DNA of 64,000 bases from Thalassotalea sp. (GCA_029237915.1 JAQWHD010000038.1:62001-126000), one strand, 5' to 3'. Positions 1-64,000 are shown, numbered from the stretch's first letter. The notes: a model not told the origin generated them from the letters alone. Translations and numbers: made by a program.

Positions 1-1200
1 TGTGGTGTTGAATCTCCATACACAGATGTCGAACTAGTATTACAAGATGAAAACTGGCAAACCATTAGTACTCACATGCCTGATGCTGAAGGTATTTTTG
101 AATTAACGACAGCAGATTATAAAATCAATTACACCCTCATAGCGACCAGTAAGCATAAGGGTAATGATCAAGGCATAGAAGCCGTAAGTTTTGCAAGTGT
201 TCAATCCAATAGTTCAGCCAAATATTATGCCACTAATGTAGCTCAACTTGATAACTCAAGCTGTGAATGTAAAACCAATGATGTGGTATTTATTCACAAT
301 CAACTAGATGAACTAAATGCAGCTTATAGCTCGGCTCAGTTTGATAGTTTTGAAAGGATCGATAGTAACAATACCAAATTCAATGCGTTAAAAACTTGTC
401 GTAATATTAATGACGAATGGCCAGATCATTCTTTTAGTGTCGAAGGACCAAGTGGCAATTATGAACTGGTTGGCTTATCCGGTTTTGGCACTGGCCATGA
501 AGATTTATACGATCTGTATCAAGCATTTAACTATGATAATTTAACGAATAAAAACCCTGATCTTACCTTTAGTCAATTTTTTAATGGCTTACGTCATTTT
601 GAAACCGAGGTAGCACAAGGTGCAGGTACGGTATTAGTTTTTGATAACCATAAATACACTGATACTGCTGTATATAGTGGTTATGGCACAAACACATTTG
701 ATGGTACAAGTTCAGGCCCGTTAACCCAGACCACTTTAAATTCTGAGCATGAAACCTTTAATAGCGACTATCAAGTAGCTCTAGATATTAGCCCAAGCAC
801 TAATCGACCAAATATCGACCTAGAGTATTTATCAGAAATACAAGACAATGGTGAGTATAACTTTAACGTCGTAAATAATTATAATATGGCGATTATCAAA
901 TTTGATTATTTAGCTAAAGATCCTAACACGCAGTTAGATATGCCAGCTTCATGGACAGTATATGGAGCGATATCAGGAGTGCTACCAACTGTAAATGGCC
1001 TTCCTGGGTATGAAGATATCATTAGCAAGGATACTAGTATTAAAGGTACATTCGTAAGATTAGTACAAAGCTCTGCAACAAGTGATTACGATAATTACAT
1101 TAAGTATTATGCTCAAGGTATAGAGTCTACCAATGAAAAATCATCAAATGCCTTTGCCAAAGAGCGTAGATTTTACAACATTAATATTGAATTAAAATAA
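1..1200 (+). CDS. Hypothetical (probably secreted/lipoprotein) protein, 5' truncated by window edge
   Basis: Frame 1 is open from base 1 (CGVESPYTDVELVLQDENW...) through the ORF-track Met at 76; ends TAA at 1200 and is followed by a terminator hairpin. Confidence 0.6.
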   Translation, partial: CGVESPYTDVELVLQDENWQTISTHMPDAEGIFELTTADYKINYTLIATSKHKGNDQGIEAVSFASVQSNSSAKYYATNVAQLDNSSCECKTNDVVFIHNQLDELNAAYSSAQFDSFERIDSNNTKFNALKTCRNINDEWPDHSFSVEGPSGNYELVGLSGFGTGHEDLYDLYQAFNYDNLTNKNPDLTFSQFFNGLRHFETEVAQGAGTVLVFDNHKYTDTAVYSGYGTNTFDGTSSGPLTQTTLNSEHETFNSDYQVALDISPSTNRPNIDLEYLSEIQDNGEYNFNVVNNYNMAIIKFDYLAKDPNTQLDMPASWTVYGAISGVLPTVNGLPGYEDIISKDTSIKGTFVRLVQSSATSDYDNYIKYYAQGIESTNEKSSNAFAKERRFYNINIELK

Positions 1201-1229
1201 AATCACTCTTTAAGCTCAGATAACAAAAA

Positions 1230-1260
1230 GCCGTTAAATTTTTCATTTAACGGCTTTTTT
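1230..1260 (+). terminator. Rho-independent terminator
   Basis: GCCGTTAAAT-TTTTC-ATTTAACGGC followed by TTTTTT. Confidence 0.85.
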
Positions 1261-1280
1261 AATTTTAGCGGTTGATTGTC

Positions 1281-1706
1281 TTACAGTCTATTAAGGAAAG
1301 TAAACGCCGTTTGGAACGCACCTTCTTGGAACTGCTTTAAACCAGTATCTCTAAAATCAATCGTGATTTGAGTACGGTGCAAACAATCTTTAATATCGGT
1401 TGGACGAATTAAGTCAACACGTACATCGTCAATTAATTGCAATGCAGCTTCAATCTTGAAACTTTGCGAGCCACCAGCAAACTTGCCTTTGGTCATTCGC
1501 TCTTTTATCGCGATTGCATCTATTTTGTAATCTTCAACGAACTTTCTAATGGTGAATTGAAATTTACGGATATGCTCCGATTCAACACCTTTAGCTAATG
1601 CAATTTTCGGCACTCGAGCATGCGGAATATCATACATACTATTTTCTAGCGACATTAAACAAATAATTGCATCATCGCCTTTGATTTCAATACCACAAAC
1701 TCTCAT
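1281..1706 (-). CDS. DUF3010 family protein
   Basis: 141 aa, MRVCGIEIKGDDAIICL..., recognised family pattern. Confidence 0.75.
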   Translation of the reverse strand: MRVCGIEIKGDDAIICLMSLENSMYDIPHARVPKIALAKGVESEHIRKFQFTIRKFVEDYKIDAIAIKERMTKGKFAGGSQSFKIEAALQLIDDVRVDLIRPTDIKDCLHRTQITIDFRDTGLKQFQEGAFQTAFTFLNRL

Positions 1707-1947
1707 GGTGTCTCCTTAATAATTAATTGCCCTTATTATAAGCAAATTTATGCAAAGGTGATATAAACAAATTGCAAATCATCCATCGACAGCATAAATA
1801 AAAGGTTACAAATGATAGACATAATTAAATTTGCATAAGTGATCGCTTGTTGGCAAGGTATATCAATAAAATAAAAAGCAAGTAACAGTTCTCTTAACTT
1901 AAAGAACTCTTATATAGACCTAAACACTTAACATCTTTGGTATCCAT

Positions 1948-3786
1948 ATGAAAAAACATCTACTGACACTATCAATTATTGCAGCTCTGGCAGCTTGTTC
2001 ACCAGCTGAAAAACCAAAGCCAACTGAAAAATCTGAAGAGCAACAGACAGGTAAAATTGACGCTCCGGCTTTAGAACAAAAGCTTATAGTAAAAGTTTAT
2101 GATGAAAAAATTAATGCCAAATTTATTAAGTTTAGCGCCGACTTAATTGAACAATTTTGGCAAAAAAATCCAGGTTACGCCGTCTATGTTGGCTATTACA
2201 AATACGATGACCAATTAAGCATTCCTGATGAAGCAGGGTTGAAAGCAGAGATAGTTTTTACTAAAGAAAAATTAGCTCAACTACAAGCCTTCGATGTGAG
2301 TGAGCTTAACCCAAGCAACGCTAGCGACTACTACATTTTGCAAAACCAAATGCAATCGAGTTTGTTCAACGTTGAAGAGCTTAAATCACATCAATGGGAT
2401 CCATCTAATTATAATATTGCAGGTGTTTTTGGTGTTATTTTAAATACAGATTACAAAGCCAAAGATGAACGTTTACGTACCATTTTTAAGCGTATGGAAT
2501 TTGTACCTGAATACTATCAAGCTGCGAAAGCGAACATTACTACACCAACAATCAATCATACTAAGCTCGCTATACAACAAAACCAAGGTGCTTTAGGGTT
2601 ATTTACCGGCGCGCTTCATACGGCGATGACCGAGTCTAATTTAAGCACCCAAGAAAAAGCCGATTTTAACTTTAGAATTGCCAAAACAACCAGTGCGATT
2701 AACGACTACGTAAGTTGGCTAGAAGATAAGCTTAAACAAATAGAAGCTGATGGCTCAGCGAAAGATTTTCGTATTGGTGAGGCATTGTACGAGAAGAAGT
2801 TTGCTTTAGATATTTACTCAAGCTTAACGGCTAAGCAATTATTCGACAAAGCCGAAGCTGAAAAAAATAGAATTCATGGTGAAATGGGTAAGCTGGCAGA
2901 TAAGTTATGGCCTAAATACTTTGCTACACAAGTAATGCCAGATAACAAACTTGTCGCCATAAAAGCTTTGATTGATCATATATCAGTGAAACACGTAGAG
3001 CGTGAAAAATTTGTCGCTAGCGTAAAAGCTCAAATACCACAATTAGAAAAGTTTGTAAGCGAAAATAATTTACTCGAAATGGATGCCGACAAGCCACTTG
3101 TGGTTAGAGAAACACCTGAATATCAACGTGGTTTTGCAGGGGCATCAATTAATGCGCCAGGTCCATATGATGCAGGTGCAAACACTTACTACAATGTTAC
3201 ACCACTTGATGCGTTTAATGACGACCAAGCTGAAAGCTATTTACGCGAGTATAACCACTGGATATTACAAATTTTAAATATTCATGAGGCTGTACCAGGA
3301 CATTACACTCAACTGGTGCATTCCAACAAATCTAAATCCTTAGTTAAATCGATTTTTGGTAATGGCGCTATGGTTGAAGGTTGGGCTGTTTATACTGAAC
3401 GTATGATGCTTGAACAAGGCTATGGTGATTTTGAACCAGAGCTTTGGCTTATGTACTACAAATGGAACTTGCGTGTGATCATGAACTCGATCATCGATTA
3501 TTCTATCCAAGTGACAGGACTGTCAGAGCAAGGTGCCCTTGATTTAATGATGAATGAAGCTTTCCAAGAAGAAGCTGAAGCTCGAGGCAAGTGGCGCAGA
3601 GCTACCTTGTCACAAGTACAACTAACCAGTTACTTTACAGGTTACTCTGAAATTTATGCTCTACGGGAAGAATTAAAAGCAAAGCTTGGTGATAAATTTA
3701 ACTTAGCCAACTTTCACAACCAATTCTTAAGTTATGGAAGCGCGCCAGTGCCAATCATTAGGGAAATGATGCTTAATAGTTTGTAA
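1948..3786 (+). CDS. DUF885 family lipoprotein (putative metallo-hydrolase)
   Basis: Lipobox LAAC near N-term; HEAVPGHYTQ motif and C-terminal GWAVYTERMM typical of DUF885. Confidence 0.85.
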   Translation: MKKHLLTLSIIAALAACSPAEKPKPTEKSEEQQTGKIDAPALEQKLIVKVYDEKINAKFIKFSADLIEQFWQKNPGYAVYVGYYKYDDQLSIPDEAGLKAEIVFTKEKLAQLQAFDVSELNPSNASDYYILQNQMQSSLFNVEELKSHQWDPSNYNIAGVFGVILNTDYKAKDERLRTIFKRMEFVPEYYQAAKANITTPTINHTKLAIQQNQGALGLFTGALHTAMTESNLSTQEKADFNFRIAKTTSAINDYVSWLEDKLKQIEADGSAKDFRIGEALYEKKFALDIYSSLTAKQLFDKAEAEKNRIHGEMGKLADKLWPKYFATQVMPDNKLVAIKALIDHISVKHVEREKFVASVKAQIPQLEKFVSENNLLEMDADKPLVVRETPEYQRGFAGASINAPGPYDAGANTYYNVTPLDAFNDDQAESYLREYNHWILQILNIHEAVPGHYTQLVHSNKSKSLVKSIFGNGAMVEGWAVYTERMMLEQGYGDFEPELWLMYYKWNLRVIMNSIIDYSIQVTGLSEQGALDLMMNEAFQEEAEARGKWRRATLSQVQLTSYFTGYSEIYALREELKAKLGDKFNLANFHNQFLSYGSAPVPIIREMMLNSL

Positions 3787-3826
3787 GATCATAATTTATA
3801 TAAGTTAAGCACTAAGCTAAATTAAG

Positions 3827-3857
3827 CGGGAATGAATATAGACTCATTCCCGTTTTT
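3827..3857 (+). terminator. Rho-independent terminator
   Basis: CGGGAATGA-loop-TCATTCCCG-TTTTT. Confidence 0.8.
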
Positions 3858-3976
3858 GTATTTATTGTTCTTCGTAATACATATTAATTACATAAAAAAG
3901 TTAACCTATTTTAAAAAATAGGAGTAAAATTAATGGCATATAATTAAATTTGCAGTGATCTTTAGGCCAGTATTAA

Positions 3977-5200
3977 ATGCAACCAGATTCATTTACCCAA
4001 AAACGTCATTTTATTATTACATTAGGAAAATTGCTGCATAAATTTGGCGCTACAACCTATCGCCTTGAAAATCATTTAACCAATGTTTCTCGTTTTTTGA
4101 GTGTGCCAGGCCAATTCATTATCACACCAACCTCAATGACCTTTGTATTATATAATTCAGAAGATCAATTAGAGCATAATTTCATAGTAAGAGTCGCTCC
4201 TGGTGATATCGATTTAGGTGCATTAGCTCGAACTAACGAGCTCGTTGAAGAGTTAGGGACAGGACAACGTAGTTTATCTGAAGCAATCGAACGTCTTGAT
4301 GAAATTAAAAACAAGCCAGCACCCTACCCTAATATTTTAATTTTTCTTGCTTTTGGTGCTTCATCAGGTGCTTTTGCCATGCTGATGCAAACTAGTTGGC
4401 ATGACGTATTCTGGTCTACTGTACTTGGTTTCATGGTTTACTTGTTAGTATTGTGGTCAGAGCGTTCAAAAAGTGTCGCGAATATGCTCGAGCCTTTATC
4501 ATCAATACTTGTTGCTATTTCAGCAAGTGCAATCACTCTTTTTGATCCATTAATTAATGTCCCCTTTGTGATCCTCTCTAGCATTATTGTTTTCATTCCA
4601 GGTCTTACCTTAACCACAGGTTTGAGTGAATTAGCTGAACGACATTTAATGTCAGGGACAGCAAAAATAATGGATGCATTTATGACTATGTTCAAGCTTT
4701 TTTTTGGCGCTATTTTAGGCATGACAATCAGTGGCTTATTTTGGCAACCAGTTGAATTTGTGCCAACAGAATTAGTGCCCGAATGGACAGTATGGCTTGC
4801 GGTATTAATTTTATCCTTATCACTTATCATTGTTTTTAAAGCAAGAAAAAGACATGGTTTTTGGGGTGTATTATCTGGATTTATCGCTTTTTCAGTGAGT
4901 TATTGGGCGGCAGATTACCTAGGAGTAGCTTTAGGCGCATTCGCGGGGGCATTTGCTATTGGTATCTATTCCAATTTATTTGCTCGTTTCTTTAAAGCAC
5001 CAGCATCTGTAGTTATGGTGCAAGGTTTAGTGGTATTAGTTCCAGGTTCAAAAGTTTACATTGGTTTAAATTCTATAATAACCGGTTCAGATATGATCAA
5101 TGCAGACCACCTTGGTTCGCAAACATTTTTAATTTTTATGTCGTTAGTCGCTGGCCTTATCTTTGCTAATGTTGCCGTTAGACCGCGCAACTCACTTTAA
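3977..5200 (+). CDS. ThrE-family threonine/serine exporter (DUF1212/DUF3815)
   Basis: 407 aa with N-terminal LGKLLHKFGATTYRLE...TSMTFVL and about 10 TM segments. Confidence 0.85.
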   Translation: MQPDSFTQKRHFIITLGKLLHKFGATTYRLENHLTNVSRFLSVPGQFIITPTSMTFVLYNSEDQLEHNFIVRVAPGDIDLGALARTNELVEELGTGQRSLSEAIERLDEIKNKPAPYPNILIFLAFGASSGAFAMLMQTSWHDVFWSTVLGFMVYLLVLWSERSKSVANMLEPLSSILVAISASAITLFDPLINVPFVILSSIIVFIPGLTLTTGLSELAERHLMSGTAKIMDAFMTMFKLFFGAILGMTISGLFWQPVEFVPTELVPEWTVWLAVLILSLSLIIVFKARKRHGFWGVLSGFIAFSVSYWAADYLGVALGAFAGAFAIGIYSNLFARFFKAPASVVMVQGLVVLVPGSKVYIGLNSIITGSDMINADHLGSQTFLIFMSLVAGLIFANVAVRPRNSL

Positions 5201-5202
5201 TT

Positions 5203-5964
5203 ATGTGTATATTATTCATCGCAATTAATCAGCATAAAGACTACCCTGTCATCATTGCGGCGAATCGCGATGAGTTTCATATTAGGCCAACAAAATCAGC
5301 TCATTTTTGGCCCGGCGAAGATAAAATATTAGCGGGTGTGGATCTGCAAGCCGGTGGTACTTGGTTAGGATTAAATGGTCTTGGCAATTTCTCAGCCTTA
5401 ACCAATATACGTAATTTAAAAAATTTAAACGCCGCAGCAAAGTCTAGAGGTGAACTGGTCACTAAAGCATTACAGAGTAGCACCTCACTTGATTTTAATT
5501 GGCTCAAATCTAATAGCGCTAATTACAATCCATTCAATTTAGTCTACAGCGACAATAAACAACTGTTTTGTTTTAACAGCGAAAGTAAAAGCCAAACCTT
5601 ACTAAATGATGGTTTTCATGCTATCTGTAATGGCGCACTAGATGATATCTGGCCAAAGATGGCGAAAGGTGAGTACTTATTAGAACAGCTAATCAGCGAG
5701 CAAAAGCCAATTAACCCTGAACATATCTTTGCCATCATGAAAGATCAAAGTCAGGCCCCTGATGAATTACTTCCAGAAACAGGTGTGGGTATGGATTGGG
5801 AGCGATTATTATCGAGTATTTTTATTCAATCAAACGATTATGGTACTCGTTCAACTACAGTTATCTTGCAACATCATTCTGGCAGTATCGACTTTTTCGA
5901 GCAAAGTTATACCGCTGATGGTAGTATTTTTAACAAACATCAATTTGCTTTAGCCAAAAGCTAA
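5203..5964 (+). CDS. NRDE (TANGO2-type) family protein
   Basis: MCILFIAINQHKDYPVIIAANRDEFHIRPT N-terminus carries the NRDE motif. Confidence 0.9.
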   Translation: MCILFIAINQHKDYPVIIAANRDEFHIRPTKSAHFWPGEDKILAGVDLQAGGTWLGLNGLGNFSALTNIRNLKNLNAAAKSRGELVTKALQSSTSLDFNWLKSNSANYNPFNLVYSDNKQLFCFNSESKSQTLLNDGFHAICNGALDDIWPKMAKGEYLLEQLISEQKPINPEHIFAIMKDQSQAPDELLPETGVGMDWERLLSSIFIQSNDYGTRSTTVILQHHSGSIDFFEQSYTADGSIFNKHQFALAKS

Positions 5965-5990
5965 AGAGTAATAAATAAAAGTGAATATCT

Positions 5991-6719
5991 ATGAGTAAAG
6001 TATGTATTGTTACTGGCGGCTCTTCAGGCATCGGTTATGCATTAGTAAGTAAGTTTTTGCAAGCCGACTACCAAGTGTTTAACTTAGATATTCAGCCATC
6101 AGATATTGGCCATTACATTGAGTGTAATATTGCCGATGTACAACAAGTTAAACGAGCGATTATCGATATCACTAAGCAAACAGGTCGTATTGACGTGTTG
6201 CTTTCTAATGCTGGCATTCATGTTTCAGCTAATATTGAAGATACAAGTGAAGAGTTATTAGATAAGGTTTTTGCTATAAATGTTAAAGGCGCTTACGCCG
6301 CGACTCAAGCTGTTCTGCCAGTTATGCAAAAACAGCAAAACGGTAGCATTATTTATATTGCATCGGATCAAGCATTAATAGGTAAAACTACCTCATTTGC
6401 CTATAATCTATCGAAACATGCATTGGCATCAATGGCCAAAACAACCGCATTAGATTATGCCGCATTTAATATTCGCGCCAACGCTATTTGTCCAGGTACT
6501 ATAGAAACGCCTTTATATCATAAAGCTATTGATAGTTACTGCTTACAAAGTGGTGCTAATAAACAAGAGATACACCAAGAAGAAGAGAAATTACAACCTC
6601 TTGGAAGATTGGGGCAACCTGAAGAGGTCGCCGAGTATGCGCTGTTTTTAGCAAGTGACAAAGCAAGTTTCATTACCGGCAGTTTACCGGTAATTGATGG
6701 CGGTTATACGACAGCTTAG
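5991..6719 (+). CDS. SDR family oxidoreductase
   Basis: TGGSSGIG, NAG, YNLSK motifs. Confidence 0.92.
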   Translation: MSKVCIVTGGSSGIGYALVSKFLQADYQVFNLDIQPSDIGHYIECNIADVQQVKRAIIDITKQTGRIDVLLSNAGIHVSANIEDTSEELLDKVFAINVKGAYAATQAVLPVMQKQQNGSIIYIASDQALIGKTTSFAYNLSKHALASMAKTTALDYAAFNIRANAICPGTIETPLYHKAIDSYCLQSGANKQEIHQEEEKLQPLGRLGQPEEVAEYALFLASDKASFITGSLPVIDGGYTTA

Positions 6720-6740
6720 CTGTTGCTGACTTTACAAACT

Positions 6741-7604
6741 ATGGATATTATTGACCCGCATCTACATTTATTTGACCTAACAAAAGGCGATTATCATTGG
6801 CTACAAGCTAAGCAAGCGCCTTTTTGGCCAGATAAATATAAAATCCATAGTAATTTTAGCGAACAAGACTTAGAGCTTGATAGCAATACAAACATTATTG
6901 GCTTTGTGCATATCGAGGCAGGGTTTAACAACCAACATCCGCACCGTGAAATTCAGTGGTTAGAACAAACCTGTAATTTAGCGTTTAAATCTATCGCATT
7001 TTTAGATATCACCAGCAACAACTTTGCTGAGCAACTAGGCAAGCTAAAACAATTCAAATCCTTGGTTGGCATTAGGCATATTCTTGATCAGCAGTTACTT
7101 GAGATTTTAAGCCAACAACACACCTTAAAAAACTTACAATTATTAGCGGCTAGTGATTTAATATTTGAAGCACAATTTGATATTGCCAATGCTAACGATT
7201 GCCAAATTTTTGTCGACACCATAAAGCAGTGCTCAAATTTAAAAGTCGTAATTAACCATGCGGGCTTTGCTGCAAATAATAAAATAGATGAAAAATATCG
7301 TGACTCATTATCCCTTCTAGCTTCATTAGATAATTGCTGGATCAAATGCTCTGGCTGGGAAATGCAAAATAGAGACTGGCAAACAAGTGATATAAAACCG
7401 TTATTAGAACTGATCATCACAACATTTGGTATTGAACGAGTGATGTTGGCGAGCAACTTTCCGGTAAGTAATTTAGCAATGTCCTACAAGCAGCTATGGC
7501 AAAAATACTCCAAAGAACTTTTAGCCAACTTTTCTCTCAAGCAAAAAAAACAGCTTAGCGTTGATAACGCTAAGCTGTTTTATCGATTTAACTTGCCGAG
7601 TTAA
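6741..7604 (+). CDS. Amidohydrolase family protein (COG3618-like, lactonase-type)
   Basis: MDIIDPHLHLFDLTKGDYHWL start; ORF-track start at 6723 is TTG, ATG at 6741 fits the conserved N-term. Confidence 0.75.
   Translation: MDIIDPHLHLFDLTKGDYHWLQAKQAPFWPDKYKIHSNFSEQDLELDSNTNIIGFVHIEAGFNNQHPHREIQWLEQTCNLAFKSIAFLDITSNNFAEQLGKLKQFKSLVGIRHILDQQLLEILSQQHTLKNLQLLAASDLIFEAQFDIANANDCQIFVDTIKQCSNLKVVINHAGFAANNKIDEKYRDSLSLLASLDNCWIKCSGWEMQNRDWQTSDIKPLLELIITTFGIERVMLASNFPVSNLAMSYKQLWQKYSKELLANFSLKQKKQLSVDNAKLFYRFNLPS
7541..7581. terminator. Bidirectional terminator hairpin lying inside the 3' end of the amidohydrolase CDS
   Basis: A8 tract, CAGCTTAGCGTT-gat-AACGCTAAGCTG (12-bp perfect arms), TTTT; convergent DUF502 gene ends at 7625. 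Confidence 0.7.
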
Positions 7605-7624
7605 GTGTTAATGTAAGCTAAGTA

Positions 7625-8242
7625 TTAACCTTGCTTATCCATTTCTAACATTATCTTAGCTTGGTCCATATTTACGTATTTACTAGACCCTTTACCAAAG
7701 CGCTTCAAGCTACCAAGTACGCCAATGAAATTATCATTAATTGGTTCAATACGTTCCGCATTAACATAGGCTATACCACCAGAGCGAGGATCTGGAGCAC
7801 CGGGGAAAAAGACTACAACTAAGTCTTCTGTTGTGCGCTCTACTTCATAGCCAATTTGCAATTGGTCATCAAAGCGGACCATAACAGGTTTTAATGCATT
7901 GGTTTCATCTGACGCACCAGTAAGACCTTCAGTAACGCTTTTAAGGTAAGCATAGCCAGGTATAAGTAACATTAGCTTATCATCAAGTATTGAAAATAAC
8001 TTTTTACCTAAACGGCTGCTCGCAAATAAGCCAGCAACAAAACATAATAATACGATAAATATATCGGCCATAATATTGGCAACGGCTACACCGCCAACAA
8101 CGTCGATTGGTACTAGTTCGCCTAAAGGCTCAGCAACTTTAAGCATGATTTCATAGGCTTTACCTAAGATCATAACAAAGATGATCACTGGCATTAAAAA
8201 TAAAAAACCACCTTTAATGGTATTCTTTAAAAAAATAAACAT
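7625..8242 (-). CDS. DUF502 family membrane protein
   Basis: 205 aa, two TM segments, FFPGAPDPRSGGIAYV pattern. Confidence 0.85.
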   Translation of the reverse strand: MFIFLKNTIKGGFLFLMPVIIFVMILGKAYEIMLKVAEPLGELVPIDVVGGVAVANIMADIFIVLLCFVAGLFASSRLGKKLFSILDDKLMLLIPGYAYLKSVTEGLTGASDETNALKPVMVRFDDQLQIGYEVERTTEDLVVVFFPGAPDPRSGGIAYVNAERIEPINDNFIGVLGSLKRFGKGSSKYVNMDQAKIMLEMDKQG

Positions 8243-8373
8243 GTATGTACTTCCGATATAAACTATTTGGCAAATGAGTTGCCTTTGATAATTAGAATTA
8301 TATCGACCGAGGGGAAGTGAAACTGTAATACTTTGGGAAGGATTTGTTACAAAGACGTAAGAATAAGATTAAA

Positions 8374-8402
8374 AAAATAAAAGGCAACCATCAGGTTGCC
8401 TT
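8374..8402 (-). terminator. Rho-independent terminator (minus strand)
   Basis: AAGGCAACC-tgat-GGTTGCCTT followed on minus strand by TTTATTTTTTT. Confidence 0.8.
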
Positions 8403-8438
8403 CAATATTTAAAAGTCATTAGTATAATTTTTGGTTAA

Positions 8439-9614
8439 TTATTTAACCGTAACGTGCGGCGATCTCATGACAATTTCATCGTTCAACTCAATACCAATGC
8501 CTGGCTCTTCTGATACTTCAAAAAAGCCATTTACCGGTTGCGGATCTTGAATACATAATTCGCGATTCCAAGATTTAATGGCATAAGTATGATGCTCATG
8601 AATTAAGAAATTTGGAATCGCGGTTTCTAAATGCAATGATGCAGCTGTTGCAACAGGGCCACCACAAACGTGAGCTTGTATACGAATATCGTAAACATCG
8701 GCGTAGTCACACACTTTTTTAGCTTCGGTAAAACCACCACATAAACCTACGTCTGGTTGCAGTACATCAATACTTTGGTCTTCAAAATAAGGACGAACAT
8801 CCCAGCGATGGTATAAACGCTCGCCACCAGCAATAGGTACATTTACATTATCAGAAACTTTTTTATGTACAGCCGAATTTAGGTAATTAACCGGCTCTTC
8901 GTACATCATACAACCAACTTCTTCGACAATTTTTCCCATTTGAATTGCTGAGGCTGCGCCCATTAAAGAATGCGATTCAAAAATAATATCGACATCTTCA
9001 CCTACGGCATCACGAATAGCTCTTAAGCGGTCGCCAAATAAACGCATTTGCGGCTTAGTAAATAACTTAGTGCGGTCAAAGGCTGAGCTACCATCATGGT
9101 TATAAACAATAGGGTCAACTTTCACTGCATCATAGCCTTCAGCCATAGCTTTTAGTGCTGCTTCAGCATACTCTTCTGGCTGAATTAGCTTTTTACATTC
9201 TTTATCCCAATCAAATTGTAATTGGCTAGCATAAGTGCGTAATTTGCCATTTACTTTACCGCCAAGTAATTGATAAACCGGTACACCTAAGGCTTTACCT
9301 TTGATATCCCAAAGCGCCGTATCAATAGCACTCATCGCTGAATATAGAACGGGTCCGCCGCCTAAGCCCCAAAAACTTTCACGCAACATTCTTGACCAAA
9401 GTAACTCGGTTTGAAATGGGTTATAACCAATTAGAACTGCTTCAGAAATTTCTTTAATCATTGCGGCTGCAGCGCTATGACCCCAATCGTATGCAAGTCC
9501 CGCTTCACCAACACCGGTAATACCTTCATCAGTATGAATTCGAATAAAAACAGGATTCCAAGCCGTTCGCTCAGGACAGTGGATATCAAAAATTTCTACG
9601 TGGGTGATTTTCAT
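8439..9614 (-). CDS. Mandelate racemase/muconate lactonizing enzyme (enolase superfamily) protein
   Basis: MKITHVEIF..., DTALWDIKGKALGVPVYQLLGG, KVDP, EEP, HVCGGPVATAASLHL. Confidence 0.9.
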   Translation of the reverse strand: MKITHVEIFDIHCPERTAWNPVFIRIHTDEGITGVGEAGLAYDWGHSAAAAMIKEISEAVLIGYNPFQTELLWSRMLRESFWGLGGGPVLYSAMSAIDTALWDIKGKALGVPVYQLLGGKVNGKLRTYASQLQFDWDKECKKLIQPEEYAEAALKAMAEGYDAVKVDPIVYNHDGSSAFDRTKLFTKPQMRLFGDRLRAIRDAVGEDVDIIFESHSLMGAASAIQMGKIVEEVGCMMYEEPVNYLNSAVHKKVSDNVNVPIAGGERLYHRWDVRPYFEDQSIDVLQPDVGLCGGFTEAKKVCDYADVYDIRIQAHVCGGPVATAASLHLETAIPNFLIHEHHTYAIKSWNRELCIQDPQPVNGFFEVSEEPGIGIELNDEIVMRSPHVTVK

Positions 9615-9685
9615 GGTTATATAGATTCCGTATTCATTTCTTATTAATTTTTATAATTACTGCAAAGGTTATTCACAACTATAGA

Positions 9686-10453
9686 CTACTGAGCAAAGCT
9701 AGGATCTAGGCGATACGCTTTACGCATCATCGCAGGCCATGCTTTTTGCCCACCAGTACTGCCGGTGTGCACTACTTTAGCCTGTACCATAATATTATCA
9801 ATTATAGGTTGAGGGATACTGGTAGTTTCCTGTCCTGCTGATTGCAACATTAATTGAATTTCACAGGCCCTGTTTAAATCATACATACGCATAAAAGCAT
9901 CGCCTATGGTTGCCCCTAATGTTAAGCCGCCATGATTGCGTAATAATAAATGATTATTACTGCCAAGGTTTTGCTGTAAGCGTTTTTTCTCATCAGGATT
10001 AACCGCTAAGCCTTCATAGTCGTGATAACTCATCGACGCCATAGAGAACATTGAATATTGGCTCAACGGCAACAAACCTTGTTTTTGTGATGCTACAGCA
10101 ATAGTAGAGTTGGTATGTAAATGCATCACACACTGTGCATCATGGCGCACTGCATGAATTGCACTATGAATAGTAAAACCTGCCGGGTTAATAGCAAATT
10201 CACCACCATCAAGCACATTGCCGTCAATATCAATTTTCACTAAATTAGACGCAGTAACCTCATCAAAGGCGATTCCAAAAGCATTTATCAAGTAATGTTC
10301 ACTATTAGGAATACGGGCAGAAATGTGGGTGTAAATGAGATCATCCCAACCAAAATGTGCAGTTAGGCGATAACATGCGGCTAAATCTACACGAGTTTGC
10401 CACTCGGCTTGTGATACTTTTTCTTTTAAATTTCTTTCGAGTAAATCGTACAC
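9686..10453 (-). CDS. Class II aldolase/adducin family protein
   Basis: CYRLTAHFGWDDLIYTHISARIP, HLHTNSTIAVA, LRNHGGLTLG. Confidence 0.9.
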   Translation of the reverse strand: MYDLLERNLKEKVSQAEWQTRVDLAACYRLTAHFGWDDLIYTHISARIPNSEHYLINAFGIAFDEVTASNLVKIDIDGNVLDGGEFAINPAGFTIHSAIHAVRHDAQCVMHLHTNSTIAVASQKQGLLPLSQYSMFSMASMSYHDYEGLAVNPDEKKRLQQNLGSNNHLLLRNHGGLTLGATIGDAFMRMYDLNRACEIQLMLQSAGQETTSIPQPIIDNIMVQAKVVHTGSTGGQKAWPAMMRKAYRLDPSFAQ

Positions 10454-10568
10454 TTACTTTCCTTAAAGGCATTATTATAAACAGTATAACTGGAATTTAA
10501 TCTACTAGTAATCAATGTTACAGCAGAGTAAACTAATTTCAGCATATTTTTTAACAATGGACTAATTA

Positions 10569-11480
10569 ATGTTGAATAAAGTATTCTCAACAATTCTATG
10601 CATTTACAGCTTGATTTTAGTCAATCAAGTGGCTTTCGCCTTGGAATATAAACTTCCAGAGAATAATAGCCGCTTAATTGGAGAAATAACTAAACATACG
10701 GTCGCTAAAGGTGAGTTCTTTCAACAATTAGCACAGCGTTATAATGTTGGTTTTTTAGCTTTGATGGAAGCCAACCCAGGAATTGACCCCTTACTTCCCC
10801 AAGAAGGTACTGTACTTAGCATCCCTACCCAGATGATCTTACCTTATGGCAAGCACGAAGGTATTGTGATTAATCTATCAGAATTACGTCTTTATTATTT
10901 TAACAATGCTAAGCAAACCGTAAATGTGTTTCCTGTCGGTATTGGTAAAATAGGTAATGCTACGCCTAAATTGATCAGTGAAATTACTGAAAAACGCTCT
11001 AATCCAAATTGGTTTCCAACAGTGGATAAACGTAAAGAGCATTTTAAAAAATATGGGGTAGAACTTCCAAGAATGGTTAAGGCAGGTCCTAATAATCCAT
11101 TAGGTGATTACGCTATGCGCATTGGTCAAAGTACCTATTTAATTCATGGTACCAACCAACGATTTGGTATTGGCATGCGGGCTAGCTCGGGCTGCATTAG
11201 AATGAACCCGGAAGATATTGAATGGTTATTTAAGCAAGCGGACTCTGGTACTAAAGTAAAAATTATAGATGAACCGATAAAAATGACTTACCTAACACCT
11301 AGCCAACGTATGATTGAGATACATTCGCCATTATCTTTGAGTGATGACCACAAACCAAGTTTGTACCCTTTAAGTTCAGGGGTAAAAAACTTTATAGGTA
11401 AGGATCCAAAAGATTTAAAAGCGCTAGAGGAAATTATGAAAAAACCTAAAGGCTTACCTGTTCGTGTTGATTTACCTTAA
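10569..11480 (+). CDS. L,D-transpeptidase (YkuD) with N-terminal LysM-like region
   Basis: LIHGTNQRFGIGMRASSGCIRMNPEDIEWLF contains the HGT...SSGCIRM catalytic motif. Confidence 0.92.
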   Translation: MLNKVFSTILCIYSLILVNQVAFALEYKLPENNSRLIGEITKHTVAKGEFFQQLAQRYNVGFLALMEANPGIDPLLPQEGTVLSIPTQMILPYGKHEGIVINLSELRLYYFNNAKQTVNVFPVGIGKIGNATPKLISEITEKRSNPNWFPTVDKRKEHFKKYGVELPRMVKAGPNNPLGDYAMRIGQSTYLIHGTNQRFGIGMRASSGCIRMNPEDIEWLFKQADSGTKVKIIDEPIKMTYLTPSQRMIEIHSPLSLSDDHKPSLYPLSSGVKNFIGKDPKDLKALEEIMKKPKGLPVRVDLP

Positions 11481-11530
11481 TATCAGAGAATAAAACCAAT
11501 TAGATTAATTTATGATAAAATCTGAGCATA

Positions 11531-11558
11531 AAAAAACCAAGTCACCTTGGTTTTTTGG
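11531..11558. terminator. Bidirectional terminator between ldt and lpp-like gene
   Basis: AAAAAACCAAG-tca-CTTGGTTTTTT. Confidence 0.8.
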
Positions 11559-11576
11559 GCAGTAAAATATTAACCA

Positions 11577-11864
11577 TTATTTTTTATATGTGCTGACCAC
11601 ATTATCAACGCGCTCATTAGCTTGTGATGCTTTTGCTTGTGCATCCGCAGCCATTTCTTTAGCCGCTTGTGCATCAGCTGCACTTTGCTCTTGTGATGCT
11701 TTTAATTGACCAACTTCACCAGATAAGCTTTCTACCTGACTAGATAAGCTAGTAACTTTGGCATTTAAGGCGCTAAGATCTTGCTCCATTGCATCATTAT
11801 TGGCACAACCAGCTAAGCCTAAGGTTACTACCGCAGCTGCTAGAGTAATTATTTTCTTGTTCAT
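11577..11864 (-). CDS. Lpp/OprI-family alanine-zipper major outer-membrane lipoprotein
   Basis: Lipobox LAGC, coiled-coil heptads (NAKVTSLSSQVESLSGEVGQL), terminal YKK. Confidence 0.85.
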   Translation of the reverse strand: MNKKIITLAAAVVTLGLAGCANNDAMEQDLSALNAKVTSLSSQVESLSGEVGQLKASQEQSAADAQAAKEMAADAQAKASQANERVDNVVSTYKK

Positions 11865-11903
11865 CCTGACACTCCATCGTTAACTTTTTATTAAATACAT
11901 ATA

Positions 11904-12065
11904 ATACCAAGTTGATTAATTAATTGCTCATTTTTAATGGTTAAAATGAATAACTACTGCGTTATAAAATTTATAAGTAGAATAACTACTTACTAAATTT
12001 TATGCCTTGTATTTACCCATTTTTCCTCATGAAAAAGTAGAACACTTAATTAGTCAAATTGGTAT
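11904..12065. repeat. MITE-like 162-bp inverted-repeat element, copy 1
   Basis: ATACCAAgTTGAtTAATTAA ... TTAATTAGTCAAATTGGTAT ends; near-identical 162-bp copy at 25611-25772. Confidence 0.85.
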
Positions 12066-12376
12066 AGCTTTAACTCTATGCACTTTCAGTATGGCATAAA
12101 TAATAAAATACCTCATAAAAATGTTAATTATAAGTAACTTATGGTGATTATTAATAACAATTAGGTATTACGTAGTTAAAACAGGTAAACCTAAATCTTC
12201 TTTAACATTTTCCGTGACCATATAAGTGGGAATTTGAGATACCCCTGATATATTTAGAGCCTAGTTACTGACAAACAGTCACTATGGGGACAACGGCGGC
12301 TGGTGGTAATGCCTCGTTAATGACTATAGTGGCAACTAGTGGCAACTGACTAAATTTAAGTTAGGCCTCGTATAAC

Positions 12377-12399
12377 AAAAAGGGAACCTGTCGGTTCCC
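12377..12399 (-). terminator. Terminator of znuB-type gene
   Basis: Minus strand GGGAACC-gaca-GGTTCCC-TTTTTG. Confidence 0.85.
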
Positions 12400-12426
12400 T
12401 ATTCTATGTAAGCTTTATAATCAAGT

Positions 12427-13191
12427 TTACTGCTGATGTAACCTGGTCATTTTCTTTATTATTAGACTCGCTAATAAAGCAGTAAACGCTAAGGTCCAAA
12501 CAATCGTTGAACCACTAGGTAAATCATATAGCGCTGAGATCACCAATCCCATTAAATAAGCGACAAAGCCGATTATATAAGCCAAACGATGATTAAATCG
12601 AGCTAACCTTATTGTAGCTAATGCAGGAATGATCAAGGTACTAAATACTAAAAATACCCCTACCATTTGCACTGAACTAGTGATTGCTATCGCAAAAATA
12701 AAGTAAAACCATTTACCATTGAGGATCGCTGGCTTGGTTATAATAAGTGCCATTAATAAAATATATAAACCGATGTGCAAATATAAATCTGAGAAGGTAA
12801 CCCAGAGAATTTGCCCTGATAAGACTTGTTTTAATAAATCTCCACCATGCGGGTCATTAGCTAAAAGTAAATAAGCACCCGTTGCCGACAACACATACAA
12901 ACAACCAATCAAAGCTTCTAAGTTATGCTTAGAATAACGCTCAAATAGTGCAATAAGACTTGCCCCAGACAAAGCAAAAATTGCTGCAACAATATAACTA
13001 GCACCCGGTAGATGATGCTCTAAATCTAAGGTAGTAACCAAGACAGCACCTAAACCAGCAATTTGAGCTATCGCTAAATCAATAAAGATAATACCGCGTT
13101 TTAACACTTGAAAGCCTAACGGCACATGCGTGATCAGCACGAGTAACCCAGCAACTAGCGCCGGTAATAAAATATCAATTAACTCAAACAT
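12427..13191 (-). CDS. znuB: ZnuB-type metal ABC transporter permease
   Basis: 254 aa ABC-3 family permease; VPLGFQVLKRGIIFIDLAIAQIAGLGAV. Confidence 0.85.
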   Translation of the reverse strand: MFELIDILLPALVAGLLVLITHVPLGFQVLKRGIIFIDLAIAQIAGLGAVLVTTLDLEHHLPGASYIVAAIFALSGASLIALFERYSKHNLEALIGCLYVLSATGAYLLLANDPHGGDLLKQVLSGQILWVTFSDLYLHIGLYILLMALIITKPAILNGKWFYFIFAIAITSSVQMVGVFLVFSTLIIPALATIRLARFNHRLAYIIGFVAYLMGLVISALYDLPSGSTIVWTLAFTALLASLIIKKMTRLHQQ

Positions 13192-13242
13192 ATTGATTTA
13201 TTCTGCTTATTTTAATTTTGCTGTATTGCATTATTAGTTCGC

Positions 13243-14154
13243 TTAAATAGCACTTTTAATTAAGTTAATGTGCTGAGTCATCATTGAAAATAAATCGCTA
13301 GCTTGTTCATTACCGCCAACGGTGTACGGTAATTGCACACTGTTTATATTGGTTTTCTCTTGTAACCAACTAGCTGCTTTCTTGTCTTGATAGCCAGTAT
13401 AAACCACTAATTTAACCTGTTGTTTTTCTACAATATCCAGCACGGTCATTAAGTGTGAAGTGGTTGGCGGCAAACCTGGTTTAGGCTCTAGATCACCCAC
13501 TTGCTGCATACCTAAAAATTCAAACAAATAACGAAATGACGAATGGTAAGCAATAACTTTCAGCCCTTTCAATGCTTGCGCTTGGCTCTGCCATTCAACA
13601 GTTGCCTGTTGCCAACGAGTTAAGAAATCAGCTAAATTATTCTGATAAATCTCACTATTATCACTATCAAGTTGCGATAGCTTATTAGTTAGAGCTTTTG
13701 CTAACTGTGCTATACGCTCTGGATCTAAATGTACGTGCGGATTACCTAATGAATGCACATCCCCCATAGACCTATCAACCGTAACTGGAATATCTAAATT
13801 GACTACGTGATCAGACGCATAAAACAGGCCTTTATCAACCGATTGCACATCCCGGTTATTTGATTTGGCTTGTAGCATTGGCAACCAACCAATTTCTAAA
13901 TCCGCGCCTGCACATACAACTAAATCTGCTCGGCGCATTTTTGAGATCAAGCTTGGTCTAGCTTGAATAAAGTGCGGGTCTTGATACGCCGTTGTCGCAC
14001 TGTAAATTGTTGCTTCATCGCCCACTAATTCTTGTGCAAGTGCAGCATATTCAGGCTCACAAGCAAAAATATTCAGCTCAGCCTTAGCAGGCAAAGCCAC
14101 AACAGTAGATAAAACAGCAAGACTAATTAAAAAACGCTTAAAATTGATGTGCAC
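13243..14154 (-). CDS. znuA: ZnuA/TroA-type metal-binding periplasmic protein
   Basis: Signal peptide; GNPHVHLDPERIAQLA, YHSSFRYLFEFLGM; adjacent to znuB. Confidence 0.87.
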   Translation of the reverse strand: MHINFKRFLISLAVLSTVVALPAKAELNIFACEPEYAALAQELVGDEATIYSATTAYQDPHFIQARPSLISKMRRADLVVCAGADLEIGWLPMLQAKSNNRDVQSVDKGLFYASDHVVNLDIPVTVDRSMGDVHSLGNPHVHLDPERIAQLAKALTNKLSQLDSDNSEIYQNNLADFLTRWQQATVEWQSQAQALKGLKVIAYHSSFRYLFEFLGMQQVGDLEPKPGLPPTTSHLMTVLDIVEKQQVKLVVYTGYQDKKAASWLQEKTNINSVQLPYTVGGNEQASDLFSMMTQHINLIKSAI

Positions 14155-15367
14155 CGTGAGCTCCTAATGCCATGTTAAATTGCAAAGTAATTTGGTCATC
14201 GGTGATATCTTCAACCGATTTATCTTGGTTATACTGCAAACGCACCGTTGAGAAATGTGAATGACGATATTCAACCATAGCGGTAGATACTTCTGGCTTA
14301 AAGTCGTCTGAGTATGGTTCATCAAAATCAATTTGCGAATAACGTAAGCCTGCTGCCCAGTTTGGAGTAAACTGATATACAGCACTTACATAAAAGCCCT
14401 GATGGCTAACATCGATACTATCTAAGTGTTCTTCAGCTAAGCTAGTAATAGGCTCTTCATGTTCTTCGTGCTCTTCTTCATGGTGTAACTCGCCGTCTTC
14501 TTCTACAAAAAAGTATTCAGTCGCTAAGGTGAAGTTTTGATATTTATAGTTACCATTTGGCGCCCACTTCCAAACGGCATCAATAATATAGTAATCTTTA
14601 CTACCACTGAAATCACAAACACCAAACGCTTCATGACCATGTTCTTCTTCCATTTCAGCATCATCATGTTCTTCATGTTCGTCTTCATGAGCGTGACTAC
14701 TACATGAGCCTTCATCATTATCGAAACCTAAATACGACGCGCCAAGTTGCCAGCTATTCTCAATGTTGAAATCACCGCCAGTTTTCACAAAAGCAGAATA
14801 TGCACCAATACCATCACCTTCAGCGTAAGCTGGCATGCTGCCACCTTTTAGTAACTCAGTACCAAACTCTAAATACATATCGGTTGGTGCTAGCCAAGAT
14901 AAGCGCACACCGTCATCATAATAGTGACCATTTAAAAAGGTGCGATAAACTAGAGGCCTATCGGCAAAGCTGTCAGTATGAGCATGCTTGCCATTTAAGT
15001 AACCTACGTTTGATAAAAATCGACCAAATCTAAGTGATAAATCATAAGGTAATGCCGTGGTTTGAATAAATGCTTCTTCTAGTTCAACTTCGGTTTCACC
15101 TTCGTGCTCATCAAGCACAATAGTAAGTTTACCCATAAACATATCATCGATAGGCGCACTGATAGCCAGTTCGGTATGGTCAGTCCAAAAGCCTTGTTTT
15201 AAACCAGCACCATGTTCATCAACCCCATAGCCTGCGACTCCCGAAAAGTCATCTCGTTCGGTAAAACCAACATTTATAATGGCACTGATATTAAGTTGGT
15301 CTTGTGCAAGAGCAGCACCTGAAAAGCTAGTCGCAAGCACGACAGCGGTTGTATTAATTAACTTCAT
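14138..15367 (-). CDS. Outer-membrane beta-barrel (porin-like) protein with His/Glu-rich loops
   Basis: Signal peptide, alternating amphipathic strands, loops SSHAHEDEHEEHDDAEMEEEHGHEAF and ELHHEEEHEEHEEP; overlaps znuA start by 17 nt. Confidence 0.8.
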   Translation of the reverse strand: MKLINTTAVVLATSFSGAALAQDQLNISAIINVGFTERDDFSGVAGYGVDEHGAGLKQGFWTDHTELAISAPIDDMFMGKLTIVLDEHEGETEVELEEAFIQTTALPYDLSLRFGRFLSNVGYLNGKHAHTDSFADRPLVYRTFLNGHYYDDGVRLSWLAPTDMYLEFGTELLKGGSMPAYAEGDGIGAYSAFVKTGGDFNIENSWQLGASYLGFDNDEGSCSSHAHEDEHEEHDDAEMEEEHGHEAFGVCDFSGSKDYYIIDAVWKWAPNGNYKYQNFTLATEYFFVEEDGELHHEEEHEEHEEPITSLAEEHLDSIDVSHQGFYVSAVYQFTPNWAAGLRYSQIDFDEPYSDDFKPEVSTAMVEYRHSHFSTVRLQYNQDKSVEDITDDQITLQFNMALGAHGAHQF

Positions 15368-15427
15368 TTTAATTTTCCTAAATATAAATAGACGCTCTTT
15401 GCAAAATACAAAGAGAATAAGATCTGA

Positions 15428-15730
15428 TTAGTAAAAATTAATTGGTGGCGCTCGGCTTAAATAGGCTTTAGTAAACGGGTATACAACATGAGTTGACGTA
15501 TGAATAAATGCGATTGTTTTAAAGTCAACAATGGCAATATTTAAGGTTGGTGAGGGTAAATCAAAATCATCTAAAACCGATGATGAACAGGTTTTACAAT
15601 GTACTTCATGGACAGTTGAATCATGATCAGCATAATGCATAGCTTTTGCCAAAGGCATAAACAACAATAAAGCCACCATTGCGATTAAAGCAATAATGTT
15701 ATTTTGTTTAAATTTTGGCTGAAGATTCAT
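15428..15730 (-). CDS. Small secreted/membrane-anchored protein, DUF2946-like, with HxxH.../CKTC motif
   Basis: 100 aa: signal/TM segment, HYADHDSTVHEVHCKTCSSS, C-terminal YLSRAPP typical of DUF2946-like proteins. Confidence 0.6.
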   Translation of the reverse strand: MNLQPKFKQNNIIALIAMVALLLFMPLAKAMHYADHDSTVHEVHCKTCSSSVLDDFDLPSPTLNIAIVDFKTIAFIHTSTHVVYPFTKAYLSRAPPINFY

Positions 15731-15756
15731 TTGATCAATTGACTCAAATTATAAGA

Positions 15757-15789
15757 TATAGTTAATGTTATATTATAACATTAACTATA
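15757..15789. promoter_or_regulatory. Putative Zur operator (33-bp perfect palindrome)
   Basis: TATAGTTAATGTTATA-T-TATAACATTAACTATA, 27 nt upstream of the 15730 start codon; core TGTTATATTATAACA resembles gammaproteobacterial Zur boxes. Confidence 0.8.
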
Positions 15790-15889
15790 GCAAACTTATC
15801 GGACTTATTATCCCTAACTAGCGTGATATGAAATTAAGAGTTAACCTAGAATCAAGTACAAACACAAGCACAAGCTAGAAATAATAAAA

Positions 15890-16708
15890 ATGGATTTAAA
15901 TATGCCTAACTCACCAGTTACTATCAGTATCGAAAACAACATAGCTTTAGTTACCCTCAATAAAGCAGAAAAAAGAAATGCGCTTGATATCGAGATGTTC
16001 AAAACATTAGATAAAGTGAGTAAAGACCTAAGAAAGAATACTTTACTGCGAGCAGTTATCGTTAATGCCAATGGCGAAGACTTTTGCAGCGGACTCGACA
16101 TAAAATCGGTATTAAGTAATAAATCATCGGCACTGTCTTTACTTTTCAAATGGCTTCCAGGACAGGCAAATTTAGCACAGCGAGTTTCAAATAATTGGCG
16201 AAAAATCCCTGTACCTGTGATCATGGCAATCCATGGTAGATGTTGGGGCGGAGGCTTACAAATAGCACTAGGTGGGGATTTTAGAATAGCCAACGAGCAA
16301 GCTTCATTCTCGGTAATGGAAGGTAAATGGGGCTTAATTCCCGACATGGGTGGCAACCTTGTACTGCGAGAAATACTAGCCAAAGACATTGCTTTAAAGC
16401 TCACCATGACGGCTGAGGTAATTAGTGCAGAAGCTGCATTAAATTATGGATTAATTACCGAAATAAATAACCAGCCGCTGCAAGCAAGCTACGCACTAGC
16501 TCAGCAAATAAGTGAACGTTCACCCGATAGCGTTGCTGCGGTTAAAAAGCTTTATCATAGTAATTGGGTTAAAGCTGACTGGGTGATGCTAGCTAAGGAA
16601 AGCTATTATCAAATAAAAGTTTTGTTAGGGAAAAATCAAAAAATCGCGGTGAAAAAACAATTAAAACCAGAGCAAAGCAACGAATACCTAGCTAGAAAAA
16701 AGTGGTAA
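15890..16708 (+). CDS. Crotonase/enoyl-CoA hydratase family protein
   Basis: NGEDFCSGLDIKSVL, HGRCWGGGLQIALGGDFRIA. Confidence 0.93.
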   Translation: MDLNMPNSPVTISIENNIALVTLNKAEKRNALDIEMFKTLDKVSKDLRKNTLLRAVIVNANGEDFCSGLDIKSVLSNKSSALSLLFKWLPGQANLAQRVSNNWRKIPVPVIMAIHGRCWGGGLQIALGGDFRIANEQASFSVMEGKWGLIPDMGGNLVLREILAKDIALKLTMTAEVISAEAALNYGLITEINNQPLQASYALAQQISERSPDSVAAVKKLYHSNWVKADWVMLAKESYYQIKVLLGKNQKIAVKKQLKPEQSNEYLARKKW

Positions 16709-16715
16709 GAATTAA

Positions 16716-16778
16716 AATAGCTTTGTTCAAAATAATGATCACCAATACTTGATGATCATTATTTTGAACAAGGCTATT
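16716..16778. repeat. Long stem-loop: 26-bp arms with one mismatch, 11-nt loop
   Basis: AATAGCTTTGTTCAAAATAATGATCA ... TGATCATTATTTTGAACAAGGCTATT. Confidence 0.9.
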
Positions 16779-16788
16779 TATACTAAGT

Positions 16789-16923
16789 CTATTGCTGACC
16801 TAATACATTCTTTGAAATTTTCTTAGCGGCTTTAGCAGCTTTTTTTTCTTTAGGGCTTAATAGTGCCTGCTTTTTACCACTTTTTTTACTGTCTTGTCCT
16901 TTACTCAGGGTTTAACTAGACAT
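16789..16923 (-). pseudogene. Small Lys/Ala-rich basic protein gene with in-frame TAA at codon 4 (or CTG-started 39-aa ORF)
   Basis: Minus strand ATG TCT AGT TAA ACC CTG AGT AAA GGA CAA GAC ... reads MSS*TLSKGQDSKKSGKKQALLSPKEKKAAKAAKKISKNVLGQQ*. Confidence 0.6.
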
Positions 16924-17210
16924 CTTTCCTTTTGAAATAATTAATTAAACCGAAAGTTAGTTTGAGCCAACCTAAGGACTGTAATTACGCAATACCTTAC
17001 ATAAAGGTGCAAGTTAATGGTAACAACATCAGTATGTGCCTATGAACAAGCAATAGATAGCAATAGATCCATTGACCTATCACTATGCTTATTCTCCATA
17101 ACTCTAATAGGATAAATAACAATTAAAATTTTAATATGAACCATTTCTAACTCATCTACGTAACTCTACCCATGCAACAAAAAAGATCAGCAAAGCACTT
17201 AGGAGATATT

Positions 17211-17462
17211 ATGATGTATGAACCAACAATTATCGGTATGGCAGACTCAACCACTTACTTGGTGGGTAGAACAGATAACCAAGATAATTTTGATGCTCTA
17301 CCCCAGCTAGGGAGGATTGCTCAATGCAGTTCGTTATCTATGGCAAAATCCTTACTCATAGAACACAATGTGCATTGCGCGCAACTCACATTACAAACTG
17401 CTTACGATGAAATGTGTGGTCTACCCGCTTGTGAACCATTTAAACAAACCATCAATTTTTAA
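17211..17462 (+). CDS. DUF6482-like small protein
   Basis: AGGAGAT SD before ATGATG; AYDEM motif near C-terminus; ORF track opens at 17172. Confidence 0.5.
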   Translation: MMYEPTIIGMADSTTYLVGRTDNQDNFDALPQLGRIAQCSSLSMAKSLLIEHNVHCAQLTLQTAYDEMCGLPACEPFKQTINF

Positions 17463-17477
17463 CAAAGTAGGCTATCT

Positions 17478-17732
17478 ATGAATTTATCTGATCACCTTTA
17501 TATTTTTAACCACATCATTTCTAACGGCGAAAAAAAAGCAGGTAAATTCCATTTAAATGCATTATCAGCTTGGCACGACCTTGATGGCTACACTTGTTAT
17601 ATTGGCTACAAAGAGCTAATTTTGAGTTTGTACTTTCACGGTCGTTTTTCTTATGATTATACTCAAGACGATACATTTAAAGAGTTTGACTCATTAATTA
17701 ACAATTCTATATCTGAGTTGAAGGTTAGCTAA
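17478..17732 (+). CDS. Hypothetical protein (84 aa)
   Basis: ORF with next gene starting at the stop codon (TAATG overlap), co-oriented. Confidence 0.55.
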   Translation: MNLSDHLYIFNHIISNGEKKAGKFHLNALSAWHDLDGYTCYIGYKELILSLYFHGRFSYDYTQDDTFKEFDSLINNSISELKVS

Positions 17733-18316
17733 TGTTATTTTCACAAAGACTAGCCTTGCTTGCTTTGCTTGTATTTGCAAATACTCTTTTAGCCGACAAT
17801 ATAATTGAAAAAGACACAATGAATAAAGATACTGTTTTAATAAACTTTGCCAGTGAGCAACAAGATTATCCTTGGACTGTTATAAATGATGGTGTTATGG
17901 GTGGCTTGTCCGTTGGCAAAACCAAGCAAATCAATAAGGCTATTACATTTTCAGGGAGTGTTTCTACAGCAAACAATGGCGGTTTTACCAGTGCTTATAT
18001 AAAGCTACCTAAATTACCTGCAGATATCAGATCCGTTAAAATTAATATTAAGGGTGATAGCAATCAATATCAATTAAGACTTAGAAGCCAATATCAAGGC
18101 TATGATATTGCATATAAAATAGAATTTTTAACGAGTAATAATAAGCGTGAAACACTTGATTTTAATCTAGCCGATTTCCAAGCGACTTTCCGTGGTCGTT
18201 TTATTGCAAACGCACCAGAATTAACGCCATCGTCTATTTCACATGTGGGCTACCTAATAACAGCAAAACAACCTCAAGAGTTTGAATTAGCTACTTACAC
18301 TATCGAATTTCATTAA
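17732..18316 (+). CDS. CIA30-family protein (complex I intermediate-associated protein 30 domain)
   Basis: INFASEQQDYPWTVINDGVMGGLSVGKT and FTSAYIKL pattern; signal peptide. Confidence 0.85.
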   Translation: MLFSQRLALLALLVFANTLLADNIIEKDTMNKDTVLINFASEQQDYPWTVINDGVMGGLSVGKTKQINKAITFSGSVSTANNGGFTSAYIKLPKLPADIRSVKINIKGDSNQYQLRLRSQYQGYDIAYKIEFLTSNNKRETLDFNLADFQATFRGRFIANAPELTPSSISHVGYLITAKQPQEFELATYTIEFH

Positions 18317-18335
18317 CCTTTATTGATTTACTAGC

Positions 18336-19064
18336 CTACCAAGGTATAAGGTTTCCCTGCCAATCAACAAAACTTGCTTGCCCATCTAGTTCAGTATTTT
18401 TTACTATTCGTAATAACTGTTTAGCAACAAAATCACAAGTAAATAGCTTGCCTGCAGGTACGTTTGCTTGAAAAGGTTTAGACAAGGGTGTATCTGTTGT
18501 ACCTGGATGAAAGGAGATAAGTTTGATATTTTTTGCTCTCCTAGATAACTCAACAGCTGCCGATTTGAGTAACATATTCATTGCAGCTTTAGATGTGCGA
18601 TAGCTATACCAGCCGCCGAGTTCGTTATCACTTATGCTGCCGACCCTAGCGCTAAAAACGGTCACTTTACACTCGCTTTTACTGGTAAGTAAAGGCACTA
18701 AATTTTTTAACCATAGCATCGGAGTAATCGTATTGGCTGTAATAACTTCATTAAAAGCCTGTACTGAAAAATCTTCTAAGCGCTTTTCTGGTTGACAGTT
18801 TTCACTATGTAAAATGCCATGGCATATAAAGACACGAGAAATAACACCATTGCTTGAATGCTTAATGGTGTTAACTGCCGAGACGATCTCTGACTCATCA
18901 TAATTTTTGAGCGAAATTAACCGTGCCGAGGCAAATATATCTTGCTCATAAAAATCGACATTACGGCTTATAACAATAAGCTGTTGGTCAATAATTACCT
19001 CTTGTGCTAAAGCCTTTGCAATAGCACTGTTAGCTCCGATGATTATCGTTATTTGCTTTTCCAT
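18336..19064 (-). CDS. SDR family NAD(P)-dependent oxidoreductase
   Basis: TIIIGANSAIAKALA and YRTSKAAMNML; start at MEKQITIIIG preferred over track start 19082. Confidence 0.85.
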   Translation of the reverse strand: MEKQITIIIGANSAIAKALAQEVIIDQQLIVISRNVDFYEQDIFASARLISLKNYDESEIVSAVNTIKHSSNGVISRVFICHGILHSENCQPEKRLEDFSVQAFNEVITANTITPMLWLKNLVPLLTSKSECKVTVFSARVGSISDNELGGWYSYRTSKAAMNMLLKSAAVELSRRAKNIKLISFHPGTTDTPLSKPFQANVPAGKLFTCDFVAKQLLRIVKNTELDGQASFVDWQGNLIPW

Positions 19065-19464
19065 AACAGGTTCCTTGCTCACAGGTTGAATTGCCTAAAC
19101 CAAAGCGTCGATGTAAAAAATTCGAAATTGGATGCCGATATTTAGCCACTAGCAGATAACAAGCATGAGAAATTTGTTTTATAACTGGCCATTGCAGCGG
19201 CGCAACCCACATACCACGCCCCACAAGTGTCCATGCGCGGTGCGTAACATCCAAGCCAAGTAATATTTGCCCCTGATATTCGCCATGCAAAATAGCCATA
19301 GCTTTATTGAACTGGATATATGGATAATGAGTATGAAAGCCATCTTGGTGAAGGTTGACTAAATTTATTAGGTTTTTATCATCAGCTTGTTTTAGCTTGT
19401 GCATTTCTAAACTACACAAGGGACAATACCCATCGTAAAAAACCGTTAAAATGTTGGTATTCAT
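19030..19464 (-). CDS. DCC1-like thiol-disulfide oxidoreductase family protein (DUF393)
   Basis: VFYDGYCPLCSLEM (DxxCxxC) motif; overlaps downstream SDR. Confidence 0.9.
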   Translation of the reverse strand: MNTNILTVFYDGYCPLCSLEMHKLKQADDKNLINLVNLHQDGFHTHYPYIQFNKAMAILHGEYQGQILLGLDVTHRAWTLVGRGMWVAPLQWPVIKQISHACYLLVAKYRHPISNFLHRRFGLGNSTCEQGTCYGKANNDNHRS

Positions 19465-19481
19465 TCCTAAACTAGACCTCG

Positions 19482-19661
19482 CTATTTGATTAAATCATTC
19501 TCTATTTCTAGCACTTTTTTTTGCATCTGGTCGGCTTCAAAGGTCAATTGCGAATAGAGTTTTATATCGCCATTTCTTTGGGCGTGCATTGCCTGTTCAA
19601 GTTTAATATCGATAAGTTTATTTAATTTTTTTGTCGGGTTTGCTTTAAATATTGAAAACAT
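19482..19661 (-). CDS. DUF6435-like small protein (59 aa), not in the ORF track
   Basis: Reading the minus strand gives MFSIFKANPTKKLNKLIDIKLEQAMHAQRNGDIKLYSQLTFEADQMQKKVLEIENDLIK*. Confidence 0.75.
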   Translation of the reverse strand: MFSIFKANPTKKLNKLIDIKLEQAMHAQRNGDIKLYSQLTFEADQMQKKVLEIENDLIK

Positions 19662-19847
19662 TGATATGCTCTAATTGGGCTAGTTAAAACAATATACGGT
19701 ACGGTAGCAATATACGATTACTTATTGCTGTAAAAAACTGAAAGACACTCCCAGAAGAGTATATGGCTAGGATGAAATTAGATTTATAAATGCGGGGCAA
19801 ACAATAAAACGCTCACTCACCATTATAAAATGGCGAGAGCATAGCTT

Positions 19848-20210
19848 TTACAGGTTAGCTAAATATAGAGCGAAACCAAACCAAGACACGATTAATAGCA
19901 ACCAAGGTAAGAGATTAGATTTTCGGTTGTTTAGTTCTGCCGATTGAAGGTCAGATCCAACATTTGCATTAGTTTTATTTTTTAGCTTTTTCTTAGCTTT
20001 ATCTGCTTCTCTTGCTTTGGCTTTATGTTGTTTTTTATAAAGCTCAATACCCTTTTGAATACCTTGCTCTATTAATTTAGTTTGCTCTTTGGTTTGCCCT
20101 GGTTTTTTAATACCATTGGCAACCTTAGCTGCTGCTTGCTGCACTTCAACAGAAGGCTTAGCCACTTTTGGCGTTACAGTTTTATTAGGATCTTTCTTAG
20201 CTTTGGGCAT
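19848..20210 (-). CDS. DUF2956 family protein
   Basis: SVEVQQAAAKVANGIKKPGQTKEQTKLIEQGIQKGIELYKKQ and C-terminal TM. Confidence 0.85.
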   Translation of the reverse strand: MPKAKKDPNKTVTPKVAKPSVEVQQAAAKVANGIKKPGQTKEQTKLIEQGIQKGIELYKKQHKAKAREADKAKKKLKNKTNANVGSDLQSAELNNRKSNLLPWLLLIVSWFGFALYLANL

Positions 20211-20238
20211 AATAATTTAAGCTCTAGAGTTACGGTAA

Positions 20239-21357
20239 TTAATCGGTAAGTTTAAAGTAATTAGTAAATAGCTTATACAGCTCGGTACCTTGATGCACAC
20301 TTGCAGAAGCAAAGTGTAAGATTGGCATTGCATCTTCTTCGAGCGTTAAATAGTGCAACGCGTCGCCATCGCCGTAGTTATCCATACGTAATATACGTGC
20401 CAATGGCTCGCCTGCTGCCAATGGTTTACCAAACTCGGCAAGATAATCGACCATGCCACCCATAGGCGAATAATACTGCTTATAATCTTTTAAGTAGCAG
20501 GCATATCGGGTCATCTGTTGTGGTTGATATTTATTTGATGTAAGTACATTTTTGTACTGCAAGTAAGATAAAATACTTTGCGCATCAATTAATGCTTCAT
20601 CTAAGTCGATCAATTCTTGCGAGCCAAGCTCAACAGTAAAGCTTTCTTTATCAAAGTTTAACTCTCGGCCTTGTTTGGCGAACGCATCGGTTAAATACCA
20701 CCATGGACAAAATGTTGCCTCATCCATCGCACCGGCAAAACCATTAGGAATAAAAATTGTGTGGGCTATATTAAAATAATTAGCACTGTCTTTGGCGTAT
20801 TCTGGGCAATATAAGTGTTTAGAAGAAACGGGCCCTGTGTGTAAATCTAAAACAATATCGGCTTGATGAGCCATTTCTTGTAATTGATAAGCTATGCGCC
20901 TGCCAGTAGTTAAGCCGTAATTATTATGGTTAAGCTTATCTTGAATACCCGCCAGCATCTTTTGTTGAAATGATTCTTTAATCAACTCAATGTCTGCATC
21001 GGCAAACTCTTCTGCAAATGGCACAACCATTGACTGGTCAAAATGGTACATACGATTCCAATTAACCCCGGTAATAGGGTCAAATCGTCCAAGTGTATAT
21101 TCGCCATTCTTATGGTTACAACCAATAGGGTTAGCATAAGGTACTAAGGTAATATCGCCAGCTAACGTCTCTTTTTGTAGAAGTTCAAGTAATTGATAAA
21201 TTACCGCATTACCCTGCACTTCTGCGCCATGTATATTAGCCTGAATATAAACAGATGGGCCGTTACCATTACCTGTTAAACGATAAACAGGAATAGTTAA
21301 GGAAACACCGCTGGCCATTTCACCAACGGTTAATAGCTCTTTAGAAAAATTAGTCAT
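20239..21357 (-). CDS. Succinylglutamate desuccinylase/aspartoacylase (M14) family protein
   Basis: ANIHGAEVQGNAVIY (HxxE), DLHTGP; start MTNFSKELL at 21357. Confidence 0.85.
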   Translation of the reverse strand: MTNFSKELLTVGEMASGVSLTIPVYRLTGNGNGPSVYIQANIHGAEVQGNAVIYQLLELLQKETLAGDITLVPYANPIGCNHKNGEYTLGRFDPITGVNWNRMYHFDQSMVVPFAEEFADADIELIKESFQQKMLAGIQDKLNHNNYGLTTGRRIAYQLQEMAHQADIVLDLHTGPVSSKHLYCPEYAKDSANYFNIAHTIFIPNGFAGAMDEATFCPWWYLTDAFAKQGRELNFDKESFTVELGSQELIDLDEALIDAQSILSYLQYKNVLTSNKYQPQQMTRYACYLKDYKQYYSPMGGMVDYLAEFGKPLAAGEPLARILRMDNYGDGDALHYLTLEEDAMPILHFASASVHQGTELYKLFTNYFKLTD

Positions 21358-21370
21358 CGAGTTATATCGA

Positions 21371-22291
21371 TTACTTAACTGCACGTAAATGTGAGCGACT
21401 ATTACATAACCAATCAGTAATTGCCGCATCAGCCGCTAAAATACCTTGATCATTCGTTAGCTCTAAATGTGTTAATGGCGCACGTAACACTGGAGTATTA
21501 ATAACACTTTGTTTATGCATTAACACTTTTACTGGAATTGGATTTGCCACTTCAAATAAAGCATTGGTGGCGTCAAACCAAACATCCGCAAGCTGTTCTG
21601 TTTCACCTTGCAAGCACATTTTCACGTATAGATTGGTGGCTTCTGGCCACGCATTAGCACATACAGACACTAAGCCGACTGCGCCTGATGAAGCTAAAAA
21701 TGGCATTAACGGATCATCACCTGAATACATACGCATTGCCGGCGCTGCTTTTTGATAAGCTAAAAACTGACTAATATCACCGCTGGCTTCTTTCATTGCC
21801 CATAAGTTCTTATGGTTGGCAATGTTTTGGATTGTTTGTACGGGAATGCTTATGGCGCTTCGACCTGGTACGTTATAAATCATACAAGGATGTTGCGCTG
21901 AATCTAACAATGCTTCAAACCACTGAGTTTGTCCAACAACACCAGGTTTGGCGTACATAGGAGTACCCAATAAAAAGGCATGAATTGGTAAACTATTACA
22001 GGTTTCTACCCAAGCAACTTGCGCTGATAAATTAGCACCACCTACGGCAACCATTAAAGGTACACTTGGCTTTAAATCACAGATGTATTTTACAATCTGT
22101 AATTGCTCGTCCAATTCAATAGCTAAACCTTCACCTGTGCTGCCACAAATTAAGATGCCATTCCCGGCTTGTTGCTGGTCATCGACCAATTTAGCTAAAC
22201 AGGTATAATCAACCTGACCATTTTGGTCAAATGGAGTAACTAAAGCAGTCCATAGTGGAAAGTTATTAAGATTGTTTTGCAAACTTGTCAT
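21371..22291 (-). CDS. dapA: Dihydrodipicolinate synthase family protein (DapA type)
   Basis: TALVTPFDQNGQVDY, CGSTGEG, YNVPGRS, MKEASGD (Schiff-base Lys); preceded by lysine riboswitch. Confidence 0.85.
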   Translation of the reverse strand: MTSLQNNLNNFPLWTALVTPFDQNGQVDYTCLAKLVDDQQQAGNGILICGSTGEGLAIELDEQLQIVKYICDLKPSVPLMVAVGGANLSAQVAWVETCNSLPIHAFLLGTPMYAKPGVVGQTQWFEALLDSAQHPCMIYNVPGRSAISIPVQTIQNIANHKNLWAMKEASGDISQFLAYQKAAPAMRMYSGDDPLMPFLASSGAVGLVSVCANAWPEATNLYVKMCLQGETEQLADVWFDATNALFEVANPIPVKVLMHKQSVINTPVLRAPLTHLELTNDQGILAADAAITDWLCNSRSHLRAVK

Positions 22292-22418
22292 GTTAAGTCT
22301 CGTCACTTGATAATAATGCAGCTATAACACTGTTTCTTAATTCAAACAGTATAGCAATATCTAGGCTTATTATAGGAAATGGCATGATTAGGAATTCGTA
22401 CAAATAAATGCACAAAGA

Positions 22419-22587
22419 CCAGAAGCGCTCCACTATATAAGCATGTGGCAGCCGCAGGGATTCAACCCAAACGTCCGATAAAAGTAAGACCAAACTTACT
22501 GGTACCTCGGCATTAATCCCCCTCATTATTTATCATTGGAGTTTGATCTCCTCAAAATAACTACCTGGTTAATGCTCCTCTTCTGGC
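22419..22587 (-). ncRNA. Lysine riboswitch (L box)
   Basis: Minus strand GGGCCAGAAGAGGAGCA...GAGGAGATCAAACTCCAATGATAAATAATGAGGGGGATTAATGCCGAGG...GGTTGAATCCCTGCGGCTGCCACA...GTGGAGCGCTTCTGG closely parallels the E. coli lysC leader; P1 CCAGAAG/CTTCTGG. Confidence 0.96.
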
Positions 22588-22831
22588 CCTCAATATAAGG
22601 GCAGTTTTCATATTTTATGAATGTCGCTATTTAACCACTTCACGGTGAGTTTTTCAATCTTAGAAAAGCATACTTTGCGACTATTTGGTTATTTATTGGT
22701 AAATATTATCTTTTTAAGGTCTATATTTAGCTAAAGTATAATAAAAGCGCATTTAATCGTTTACTAAACTCACACAAACGATGAAAATAGCGACACTATT
22801 TTTGTTTGTCATTTTTAAAAGAGCATTTTGC

Positions 22832-23881
22832 ATGTCATTATCAAACCCTTCACAACTATTACTTCGCAATAGTGAATTACTAAACAGTAATAACCCACTA
22901 GTTGTCGGCTGCCCTGATAATGAATTCCTTGCTGAACTCATTTCTGTTAACCCGGAAGCGAAAATCAGTAGCTACCAAACTCATTTTGGCTATCATCAAA
23001 ACACTCAGTCTCGTTATAAAGACTCGGTAAGGGCTTGTTTTTCTGAAAGCTATGATAATCAAACCGGTAGCAAACATGATTTGGCTATTATTTATTTTCC
23101 AAAATCAAAACCTGAATATCAGTTTTTACTGGCTATGTTAGCTCCGCATATGGCCCAAGGTTCAAGTATATTAGTGGTTGGCGAAAATAAAGGCGGGGTT
23201 AAGTCTTGCGATAAATTAAGCACAAAATATTCAAGCTGTTCAAACAAAATTGACTCTGCTCGTCACTGTTCATTATTTTCAGTAGAGTTTAATAATCAAG
23301 AATTTAAATTCGATATTAATGATTTCTATAAACAGTTTAAGATTGATATTGCGGGTATAACATTAACTATCGCTTCACTGCCTGGTGTATTTAGTAGTGG
23401 CTCGTTAGACAATGGCACTCGCTTATTATTAGAAAACTTACCAAGCCAAATCAATGGTAGTGTTTTAGATTTTGGTTGTGGCGCAGGGATCATCGGTGCA
23501 TTCGTTAATAAAAAACAGCCAAAAACAAAAGTTGAGTTAGTTGACGTTAGTGCCTTAGCTATCGCCAGCAGCAAGAAAACACTTGAATTGAATCAGCTTG
23601 CCGGGAAAGTTTTTGCTTCCGATGCACTATCGAATATTAACGGCCAATATAATGCGGTTATATCAAATCCACCATTTCATCAGGGGATTAAAACCAACTA
23701 CCATGCTACTGAGTCATTTTTAAAAGACATCAAAAAATATATGGCTAAAAATGCAAGTTTAACGATAGTAGCGAATAACTTCCTTAAATACGCCCCTATT
23801 TTAAAAGCTGAAATAGCAGAGCCTGAATTACTAATTAATAGTAAAGGTTTCGCTGTTCATCACTGTAAAAATGAAAAATGA
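22832..23881 (+). CDS. rsmC: 16S rRNA (guanine-N2)-methyltransferase RsmC
   Basis: VLDFGCGAGIIGAF, SNPPFHQGI; N-terminal duplicated MTase-like region; start MSLSNPSQLLLRNSELL. Confidence 0.9.
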   Translation: MSLSNPSQLLLRNSELLNSNNPLVVGCPDNEFLAELISVNPEAKISSYQTHFGYHQNTQSRYKDSVRACFSESYDNQTGSKHDLAIIYFPKSKPEYQFLLAMLAPHMAQGSSILVVGENKGGVKSCDKLSTKYSSCSNKIDSARHCSLFSVEFNNQEFKFDINDFYKQFKIDIAGITLTIASLPGVFSSGSLDNGTRLLLENLPSQINGSVLDFGCGAGIIGAFVNKKQPKTKVELVDVSALAIASSKKTLELNQLAGKVFASDALSNINGQYNAVISNPPFHQGIKTNYHATESFLKDIKKYMAKNASLTIVANNFLKYAPILKAEIAEPELLINSKGFAVHHCKNEK

Positions 23882-24281
23882 CCATTAATCACACCAACAT
23901 ATCAAATAGATGATATTACAAGGCTAATAAAAGATTAATGCAACATAGAATTAACCTTTTAATCATCTTATTTTTCGATTATTAATGGCATCCTTACCTT
24001 AAATTTCCTTAAAAATTACAATTTGTTTCATTTACGTTTTTTGTAAAAACACTCTAAAAAACAAAATATACCGTTCAAGAACAAAGATTTAAGATACAAA
24101 AACAGCATTTACCCTTGTTAATAAATCTTACATTTTTACAACAATTTCACCATTGTTTACTTTTTAACTTGCTCTATCATATACATCATTAATTTAAAGG
24201 AAGAATTTATAGCGCGAACACAATGCGTATAAATTTTAACCGACGAGCTTAATTAGCTCTCAGTTTTTTATCGAGGTATAT

Positions 24282-24998
24282 ATGACAAACCAAGCACAAA
24301 TTTTAATTGTTGAAGACGAAGAAGTAACACGCTTAAATTTAAAAAATTTGTTTGAAGCTGAAGGCTACACAACTTTAGTAGCTGCTAATGGCGAAAGCAT
24401 GGCAGAGAAACTTCAAAACAACAAAATTGATTTAGTGTTAATGGACATTAACTTACCTGGTAAAAACGGCTTATTATTAGCTCGTGAATTATTAGAAAAG
24501 AACAATACTGGTCTTATCTTTATCACTGGTCGCGACAGCGATGTAGATAAAGTATTAGGTTTAGAAATTGGTGCTGATGACTACGTAACTAAACCGTTTA
24601 ATCCACGTGAATTAACAATACGTGTACGTAACTTATTAAAACGCATTCAACAAACAGACGTTAATGTTCCTGCTGCTGATACAGCAATGATCCAATTTAA
24701 CAACTGGAACTTAGATCCTAACTCGCGTCGTATGACATCTCCACAAGGTGAAACATTCCCTATTCCTCGTGGCGAATACAGAGCATTACGTTTGTTAATG
24801 TCTAACAGCGGTAAAATCGTAACTCGTCAACAACTTATCCAAGAGATGACTGGCCGTGACTTACGTGAAAACGATCGTACTGTAGATGTTACTATCCGCC
24901 GTTTACGTAAGCATTTTGAAACTGACAGCACTAACTCAGAATTCATTAATACGATCCACGGTGAAGGTTACCGTTTCGTTGGAAACTTAGAAGCTTAA
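24282..24998 (+). CDS. arcA: Two-component response regulator ArcA
   Basis: OmpR-type receiver and winged helix; ILIVEDEEVTRLNLKNLFEAEGY, RNLLKRIQ, ENDRTVDVTIRRLRKHFE. Confidence 0.93.
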   Translation: MTNQAQILIVEDEEVTRLNLKNLFEAEGYTTLVAANGESMAEKLQNNKIDLVLMDINLPGKNGLLLARELLEKNNTGLIFITGRDSDVDKVLGLEIGADDYVTKPFNPRELTIRVRNLLKRIQQTDVNVPAADTAMIQFNNWNLDPNSRRMTSPQGETFPIPRGEYRALRLLMSNSGKIVTRQQLIQEMTGRDLRENDRTVDVTIRRLRKHFETDSTNSEFINTIHGEGYRFVGNLEA

Positions 24999-25034
24999 TT
25001 ACTGGTTATTGCTTATAAGCAATAATTAGATTGA

Positions 25035-25063
25035 AATGGCTAGCCTTGTGCTAGCCATTTTTG
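25035..25063 (+). terminator. arcA terminator overlapping the 3' end of the convergent Hpt gene
   Basis: AATGGCTAGC-cttgt-GCTAGCCATTTTT; stop codon of the minus-strand gene is at 25040-25042. Confidence 0.8.
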
Positions 25064-25378
25064 TATTGCAGCAATGCTTTGTGAGTTTAACAACTCTAGT
25101 TCTTCTAACGCTTTACTTAACTGTTCAAAATCGTCTTCTGAGTATTCTAATTCTTTCACTTTTAAAAATACTTGTTTAAGGCCAGTATTGCCTGAAGCAC
25201 TTTTTAAAATATGACAACTATCTTGCCAATTAGGATAGCTTTGCTCTACAACTGCTTGCTTTAATTTATCTAAATATAATTGCGACTGTTCAACATACAA
25301 ATCTACTGTCTCGCCAAACACTTCGGCGCCCAACACATCTTTGTATTGACCGGCGATTTCCAAATCTAATAATTCCAT
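25040..25378 (-). CDS. Stand-alone Hpt (histidine phosphotransfer) domain protein, HptA-like
   Basis: DSCHILKSASGNTGL phospho-His motif; about 112 aa from MELLDLEIAGQ. Confidence 0.8.
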   Translation of the reverse strand: MELLDLEIAGQYKDVLGAEVFGETVDLYVEQSQLYLDKLKQAVVEQSYPNWQDSCHILKSASGNTGLKQVFLKVKELEYSEDDFEQLSKALEELELLNSQSIAAIQKWLAQG

Positions 25379-25610
25379 ATGCATACCACTTAATTGACAT
25401 CCTAAAAGCAACATAGCACGAAAAAACGGCGATTGCCGAGTAAAACATGCAATTTATAATCAATACAACAAAGACCATACAAAGCTTTAACTTTAAATTT
25501 ACCTAATCGCCATTTTGTTTACATATGACAATCTCTGTCGCCTGAAAACATTGATTTTAAGGTGAATTTACTGCAGAATAGCCGACCAATTTACTAGGTC
25601 TTTATAAATG

Positions 25611-25772
25611 ATACCAAGTTCATAAATTAACTGCTCACTTTTAATGGTTAAAATGAATAACTACTGCGTTATAAAATTTATAAGTAGAATAACTACTTAG
25701 TAAATTTTATGTCTTGTATTTATCCATTTTTCCTCATTAAAAAATAGATCACTTAATTCATGAAATTGGTAT
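25611..25772. repeat. MITE-like 162-bp inverted-repeat element, copy 2
   Basis: ATACCAAGTTCATAAATTAA ... TTAATTCATGAAATTGGTAT; same length and high identity with 11904-12065. Confidence 0.85.
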
Positions 25773-25910
25773 GAGATTTTAATTTCAGCTAAAAAACGAA
25801 ATAAAGGTAAAACTTTATCTGCAAATTCGGTAGAATGTGCGCCTTAAAATCTAAGTTGAATTTACTAGTAAACTCATTAATCAGTAACAGAAGAAGTAAG
25901 CGGAGCACTA

Positions 25911-26837
25911 ATGCCGACATCAATGCCAGATATAGCCAACCACACTACGGCGCAAACCGAAGGTACTCTAGATAGAGTGGGTATGGGTAATATTCAAATG
26001 CCAATTATGGTATCAGCCAAAGATGAAGCTGAAAGAATGGTTTCTGCTCACATCGATGCTTTCGTTAATTTAAATGATGCACAAGCTAAAGGCATTCATA
26101 TGTCTCGCTTGTATTTATTACTTGATGACCTTTCAAGTGGTAACACCCTTAATTACCAATCATTAGTAGCATTACTAAATGAATTTATTAGCTCACATCA
26201 CGATTTAAGTGATACTGCTTATGTTAAATTCAGTTTTGACTACCCTATGCGCCGTAAAGCGTTAGTTAGTGGTAAGTTAGGCTGGAGAATTTATCCGGTA
26301 ACTATCATAGGTAAATTAGAGCAAGGTAAATTTGATATTGAGTTATGCGTAGACATTGCTTATTCATCAACTTGTCCATGTTCAGCAGCTCTGGCTCGCC
26401 AGCTTATTCAAAAAGCATTCACTGAAAAATTTGCTGAGCAAGATACTGTAGCTAAAGAAGACATGCATCAATGGTTAGGAACATCTGAGGGCATAGTGGC
26501 AACACCACACAGCCAACGTTCAATTGCCGAAATTAAAGTTAAGCTAAACGAGTCAGTAGATTACTTCCCAATTACTGATGTAGTAGATACCATTGAAACT
26601 GCGTTACAAACACCAGTACAAGCTGCAGTTAAGCGTGAAGATGAGCAAGAGTTTGCTCGTTTAAACGGCCAAAACTTAATGTTTTGTGAAGATGCAGCCC
26701 GCCGCGTACAACACGCGATGAACCTGATTGAAGGCTACGATGATTATTGGGTTAAGATTAACCACTTAGAATCATTACACGCCCACGATGCAGTTGCCGT
26801 AACCACTAAAGGTATAGAAAACGGTTATAGAGCGTAA
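25911..26837 (+). CDS. folE2: GTP cyclohydrolase FolE2
   Basis: [34 protein letters not shown]. Confidence 0.93.
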
Positions 26838-26881
26838 CACTAGATTTATAGCAATTTAATTAAATTGGTTTGAAACGATTA

Positions 26882-26911
26882 AGCCAGCAATATGCTGGCT
26901 TTATTATTTTT
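26882..26911 (+). terminator. Rho-independent terminator
   Basis: AGCCAGCA-at-ATGCTGGCT-TTATTATTTTT. Confidence 0.75.
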
Positions 26912-27255
26912 CATACCTGAACAATCAATACAGTCTCTTATAATAAAAATTTATTTCATATTTTTTTCAATGATTTAAAAATCAAACTGTAAGTTTACAA
27001 CATAAACAACAAATCTTTCTGTCCCTTGAATTCATTGAGTTTCTTAATTTCCTTAATTCCCAGCCTATTAGTAGCATGTAAAACTTTAGTATTAATACTA
27101 AGAGTAATAACTCTATTTTTGATTGACCTTTGCATAACATAGCTATATCTTACAAGGTTCCCCCAGTTTGAAATTGCAATATTTATTCAGTTTTTAATTA
27201 TTAATATTCGTCAATGCAATTCGACAATACTGGCCAGAATATAGGAGATTTATGC

Positions 27256-33167
<5,912 letters not shown>

Positions 33168-33190
33168 ACTTCAAACCTTAGCATTTAAAA

Positions 33191-33217
33191 ACCAGAGCAT
33201 AGTCTCTGGTTTTTTTA
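33191..33217 (+). terminator. gltBD terminator
   Basis: ACCAGAG-catag-tCTCTGGT-TTTTTTT. Confidence 0.85.
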
Positions 33218-33250
33218 TAGCTAAAATTCAACAGACTACATTGCGCTTAT

Positions 33251-33319
33251 CGCACCACCACGGCGCACCACCACAGCGCACAAAAATAACGCCCTGAAAC
33301 AACGCACCAAACCGGTGCA
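33251..33319 (+). promoter_or_regulatory. Cluster of putative NtrC sites (strongest at 33303-33319)
   Basis: CGCACC-AAACC-GGTGCA matches TGCACC-N5-GGTGCA at 11/12 positions; CGCACC-ACCAC-GGCGCA (33251-33267) 10/12; CGCACC-ACCAC-AGCGCA (33264-33280) 9/12. Confidence 0.65.
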
Positions 33320-33403
33320 CCCTTGAATCTATTTAGACCTTAAGTACTATCACTTTTCGACCATACAATTAAAATCCCCTTTATTTATAAGGGTTTCACA
33401 CCT

Positions 33404-33419
33404 TGGTACATAAGTTGCT
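33404..33419 (+). promoter_or_regulatory. Putative sigma54 (-24/-12) promoter
   Basis: TGGTACATAAGTTGCT versus TGGCACRNNNNTTGCW: one mismatch, GG-N10-GC spacing exact. Confidence 0.7.
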
Positions 33420-33462
33420 CTCTTTAATACATAAATTATAAAAATGTATAAAGGAAATAACT

Positions 33463-34314
33463 GTGGATAACAAATACATCATCTCAACTGATTTAGACGG
33501 TACCTTGCTTGATCATAATACCTATAAATTTAATAAAGCAGCGCCAGCTTTAGAGTATTGTGATGATATGCAAATTCCAATTATTTTCAACACCAGTAAA
33601 ACCTTCTCTGAAACTGAAAAATTAAGAAAACAGCTAAATAACAACCACCCATTTATTATTGAAAATGGTGCTGCAGTTTATGTCCCCAAGGAGTATTTTG
33701 AGATGGCTGAACCAAGTTCAGTTCCTCGATTCGACGCTGGCGAGTATTGGGTATACAAATTTGGTATTAATCGTTCAGAAATACTATCAAGATTAACCAC
33801 ATTTGCTGCCAGTCACCCATACAGTTACAAAGGCTTTAAATCGACTACAACCAGGGAATTATCTAAAGACACTGGCCTTACCTTAGAGCAAGCGGCAGCG
33901 GCTAAGGAACGTCAATTTTCTGAGCCTGTAGCTTGGTTAGATAAACCAGAAAAACTTAACGAGTTTAGCCAACACTTAAACCTGTTTGGTTTAAATTGTA
34001 TCCAAGGCGGGCGTTACTCGCATGTAATAGGACAAACCAACAAAGCTAAACCGTTATTGTTTTTAAAAGAGCTTTATCAGCAAAAATATAATAACAACCA
34101 GATCTTAATTTCATTAGGTGATAGTCCCAACGATAGAGAAATGTTGGAGTGTGCTGATATCGCGGTAGTGATTGAATCACCGAGTCATCAAGATCCCATT
34201 TTAAATACCCATCCACACTTAATTCGTTCTCGCTTTCAAGGACCTATGGGTTGGAATGAATCGATGCTGAATTTACTGCAAACAAACACAGAAAAACCAG
34301 CAATAAACGTATAA
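33463..34314 (+). CDS. HAD-IIB phosphatase, mannosyl/glucosyl-3-phosphoglycerate phosphatase family
   Basis: STDLDGTLLDH, NTSKT, ENGA, LGDSPNDREML; GTG start with AAAGGAAAT SD; next to GpgS-type gene. Confidence 0.85.
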   Translation: MDNKYIISTDLDGTLLDHNTYKFNKAAPALEYCDDMQIPIIFNTSKTFSETEKLRKQLNNNHPFIIENGAAVYVPKEYFEMAEPSSVPRFDAGEYWVYKFGINRSEILSRLTTFAASHPYSYKGFKSTTTRELSKDTGLTLEQAAAAKERQFSEPVAWLDKPEKLNEFSQHLNLFGLNCIQGGRYSHVIGQTNKAKPLLFLKELYQQKYNNNQILISLGDSPNDREMLECADIAVVIESPSHQDPILNTHPHLIRSRFQGPMGWNESMLNLLQTNTEKPAINV

Positions 34315-34364
34315 AAGTGACAGCTAAACAAACGACTAACAACTAATTAATACAGGAGTATATT

Positions 34365-35612
34365 ATGGGCGATTTTTATCAAAATGGCATCATTACCACC
34401 TTACATAACTTATCTAAACGTCCGGTTGAAGATATGGAGAAAGAACTATTAGAATTTAGTAAAAAGCGTCCTATGGGTTTAGTACTACCTTCCCTTTATT
34501 CCGAATTAGATACTAAAGCGTTACCAAATATTGTTAAAGAGCTGACCAAAGTACCCTACCTATCGCAAGTCGTTATCGGCTTAGATAGAGCGACAGAGGA
34601 TGAATACCGTCATGCGTTAGATTTTTTCTCACAACTGCCACAAGATCACCAAGTGCTATGGAACGATGGCCCAAGATTAAAAGCATTAGATAAAGAATTA
34701 CGTGAACTTGGACTTGCGCCAGAGCAAATGGGTAAAGGTCGCAATGTTTGGTATTGTTTCGGTTATACCTTGGCCTGTAACAAGGTTGAATCGGTGGCAT
34801 TACACGATTGCGATATCTTAACTTATGAGCGTGACTTATTGGCTCGCTTAATTTACCCGGTAGCCAATCCAAAATTCAATTACGAATTTTGTAAAGGTTT
34901 TTACTCAAGAATTGCCAATGGTACCCTTAATGGCCGTGTTAGCCGTTTATTAGTCACACCACTTATTAGGGCGTTAAAGAAACAAGCAAAAGATACTGAA
35001 TATCTAGATTACCTAGATAGCTTCCGCTATGCCTTAGCTGGTGAGTTTTCATTCCGCATCGATGTTCTCAATGATCTGCGCATTCCAAGTGACTGGGGTT
35101 TAGAGATTGGCGTATTATCGGAAATGAAACGTAACTATGCTACTAACCGCATCTGCCAAGTAGATATCGCCGATGTTTACGATCACAAGCATCAAATATT
35201 GTCAGAAGATAACGAAGATGGTGGTTTATCAAAAATGTCGATAGACATTGCTAAAGCACTATTTAGAAAACTTGCCATTCAAGGCACAGTATTTAATAGT
35301 GGTACTTTCAGAACGATTAAAGCGACCTACTACCGAATGGCTTTAGACTTCATTGAAACCTATAAAAATGACGCTATTATTAATGGCTTAGATTTAGATG
35401 TGCACAAAGAAGAACAAGCCGTTGAATTATTTGCTGAAAACATTATTAAAGCCGGTGAAAAGTTCTTAGACGACCCAATGGAAACGCCGTTTATTCCAAG
35501 CTGGAACCGCGTAACCAATGCCATGCCCGATGTTTTTGAACGTTTAAAGAAAGCGGTAGAAGAAGATAACTTAGAATTTTCACAACCTAAGCAAAATATC
35601 AAAACAGCTTGA
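34365..35612 (+). CDS. gpgS: Glucosyl-3-phosphoglycerate synthase-type glycosyltransferase (GT81-like)
   Basis: LVLPSLYSELD, GLDRATEDEY, GKGRNVWYCFGYTLA, LHDCDILTYERDLLARLIYP, DWGLEIGVLSE. Confidence 0.85.
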   Translation: MGDFYQNGIITTLHNLSKRPVEDMEKELLEFSKKRPMGLVLPSLYSELDTKALPNIVKELTKVPYLSQVVIGLDRATEDEYRHALDFFSQLPQDHQVLWNDGPRLKALDKELRELGLAPEQMGKGRNVWYCFGYTLACNKVESVALHDCDILTYERDLLARLIYPVANPKFNYEFCKGFYSRIANGTLNGRVSRLLVTPLIRALKKQAKDTEYLDYLDSFRYALAGEFSFRIDVLNDLRIPSDWGLEIGVLSEMKRNYATNRICQVDIADVYDHKHQILSEDNEDGGLSKMSIDIAKALFRKLAIQGTVFNSGTFRTIKATYYRMALDFIETYKNDAIINGLDLDVHKEEQAVELFAENIIKAGEKFLDDPMETPFIPSWNRVTNAMPDVFERLKKAVEEDNLEFSQPKQNIKTA

Positions 35613-35655
35613 TGATTAAAGCAAGGTATAAACGCTAACATTTAAGGTTAAAAAT

Positions 35656-37422
35656 ATGAACGATAACGATCCAATGCTAAATGAAAATCCAGTGCTACAT
35701 GACTTATTGTGTAAAACGGTTGCCCATTTAAATGCACTTTATTGTGATAATGATAACTTAACTTTAGCGCAGCGTTTACTTGCCGTTATGGATGTGAGTG
35801 ATGGCGGTGTCGCGCCCACTCCTCATAGTAATAACTGGGATGAATCTGATGTATTTTTAATTACTTATGCCGACAGTCTCATAGCTCCAAATCAAGCGCC
35901 GCTTAATACATTGCACCATTTTTTAACTGATCACCTAAAAGATAATGTTAGCTCGGTGCACCTGCTACCTTTTTATCCTTACAGCTCTGACGATGGCTTT
36001 GCGGTTATCGATTACTATCAAGTTAATGAGTCGGTAGGTGATTGGCCCGATCTACAAAGCATCGCCTATAACTATAAGGTTATGGCTGATGTGGTAATAA
36101 ATCACTGTTCAGCTCGTAGTGGTTGGTTTGAAAACTTTAAACAACAAAAACACCCAGGCAAAGACTTTTTCTTTTTAGCCTCTCCCGAGGATGACACCTC
36201 GCAAGTCGTACGTCCTCGTATTCATGACTTGTTGAAAGAAGTAGAAACCGTTGATGGTAAAAAACATGTGTGGTGTACTTTTAGTCATGACCAAGTAGAT
36301 TTTGACTTTACCAATCCTGAAGTGCTCATCGAGTTTGTCAGCATATTAAAATTCTACTTAGATAAAGGCATCACTATATTTCGCTTTGATGCGGTCGCCT
36401 TCCTATGGAAAGTCGTTGGCACGACCAGCATTAACCTACCAGAAACTCATGAAGTAGTACGTTTATTGCGATTATTGGTTGAGCATAACAACCCGAAAGC
36501 TGTGATAATTACCGAAACCAATGTACCAAATCGTCAAAACCTAATGTACTTTGGTAATGCCAATGAAGCCCACGCAATTTATAATTTTTCATTACCTCCG
36601 TTACTGATCAATACCTTAGTTACTGGCGACTGTACCCATTTGAAAACTTGGTTAATGTCACTACCGCCAGCGCAAAATGGCACTACCTATTTCAACTTTA
36701 TCGCCTCACATGACGGCATAGGTTTACGTCCTGTAGAAGGTATTTTAAGTGAGCAAGAAACTGACGAACTGATTAACTCTATGATTAATTTTGGTGGTCG
36801 CATTTCATGGCGAGCATTAAAAGGCGGGAAAAATCAGGCCTATGAGATAAACATCAGTTTAATTGATGCATTATCGGGAACAGTAAAAGGCCAAGATTCT
36901 TTACAAAAGCAACGCTTCGTTTGTGCCCATGCCATTATGCTAGCCATTGAAGGGATCCCAGCTATTTACATCCACAGCTTCTTAGGTACACAAAACGATC
37001 ATGACAAGGTTAAGCGAACTAATCAAAACCGAAGTATTAATCGCCATAAGTGGGACTACCCTGCACTGCAAACACAATTAGATAATCCTTTTAGTCATCA
37101 TGCGCAGGTTTTTCATGAGCTGACTAAGCTAATACAAGTCAGAAAAGAGCAACCGGCATTTCATCCTAATGCCACCCAATTCACCCTACATTTAGGGGTT
37201 AAATTATTTGCCTTTTGGCGTCAAAGCCCTGACCGCACGCAAAGCATATTCTCTATCAACAACATTACCGATAGCGAGCAAGTGCTGTCTTTAGCAGATT
37301 TGAACTTAATCGAGTTGGATTCTTGGACTGATTTAATTACCGGCCATACGTTTACCAATGTAAATGAAACCCTAACATTACAACCCTATCAATCGCTTTG
37401 GCTAACCAATAAAGTGACATAA
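35656..37422 (+). CDS. GH13 subfamily 18 phosphorylase (sucrose/glucosylglycerate phosphorylase type)
   Basis: VHLLPFYPYSSDDGFAVIDYYQV, FRFDAVAFLWK, ETNVPN, ASHDGIG; operonic with GpgS/phosphatase. Confidence 0.85.
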   Translation: MNDNDPMLNENPVLHDLLCKTVAHLNALYCDNDNLTLAQRLLAVMDVSDGGVAPTPHSNNWDESDVFLITYADSLIAPNQAPLNTLHHFLTDHLKDNVSSVHLLPFYPYSSDDGFAVIDYYQVNESVGDWPDLQSIAYNYKVMADVVINHCSARSGWFENFKQQKHPGKDFFFLASPEDDTSQVVRPRIHDLLKEVETVDGKKHVWCTFSHDQVDFDFTNPEVLIEFVSILKFYLDKGITIFRFDAVAFLWKVVGTTSINLPETHEVVRLLRLLVEHNNPKAVIITETNVPNRQNLMYFGNANEAHAIYNFSLPPLLINTLVTGDCTHLKTWLMSLPPAQNGTTYFNFIASHDGIGLRPVEGILSEQETDELINSMINFGGRISWRALKGGKNQAYEINISLIDALSGTVKGQDSLQKQRFVCAHAIMLAIEGIPAIYIHSFLGTQNDHDKVKRTNQNRSINRHKWDYPALQTQLDNPFSHHAQVFHELTKLIQVRKEQPAFHPNATQFTLHLGVKLFAFWRQSPDRTQSIFSINNITDSEQVLSLADLNLIELDSWTDLITGHTFTNVNETLTLQPYQSLWLTNKVT

Positions 37423-37502
37423 AATAGACGAACTCCCTGCATGATAACGGCTATGATATCGGGTATACTTCGCTCAAATAGATAAAAATATGAGAGATAT
37501 CG

Positions 37503-37745
37503 GTGATAAAGTTTACTCGCAATCAACAAGAGGCAATAGTTGCTAAACTGCAACGTTACTTTATTAATGAATTAGATCAAGATATTGGCCAGTTTGATGC
37601 CGAGTTCTTGATTGATTTTTTTGCTAAGGAAATGGGTAGTGCTTTTTACAATAAAGGTTTACTTGACGCACAAGCGATCGTTAATGAAAAAGTATTAACT
37701 ATTAGCGACGCCATTTATGAAATAGAACAGCCGAGTGATATTTAA
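37503..37745 (+). CDS. DUF2164 family protein
   Basis: 80 aa, [25 protein letters not shown]...GSAFYNKGL. Confidence 0.8.
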
Positions 37746-38203
37746 TGTCTAAGATGAATATATGGGTAGATGCCGATGCGTGCCCAGTAGTGATCAAAGA
37801 AATCCTTTTTAAAGCCGCCGACAGAACGCAAACTGACACCACCTTGTTTGCTAATCATTTTCTTAAAATACCACCATCAAAGTTTATTAAATTTATCCAA
37901 GTTAGCTCAGGCTTTGATGTTGCTGATGATGAGATCGTAAAACGCGTTAATGCGGGTGACTTAGTGGTAACTCAAGACATTCCATTAGCGGCTGAGGTTA
38001 TCGAAAAAGGCGCTCTGGCATTAAACCCAAGGGGCGAGTTATACACACTAAGTAATATTCGCTCTCGCCTAAACATGCGAGATTTTATGGATACCATGCG
38101 CGCTAGTGGTGTACAAACCGGAGGGCCGCCTGCTTTAAATCATGGTGACAGACAAAACTTTGCCAATAACCTAGATAAGTTTTTAACCGCCGCTAAAAAA
38201 TAG
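37745..38203 (+). CDS. YaiI/YqxD family protein (DUF188)
   Basis: [50 protein letters not shown]. Confidence 0.93.
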
Positions 38204-38294
38204 CCATTATTTTCACTACCGATTTGGTAGTGTTACCCCCATTTTTCTGGCAAAATAACGCCAACAAAATAACTAAAATTATTAAAGGTCGACC

Positions 38295-38924
38295 ATGTCT
38301 GATTTATCCACTGCGATTAAACAAATCCAACAAATGCTAACCATGCAAGACGCAATGAATTCACGCGTAAGTGATACATGGCGAGAAAACAACTTTGAAT
38401 GGTACCGCGCCATTTGGGTTGAATGTGCAGAAATGCTAGATCACCACGGTTGGAAGTGGTGGAAACATCAAGAATGTGATGTGCCACAAGTGCAACTTGA
38501 GTTAGTCGATATATTTCATTTTGGTCTAAGCTTACGTCTTATGGCTGAGAATAATACTGATGTAATTGCCGAGCAATTAGCCAATGAATTACAACTAAGC
38601 GTTGAACATACCGATTTTAAATTTGCATTAGAAGATTTAGCATCAGCAGCCGTAACGAATAAATCATTTGACGGCAAAAGCTTTACAGCTTGTATGCAGT
38701 TAATGAATATGGATTTAGACGAATTATTTCGTCAATACGTAGGTAAGAACACCTTAAACTTTTTCCGTCAGGACTTTGGCTATAAAGAAGGTACCTACAT
38801 TAAAGTTTGGAACGGCAAAGAAGACAATGAAGTATTAGCTGATTTAGTAACGTCTTTAGACACAACAGCTAGTGACTTTCAAACACAAGTATACAACGGC
38901 TTAAAAGCGGCTTACCCAGCTTAA
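38295..38924 (+). CDS. Dimeric dUTPase family (dUTP diphosphatase)
   Basis: EWYRAIWVECAEMLDHHGWKWWKHQ...QLELVDIFHFGLS. Confidence 0.85.
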   Translation: MSDLSTAIKQIQQMLTMQDAMNSRVSDTWRENNFEWYRAIWVECAEMLDHHGWKWWKHQECDVPQVQLELVDIFHFGLSLRLMAENNTDVIAEQLANELQLSVEHTDFKFALEDLASAAVTNKSFDGKSFTACMQLMNMDLDELFRQYVGKNTLNFFRQDFGYKEGTYIKVWNGKEDNEVLADLVTSLDTTASDFQTQVYNGLKAAYPA

Positions 38925-38943
38925 GTTTAGTTTTAACCATATA

Positions 38944-38966
38944 ATCAAGGTGTCTGACACCTTGAT
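38944..38966. repeat. Perfect 11-bp inverted repeat between dUTPase gene and mtnN
   Basis: ATCAAGGTGTC-t-GACACCTTGAT. Confidence 0.9.
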
Positions 38967-38990
38967 ATAGAATAATAGATAAGGTTTATT

Positions 38991-39701
38991 ATGAAAGCAG
39001 GAATTATTGGCGCTATGGAGCCAGAGGTTGCGATTTTAAAAAGCAAACTTGAAAACTTAACAGAGCAACAAATTGCTGGTTACACGTTTTACTCGGGTAC
39101 CATAGATGGCAGCGAAGTAGTATTAGTACAATCGGGTATTGGTAAAGTAGCATCAGCAATCGCAACAGTATTATTAATTGATAAATTTCAGCCAGATTAT
39201 GTGGTTAATACTGGCTCTGCTGGTGGCTTTGAACAATCTTTAAAAGTTGGCGATATAGTGATTAGCTCTGAAGTTCGCCATCATGATGCTGATGTAACCG
39301 CCTTTGGTTATGAAATAGGTCAATTACCTAGTATGCCTGCTGCATTTATTCCACACCCAACTTTAGTTACTGCGGCACAAGCAGGTATTGATAAGCTAGA
39401 AGGTATTCAAACATTAACGGGCTTGATTACCACTGGTGATACCTTCATGACAAAAGATGATGATATCGCCAAAGCACGTGCTAATTTTCCAACCATGGCA
39501 GCAGTTGAGATGGAAGGCGCTGCAATAGCACAAACTTGTCATCAAATGAATGTCCCTTTTGTGGTTATTCGTTCAATGAGTGATATTGCCGGTAAAGAAT
39601 CGCCAACGTCTTTTGAAGAATACTTAGAAACTGCATCAGTGAACTCATCTGAATTAGTAATGAATATGCTTAACGAATTAAAAGCTAAATCATTAAATTA
39701 A
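38991..39701 (+). CDS. mtnN: 5'-methylthioadenosine/S-adenosylhomocysteine nucleosidase
   Basis: MKAGIIGAMEPEVAILK, NTGSAGGF, VEMEGAAIAQ, RSMSDIAG. Confidence 0.95.
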   Translation: MKAGIIGAMEPEVAILKSKLENLTEQQIAGYTFYSGTIDGSEVVLVQSGIGKVASAIATVLLIDKFQPDYVVNTGSAGGFEQSLKVGDIVISSEVRHHDADVTAFGYEIGQLPSMPAAFIPHPTLVTAAQAGIDKLEGIQTLTGLITTGDTFMTKDDDIAKARANFPTMAAVEMEGAAIAQTCHQMNVPFVVIRSMSDIAGKESPTSFEEYLETASVNSSELVMNMLNELKAKSLN

Positions 39702-39728
39702 AACAACATTTAGAAAACTTAAATAAAG

Positions 39729-39758
39729 TCCTGATGTTCATTTCAGGATTTTTTTTGC
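39729..39758 (+). terminator. mtnN terminator
   Basis: TCCTGA-tgttcatt-TCAGGA-TTTTTTTT. Confidence 0.85.
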
Positions 39759-39847
39759 TTTTATAATAATGATTAAGTGCTACTATTTATTTATATAATA
39801 CTAATTTGAATAATAAATTAGCTACCTTGCTCTAATGGAGAGTCACT

Positions 39848-40267
39848 GTGTTTCGAATGCTTGTTATTTTTAGTTTAATCACCTTTACTGCTGCATGCGG
39901 TAATTTTGGCAAGTTTGAAAAGCCTCCAGAGCCTATGGCAAAATTAACTGGAGAGGCTAGCCAACAACAAGTGTTGGACATGCAAAGTAATAATGAAAAT
40001 TTTTTATTGTTAGATGTGCGCAGCCCCGAAGAGTTTGACGCCGGCCATATTTCAGGAGCCGTAAATATTAGTCATGACCAGTTAGTCAGCAACCTTAATA
40101 ATGTATTTACCTATAAAGATAAAAACATTGTTGTTTATTGTCGTTCCGGCAGACGAGCTCGCATTGCTATCGATATTTTAAAAGAGAACAGCTTTCATCA
40201 CGTAAATCATTTAACCGGTGATATGAATGGTTGGCAAGCCGCTGGCCTAAAAGTAGTGACCGAGTAA
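39848..40267 (+). CDS. Rhodanese-like domain lipoprotein
   Basis: Lipobox TAAC; LLDVRSPEEFDAGHISGAVNI, VVYCRSGRRA. Confidence 0.9.
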   Translation: MFRMLVIFSLITFTAACGNFGKFEKPPEPMAKLTGEASQQQVLDMQSNNENFLLLDVRSPEEFDAGHISGAVNISHDQLVSNLNNVFTYKDKNIVVYCRSGRRARIAIDILKENSFHHVNHLTGDMNGWQAAGLKVVTE

Positions 40268-40272
40268 TAACA

Positions 40273-40920
40273 ATGGCTGAAATAACACAACCAATGAGCA
40301 GTTTTATCTATTACGCTGATATTTTTGGAGTGATCGTTTTTGCTCTATCGGGTGCTCTCTTAGCTGGGCGCTATAGGCTCGATCCATTTGGCGTTATGGT
40401 ACTTGCTGCAGTCACAGCTGTAGGTGGAGGTACAATTCGAGATATCATTTTAGGCGCACCAGTATTTTGGACTGTGCAAACTGAATATATCGTGGTTATT
40501 TTCTTTACATCAATATTAACAATATTATTAATTCGAGAGCCTAAGCTAGTCTCTAGGCGTTTTATGCACATTGCCGATGCTTTTGGTTTAGCCTTATTTG
40601 CAGTACTAGGTACGAATAAAGCGCTTGATTATGGTCAACCAATACTTATTGCGATTATCATGGGTACAATTACAGCGGTAGCTGGAGGCATGATCAGGGA
40701 TATTATTTGTAATAGGATCCCTTTAATTTTACGTGAAGAAATATACGCAACAGCTGCTTTATTAGGTGCTACTTTATTTGTGGCATTTAAATATATTGGT
40801 TTTTCAGAAGTATTAGCAGGCACACTTGCTATGGCGGGTGCACTAACTTTACGCTTAGCAGGAATTTATTGGAAAGTATCCCTGCCAGCATTTAAATTTG
40901 ATGATGAACTTAATGGCTAA
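40273..40920 (+). CDS. Trimeric intracellular cation (TRIC) channel family protein, YadS/YicG-like
   Basis: Duplicated GGGTIRDI / AGGMIRDI motifs and 7 TM pattern; start MAEITQP. Confidence 0.9.
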   Translation: MAEITQPMSSFIYYADIFGVIVFALSGALLAGRYRLDPFGVMVLAAVTAVGGGTIRDIILGAPVFWTVQTEYIVVIFFTSILTILLIREPKLVSRRFMHIADAFGLALFAVLGTNKALDYGQPILIAIIMGTITAVAGGMIRDIICNRIPLILREEIYATAALLGATLFVAFKYIGFSEVLAGTLAMAGALTLRLAGIYWKVSLPAFKFDDELNG

Positions 40921-40999
40921 GTACATACTGGGCACTTGCTAATTCTTAATTAGCAAGTTGACCAAAAGTAACCTTAGGAAAAGTTAAATTCGGCTAAGA

Positions 41000-41329
41000 T
41001 TAATCATCAATTGCAATACCCCAACCATCATTATAACCGTCAAATTTACGGGCAAGCTTTTCAAATTGAGCTTCTTTGGCAACTATATTGTCATAACTTG
41101 GTAGCATTTCAATACAACAATCCACATCCCACACCCCGGCTGTTTTGTCAGGGTGAACTTTGATGTCCGTTGCAATATTTTCATCTTCAAGATGCTTTGC
41201 CATTGCGCGAGCGTTTTGTTCATCTTCAAATAATTGAAAAAATTCAACCATAGCAAGCTTGCTTAAATCAACGCCAGCTTGGTACATTTCATTTAATACC
41301 GAGCCATTTTCATCATTTGGAAAATTCAT
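41000..41329 (-). CDS. RraB-like (ribonuclease E inhibitor family) protein
   Basis: 109 aa; FQLFEDEQNARAMAKHLEDENIATDIKVH... and FDGYNDGWGIAIDD. Confidence 0.55.
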   Translation of the reverse strand: MNFPNDENGSVLNEMYQAGVDLSKLAMVEFFQLFEDEQNARAMAKHLEDENIATDIKVHPDKTAGVWDVDCCIEMLPSYDNIVAKEAQFEKLARKFDGYNDGWGIAIDD

Positions 41330-41374
41330 TTTATTGCCTATACAACACTCTTTGGGTAATTACGCGCAGTATAA

Positions 41375-41944
41375 CTAATTTTTATTAGTTTTACTGTTAC
41401 TAGTAAGTGGAAAATTGATTAATAAGTTTTTCACTGCTTCTTTAATTATTTCATTGTTCTCATCACTGGTATTTTTTTCGCCTAATTTCATATCAACAAA
41501 GCTGCGGTACACAGAACGCTTGTTGTCATTATCAAGAACATCAATAATTAACATTGACGTTTTAATGTCTTTATTCAATTCTTTTTGTTGGTTATTAGAG
41601 CAACCAAGACAAGCGCCTACGCCTTTATTATATGCTTTCAACTCTGTTAAGCTGCGCTCAACAATGAAATAGCTCACCACCACATCAGCAGCTTCATAAT
41701 CTTTATAGGTTAAATGCAAACGCTCCATTTCCTCTTCAATGGTTAATTCAATACGGTTACGCTGAAAGTCACTTAACTGCTGAATTGAACTAAATTTAGA
41801 CTCACGGGGAAATAGGCTATAGCTTTTAATATTGTTAAAATCATATCCTTCGGTGTAGCGATAGTCAGGGTCAACACTACATCCAGCTAGTATCATGACT
41901 AAACTAATAAGACTTACGGTAAAAATTTTATATTTTTTTATCAT
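41375..41944 (-). CDS. DUF4136 family lipoprotein
   Basis: Lipobox LAGC; DPDYRYTEGYDFNNIKSYSLFP; ADVVVSYFIV. Confidence 0.8.
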   Translation of the reverse strand: MIKKYKIFTVSLISLVMILAGCSVDPDYRYTEGYDFNNIKSYSLFPRESKFSSIQQLSDFQRNRIELTIEEEMERLHLTYKDYEAADVVVSYFIVERSLTELKAYNKGVGACLGCSNNQQKELNKDIKTSMLIIDVLDNDNKRSVYRSFVDMKLGEKNTSDENNEIIKEAVKNLLINFPLTSNSKTNKN

Positions 41945-41992
41945 TCTTCGCTTAACTTATATTCTTTTTATATTACTTTACGTTAAACCCAT

Positions 41993-42016
41993 AAAAAAGC
42001 CAGTCTAATGACTGGC
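41993..42016 (-). terminator. tyrS terminator
   Basis: Minus strand GCCAGTC-atta-GACTGGC-TTTTTT. Confidence 0.85.
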
Positions 42017-42043
42017 TATTTATAATCTTCTAATGTGTGGCGA

Positions 42044-43243
42044 TTAACTAAGAGTTACCTTAGCAAACTTACGTTTACCTACTTGATAAATCGCCGTTGT
42101 GCCAGCAGCACAAATTAACTTATTGTCTGTCACTTTTTCGCCATCGATTTTAACAGCACCTTGCTTGATCATACGCATAGCATCAGACGTACTTACCACA
42201 AGTCCAGCTTGCTTTAACAAGTTTGGAATACCAATTTCACCACTTTGGGTAGTAATCGCTTTTTCTTCAATTTCATCAGGCATAGCTCCTTTTTGAAAGC
42301 GATTGATAAATTCATTGTGAGCCGCTTGTGCTGCATCTTCATTATGAAAACGAGCAATTAACTCTTTCGCTAAGGCAATTTTAACATCGCGTGGGTTATC
42401 GCCATTAGCGATACCGTCTTTATATGCTTGGATTTCGGTAAGCGGTTTAAAGCTTAATAAGTCGTAGTAACGCCACATTAGCACATCAGAAATCGACATG
42501 ATTTTACCAAACATTTCAGTTGGTGAATCCGTAATACCTATGTAGTTATTTAATGACTTAGACATCTTTTGTACGCCGTCTAAACCTTCAAGCAATGGCA
42601 TCATTAATACAGTTTGCGGACGCTGGCCTTCGCCTTTTTGTAACTCACGGCCCATTAATAAATTGAATTTTTGATCTGTGCCACCTAATTCAACATCAGC
42701 CTTAAGTGCAACACTGTCCCAACCTTGAACTAGTGGGTACATAAATTCATGAATGGCAATAGATTGGCCTTCTTTAAAGCGCTTTTTAAAATCATCACGT
42801 TCCATCATACGAGCAACCGTCTGACGAGAAGCTAGTTGTAACATACCAGCAGCGCCTAATTTAGACATCCAAGTCGAGTTAAATTCAACTCTAGTTTTAG
42901 CCGGGTCTAAAATTTTAAATACTTGCTCTTTGTACGTTTCAGCATTGGCTAATACATCTGCTTCGGTTAATGCTTTACGAGTAACATTTTTACCCGTTGG
43001 ATCGCCAATCATGCCGGTGAAGTCACCAATTAGAAAAATCACTTCGTGACCTAGCTGTTGGAACTGGCGCATTTTATTAATTAGAACCGTGTGGCCTAAA
43101 TGTAAATCAGGGGCTGTTGGATCAAAACCGGCTTTAATTCGTAAAGGCTCACCTTTCTTTAATTTTGCTAGAAGTTCATCTTCTACTAAGATCTCTTCTG
43201 CGCCGCGTTTGATTTCTGCAAACGCCTGCATTACATCAGTCAT
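42044..43243 (-). CDS. tyrS: Tyrosyl-tRNA synthetase (TyrS type 2)
   Basis: [26 protein letters not shown]-terminal S4 domain. Confidence 0.95.
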
Positions 43244-43630
43244 TAACTTGCCCTACATTGGTGTTGCCAAACATCTAAAAAATCTATTTTGCGATCTAAT
43301 TAGTTGCCAGCTTAATTTTTAATTCAAAGTTAACGAATTCTACTTTAATCTAGCCTTAGATTAAAGGGAGAAATGAGCTGCAATTGTATCAATTATGTAC
43401 AATTACGGGCATTTTAATTCGAATCTTAGTAGTGACCTGTTATTTAACATTATTTTCTTTTATCTAAGATACAAATTTGTTTTGATTTTTTGCCATAACG
43501 CCTTAATATTGCTTATATATTGTGGCGCGGATTACATTTTGATCTATCAATGCTCTTGTTAGTAAAATGTATAATTTGTTATAGTTAAGGGTATAAAGTC
43601 TTAATTTATTACTTTGGATTAGATAACACT

Positions 43631-44962
43631 TTGATTAAATTGAAAAACATATTTTTAGAGCTTCCCAAAAAACATCAACTATTAATTAGCGGATGCTGTA
43701 TTTTTGTGCTCTTTTTATTACTTTTACCTTCTGAACAGGCTTCTGCAAGCCGTCAAAGTGACAAATCAGCTATTGAAATAGGCAAAAGATATCAATTAGA
43801 AATACCAGAAGAAACCAAACAAGCTCTGCGTAAGGCAAGAAAGAAAAAGCCAAGTGACATTTCGTGGCAAACCGCCACAGTAAAAAGTGGCGATACCTTT
43901 GGCAAAATATTATCTGATTTTGGTTTTTCAGCAAATACCACCTACCAATTAACAAGTAGTGAACACGGCAAAAAATTAGTTAATTTAAATATTGGCGATC
44001 AACTAGAATTAGCGAGTAATGACGAAGGTGTATTAACCGCCCTACATTACCCAATATCGATTACCGAGACATTGAAGTTTTCATTAACTAAAGATGGGTT
44101 TACTAGTTCAATTGATGTTAAGAAAATTGAAAAGAGACTTAACTATGCACAAGCAGAAATTAAAAGTAATTTCTGGAGCGCTTCATTAGGTGCAGGTCTT
44201 AATAACAATCAAACCATGAACTTGGCTAATATTTTTGGTTGGGATGTCGATTTCGCCTTAGATATCCGCGAAGGCGATAGCTTTAACGTTATTTATGAAA
44301 CCGAATACATTGATGGCGAATTAGTTGGTAATGGTAATATTTTAGCTGCAGAGTTTATTAACCAAAATGAAGCCTTTAAAGCCGTACGCTTTAAAGATGG
44401 TGAATTTTATGCGCCTAATGGCGACAGTATGCGTAAGTCTTTCTTACGTGCACCGGTAAGCTTTCAGTATATTAGCTCAAGCTTCAAGCCTAAACGTTAC
44501 CACCCAATTCTTAAGCGAGTTAAAGCGCATAATGGCGTAGATTATCGTGCGCCTACTGGTACGCCAGTAAAAGCCGCTGGTAATGGTCGAGTTATCGCCT
44601 CTACTTATAACAAGTACAATGGTAACTATGTATTTATTCAGCATGCTAACAACATAGTCACTAAGTACCTGCATTTCTCTAAACGTGCAGTTAAAAAAGG
44701 CGCTCGAGTAAAGCAAGGCCAAGTAATTGGTTATGTTGGTTCAACGGGTTTGTCACAAGCACCACATTTACATTATGAATTCTTATTAAATGGTGTTCAT
44801 CGTAATCCACGCACAGTTAAACTACCTGATGCAGAGCCAATTAATAAAAAATACAAAGCCGAATTTGTGCAAGTAGCAAATGAGTTATTAACTAAATTGG
44901 AAGGCTCGAAACGCGCCTTATTGGCCGCTACCGATGACGCAGCAAGAGCAATCGCCGAGTAA
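43631..44962 (+). CDS. M23 peptidoglycan DD-metalloendopeptidase (OapA/MepM-like)
   Basis: HNGVDYRAPTGTPVKAAGNGRV, SQAPHLHYEF; TTG start. Confidence 0.92.
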   Translation: MIKLKNIFLELPKKHQLLISGCCIFVLFLLLLPSEQASASRQSDKSAIEIGKRYQLEIPEETKQALRKARKKKPSDISWQTATVKSGDTFGKILSDFGFSANTTYQLTSSEHGKKLVNLNIGDQLELASNDEGVLTALHYPISITETLKFSLTKDGFTSSIDVKKIEKRLNYAQAEIKSNFWSASLGAGLNNNQTMNLANIFGWDVDFALDIREGDSFNVIYETEYIDGELVGNGNILAAEFINQNEAFKAVRFKDGEFYAPNGDSMRKSFLRAPVSFQYISSSFKPKRYHPILKRVKAHNGVDYRAPTGTPVKAAGNGRVIASTYNKYNGNYVFIQHANNIVTKYLHFSKRAVKKGARVKQGQVIGYVGSTGLSQAPHLHYEFLLNGVHRNPRTVKLPDAEPINKKYKAEFVQVANELLTKLEGSKRALLAATDDAARAIAE

Positions 44963-46082
44963 ACTTTATATAGGCTTAATGTCTGGCACCAGTGCTGACG
45001 GAATTGATTTAGCACTGGTGGATTTTAGCAAAAATCCCCATCAACTAGTCGCATCATATTATCAAGCATATGATGACGTAACTCGTGCACAAATCACTAG
45101 CTTATATACACCATCAGATAATGAAATAGACCGAGCCGGAGCATTAGATAAATTGTTAGCTCAACAATTTGCCGATGCCATTAATAATTTTTTGCTCAAT
45201 GAACAGCTCTTACCTAAAGATATCTGCGCCATAGGCAATCATGGCCAAACTATTCGTCACCGCCCTACCGATGCGCAACCTTTTACTCTGCAAATAGGCT
45301 GTAATCAAACGCTGGCTTGCATAACGGGTATTGATGTTGTTGGTAAGTTTCGTGATAAAGATATCGCCTTAGGTGGTCAAGGTGCGCCGTTAGTGCCTGC
45401 TTATCACCAAGAAATATTTAAAGATGATAAACAAGATGTCAATATCGTTAATATTGGCGGCATTAGTAACATTACCTTTTTACCGGTTAATCAAAGCAAC
45501 AAAATATTGGGCTTCGATACAGGCCCAGGCAATGCGTTATTAGATGATTGGTACCGTTTACATTTTCCAGATTGCCCTATCGGCATTGACCTCGATGGCA
45601 AGTGGGGAGCAACTGGCGTTGTTAATCAGCAACTATTAAACTCAATGTTAAGCGATGCTTATTTTGCACTACCTGCGCCTAAAAGCACAGGTCGTGAATA
45701 CTTTCATATTGAGTGGCTACGCTCACATCTAGTTGCTTTTGCTACAGATGATATCGAGCTTATGGCACAAGACATTCAAGCAACCTTACTTGCTCTGACC
45801 TGCCAAAGTATTGCTGATATTGTTAAACAACTAAGTAGCGAAGGTGAGATTGTTTTATGTGGCGGCGGTGCTCATAACCCATTACTACGTCAGCAAATAT
45901 CTACACTATGCCCAGATCATAAGGTTGTGACCCCACAAGACAAAGGCGTAGATAATGATAGTTTAGAAGCATTAGTCTTTGCTTGGCTTGCCTATGCTTA
46001 TGATCACAATATTAATGGTAATTTACCTGCGGTAACCGGTGCTAGTAAACCTACCCGCTTAGGCCTCAAGTTTTATCCTTAA
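44934..46082 (+). CDS. anmK: Anhydro-N-acetylmuramic acid kinase
   Basis: YIGLMSGTSADGIDLALVDF, GNHGQTIRHRP, NIGGISN; overlaps M23 gene by 29 nt. Confidence 0.95.
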   Translation: MTQQEQSPSKLYIGLMSGTSADGIDLALVDFSKNPHQLVASYYQAYDDVTRAQITSLYTPSDNEIDRAGALDKLLAQQFADAINNFLLNEQLLPKDICAIGNHGQTIRHRPTDAQPFTLQIGCNQTLACITGIDVVGKFRDKDIALGGQGAPLVPAYHQEIFKDDKQDVNIVNIGGISNITFLPVNQSNKILGFDTGPGNALLDDWYRLHFPDCPIGIDLDGKWGATGVVNQQLLNSMLSDAYFALPAPKSTGREYFHIEWLRSHLVAFATDDIELMAQDIQATLLALTCQSIADIVKQLSSEGEIVLCGGGAHNPLLRQQISTLCPDHKVVTPQDKGVDNDSLEALVFAWLAYAYDHNINGNLPAVTGASKPTRLGLKFYP

Positions 46083-46146
46083 GCAACACCAATAACTGTA
46101 CATTTTTTATACTGAACTTTATTAGATAATATAAGTCCAACCTTTA

Positions 46147-46178
46147 CGACTCAAATAATAATGCAGAGTCGGTTTTTT
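46147..46178 (+). terminator. Possible anmK terminator
   Basis: CGACTC-loop-GAGTCG-GTTTTTT; short stem. Confidence 0.5.
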
Positions 46179-46213
46179 CCATTTGGCTAAAATTGATAAC
46201 AAGGGGAATTATT

Positions 46214-46405
46214 ATGGATCTTGAAAAAGTTCGTATCGGTATGTCATGTGCTAGTCATAAAGGCAGCGGTACAGTTACTTGGGTAGATGGCGCGACGCAA
46301 ACGGTTTACTTAACCGACTTAATCGACAATCACAGTTTCGATGTAGGCATTGAAGAAATAATTGACGACCCACAAATTCACAATCATGAAGATTATTATT
46401 ATTAA
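46214..46405 (+). CDS. Conserved hypothetical small acidic protein
   Basis: MDLEKVRIGMSCASHKGSGTVTWVDGATQTVYLTDL...; AAGGGGAATT SD. Confidence 0.6.
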   Translation: MDLEKVRIGMSCASHKGSGTVTWVDGATQTVYLTDLIDNHSFDVGIEEIIDDPQIHNHEDYYY

Positions 46406-46441
46406 TCGTTAACCGAATTAGGTACTTAAACGAGTTAAATT

Positions 46442-46487
46442 AACCTGCTAATTATCTCTATCTAGATTGATAATTAGCAGGTTTTTT
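46442..46487 (+). terminator. Rho-independent terminator
   Basis: AACCTGCTAATTATC-loop-GATAATTAGCAGGTT-TTTT. Confidence 0.85.
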
Positions 46488-46568
46488 ATTTTCATCTATT
46501 TTATTAATACCTCTGCACGACACTTTTCGCTATTATCAATTATATAAAACAATAACAAAGTCTCCCTT

Positions 46569-48374
46569 ATGCGATCTCGAATACCTACAGGTAATGAACC
46601 AGACCATTTCAATTGGCAAATTATCAAGCAAGTTATCCCTTACTTGTTTGAGTTTAAGCACAGGGTGTTTTTAGCCCTCGCCTTCATGGTTTTTGCCAAG
46701 CTTGCCAGCGTTGGTTTACCCTTTATTTTAAAGTACATAGTTGATGATTTAACCGCGGTAAATACCGATTCTATTAACTTAGTTGCAGCGCCAATCGCCC
46801 TAGTTATTGCTTACGGCTTTGTACGTTTTTCAAATGTATTCTTTGGTGAAGTGCGCGATACATTATTTGGCCGCGTAACCGAACGAGCAATCCGCCGTAT
46901 CGGCTTAAAAGTATTTAAACACCTACATTTACTCGATTTAGAATTTCATTTAAACCGCCGAACAGGTGCTTTATCTAGAGATATCGACAGAGGTACCACA
47001 GGCATTAGCTTTTTAATGCGCTTTATGGTGTTCAATATTATCCCTACCCTACTAGAAATTGGTTTAGTGGTGTTTATTCTATTTTTTAATTATGGCTTTA
47101 GCTTTGCAGCGATAACCTTATTATCAATTGTTGCCTATATTGGTTATTCAATCAAAGCAACAGAGTGGCGAACCGCCTTTGTTCGCCAAGCGAATAAAGC
47201 AGATTCGGCCAGTAATTCACAAGCTATAGACAGCTTAATTAATTATGAAACTACCAAGTACTTTACCGCGGAAGATTACGAAGCTAAGCGCTACGACATC
47301 GAGTTAAAAGATTGGGAAATGGCTAAGCGTAAAAACCGCTTATCGTTGTTTGTCCTTAACGGTGGGCAAGCTTTAATTATTGCTACCTCTATGACTGCAA
47401 TGATGGCACTTGCAGCTGTGCAAGTTGCCGCAGGGATTATGACCATAGGCGACTTTGTATTAATTAACGCATTTATGATGCAGATATTTCTACCGCTTAA
47501 CTTCCTCGGATTTGTCTACCGAGAAATGAAAGGCTCTTTAGCCAATATTGAATTGATGTTTAACTTGCTAACAATAAAGTCAAAAACAGTTGAAAGCGAG
47601 CAAGCGACAACATTGCAAATAAAACATGGGCAAGTTGAATTCAACAATGTCTCGTTTCGTTATCATCAAGACAGAAGTATTTTAGACGACATAAGCTTTA
47701 GTATTTTACCTGGTGAAAAAGTTGCCGTGGTAGGTGCAAGTGGCAGCGGTAAATCTACTTTAGTTAAATTACTATTTCGATTTTATGATATTAACCAGGG
47801 AGTCATTTCTATTGATGGCCAAGACATTAGTAAATTAACCTTTAAATCGCTGCGCAATGCGATAGGTATTGTGCCGCAAGACACCGTACTATTTAATGAT
47901 AACATTATCGAAAACGTGCGTTACGGCAGATTAAACGCCAGCGACGAAGAAGTACTAGCAGCAATTAAACTTGCGCATTTAGATGCATTTATTCAATCTT
48001 TACCTGATGGGGTAAATACTATGGTAGGTGAACGCGGCTTAAAGTTATCGGGGGGTGAAAAACAACGAGTAGCTATTGCTCGTACCATACTCAAACAACC
48101 ATCTATTTTAGTATTTGATGAAGCTACATCATCACTAGATAGTGAATCAGAACAAGCCATCATGAATGCCTTAAAAGAGATCTCACAAGGGGTAACTAGT
48201 TTGGTTATTGCCCATCGCTTATCAACCATAATTGACGCCGATAAAATTGTTGTTATGGACAAAGGTAAGGTCGTTGAAATAGGTAGCCATGACACCTTAA
48301 TCACGACGCAAGGTACGTACGCTAAATTGTGGGAAATTCAGCAACAGAGTCATAATGAACAAAAGCTACCGTAA
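46569..48374 (+). CDS. ABC transporter permease/ATPase, Atm1/HMT1-like half transporter
   Basis: TM domain plus GASGSGKSTL, LSGGEKQRVAIARTIL, FDEATSSLD. Confidence 0.92.
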   Translation: MRSRIPTGNEPDHFNWQIIKQVIPYLFEFKHRVFLALAFMVFAKLASVGLPFILKYIVDDLTAVNTDSINLVAAPIALVIAYGFVRFSNVFFGEVRDTLFGRVTERAIRRIGLKVFKHLHLLDLEFHLNRRTGALSRDIDRGTTGISFLMRFMVFNIIPTLLEIGLVVFILFFNYGFSFAAITLLSIVAYIGYSIKATEWRTAFVRQANKADSASNSQAIDSLINYETTKYFTAEDYEAKRYDIELKDWEMAKRKNRLSLFVLNGGQALIIATSMTAMMALAAVQVAAGIMTIGDFVLINAFMMQIFLPLNFLGFVYREMKGSLANIELMFNLLTIKSKTVESEQATTLQIKHGQVEFNNVSFRYHQDRSILDDISFSILPGEKVAVVGASGSGKSTLVKLLFRFYDINQGVISIDGQDISKLTFKSLRNAIGIVPQDTVLFNDNIIENVRYGRLNASDEEVLAAIKLAHLDAFIQSLPDGVNTMVGERGLKLSGGEKQRVAIARTILKQPSILVFDEATSSLDSESEQAIMNALKEISQGVTSLVIAHRLSTIIDADKIVVMDKGKVVEIGSHDTLITTQGTYAKLWEIQQQSHNEQKLP

Positions 48375-48385
48375 AACTAGATAGG

Positions 48386-48437
48386 GCTGATTAGTTAAAG
48401 CTGATTAGTTAAAGCTAATTAGTTAGAGCTAATAAAC
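48386..48437. repeat. 14-bp tandem repeat, about 3.5 units
   Basis: GCTGATTAGTTAAA GCTGATTAGTTAAA GCTAATTAGTTAGA GCTAATAAAC. Confidence 0.85.
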
Positions 48438-48467
48438 AAAAAACTCAGCATTTGCTGAGTTTTTTCA
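48438..48467. terminator. Bidirectional terminator between ABC transporter and ssb
   Basis: AAAAAACTCAGCA-ttt... TGCTGAGTTTTTT. Confidence 0.85.
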
Positions 48468-48494
48468 TTTTAATCAAGCGCTAATAACTATTCC

Positions 48495-49151
48495 TTAGAA
48501 AGGAATATCGTCATCAAAATCCATCACTGGTTCTTGTGGATTTACTTTAGGTGCTTGTTGAGGGGCTTGTTGTTGGTAGCCACCTTGTTGTGGAGCTTGT
48601 TGCTGGTAACCGCCCTGTTGTGGAGCTTGAGCGGCTTGCTGTTGGTAACCACCTTGTTGCGCCTGTGGAGCTTGTGGAGCTTGTTGGTAGCCGCCTTGTT
48701 GCATAGCAGGCTTTTGTTGTGCTTGTGGCTTGAAACCACCTTGTGCTGCTGGTGCTTGGTAATTATTTTGCTGACCGCCGCCCATAGGAGCGCCAGTGCC
48801 TTGACCTGCGCCACGCGAGTCAAGCATTTGCATTTCATTAGCACGAATTTCTGTAGTGTATTGATCAACACCTTGTGCATTTTGCCATTTACGAGTTTGT
48901 AGACGACCTTCAACGTACACTTTTGAACCTTTCTTTAAGTATTCAGCAGCAATCTCAGCTAAACGGTTGTTAAAAACAACACGGTGCCATTCGGTGATCT
49001 CTTTTGGTTCACCTGTTTGCTTGTCTTTCCAACTTTCAGAAGTAGCAACGGTTACATTACAAACTGAACCACCACTTGGGAAGAATTTAACTTCAGGATC
49101 TTGTCCTAAGTTACCTACGATAATTACTTTATTTACACCACGACTGGCCAT
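48495..49151 (-). CDS. ssb: Single-stranded DNA-binding protein
   Basis: [23 protein letters not shown]..., QGGYQQ-rich linker, C-terminal DFDDDIPF tip. Confidence 0.96.
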
Positions 49152-49344
49152 GAAAAATCCTGTTTTTACTATTTTGTTTTATGTTAATAACTCGACGATA
49201 AGGAGTGTGAACGAGCTACGTTATCTTATCCACATTTTGCAGGATTATTTTAGCTCCCGAGCGAATAAGAGAGTCAGTGTAGCACCGAAAATTAATTTTA
49301 AAAAGTGTTTATAGCGATCAAAAGCTCGATATTTTTAAGCAAAT

Positions 49345-49379
49345 AAAAAAGCCTTAATAAGATCAATTATTAAGGCTTA
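49345..49379 (-). terminator. Terminator of the 49420-52632 gene
   Basis: Minus strand GCCTTAATAA-ttgatc-TTATTAAGGC-TTTTTTATTT. Confidence 0.8.
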
Positions 49380-49419
49380 ATTTAAATTTTATTTATTCTG
49401 ATTTATTTAAATAACTAAA

Positions 49420-52400
49420 TTATTTTTCAAAATAAAACGGCTTACGTTTCTTATCAAAGTTGCCAATCTCATTCATGCTGTCACCATCATAAATTCGGCC
49501 ATTGATCATAATATGAGTTACTTTGTCACTCACACGGATATCATTAGCTACATCACCATCAATAACGATAATATCAGCTAACTTACCGGCTTTAAGTGAA
49601 CCGATATGCGCATCTAAACCTAAATGTTTCGCAGGATCGATAGTTGCAGTGCGAAGTGCTTGTAGCGGTGTCATCCCGCCTTGTGCCATCATCCACATTT
49701 CCCAATGAGCCGCTAAACCTTCACGTTGGCCGTGAGCACCAATACCAACTAAAACGCCCATGTCTTGCATTTCTTTAGCTATGCTAGCTACATTTTTGTG
49801 ATTGTAATGGTGCTCTGGTGCTGTAGTTCTGCGCATCGAGCGCGGCGCTAACACATTGCTTGGTACGTACTTGCTTAAACGAGGGTGTTTCCACACTTCT
49901 GTTTTATCATACCAGTAATGCTCACCTGAAATACCGCCATAGGCTACAACAAGAGTAGGCACGTAGGCAGTTTCAGACTGTTGCCAAAATTGACGAATAT
50001 CATCATAAATTGTCGCTGTCGAAATTGAGTGCTCAAGTGATGTATGACCATCGGCAACCATAGATAAATTATGTTGCAACAATGAACCACCTTCCGGCAC
50101 GACCATCATGCCTAATTCTCGGCCAGCTTGAATAATTTGCTGACGTTGATTACGACGAGGTTGGTTGTACGATTTAACACTAAATGCACCAACTTTTTGT
50201 AAACGCTCAAGTTGGAATTTGGCATCATCTAAACTATCAACGTGCGATGTATAACCAGCAGCCGAGGCGCCGTATAAAATACTCCCTGTAGAGAAGATAC
50301 GCGGACCAACAATATCGCCAGCTTTTTGTAACTCACTTGCCGCGAATATTTCAGTCGTGTCATTCGATGGATCGTGAATAGTTGTTACGCCTAAAGAAAG
50401 CGTGGCGTAATTTTTCCAGTTTTGCTGTGGAATGATCTCATTTGAGCCTTGTGGACCATGAGCATGTGCGTCAACTAAACCAGGCATTACCGTTTTGCCA
50501 GTTACATCAATAACTTCAGCGCCTGATGGAATTTTAACTGCAGAGCGAGTACCCACGGCTTTAATGCGCTTGCCGTCAATTAGTACCACACCATCGTTGA
50601 TGATTTCTTCACCTTCCATAGTCAGTACTTTACCACCAACTAAGGCAACTAAACCTTTAGGTGCATCAGATTTTTGAGTAAAACCAAGTGAGGTTACTTT
50701 TGGTGTTAATTCTTCATCGGCTTTATAGCCGATATCGAACATACCATTTAAGCTAGCTTGATAAAGATCTGGACCTAAGCTCCAGTAAATTTCATCACTT
50801 TGGGCGTTAAAGCTAATGCTTTCACCCGCACGAGTAGATAATTTACGTACCGGAACATTTTTTGCGCTTGGACCAATATGAATAACATCACCGCGCTCTA
50901 CGAGTGGTGTAACGAATACTTTAAAACGCTCAGCAAATGCTAAATACTTACCATTAGGTGCCACTTTAAATTCTGTAGCATATTTACCTGTGTATAAGGT
51001 TTTGTCGTTTTGACCGTCTAAATCAACACGCGCAAATTCAGGCATTTCACCATAACGCTGCACATAGATGCGATCATTACGATCGGCGAACTGTGGTGCA
51101 CTACCATTTTCAGTAATAAGTGTGGCTTTACCACCTTTAACCGATACTTGATAAATACCAGAGTTTAAACCCCATTTAGGATCAGTAATATAACCGCCAG
51201 ATACTTTATTAAATACTACGGTTTTACCATTTGGTGAGAACGTTGCTTCAATGTATTTACCTGGCTCTGACAATAGGTATTTACCGCGACCAGTATTCGC
51301 TGATACTACACGTAAGTTACCTTGTTTTTTATCATCCCAAGTTGAATAAACAATGCTTTTACCATCACGAGAAAACGTAGGGTTTAGTTCAAAGTGATCA
51401 GTTTGTTTGGTTAAACGCTTTGGCTTACCGTCAGGTAATGAACGAGTATAAATATGACCTAGAGCTTCAAATACAACTTTCTTACCATTTGGTGATATTT
51501 CTACATCACGCAGCATTTTCACATCAAAGTTATCTACATCAATATTTTGCGCAAAACGTAATGCTTTTTGCATTTGTTTTTCAGCAGTTACTTTAAACTC
51601 AATAACTTCGCTTTCGTTATCTTCAAGGTTTAACTTGTTAATTTTACCGCCAGCCCAAAAGATAATTTCTTCGTTATCTGGCGTCCAAGCCATTGTTGGA
51701 TATACGCCATGAATTGCCCACGTTTCTTGCATATCACGGTCAAGCTTGTCGTAGACAGGCGTTTTACTACCAGTTTCTAAGTCGTAAATAAATAGCGTCG
51801 ATTGAAAATCAACACGCGAAATATAGGCTAACTTTTTACCATCTGGTGATGGCGTAGGACGAATCGCACCGCCACGGCCTGATAAGATCACTTCAATCTC
51901 ACCAGTTTCACGATCAAGACGTTTAATTTTATAAATGCCTGATTCACTATCTTTTGAATAGTGGAAAGTTTTACCCGGCGTTGCATCTTGAGAGAAATAA
52001 ACATAACGACCATCGGCAGAAAAGGCTGGTTCACCTAAATCTTTCTGCTGATTTGGACGCTTGGTCAGCACCATGCCGTCGCCGCCAGTTTTATGGTACA
52101 TCCATACTTCACCAGCACCTAGTGAACGACTCCCAGTAAAGTGCTTACGCGCAACAATGTAATCACCATCTGGACTCCAAGCAGGAGAATTAATTAATCG
52201 GAAAGTTTCATTAGTAATAGCCGTTTGGTTTTCGCCATCTACATCCATAACCCAAATATTGTCACCACCACCTTGGTCAGAGGTAAAAGCAATGTGCTTG
52301 CCGTCTGGAGAAAACGTTGGCTGCATTTGCCAAGCGATATCAGAAGTAAGTACCTTAGCTTCGCCGCCGCTGATTGGCATAGAGTAAATATCACCTAATA

Positions 52401-52632
52401 AATCAAAGACGATAGTTTTACCATCAGGTGAAATATCAACGTTCATCCAAGTACCTTGGTCAACATTGATTTTGGCTGTTATAAATTCGCCTTGTGGCTC
52501 ATTTACCGACCATTCTTTTTTCTCTTCTTGTTTCGCTTCTGGCTCTTGTGCAAAACTCATTGATGACGCCAGCAACATAGATAATGATGCGGCAATAATC
52601 GAAGGTTTAGTCTTCATCTTAAAAAATGACAT
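49420..52632 (-). CDS. Secreted amidohydrolase with N-terminal WD40/PD40 (TolB-like) propeller
   Basis: Signal peptide; repeated FSPDGK/SPDGKK motifs then VMPGLVDAHAHGP, SLKAGKLADIIVIDGD. Confidence 0.92.
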   Translation of the reverse strand: MSFFKMKTKPSIIAASLSMLLASSMSFAQEPEAKQEEKKEWSVNEPQGEFITAKINVDQGTWMNVDISPDGKTIVFDLLGDIYSMPISGGEAKVLTSDIAWQMQPTFSPDGKHIAFTSDQGGGDNIWVMDVDGENQTAITNETFRLINSPAWSPDGDYIVARKHFTGSRSLGAGEVWMYHKTGGDGMVLTKRPNQQKDLGEPAFSADGRYVYFSQDATPGKTFHYSKDSESGIYKIKRLDRETGEIEVILSGRGGAIRPTPSPDGKKLAYISRVDFQSTLFIYDLETGSKTPVYDKLDRDMQETWAIHGVYPTMAWTPDNEEIIFWAGGKINKLNLEDNESEVIEFKVTAEKQMQKALRFAQNIDVDNFDVKMLRDVEISPNGKKVVFEALGHIYTRSLPDGKPKRLTKQTDHFELNPTFSRDGKSIVYSTWDDKKQGNLRVVSANTGRGKYLLSEPGKYIEATFSPNGKTVVFNKVSGGYITDPKWGLNSGIYQVSVKGGKATLITENGSAPQFADRNDRIYVQRYGEMPEFARVDLDGQNDKTLYTGKYATEFKVAPNGKYLAFAERFKVFVTPLVERGDVIHIGPSAKNVPVRKLSTRAGESISFNAQSDEIYWSLGPDLYQASLNGMFDIGYKADEELTPKVTSLGFTQKSDAPKGLVALVGGKVLTMEGEEIINDGVVLIDGKRIKAVGTRSAVKIPSGAEVIDVTGKTVMPGLVDAHAHGPQGSNEIIPQQNWKNYATLSLGVTTIHDPSNDTTEIFAASELQKAGDIVGPRIFSTGSILYGASAAGYTSHVDSLDDAKFQLERLQKVGAFSVKSYNQPRRNQRQQIIQAGRELGMMVVPEGGSLLQHNLSMVADGHTSLEHSISTATIYDDIRQFWQQSETAYVPTLVVAYGGISGEHYWYDKTEVWKHPRLSKYVPSNVLAPRSMRRTTAPEHHYNHKNVASIAKEMQDMGVLVGIGAHGQREGLAAHWEMWMMAQGGMTPLQALRTATIDPAKHLGLDAHIGSLKAGKLADIIVIDGDVANDIRVSDKVTHIMINGRIYDGDSMNEIGNFDKKRKPFYFEK

Positions 52633-52821
52633 ACGGATTCTCGAGGTTAGTTAACTTGTCAGCGACATACTCCCAAGCTCATTTTTAATGAACATGGCCT
52701 GCACTGGAATTTTTTATGGATGAAATAGAACATATTGCAAACAAAGTGTAAAGATGAGTTACAAAATGATGCTATTTTTTAAGATGAATTACGCGGTTAA
52801 AACGATGAAATACAAGTTCGA

Positions 52822-52847
52822 CAAAAAGAGCGCCTACAAGGCGCTCT
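52822..52847 (-). terminator. ubiX terminator
   Basis: Minus strand AGAGCGCC-ttgta-GGCGCTCT-TTTTG. Confidence 0.85.
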
Positions 52848-52885
52848 GTATTAAATTATAATTATTTAGCTTACCTCTACAAAAG

Positions 52886-53524
52886 CTAATTATTTGAATA
52901 ACCCCAGCGTGGCATAATAGTTTGCTCGATACCTAAATGATCTAGCATTCTGCCCACCATAAAATCGATTAAATCATTTATGCTTTGCGGGTTATGATAA
53001 AAGCCTGGTGCAGCAGGCATTATGGTTACGCCCATTTGTGAAAGCGAATGCATATTGGCTAAATGGATAGTTGAGAATGGCGTTTCTCGCGGTACCATAA
53101 TTAACTGGCCACGCTCTTTAATAACCACATCGGCTGCGCGTTCAATTAAGTTATCACTCATACCTTGGCTAATTGCGGCAAGGGTTCCTGTTGAACAAGG
53201 ACATACCACCATTTGTTTTGGCGCAGCTGAGCCAGAAGCGACAGGCGAAAACCACTGCTCTTTGCCAAACACAGTGATTTGCTCAGCTTTAGCTTGGTAC
53301 TTATCGGTAAGTACTTCGCTGGCCTTTTCTGGGCTAGACGGTAGCTTCATGCCAACTTCTGTATCGAGTACAACGCGCGCTGCACTTGAAATAAGTACAT
53401 ACACTTGGTAATTAGCTGCGACTAAACACTCTAATAAACGCAGCGCATACAAAGAGCCGGACGCGCCTGTTATTGCTAGAGTGATTTTAGCTTCGAATGT
53501 GTTGTTAGTGCTTACGTTATTCAC
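52886..53524 (-). CDS. ubiX: Flavin prenyltransferase UbiX
   Basis: [45 protein letters not shown]. Confidence 0.93.
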
Positions 53525-53546
53525 TGTGTTCTCGTTTAGTTATTAC

Positions 53547-53583
53547 TACTGCATATGGATCCCCGCATTCGCGAGGAAGACGA
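53547..53583. repeat. Short repeat copy A (GGATCCCCGC-type)
   Basis: TACTGCATATGGATCCCCGCATTCGCGAGGAAGACGA. Confidence 0.75.
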
Positions 53584-53620
53584 AAAAAAAGCTCAGTTAT
53601 ATAAAAATATAATAGCTAGC

Positions 53621-53658
53621 TACTGCATTATGGATCCCCGCCTACGCGGGGAAGACGA
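53621..53658. repeat. Short repeat copy B (GGATCCCCGC-type)
   Basis: TACTGCATTATGGATCCCCGCCTACGCGGGGAAGACGA; CCCCGC-ctac-GCGGGG stem. Confidence 0.75.
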
Positions 53659-53676
53659 TAGATAGTCAATGTCTAG

Positions 53677-55038
53677 TTATTTACTTTCTAGTGCGGCGAT
53701 TAGTTTAGTATGAAAACTACCAAAACCGCCATTACTCATTACTACAATATGGTCATTCGGTTTGGCATTTTCGCAAACTAAGCTAACTAACTTATCAATA
53801 TCGTCTGCACAAAACGTAGGTGCTTTAGTGTCATTAAGCAAATCACTCACCGACCATTTAACGTTTTCGTCTTGGTATAAATAAACGATATCGGCATCAT
53901 CGAGTGATTTCGCTAAGGTGTCTTTGTGTACACCTGATTTCATTGTATTTGATCTTGGCTCTAATACAGCAAGTATGCGCTCACTACCAACCTTAGCCCT
54001 AAAGCCGGCCAAATTTTTGCTAATTGCAGTTGGGTGATGAGCAAAGTCATCATAAACTTTAATACCACCTACTTCGCCAACTAGCTCTTGTCGGCGTTTG
54101 GTATTAATAAATTCGCCCAGTGCTTCACAAGCAATATGACTTGGCACACCAGCATGGCGAGCAGCTGCAATAGCCATTAAGGCATTATCTATATTAAAGT
54201 CACCTAATAGCTTCCAAGTGACCGTGCCTTGTAACTCTTGGTTAAAAAACACTTTAAATTCACTGCCATCAGTATTTACTTTTTCTGCTGTCCAACCTTG
54301 AGGATCGCCAGCGAATTCAATTGGCGTCCAAGCCCCCATCGCAAGCGTTTGCGCTAAATACTCATCATTTTTTGGCGCCAGCAATAAGCCATTATTAGGA
54401 ACCATACGGACCACGTGATGAAATTGCTTTTGAATATCTTTAATTGAATCGAAAATATCCGCATGATCAAATTCTAGATTATTCATCACCAAGGTGCGAG
54501 GACGATAATGCACAAACTTAGAGCGTTTATCAAAAAAGGCAGTGTCGTATTCATCAGCTTCAATAACAAAAAATGGCGAATTACCCAGTCTTGCTGAAGT
54601 ATCAAAGTTTTGCGGTACACCGCCAATTAAATAACCTGGGGTTAATAAACCGTATTCTAAGATCCAAGCTAGCATAGAGCTAGTGGTGGTTTTACCATGA
54701 GTACCAGCAACCGCCAATACCCATCTATCTTTTAAAACATTGTCTAATAACCATTGCGGTCCTGATGTATATGAAATATTACGCGCCATAACATACTCAA
54801 CCAAAGGATTACCGCGCGACATAGCATTACCGACAATCACCATATCGGGTTCATCGGCTAAATGTTCAGTCTTGTAGCCTTGCATAAGCTCAATACCAAG
54901 CTCTTCAAGTTGCGTACTCATTGGCGGATAAACATTAGCGTCGCAACCTGACACTCGAAAGCCTAGTTGTTTAGCAATCGCAGCAATACCGCCCATGAAG
55001 GTACCGCATATACCGAGTATGTGAATATGTTTTGTCAT
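53677..55038 (-). CDS. mpl: UDP-N-acetylmuramate:L-alanyl-gamma-D-glutamyl-meso-diaminopimelate ligase
   Basis: HIHILGICGTFMGGIAAIAKQLG, VAGTHGKTTTSSM, DDFAHHPTAI. Confidence 0.95.
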   Translation of the reverse strand: MTKHIHILGICGTFMGGIAAIAKQLGFRVSGCDANVYPPMSTQLEELGIELMQGYKTEHLADEPDMVIVGNAMSRGNPLVEYVMARNISYTSGPQWLLDNVLKDRWVLAVAGTHGKTTTSSMLAWILEYGLLTPGYLIGGVPQNFDTSARLGNSPFFVIEADEYDTAFFDKRSKFVHYRPRTLVMNNLEFDHADIFDSIKDIQKQFHHVVRMVPNNGLLLAPKNDEYLAQTLAMGAWTPIEFAGDPQGWTAEKVNTDGSEFKVFFNQELQGTVTWKLLGDFNIDNALMAIAAARHAGVPSHIACEALGEFINTKRRQELVGEVGGIKVYDDFAHHPTAISKNLAGFRAKVGSERILAVLEPRSNTMKSGVHKDTLAKSLDDADIVYLYQDENVKWSVSDLLNDTKAPTFCADDIDKLVSLVCENAKPNDHIVVMSNGGFGSFHTKLIAALESK

Positions 55039-55075
55039 TTACTATTCCTAGTTAATAGTAATTAAAGCCGGTCTA

Positions 55076-57508
55076 CTAAAGATCCGATCCTATTGGCGAT
55101 CCTGGCGGTAAACTAACTGGCGCTGGTGTTTGAATTACCTTACCTTGCTCTAAACTAAATTGAATGTGTTTATTTAATAATTGGTACTGGCTATACAAAG
55201 GATTCGATTTTTGATGATAGTTAGTTACCGATGTTAACCACTTTTGCAGTGCCATTAATTCTCTATCAACCGCAGATTTTACTTCAGTTACCAATGTTGC
55301 ACTGTGATATAAGGCTAATACACTATCGACAACTTGAGTATTTACCCGTTGTTGCACTAATAAGCTTAACTGTTTTTGTGCTGGCTGTTGCAAAGTATTA
55401 GCAAACAATGACTCTAGCAACTGTGATACAGATAATTGCTCGCTATCCATTGCATGTTGCTGTGACAAACGCGCAAGACGTTGCTCATTAAGTACCAACG
55501 ACAATGTGTGCTTAGCACTTGCTTGTGCTGCAGTTATTGGATCAAAACTTAAGCCTGTATTTGAGCTAAAGCTTTCACGATCACGGTAATATCCATAAGC
55601 CTTCGGCGGTATTAGGGCAATAATATCATCTGATAAAGTTAATGTATCAGGTGATAATGTATTAAAAAGTGCATTTACAGCCGCTTGTTGTTGCGAAGGA
55701 GTAACTACTGACTGTGGTTTTACATCTTCACCTTTAATGGCATAAGAATAGTTTACGCCAGCAATTAATTTAGCCGCGGCTTCTACTTGGTAACGATGAA
55801 AGTTATAAATAGGCACTAAAGTTTTTTCTAACTCTGAATATGGTGTGCCATCACTAATGGAGTTACGACCAAAATTTTCTAACGCTTTGGCGCGCACGGC
55901 TAACACACGATTTAACTCGGCAACCGCGTCACTTCCGTTATCCCATAAATGACCATGGCCATCAGCGCCTGAACTTGGACGCGCGTCAGGGTCTGACATA
56001 TATAATAAGCCTTTGGCTTTAGTCGCTTTTATTAAAGCTGCTAGTTGCTCGCTTTCATTATTTGGGTACTCGCCGTAAGCATAGGCAATAACATGCTTAT
56101 CCCAGTCGCCAATATCTTTGCTGTAAGCATCGGATAAATCAATTTCACCATTGGTAAGTTTTACTAGCGGGTGCGGGTAATCCATAACTGAGGCACGATT
56201 GTTTACACTGGCTGAAAAGTTATGGGCAACTCCTAAGGTGTGCCCTACTTCGTGTGCCGATAATTGACGGATACGGGCTAAGGCCATTTCTTTATGTTTG
56301 CTAGTATCTGCAGGCGTATTGCTCTCACCTTTAGCAAATGGTGACGTTAAGCCCAAAGCAATAAGGTAATCTTGACGAACTCGCAATGAGCCAAGAGTTA
56401 CATGACCTTTTAATATTTCCCCTGTTCTTGGGTCAATAACCGATGAGCCATACGACCAACCACGAGTTGCTCTATGTACCCATTGAATTACGTTATAACG
56501 TACATCCATAGGATCGGCATCTTCAGGTAACATTTTAACTTGAAATGCATCTTTATAACCAATGGCTGAGTAAGCTTGATCCCACCATGCAGCACCTTCT
56601 AATAACGCAGAGCGCACAGGCTCAGGCACGCCTGGATCTAAATAATAAATAATCGGCTCAACTGCCTCACTGATTGCAGCATTTGGCTCTTTTTTGACTA
56701 AACGATGTCTTGGGATCACACGCTTGATAAGAGACTCATCAATAGCACTAGCATAATCCGCGTATTCGACTGACCACATACCTGAATATGGGTGGAAGTT
56801 ACGGGTTTGATATTTGTTATCAGGTAAACGAATGAGTGAGTGATGCATGTTTACTGTTACAGCCGATGCATCTGGGGTAACTGAGCGAAGATAATTACCT
56901 GCGCCAGTACCTTTAAAGGTAACCGTTGCTTCTAGCTCGGTATTATCAATAAAGGCTTTACTTCGCTTGGCATACAAACCACTGCGCGAGGCATCAATAG
57001 AGAAGTTACCTTGCTTTGATTTTTTTAATTTTGCAGCTAGGTTATGAATATCAGATAATAAAAACGGTGTGTAATCAATCAACACTTTATCATTAATTAC
57101 TTTTTCAACTTTAAAGCCCCAAATAATCGAACTAGCAAAGGCTTCATCGATGGCTTGACGCTCTAATTCATTAGTACTGTCAGCACGGTAATAGGTATTT
57201 TTTTGACGCAGAAAGACTTTATTTCCCACACGTTCAAACTGCACTAAACGAGTATCACCCAGTTGGCCACGGTCTATACCAATATCATTTGAGCCAATGC
57301 CGTGCGGTAAGCTGCTTTGAAATAAAAACTCTTGATTAAAATTAGTTAATTCAACAAAAACTTGGCCAGTCGTATCATCTATATAAAAAGGCACAAAACC
57401 TCGGTGTTCGGTTTTATTGTTGAAGAAATCATCGCTAGCAGCTTGAGTATTAAAAGTAAAAAATAGTGTAGTGATAAGAAACACAATAGAAATTTTAAGG
57501 GAGTTCAT
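55076..57508 (-). CDS. Zinc-dependent metalloprotease (DUF5117/DUF4953 type)
   Basis: QLSAHEVGHTLGVAHNF metzincin motif; signal peptide from MNSLKISIVFLITTLFF. Confidence 0.88.
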   Translation of the reverse strand: MNSLKISIVFLITTLFFTFNTQAASDDFFNNKTEHRGFVPFYIDDTTGQVFVELTNFNQEFLFQSSLPHGIGSNDIGIDRGQLGDTRLVQFERVGNKVFLRQKNTYYRADSTNELERQAIDEAFASSIIWGFKVEKVINDKVLIDYTPFLLSDIHNLAAKLKKSKQGNFSIDASRSGLYAKRSKAFIDNTELEATVTFKGTGAGNYLRSVTPDASAVTVNMHHSLIRLPDNKYQTRNFHPYSGMWSVEYADYASAIDESLIKRVIPRHRLVKKEPNAAISEAVEPIIYYLDPGVPEPVRSALLEGAAWWDQAYSAIGYKDAFQVKMLPEDADPMDVRYNVIQWVHRATRGWSYGSSVIDPRTGEILKGHVTLGSLRVRQDYLIALGLTSPFAKGESNTPADTSKHKEMALARIRQLSAHEVGHTLGVAHNFSASVNNRASVMDYPHPLVKLTNGEIDLSDAYSKDIGDWDKHVIAYAYGEYPNNESEQLAALIKATKAKGLLYMSDPDARPSSGADGHGHLWDNGSDAVAELNRVLAVRAKALENFGRNSISDGTPYSELEKTLVPIYNFHRYQVEAAAKLIAGVNYSYAIKGEDVKPQSVVTPSQQQAAVNALFNTLSPDTLTLSDDIIALIPPKAYGYYRDRESFSSNTGLSFDPITAAQASAKHTLSLVLNEQRLARLSQQHAMDSEQLSVSQLLESLFANTLQQPAQKQLSLLVQQRVNTQVVDSVLALYHSATLVTEVKSAVDRELMALQKWLTSVTNYHQKSNPLYSQYQLLNKHIQFSLEQGKVIQTPAPVSLPPGSPIGSDL

Positions 57509-57729
57509 TCGAGCAATCCAAGTTTGTACATCGAGCTCAACACAAGAGTGCACATTTATAGTTATAATTTTGTCTTAAATATACAATATTTATGGCTGAA
57601 TTAGTTTAACTTATATGAAATAATTTTTTTCACTATACAAATTAGATTTATTTTTAGTGTTATTAGTATTTATTTAGTACAATACCAACAACTAATTTCT
57701 CATAAAATTACAAAACCTTAGGTATTCCT

Positions 57730-58698
57730 ATGCAACGAATTGCTCCTGCACTGCGCGAAGATAATGTTCCTTTAGACCTTATTTCTCTTATTAAAACCAT
57801 ACTTGCTGCCACCAAAGAAATTTCTTTCCGTGTTGGTCAAGGCCAGTTAAGTGGAGTGTTAGGCTCAACCTTAGATGAAAATATTCAAGGTGAAGTACAA
57901 AAGCATTTAGATGTGGTTTCTAACCAGTTGTTTAAAGACATAACCTTAGAATCGGGGTTTGTAAAAGCGATTTCTTCAGAAGAAGAAGATACTTCCGTTG
58001 CCGGCCATGAGTCAGGAAAATATATCGTTTCATTTGATCCACTCGATGGTAGTTCAAATATCGATATTAACTCATTAATTGGTACTATCTTTTCTATCAT
58101 GGAAGCACCTGAAGGCATGAAGGCCGCTGATCCTGATATGTTCAAGCAACCGGGAACTAAACAGGTGTGTGCTGGTTATGTGTTGTACGGTCCATCAACA
58201 GTACTTGCTTTAACCACAGGTAAAGGTACACATTTTTATACCTTAGATAAAACTCACGGTAGTTACATGCTTACCGAGCGTAACGTTAAGATCCCTGAAA
58301 ATACCGAAGAATTTGCGATTAACATGTCTAACCAACGCTCATGGCAACAACCGATGAAAAACTACATCGGTGATTTATTGCTTGGTAAAGACGGCCCTCG
58401 TGAGAAAAACTTTAACATGCGCTGGATTGCTGCCATGGTTGGTGATGTACACAGAGTATTAGTGCGCGGCGGTATATTTACTTACCCAAGTGATAACCGT
58501 GACCCGAACAAGCCATTTAAATTACGCCTTATGTATGAAGCTAACCCAATGAGCTTTTTAGTTGAACAAGCCGGTGGTTTAAGTGTTACTAGCACTGGCC
58601 GTATTATGGAAATTGAACCTACCGATATTCATCAACGTGTTGAAGTTATTTTAGGTTCGAAAAACGAAGTTGAAAAATGTTTAAGCTATTATAAATAG
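57730..58698 (+). CDS. fbp: Fructose-1,6-bisphosphatase class I
   Basis: [26 protein letters not shown]. Confidence 0.95.
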
Positions 58699-58720
58699 TC
58701 AGTAATTTTTCTAACTTATG

Positions 58721-58748
58721 AAAAACTCGGTCTTTACCGAGTTTTTTT
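58721..58748 (+). terminator. fbp terminator
   Basis: AAAAACTCGGT-cttt-ACCGAGTTTTTTT. Confidence 0.85.
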
Positions 58749-58885
58749 ATACCCAAATTTTACTCCCTCTGCGCTAACTATCTGTAGCGCATAACATTTT
58801 GCTAACAAATATTACACGATCTCACTAGATATATCGGCTATATAAACCATAATGTGAACATAGAAGAAATGTCTAAGAGATTTTT

Positions 58886-61564
58886 ATGATTTTAAACCAG
58901 GTTAAAACAACCTACTTATCTGCCATATCAGTAAGCAGCTTAATGTTAGTGATAATGTTAAGTATTTTGACTTTACCACAAGCTTTCGCTGCAGAAGAGG
59001 TTGCCCAAGAAACTAAAACTGTGCAGAGCGAAACAGCTGAAATTAATGCTGAAAAAACAATAGCAGGTACTGAAGTATCCGCTAAAGATAAGCAATCCGA
59101 GCCTAAAGAAACAGATGAACCGACTACAGAGTTGCCTAGCAACACAGTAGAGCAAGTCGTTGTTGCAGAGACTGATGTTGCAGAGACTGATGTTGCAGAG
59201 CCTGTTGCTGAAGAAGCTATTGCTGAAGAGCCTGATGTTGCAGAGCCGGGCATTAACGAACCTATCGCTGCCGAGAAGTCCGAGCAGGTTGACTTAACCT
59301 TACTTGCAGAAAACAGTTTAGAAAGCTTTGAAGCTGAGTTCTACAGCCTAAAAGATAAAATAGCTAGCTTAAGCCGCAGTGCAGATGACTACGAAGAATT
59401 ATATGCGCGCCTGCGCCCTGTGCTTACACAAAAAACAGAGCAGTTATATCAATTAATGAATCGCGATAATGTCGACTTAAAACTCATGAGCCAAATGGCT
59501 AATGATGCAGAGTTTCAAGATATATTCAGCCGCGTGCGCGAGATCAAAAACTTTTATTTATTACGTCAGCAAATTTTTAACGAAGCGAGCGAAGAGTTTC
59601 GAGACTTACTTACCAGCAGTAAATTAAACGGCGTTACCGAAGCTAAATTAGAAGCAAGTTATGTACAACTGCAAGTGTTAATTATAACTAAAGCGACATT
59701 GCAGCGTACGTTAGAGATCCCTGAACGCTTCCAAGTAGCACCGGTCGCTATTATTATTAATATCTGCGTTTTATTATTCGCCATTGTTGTCTTTAGATTA
59801 TGGCGCAAGTGGGCAAAAACTGGCTTAGCGCAGCAGCGTCAAAAAATAATGGCCGTGCGCCCAAGAACGCCGCTTAGAATGAAAGCCGCCCGAGCTATTT
59901 GGTATTTCGAGCACACTCGTAAACCACTAGAGTGGTTGTTATTTATCAACTTTATTCTTGCTAATATCGATATTTTACAAATTCCAATCATCATTTCAGT
60001 GGTTGGCACGATTGCGCTTTGGGTATCACTCACCTTCTTTGCTTTTAACTTTATTAGCAAGATGATTGAGCGTGGCAAACAGAATATGCTTAAAGACATC
60101 ACGAAAAAGCAATCTGCATCTTTAAAGTGGGTTATTTGGTGGGCCGGTTGGTACAAGTTGTCTTTCGAGCTAACCGCAATATTTATTGCCAACGGTACAA
60201 TATTTAGTTGGTTAGAATCTATCTTTCAAATTTTATTATTGCCAGTATACATTTTCTTTATCTATCAGTGGCGACAAGACTGCTTTAACTACATTGATGA
60301 AGAACGCGATACGCCAGCATTAATTCGTAAACTAGTGACGATTCGTGTCGGTACACGTGGCTTTATCAATGCCAATATTGCCCTATTGTTTGTGGTTTAC
60401 TTCTTCTTAACTAAATTTTTCTTAAGTTTGATTTCTAAAGTAGAGTCTGGCCGTAGAATCACCGCAGAAATTTATCGCAAAAAGCTAATCGTTGACAATA
60501 AAGACTTAATTGAAAAAAGTAAAAGTTTAGATAGCTTAGACGCCGACAAAAGAAAAATATTTATTGATGGCCAAGACACGCAAATCGATTCGGTATTTGC
60601 AGGCCCAGTTGAATCAATTTTACAAATGGCCAATTCAGATGAACGCAGCCACATTGCCGTAATTGGTGAACGCGGTATCGGTAAAACTCATTTACTCAAA
60701 GAAATTAACCAGCAATACCCTAAATCACTTATCGTTAATTGTAACGAAGACTTTGATGACGTAATTAAGTCTGTAAAAGAGCAATTAGGCATTGAAAGTG
60801 AACACGTAAAAACCGCTGAAATTATTAAAGCGCTACAAGAGCAAGAAATAGATTTGTTCTTATTAGATAACTGTCACCGCATGCTAACACCCGATACCAG
60901 TGGTCAACGTGAAATTCGCCGTTTATTCGGTTGGGTAAACGAGCTTAAAGGGTTGGGCTTATGGGTAATGACTTACACCAGTAGTTCGTGGAAGTTATTC
61001 AATGCCCTAGGTATTGCTAACGGCTTCTTTGCTAAAAAAATTGAATTAAAAAAATGGTCTGAAGAACAAATTTGTGAATTGTTTGAGAAACGCTGTGCAG
61101 AAGCAGAAATTAATATTGATTACTCTAACCTGCTGATCCCAAGGCAACTTGCTGATCTTGAAGACAGCACCATAGAGCAACGCAACAAAGCTGGTGTGTA
61201 TCGCATTATATGGGGTTATGCCGATGGTAACCCTGCCATTGCTTGTCGCACCCTTGCTGACTCACTCGTTATCGACAATGGTAAGTTGATCGCCAAGTTA
61301 CCGTCATACCCACAAAGTAATGTAATAGAAGGGTTTGAAATTAATACCTTATTGGTATTAAGGGTAATTAGCCAGTTCGGCCGCTGTGGTGTGCAAGATA
61401 TAATACAGAACTTACGTTTGCATGGCTTAGTGGTCAACAGTGCTATTGCAGCCTGTGTAGCACAAGGCATTATTGAACAGGTAAATGGTCGCTATCAAGT
61501 CAGTTGGCTGTGGTATCGCGAAGTATCTAAATTCCTTGCTCGTCAAAACTTACTTACCCGCTAG
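58886..61564 (+). CDS. Membrane protein with periplasmic acidic/coiled-coil region, several TM helices and a cytosolic P-loop (AAA/STAND-like) ATPase
   Basis: Signal peptide ending AFA; VAETDVAETDVAEP repeats; Walker A GERGIGKTH (60665-60691), Walker B-like DLFLLDNCHRM; C-terminal winged-helix-like tail. Confidence 0.75.
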   Translation: MILNQVKTTYLSAISVSSLMLVIMLSILTLPQAFAAEEVAQETKTVQSETAEINAEKTIAGTEVSAKDKQSEPKETDEPTTELPSNTVEQVVVAETDVAETDVAEPVAEEAIAEEPDVAEPGINEPIAAEKSEQVDLTLLAENSLESFEAEFYSLKDKIASLSRSADDYEELYARLRPVLTQKTEQLYQLMNRDNVDLKLMSQMANDAEFQDIFSRVREIKNFYLLRQQIFNEASEEFRDLLTSSKLNGVTEAKLEASYVQLQVLIITKATLQRTLEIPERFQVAPVAIIINICVLLFAIVVFRLWRKWAKTGLAQQRQKIMAVRPRTPLRMKAARAIWYFEHTRKPLEWLLFINFILANIDILQIPIIISVVGTIALWVSLTFFAFNFISKMIERGKQNMLKDITKKQSASLKWVIWWAGWYKLSFELTAIFIANGTIFSWLESIFQILLLPVYIFFIYQWRQDCFNYIDEERDTPALIRKLVTIRVGTRGFINANIALLFVVYFFLTKFFLSLISKVESGRRITAEIYRKKLIVDNKDLIEKSKSLDSLDADKRKIFIDGQDTQIDSVFAGPVESILQMANSDERSHIAVIGERGIGKTHLLKEINQQYPKSLIVNCNEDFDDVIKSVKEQLGIESEHVKTAEIIKALQEQEIDLFLLDNCHRMLTPDTSGQREIRRLFGWVNELKGLGLWVMTYTSSSWKLFNALGIANGFFAKKIELKKWSEEQICELFEKRCAEAEINIDYSNLLIPRQLADLEDSTIEQRNKAGVYRIIWGYADGNPAIACRTLADSLVIDNGKLIAKLPSYPQSNVIEGFEINTLLVLRVISQFGRCGVQDIIQNLRLHGLVVNSAIAACVAQGIIEQVNGRYQVSWLWYREVSKFLARQNLLTR

Positions 61565-61576
61565 AGGACTGCATTC

Positions 61577-62500
61577 ATGTTAGCGAATAAAATTAAATTT
61601 TTTAAAGCCATTGCCCTAGTATTCATTACTTGGATGGTATCAAACCCTGCACTTGCACAAATTCCTAACCAGGAAGAATTGCAAGTTATTACCACCTTGG
61701 CGCAAGTAGTAAAACCAACCGGTTTATTTATGTCGGTGATTTTATTTTTTGTGGTTTGGGCAGTATTAAAAGTGACTAAAACCATAGTAAACGATTTAAG
61801 TGAAGTATTTGCCGAGCGCCGTTTATTACTGCAAAAAGCCTTAGTATTCTTCCAATTTATTGCCTATTTCTTTGCCATTTCTACCGCTGTTATGATGAGC
61901 TTTGAGTTTAGTAAAGAGCTACTTGCAATACTCGGTGGTACCTTAGCGGTTGCTTTTGGTTTTGCCATGAAAGATTTAGCAGCATCGGTTGTTGCCGGTA
62001 TTATCATCATGTTCGACAGGCCGTTCCAGGTTGGCGATAGAGTACTTTTTTCAGGTGAATACGGTGACGTAACTTCAATTGGCTTACGCTCAGTAAAAAT
62101 GACCACCTTAGATGACAATGTTATCACCATTCCGAACAATACTTTTTTAACCCAACTTACCTCTTGTGGTAACTACGGTGAATTAGATATGCAAGTAGCC
62201 ATTAACTTTCATATTGGTATTGATGAAGATTTAGAGAAAGCGCAATTAACCATTCGAGAATGTGCTGCATTAAGTAAGTTTGCTTATTTAAACAAGCCAA
62301 TTAATGTCTTAATTACGCAAGTGTTAACCAATAACTTTATTGCTTACAAACTAACATTAAAAGTGTATGTACTTGATACTAAATACGAGAAAGCGTTAGA
62401 AACCGATATTACCCTAAGAGTAAATAACGAGTTTAGAAAACACGGCATTAAAGCGCCAACTATGATGGTGACTAATACAGTGAGTCGGGCGATAAGTTAA
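61577..62500 (+). CDS. MscS-family mechanosensitive ion channel
   Basis: ILGGTLAVAFGFAMKDLAASVVAGIIIMFDRPFQVGDRV and TTLDDNVITIPNN; signal-peptide-like N-term. Confidence 0.92.
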   Translation: MLANKIKFFKAIALVFITWMVSNPALAQIPNQEELQVITTLAQVVKPTGLFMSVILFFVVWAVLKVTKTIVNDLSEVFAERRLLLQKALVFFQFIAYFFAISTAVMMSFEFSKELLAILGGTLAVAFGFAMKDLAASVVAGIIIMFDRPFQVGDRVLFSGEYGDVTSIGLRSVKMTTLDDNVITIPNNTFLTQLTSCGNYGELDMQVAINFHIGIDEDLEKAQLTIRECAALSKFAYLNKPINVLITQVLTNNFIAYKLTLKVYVLDTKYEKALETDITLRVNNEFRKHGIKAPTMMVTNTVSRAIS

Positions 62501-62558
62501 TCGTGATTTATTGCTATAAAAGAATAAAAATTGAAGATAAGAACTTTAATTTTCCGCA

Positions 62559-62584
62559 TAAAAAACCCCATCAATTGATGGGGT
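62559..62584 (-). terminator. Terminator of the LRR protein gene (minus strand)
   Basis: ACCCCATCAATTGATGGGGT palindrome with TTTTT on minus strand. Confidence 0.8.
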
Positions 62585-62637
62585 TTAACTTAGTCAGAAC
62601 TTAATAAATAATTTAATAAATAATTAAACTACTATGT

Positions 62638-64000
62638 TTAACATATCTGATCTTCACCTGGAACACATGCTTCAGGCACTTCTCGTTCAGCAAGAGGTAT
62701 AACTCTGATCTTACTAAAATCGATTTCGAAGCTTTGGCTGTCATCTACCTTAGGAGCTTCATCAGCTATAGCTGCTCGGACCAATTCTTCTGGGCTAATA
62801 CCTGGTGTACAAGTCGCTATAGAGCTGCCCGCTTCAGCACTACAACGTGGGAAGTGAGCCTCTGGGAAGTTTTGTATCCAGCTAAGTTCACCACTAGGAT
62901 CTTCAAAATGAACACCAGTAATGGTACATTCATATTTTCCTTCGCCAATTGGTGGACAGAAATTAAATTCTTCCCCGTTAGCATCATGTATGTTTGCATA
63001 ACTAGTACGTAAAATAGTAAGGATTAAACGTCTATCAAAGCTATCTCTGAAAACATTGTTCGCAGCAATCGAACTATCATACTCTAAAGACCATTCAGTA
63101 GTGTGCCAGAATTGACCAGAATTCAATGGATATTCATAGCCACTCCCCCCTGAGTCCTTACAAACCATTTGTGTAGCATCTTGTTCTGCGCTACATGTTG
63201 GTTCTGCAGAAGTTGTACCATTTGATTCCCAACATAATGGGTAACCATTCCAAACACCAGATATACAAGAAATCATATCTATTTCCCCTAAATTAGCAAA
63301 CCCACCGCTTCTTGGGTTATCATCTTGTGGTAGTTTGAAAATCTCACTCACCTTTTTAGCTGTAATTGCGTCTCTTTTAATTAACGCAATGCACTCTTCG
63401 ATCCCGGTATAATCAGTATCATCAAGATCTGCTTTTGCTATTAATAATACATTTTGCTCACAATTAATTGGGTTACCTGAAACTTGTAATGTCTTTGGTA
63501 AAGCTGCCATGTTAAGTAAAGGTGTAACATTACTAATATTATTAGAATTTAGATATAATTTCTCTAAGCTTAACAATGAAGTAACCGCTGTAATATCCGC
63601 TATAGCATTGTGCTCTATATTTAAAGTTTGTATGCTACTTAGTGTACTTAAAGCACTTATATTGATAATTGCATTATTATTAGCGACTAAGGTTGTTAAA
63701 TCTGCATAAACACCTAAAGATGAAACATCACTTAAAGATGAAATAACCGTAACAGTCTCGACATCTGTTAGAGGATCTACCACTGTTTCACTTACGGTAT
63801 TGTTAGCAATATTCAAATACGTTAATGGCGCTGCATCGTTTAAGATACTGACATCTATGATGCCTGTTTCGGATAAGTTTAAGGCTTCGAGTTTTTCCAG
63901 CGCATTTAACGCAGTAAAATCGTTAATTGGATTTATCTTTAAGTTCAACGAAGTTAAGCTTGTCAACGTTTCAATTCCGGCCATTGAAGTGATCTTGTTG
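62638..64000 (-). CDS. Leucine-rich-repeat (internalin-like) secreted protein with Cys-rich C-terminal domain, N-term truncated by window edge
   Basis: LTSLTSLNLKINPINDFTALNALEKLEALNLSETGI...; frame stays open upstream of track Met (…NKITSMAGIETL). Confidence 0.85.
   Translation of the reverse strand, partial: NKITSMAGIETLTSLTSLNLKINPINDFTALNALEKLEALNLSETGIIDVSILNDAAPLTYLNIANNTVSETVVDPLTDVETVTVISSLSDVSSLGVYADLTTLVANNNAIINISALSTLSSIQTLNIEHNAIADITAVTSLLSLEKLYLNSNNISNVTPLLNMAALPKTLQVSGNPINCEQNVLLIAKADLDDTDYTGIEECIALIKRDAITAKKVSEIFKLPQDDNPRSGGFANLGEIDMISCISGVWNGYPLCWESNGTTSAEPTCSAEQDATQMVCKDSGGSGYEYPLNSGQFWHTTEWSLEYDSSIAANNVFRDSFDRRLILTILRTSYANIHDANGEEFNFCPPIGEGKYECTITGVHFEDPSGELSWIQNFPEAHFPRCSAEAGSSIATCTPGISPEELVRAAIADEAPKVDDSQSFEIDFSKIRVIPLAEREVPEACVPGEDQIC

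Follow-up and report, generated by a model that had tools for sequence, protein, structure and literature searches.

An apparently undescribed two-gene channel system that pairs a membrane NTPase-fold protein with an MscS-family channel

Channels of the MscS family are textbook self-sufficient valves, and AAA_22 domains are carried by membrane proteins in ATPases of the ExeA/GspA type. The small channels MscS and YnaI have a core of three transmembrane helices and a beta domain, while NTPases of the ORC/Cdc6 and STAND groups (NB-ARC, NACHT, PABY2304) share an AAA+ core, a lid, a winged helix and a GxP motif. The larger MscK comprises a periplasmic domain, an outer bundle of helices TM1-6 and a core of TM7-11, with V921 and F925 as its gate residues (PMC9653487). 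Here we describe a gene pair from Thalassotalea sp. that shares features with each of these systems and differs from each.

The pair lies in a window, that is, the whole stretch of DNA that was analysed, of 64,000 nucleotides (GCA_029237915.1 JAQWHD010000038.1:62001-126000). The initial annotation had placed two genes here 12 nt apart, and both open reading frames were confirmed on the plus strand at 58886-61564 and 61577-62500, with AGGA preceding the ATG of gene 2. The parts it had recognised in gene 1 (signal peptide, acidic segment, helical region, transmembrane helices, P-loop domain and winged helix) were recovered from the sequence and an AlphaFold2 model, and its reading of gene 2 as an MscS-type protein with a signal-peptide-like N-terminus agrees with the Pfam match to MS_channel_2nd. 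The features of the locus are as follows.

58720..58747, plus strand: terminator hairpin between fbp and gene 1 (-13.9 kcal/mol, z -6.4)
58886..61564, plus strand: gene 1, membrane NTPase-fold protein, 892 aa (ORF; AAA_22 E 1.7e-8; same neighbour in 59/59 homologues)
58886..58993, plus strand: signal peptide, residues ~1-36, ending ...LPQAFA before AEE (sequence; family hydropathy peak 19-37)
58994..59290, plus strand: acidic low-complexity segment, residues 37-135, not conserved (28 D/E, 6 K/R; pLDDT <50)
59291..59734, plus strand: predicted periplasmic helical domain, residues ~136-283 (AlphaFold2 pLDDT 80-90, helices 137-276)
59735..60439, plus strand: membrane bundle, residues ~284-518, five strong helices and a weaker one at 413-434 (hydropathy; hhalign to MscK/MscM)
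60563..61300, plus strand: AAA+ (ORC/Cdc6-, STAND-like) NTPase-fold domain (Pfam; AlphaFold2; Foldseek)
60665..60688, plus strand: Walker A GERGIGKT, residues 594-601, K600 intact (motif alignment)
60851..60871, plus strand: Walker B DLFLLDN, D661, with N662 in the catalytic Glu position (motif alignment)
61226..61234, plus strand: GNP, the GxP motif (GxP in 56/59 members)
61328..61561, plus strand: C-terminal winged helix and tail, residues ~815-892 (AlphaFold2; Foldseek to ORC/Cdc6 including the lid/winged-helix region)
61577..62500, plus strand: gene 2, MscS-family channel, 307 aa (ORF; MS_channel_2nd E 3.7e-18; MscS/MscK/YnaI structures matched)
61922..62014, plus strand: pore helix TM3, gene 2 residues 116-146 (alignment)

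Since a strong terminator ends fbp upstream, the pair probably has its own transcription, separate from that gene. The host genome holds one copy of gene 1 and seven MscS-domain genes, gene 2 among them, and the nearest named record of the genus is that of Thalassomonas sp. M1454 (L017), at 82% identity.

Gene 2 is, as judged from its sequence, an MscS-family channel. PF00924, which covers the MscS beta domain and pore helix, matches at 65.8 bits against a cut-off of 20.2, the C-terminal alpha/beta domain PF21082 scores 20.3 bits, just under its cut-off of 21, and solved MscS, MscK and YnaI are matched by the sequence. The signal-peptide-like segment at its N-terminus extends to about 61660. 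In a likeness to MscK, the pore has V/F gate positions, V125 and F129 aligning with MscK V921 and F925. Gene 2 also shares the three-helix core and beta domain of MscS and YnaI, but unlike them it falls in a subfamily of its own that was always paired with an NTPase-fold protein in the genomes sampled. In a tree of 70 MscS domains the partner proteins form one clade, opposite the MscK/MscM pores and with moderate support (82/91), that takes in the paired copies of six surveyed genomes and none of their other MscS proteins. This clade splits further into the partners of short (99/97) and of long (93/97) NTPase-fold proteins.

The AlphaFold2 model of the gene 1 protein, built with 38 homologues, has a pLDDT of 78.8 and resolves the helical, membrane, AAA+ and winged-helix parts, with disorder only at residues 1-18 and 29-135. 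A signal-peptide-like start is common to the other long members inspected, L129 excepted, and the acidic segment is missing from homologues of 780 aa. Gene 1 has no match to Pfam MscS_TM (PF12794) or MscS_porin (PF12795) and no fitting NCBIfam or PADLOC family; no solved-structure chain was matched in single-sequence searches, and the membrane part alone found nothing in a sequence search of solved structures. We infer that the NTPase domain is cytosolic because short forms of the protein that have no export signal pair with the same channels. A cytosolic domain requires an odd number of membrane crossings after the cleaved signal peptide. Five helices of gene 1 lie above a strict hydropathy cut and the family average gives six, two of them weaker. 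We note a puzzle of parity in this region (59735-60439), where, with a signal peptide and six helices, the NTPase domain would end up periplasmic if all six span the membrane.

The comparison with MscK and MscM (KefA, YjeP) bears on the split-MscK architecture that was first proposed for the pair. The layout appears MscK-like, in that gene 1 has a predicted exported periplasmic helical domain followed by a membrane bundle that may be of the outer type. Profile comparison (hhalign) aligns its membrane part with MscK/MscM residues ~488-684, where the outer bundle begins, at a probability of 74-80% and a score of 52-55; reversed profiles reach 23-30 and 40 block shuffles no more than 30.7. When the membrane part was modelled separately (pLDDT 86.4), Foldseek ranked open MscK (7ux1) second among PDB chains, at an E of 1.6 that is not significant. 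There is thus moderate support for remote kinship of this bundle with the MscK outer bundle or for a similar design. The pair differs from MscK/MscM in being two genes rather than one, in carrying an AAA+ domain after the outer bundle, in the absence of a detectable PF12794 from gene 1 and in a pore subfamily outside the MscK/MscM clade. Because the pores lie in different clades, a plain split of MscK is unsupported, and simple gene fission was rejected on the pore tree. A PF12794 search found no MscK/MscM in the 16 genus genomes surveyed, host included. One genome (G056) carries the pair together with a 1102-aa MscK-like protein; the two are therefore not mutually exclusive.

The NTPase domain is matched by Pfam AAA_22 over residues 586-680 (35.3 bits, cut-off 27), and AAA+/Clp-like sequence matches were also obtained. 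The best Foldseek matches are archaeal ORC2 (1w5t, E 2e-7), Cdc6, PABY2304 and RuvB, with the NLR Roq1 also present; the E-values for 1w5t, Cdc6 and PABY2304 are about 1e-7 to 1e-6 and their TM-scores are low, the query being multidomain. The structure check envisaged in the initial annotation thus returned a predicted ORC/Cdc6-like fold with AAA+ core, lid and winged helix, and of its suggestion of a STAND-like sensor, a STAND/ORC-like NTPase domain is supported, through this fold and the GxP motif. In contrast to ORC/Cdc6 and STAND proteins, the gene 1 family is membrane-anchored, paired with a channel and mostly without catalytic residues. The gene 1 chain stops after the winged helix and so has neither the C-terminal sensor repeats nor the fused effector domain of STAND proteins. 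An hhGRExE-like motif occurs in five of the 59 members, all without membrane helices. The C-terminal tail is conserved (L884 invariant, R886 85%, L889 85%, L890 88%). A docking peptide in this tail was considered and dropped, the regular expression for the motif having matched only 18/59 members.

The pairing of the two genes is conserved. The member set consists of 59 non-identical gene 1 homologues scoring at least 80 bits, and in all 59, at identities down to about 15%, an MscS gene stands directly downstream on the same strand, mostly at gaps of -8 to +21 nt. Gene 1 shares with ExeA/GspA-type ATPases an AAA_22 domain on a membrane protein; unlike gene 1, however, generic AAA_22 matches in the same searches stay below 47 bits and lack an adjacent MscS gene, as the internal control indicates (0/47 proteins at 33-47 bits, flanks of ~1.5 kb). 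Gene 1 is present in 16 of 61 relatives, with the MscS gene directly after it in all 16, two of which are at 21-22% identity and no longer have fbp as a neighbour. In the reverse direction, a profile of the MscS subfamily matched 19 of the 61 relatives, and an NTPase-family gene lay upstream in every case (16 long forms, short forms in G041 and G049, and a decayed one in G060). Four genomes of the same genus carry neither gene. The expectation that the genes would remain neighbours in other genomes was thus borne out in both directions, and the pairing is obligate both ways in the genomes sampled, beyond chance.

The distribution was sampled within Pseudomonadota. A single-sequence scan of genome contigs yielded one close relative only, and the wider reach came from profiles, run on 395 genomes from the same order, about 370 from the class, 399 from the phylum and on two further classes. 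Members were found in this way in other families of Gammaproteobacteria and in a second class of the phylum, most probably Alphaproteobacteria. Of 72,556 plasmids searched, 3 carry it. Independent annotation likewise gives an ATP-binding or AAA protein followed by a mechanosensitive channel in two named Alphaproteobacteria: plasmid NZ_CP114872.1 of Caulobacter sp. NIBR2454 has an ATP-binding protein and then two MscS-domain genes, and pLA3 of Novosphingobium pentaromativorans US6-1 has an AAA ATPase and an MscS gene. The second MscS-type gene of the NIBR2454 plasmid (L136:8684-9622), directly after the pair, is only distantly similar. Inter-protein distances of genes 1 and 2 correlate at r=0.95 (0/1000 permutations), part of which stems from the shared ancestry of the genomes. 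The family comprises a long form of 670-1143 aa, usually with signal peptide, periplasmic helical domain, membrane bundle and NTPase domain, and a short form of 392-428 aa that is NTPase only, with no membrane helix or signal peptide; one further member (L103) has 791 aa and no membrane helices. Because the soluble short forms pair with the same MscS subfamily, the NTPase-fold domain is the common channel-linked part.

Analysis of the active site reveals extensive decay. The Walker A lysine position holds K in 24 of the 59 members, T in 13, A in 12, L in 3, S in 3, R in 2, V in 1 and I in 1, a loss of the lysine in 35; in related NLR proteins, replacement of this lysine by Ala or Arg is the standard means of abolishing nucleotide binding (PMC6713354). 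The Walker B Asp is kept in 58/59, and the residue after it, normally Glu or Asp, is N in 49, D in 7, E in 2 and L in 1, so that the catalytic Glu is lost in 57/59. Intact STAND Walker A and B motifs are thus not a property of the family as a whole; the window copy itself retains the Walker A lysine. The extreme case is the 340-aa ORF L213 (L213/L215, genome G060), which lacks the P-loop entirely, gives a weak match (E 2e-6) to the C-terminal portion of the NTPase profile and is followed by an MscS gene. Estimates of dN/dS are ~0.03-0.07 in both genes, including in a lineage without the Walker A lysine. Because lysine and Glu are so widely lost, and because L213 has no P-loop, ATP hydrolysis was ruled out as the general mechanism. 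The ATP-dependent gating suggested at first is weakened accordingly as far as hydrolysis is concerned; for the window protein, nucleotide binding is plausible and hydrolysis doubtful, since GERGIGKT is retained and N662 is present.

We consider it probable that the pair is a two-subunit MscS-type channel in which gene 1 provides a dedicated, often non-hydrolysing NTPase-fold subunit for gating or sensing. Gene 2 would form a heptameric MscS-type pore, and gene 1 would serve as its dedicated gating or sensor subunit. The periplasmic helices and membrane bundle of gene 1 may read tension or the periplasm, in the manner of the outer PD-TM1-6 bundle in MscK, and its AAA+ domain with the winged helix would dock on the cytosolic vestibule of the pore and bias its opening. 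Where the Walker A motif is intact, as here, nucleotide binding would probably set the state of the switch, and in the many lineages with a degenerate site the domain would act as a non-hydrolysing pseudo-NTPase. We infer a physical complex, a docking site, an effect on gating and the sensing of nucleotide; conserved gene order can instead reflect assembly or shared expression. More tentatively, the pair could represent an undescribed class of two-subunit channel of the mechanosensitive type. Its membrane-anchored ORC/STAND-like subunit would couple an MscS pore to nucleotide state or to some other signal from the cytosol, and would have become a pseudo-NTPase repeatedly without becoming dispensable.

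Obligate pairing would fit equally well with gene 1 being an AAA+ chaperone-like assembly or quality-control factor that builds or places the MscS channel rather than gating it, as the AAA+/Clp-like matches might suggest. We regard this as unlikely: most members have a degenerate P-loop, which leaves no motor, the resemblance of the membrane bundle to that of MscK points to a sensor, and other MscS proteins are not known to need an AAA+ assembly factor. It is also improbable that gene 2 is an ordinary osmotic valve working alone, with gene 1 a co-transcribed, independent sensor of osmotic or nucleotide state. MscS proteins do generally gate alone, and the host has six others, but two-way obligate pairing with an exclusive MscS subfamily is difficult to account for if the proteins share neither a complex nor a function.

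The surroundings of the pair weigh on a further alternative, in which a STAND-like NTPase, on sensing an invader, opens the MscS pore so that the cell dies or is arrested. The ORC/STAND-type fold, the near-universal GxP motif, the hhGRExE-like motif of some short forms and the few copies on large plasmids speak for such a switch. However, the pair stands alone among neighbours that vary by lineage and are housekeeping genes as named from sequence (fbp, ABC-F, chemotaxis receptors, rpiA, glucokinase/zwf-like, transaldolase, glycogen phosphorylase), and the defence-island neighbourhood raised in the initial annotation did not appear. PADLOC, run on ten neighbours, returned generic ABC, helicase and phospholipase matches only, and neither protein of the pair fits a PADLOC family (best E 0.0016). 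The locus is constant beside fbp within the genus, plasmid copies are rare, the protein has no repeat or recognition domain, and its active site decays. The context is thus housekeeping rather than defence; a defence system was rejected on the neighbourhoods and the PADLOC result, and we hold the switch to be quite improbable. Gene 1 as a membrane-bound ORC/Cdc6-like DNA-binding regulator, with the channel only an anchor or signal source, is hardly credible, since its fold and winged helix match ORC/Cdc6 but the short forms retain the MscS pairing and not any DNA context, and the neighbourhoods surveyed showed neither a conserved DNA target nor a conserved neighbour.

Several other observations concern the neighbourhood. 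Sugar-metabolism genes, named from sequence as fbp, rpiA, glycogen phosphorylase, sugar phosphatase, glucokinase/zwf-like and transaldolase, adjoin the pair in several unrelated lineages (window 57730-58698; L130, L131, L132, L053, L134, L135), which may be chance. On the minus strand near the window end, 62641-63984 encodes an LRR protein convergent with the channel gene and not a conserved neighbour. Also on the minus strand, 55076-57553 encodes a large exported protein with a metzincin-type zinc site (HEVGHTLGVAH) beside mpl and fbp, and its gene is kept beside the pair in several genus genomes. A 1070-aa exported protein at 49420-52632 (minus strand) looks like a fusion of TolB/WD40-like repeats with an amidohydrolase.

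The two-gene channel system is real and conserved. No description of an MscS-ATPase system was found in the open-access literature or in curated families, and the claim that the system is undescribed stands in that no described family matching a membrane NTPase and MscS unit was found; it is apparently undescribed. If the proposed reading of gene 1 as a dedicated subunit of the gene 2 channel is true, one MscS subfamily would be controlled by a separate cytosolic or membrane subunit across Alpha- and Gammaproteobacteria, and this would create a link between membrane tension and the nucleotide or metabolic state. Since the Walker A lysine has been lost repeatedly in nature while strong purifying selection keeps the protein, the family is a natural test bed for the role of an AAA+/STAND fold deprived of nucleotide chemistry.
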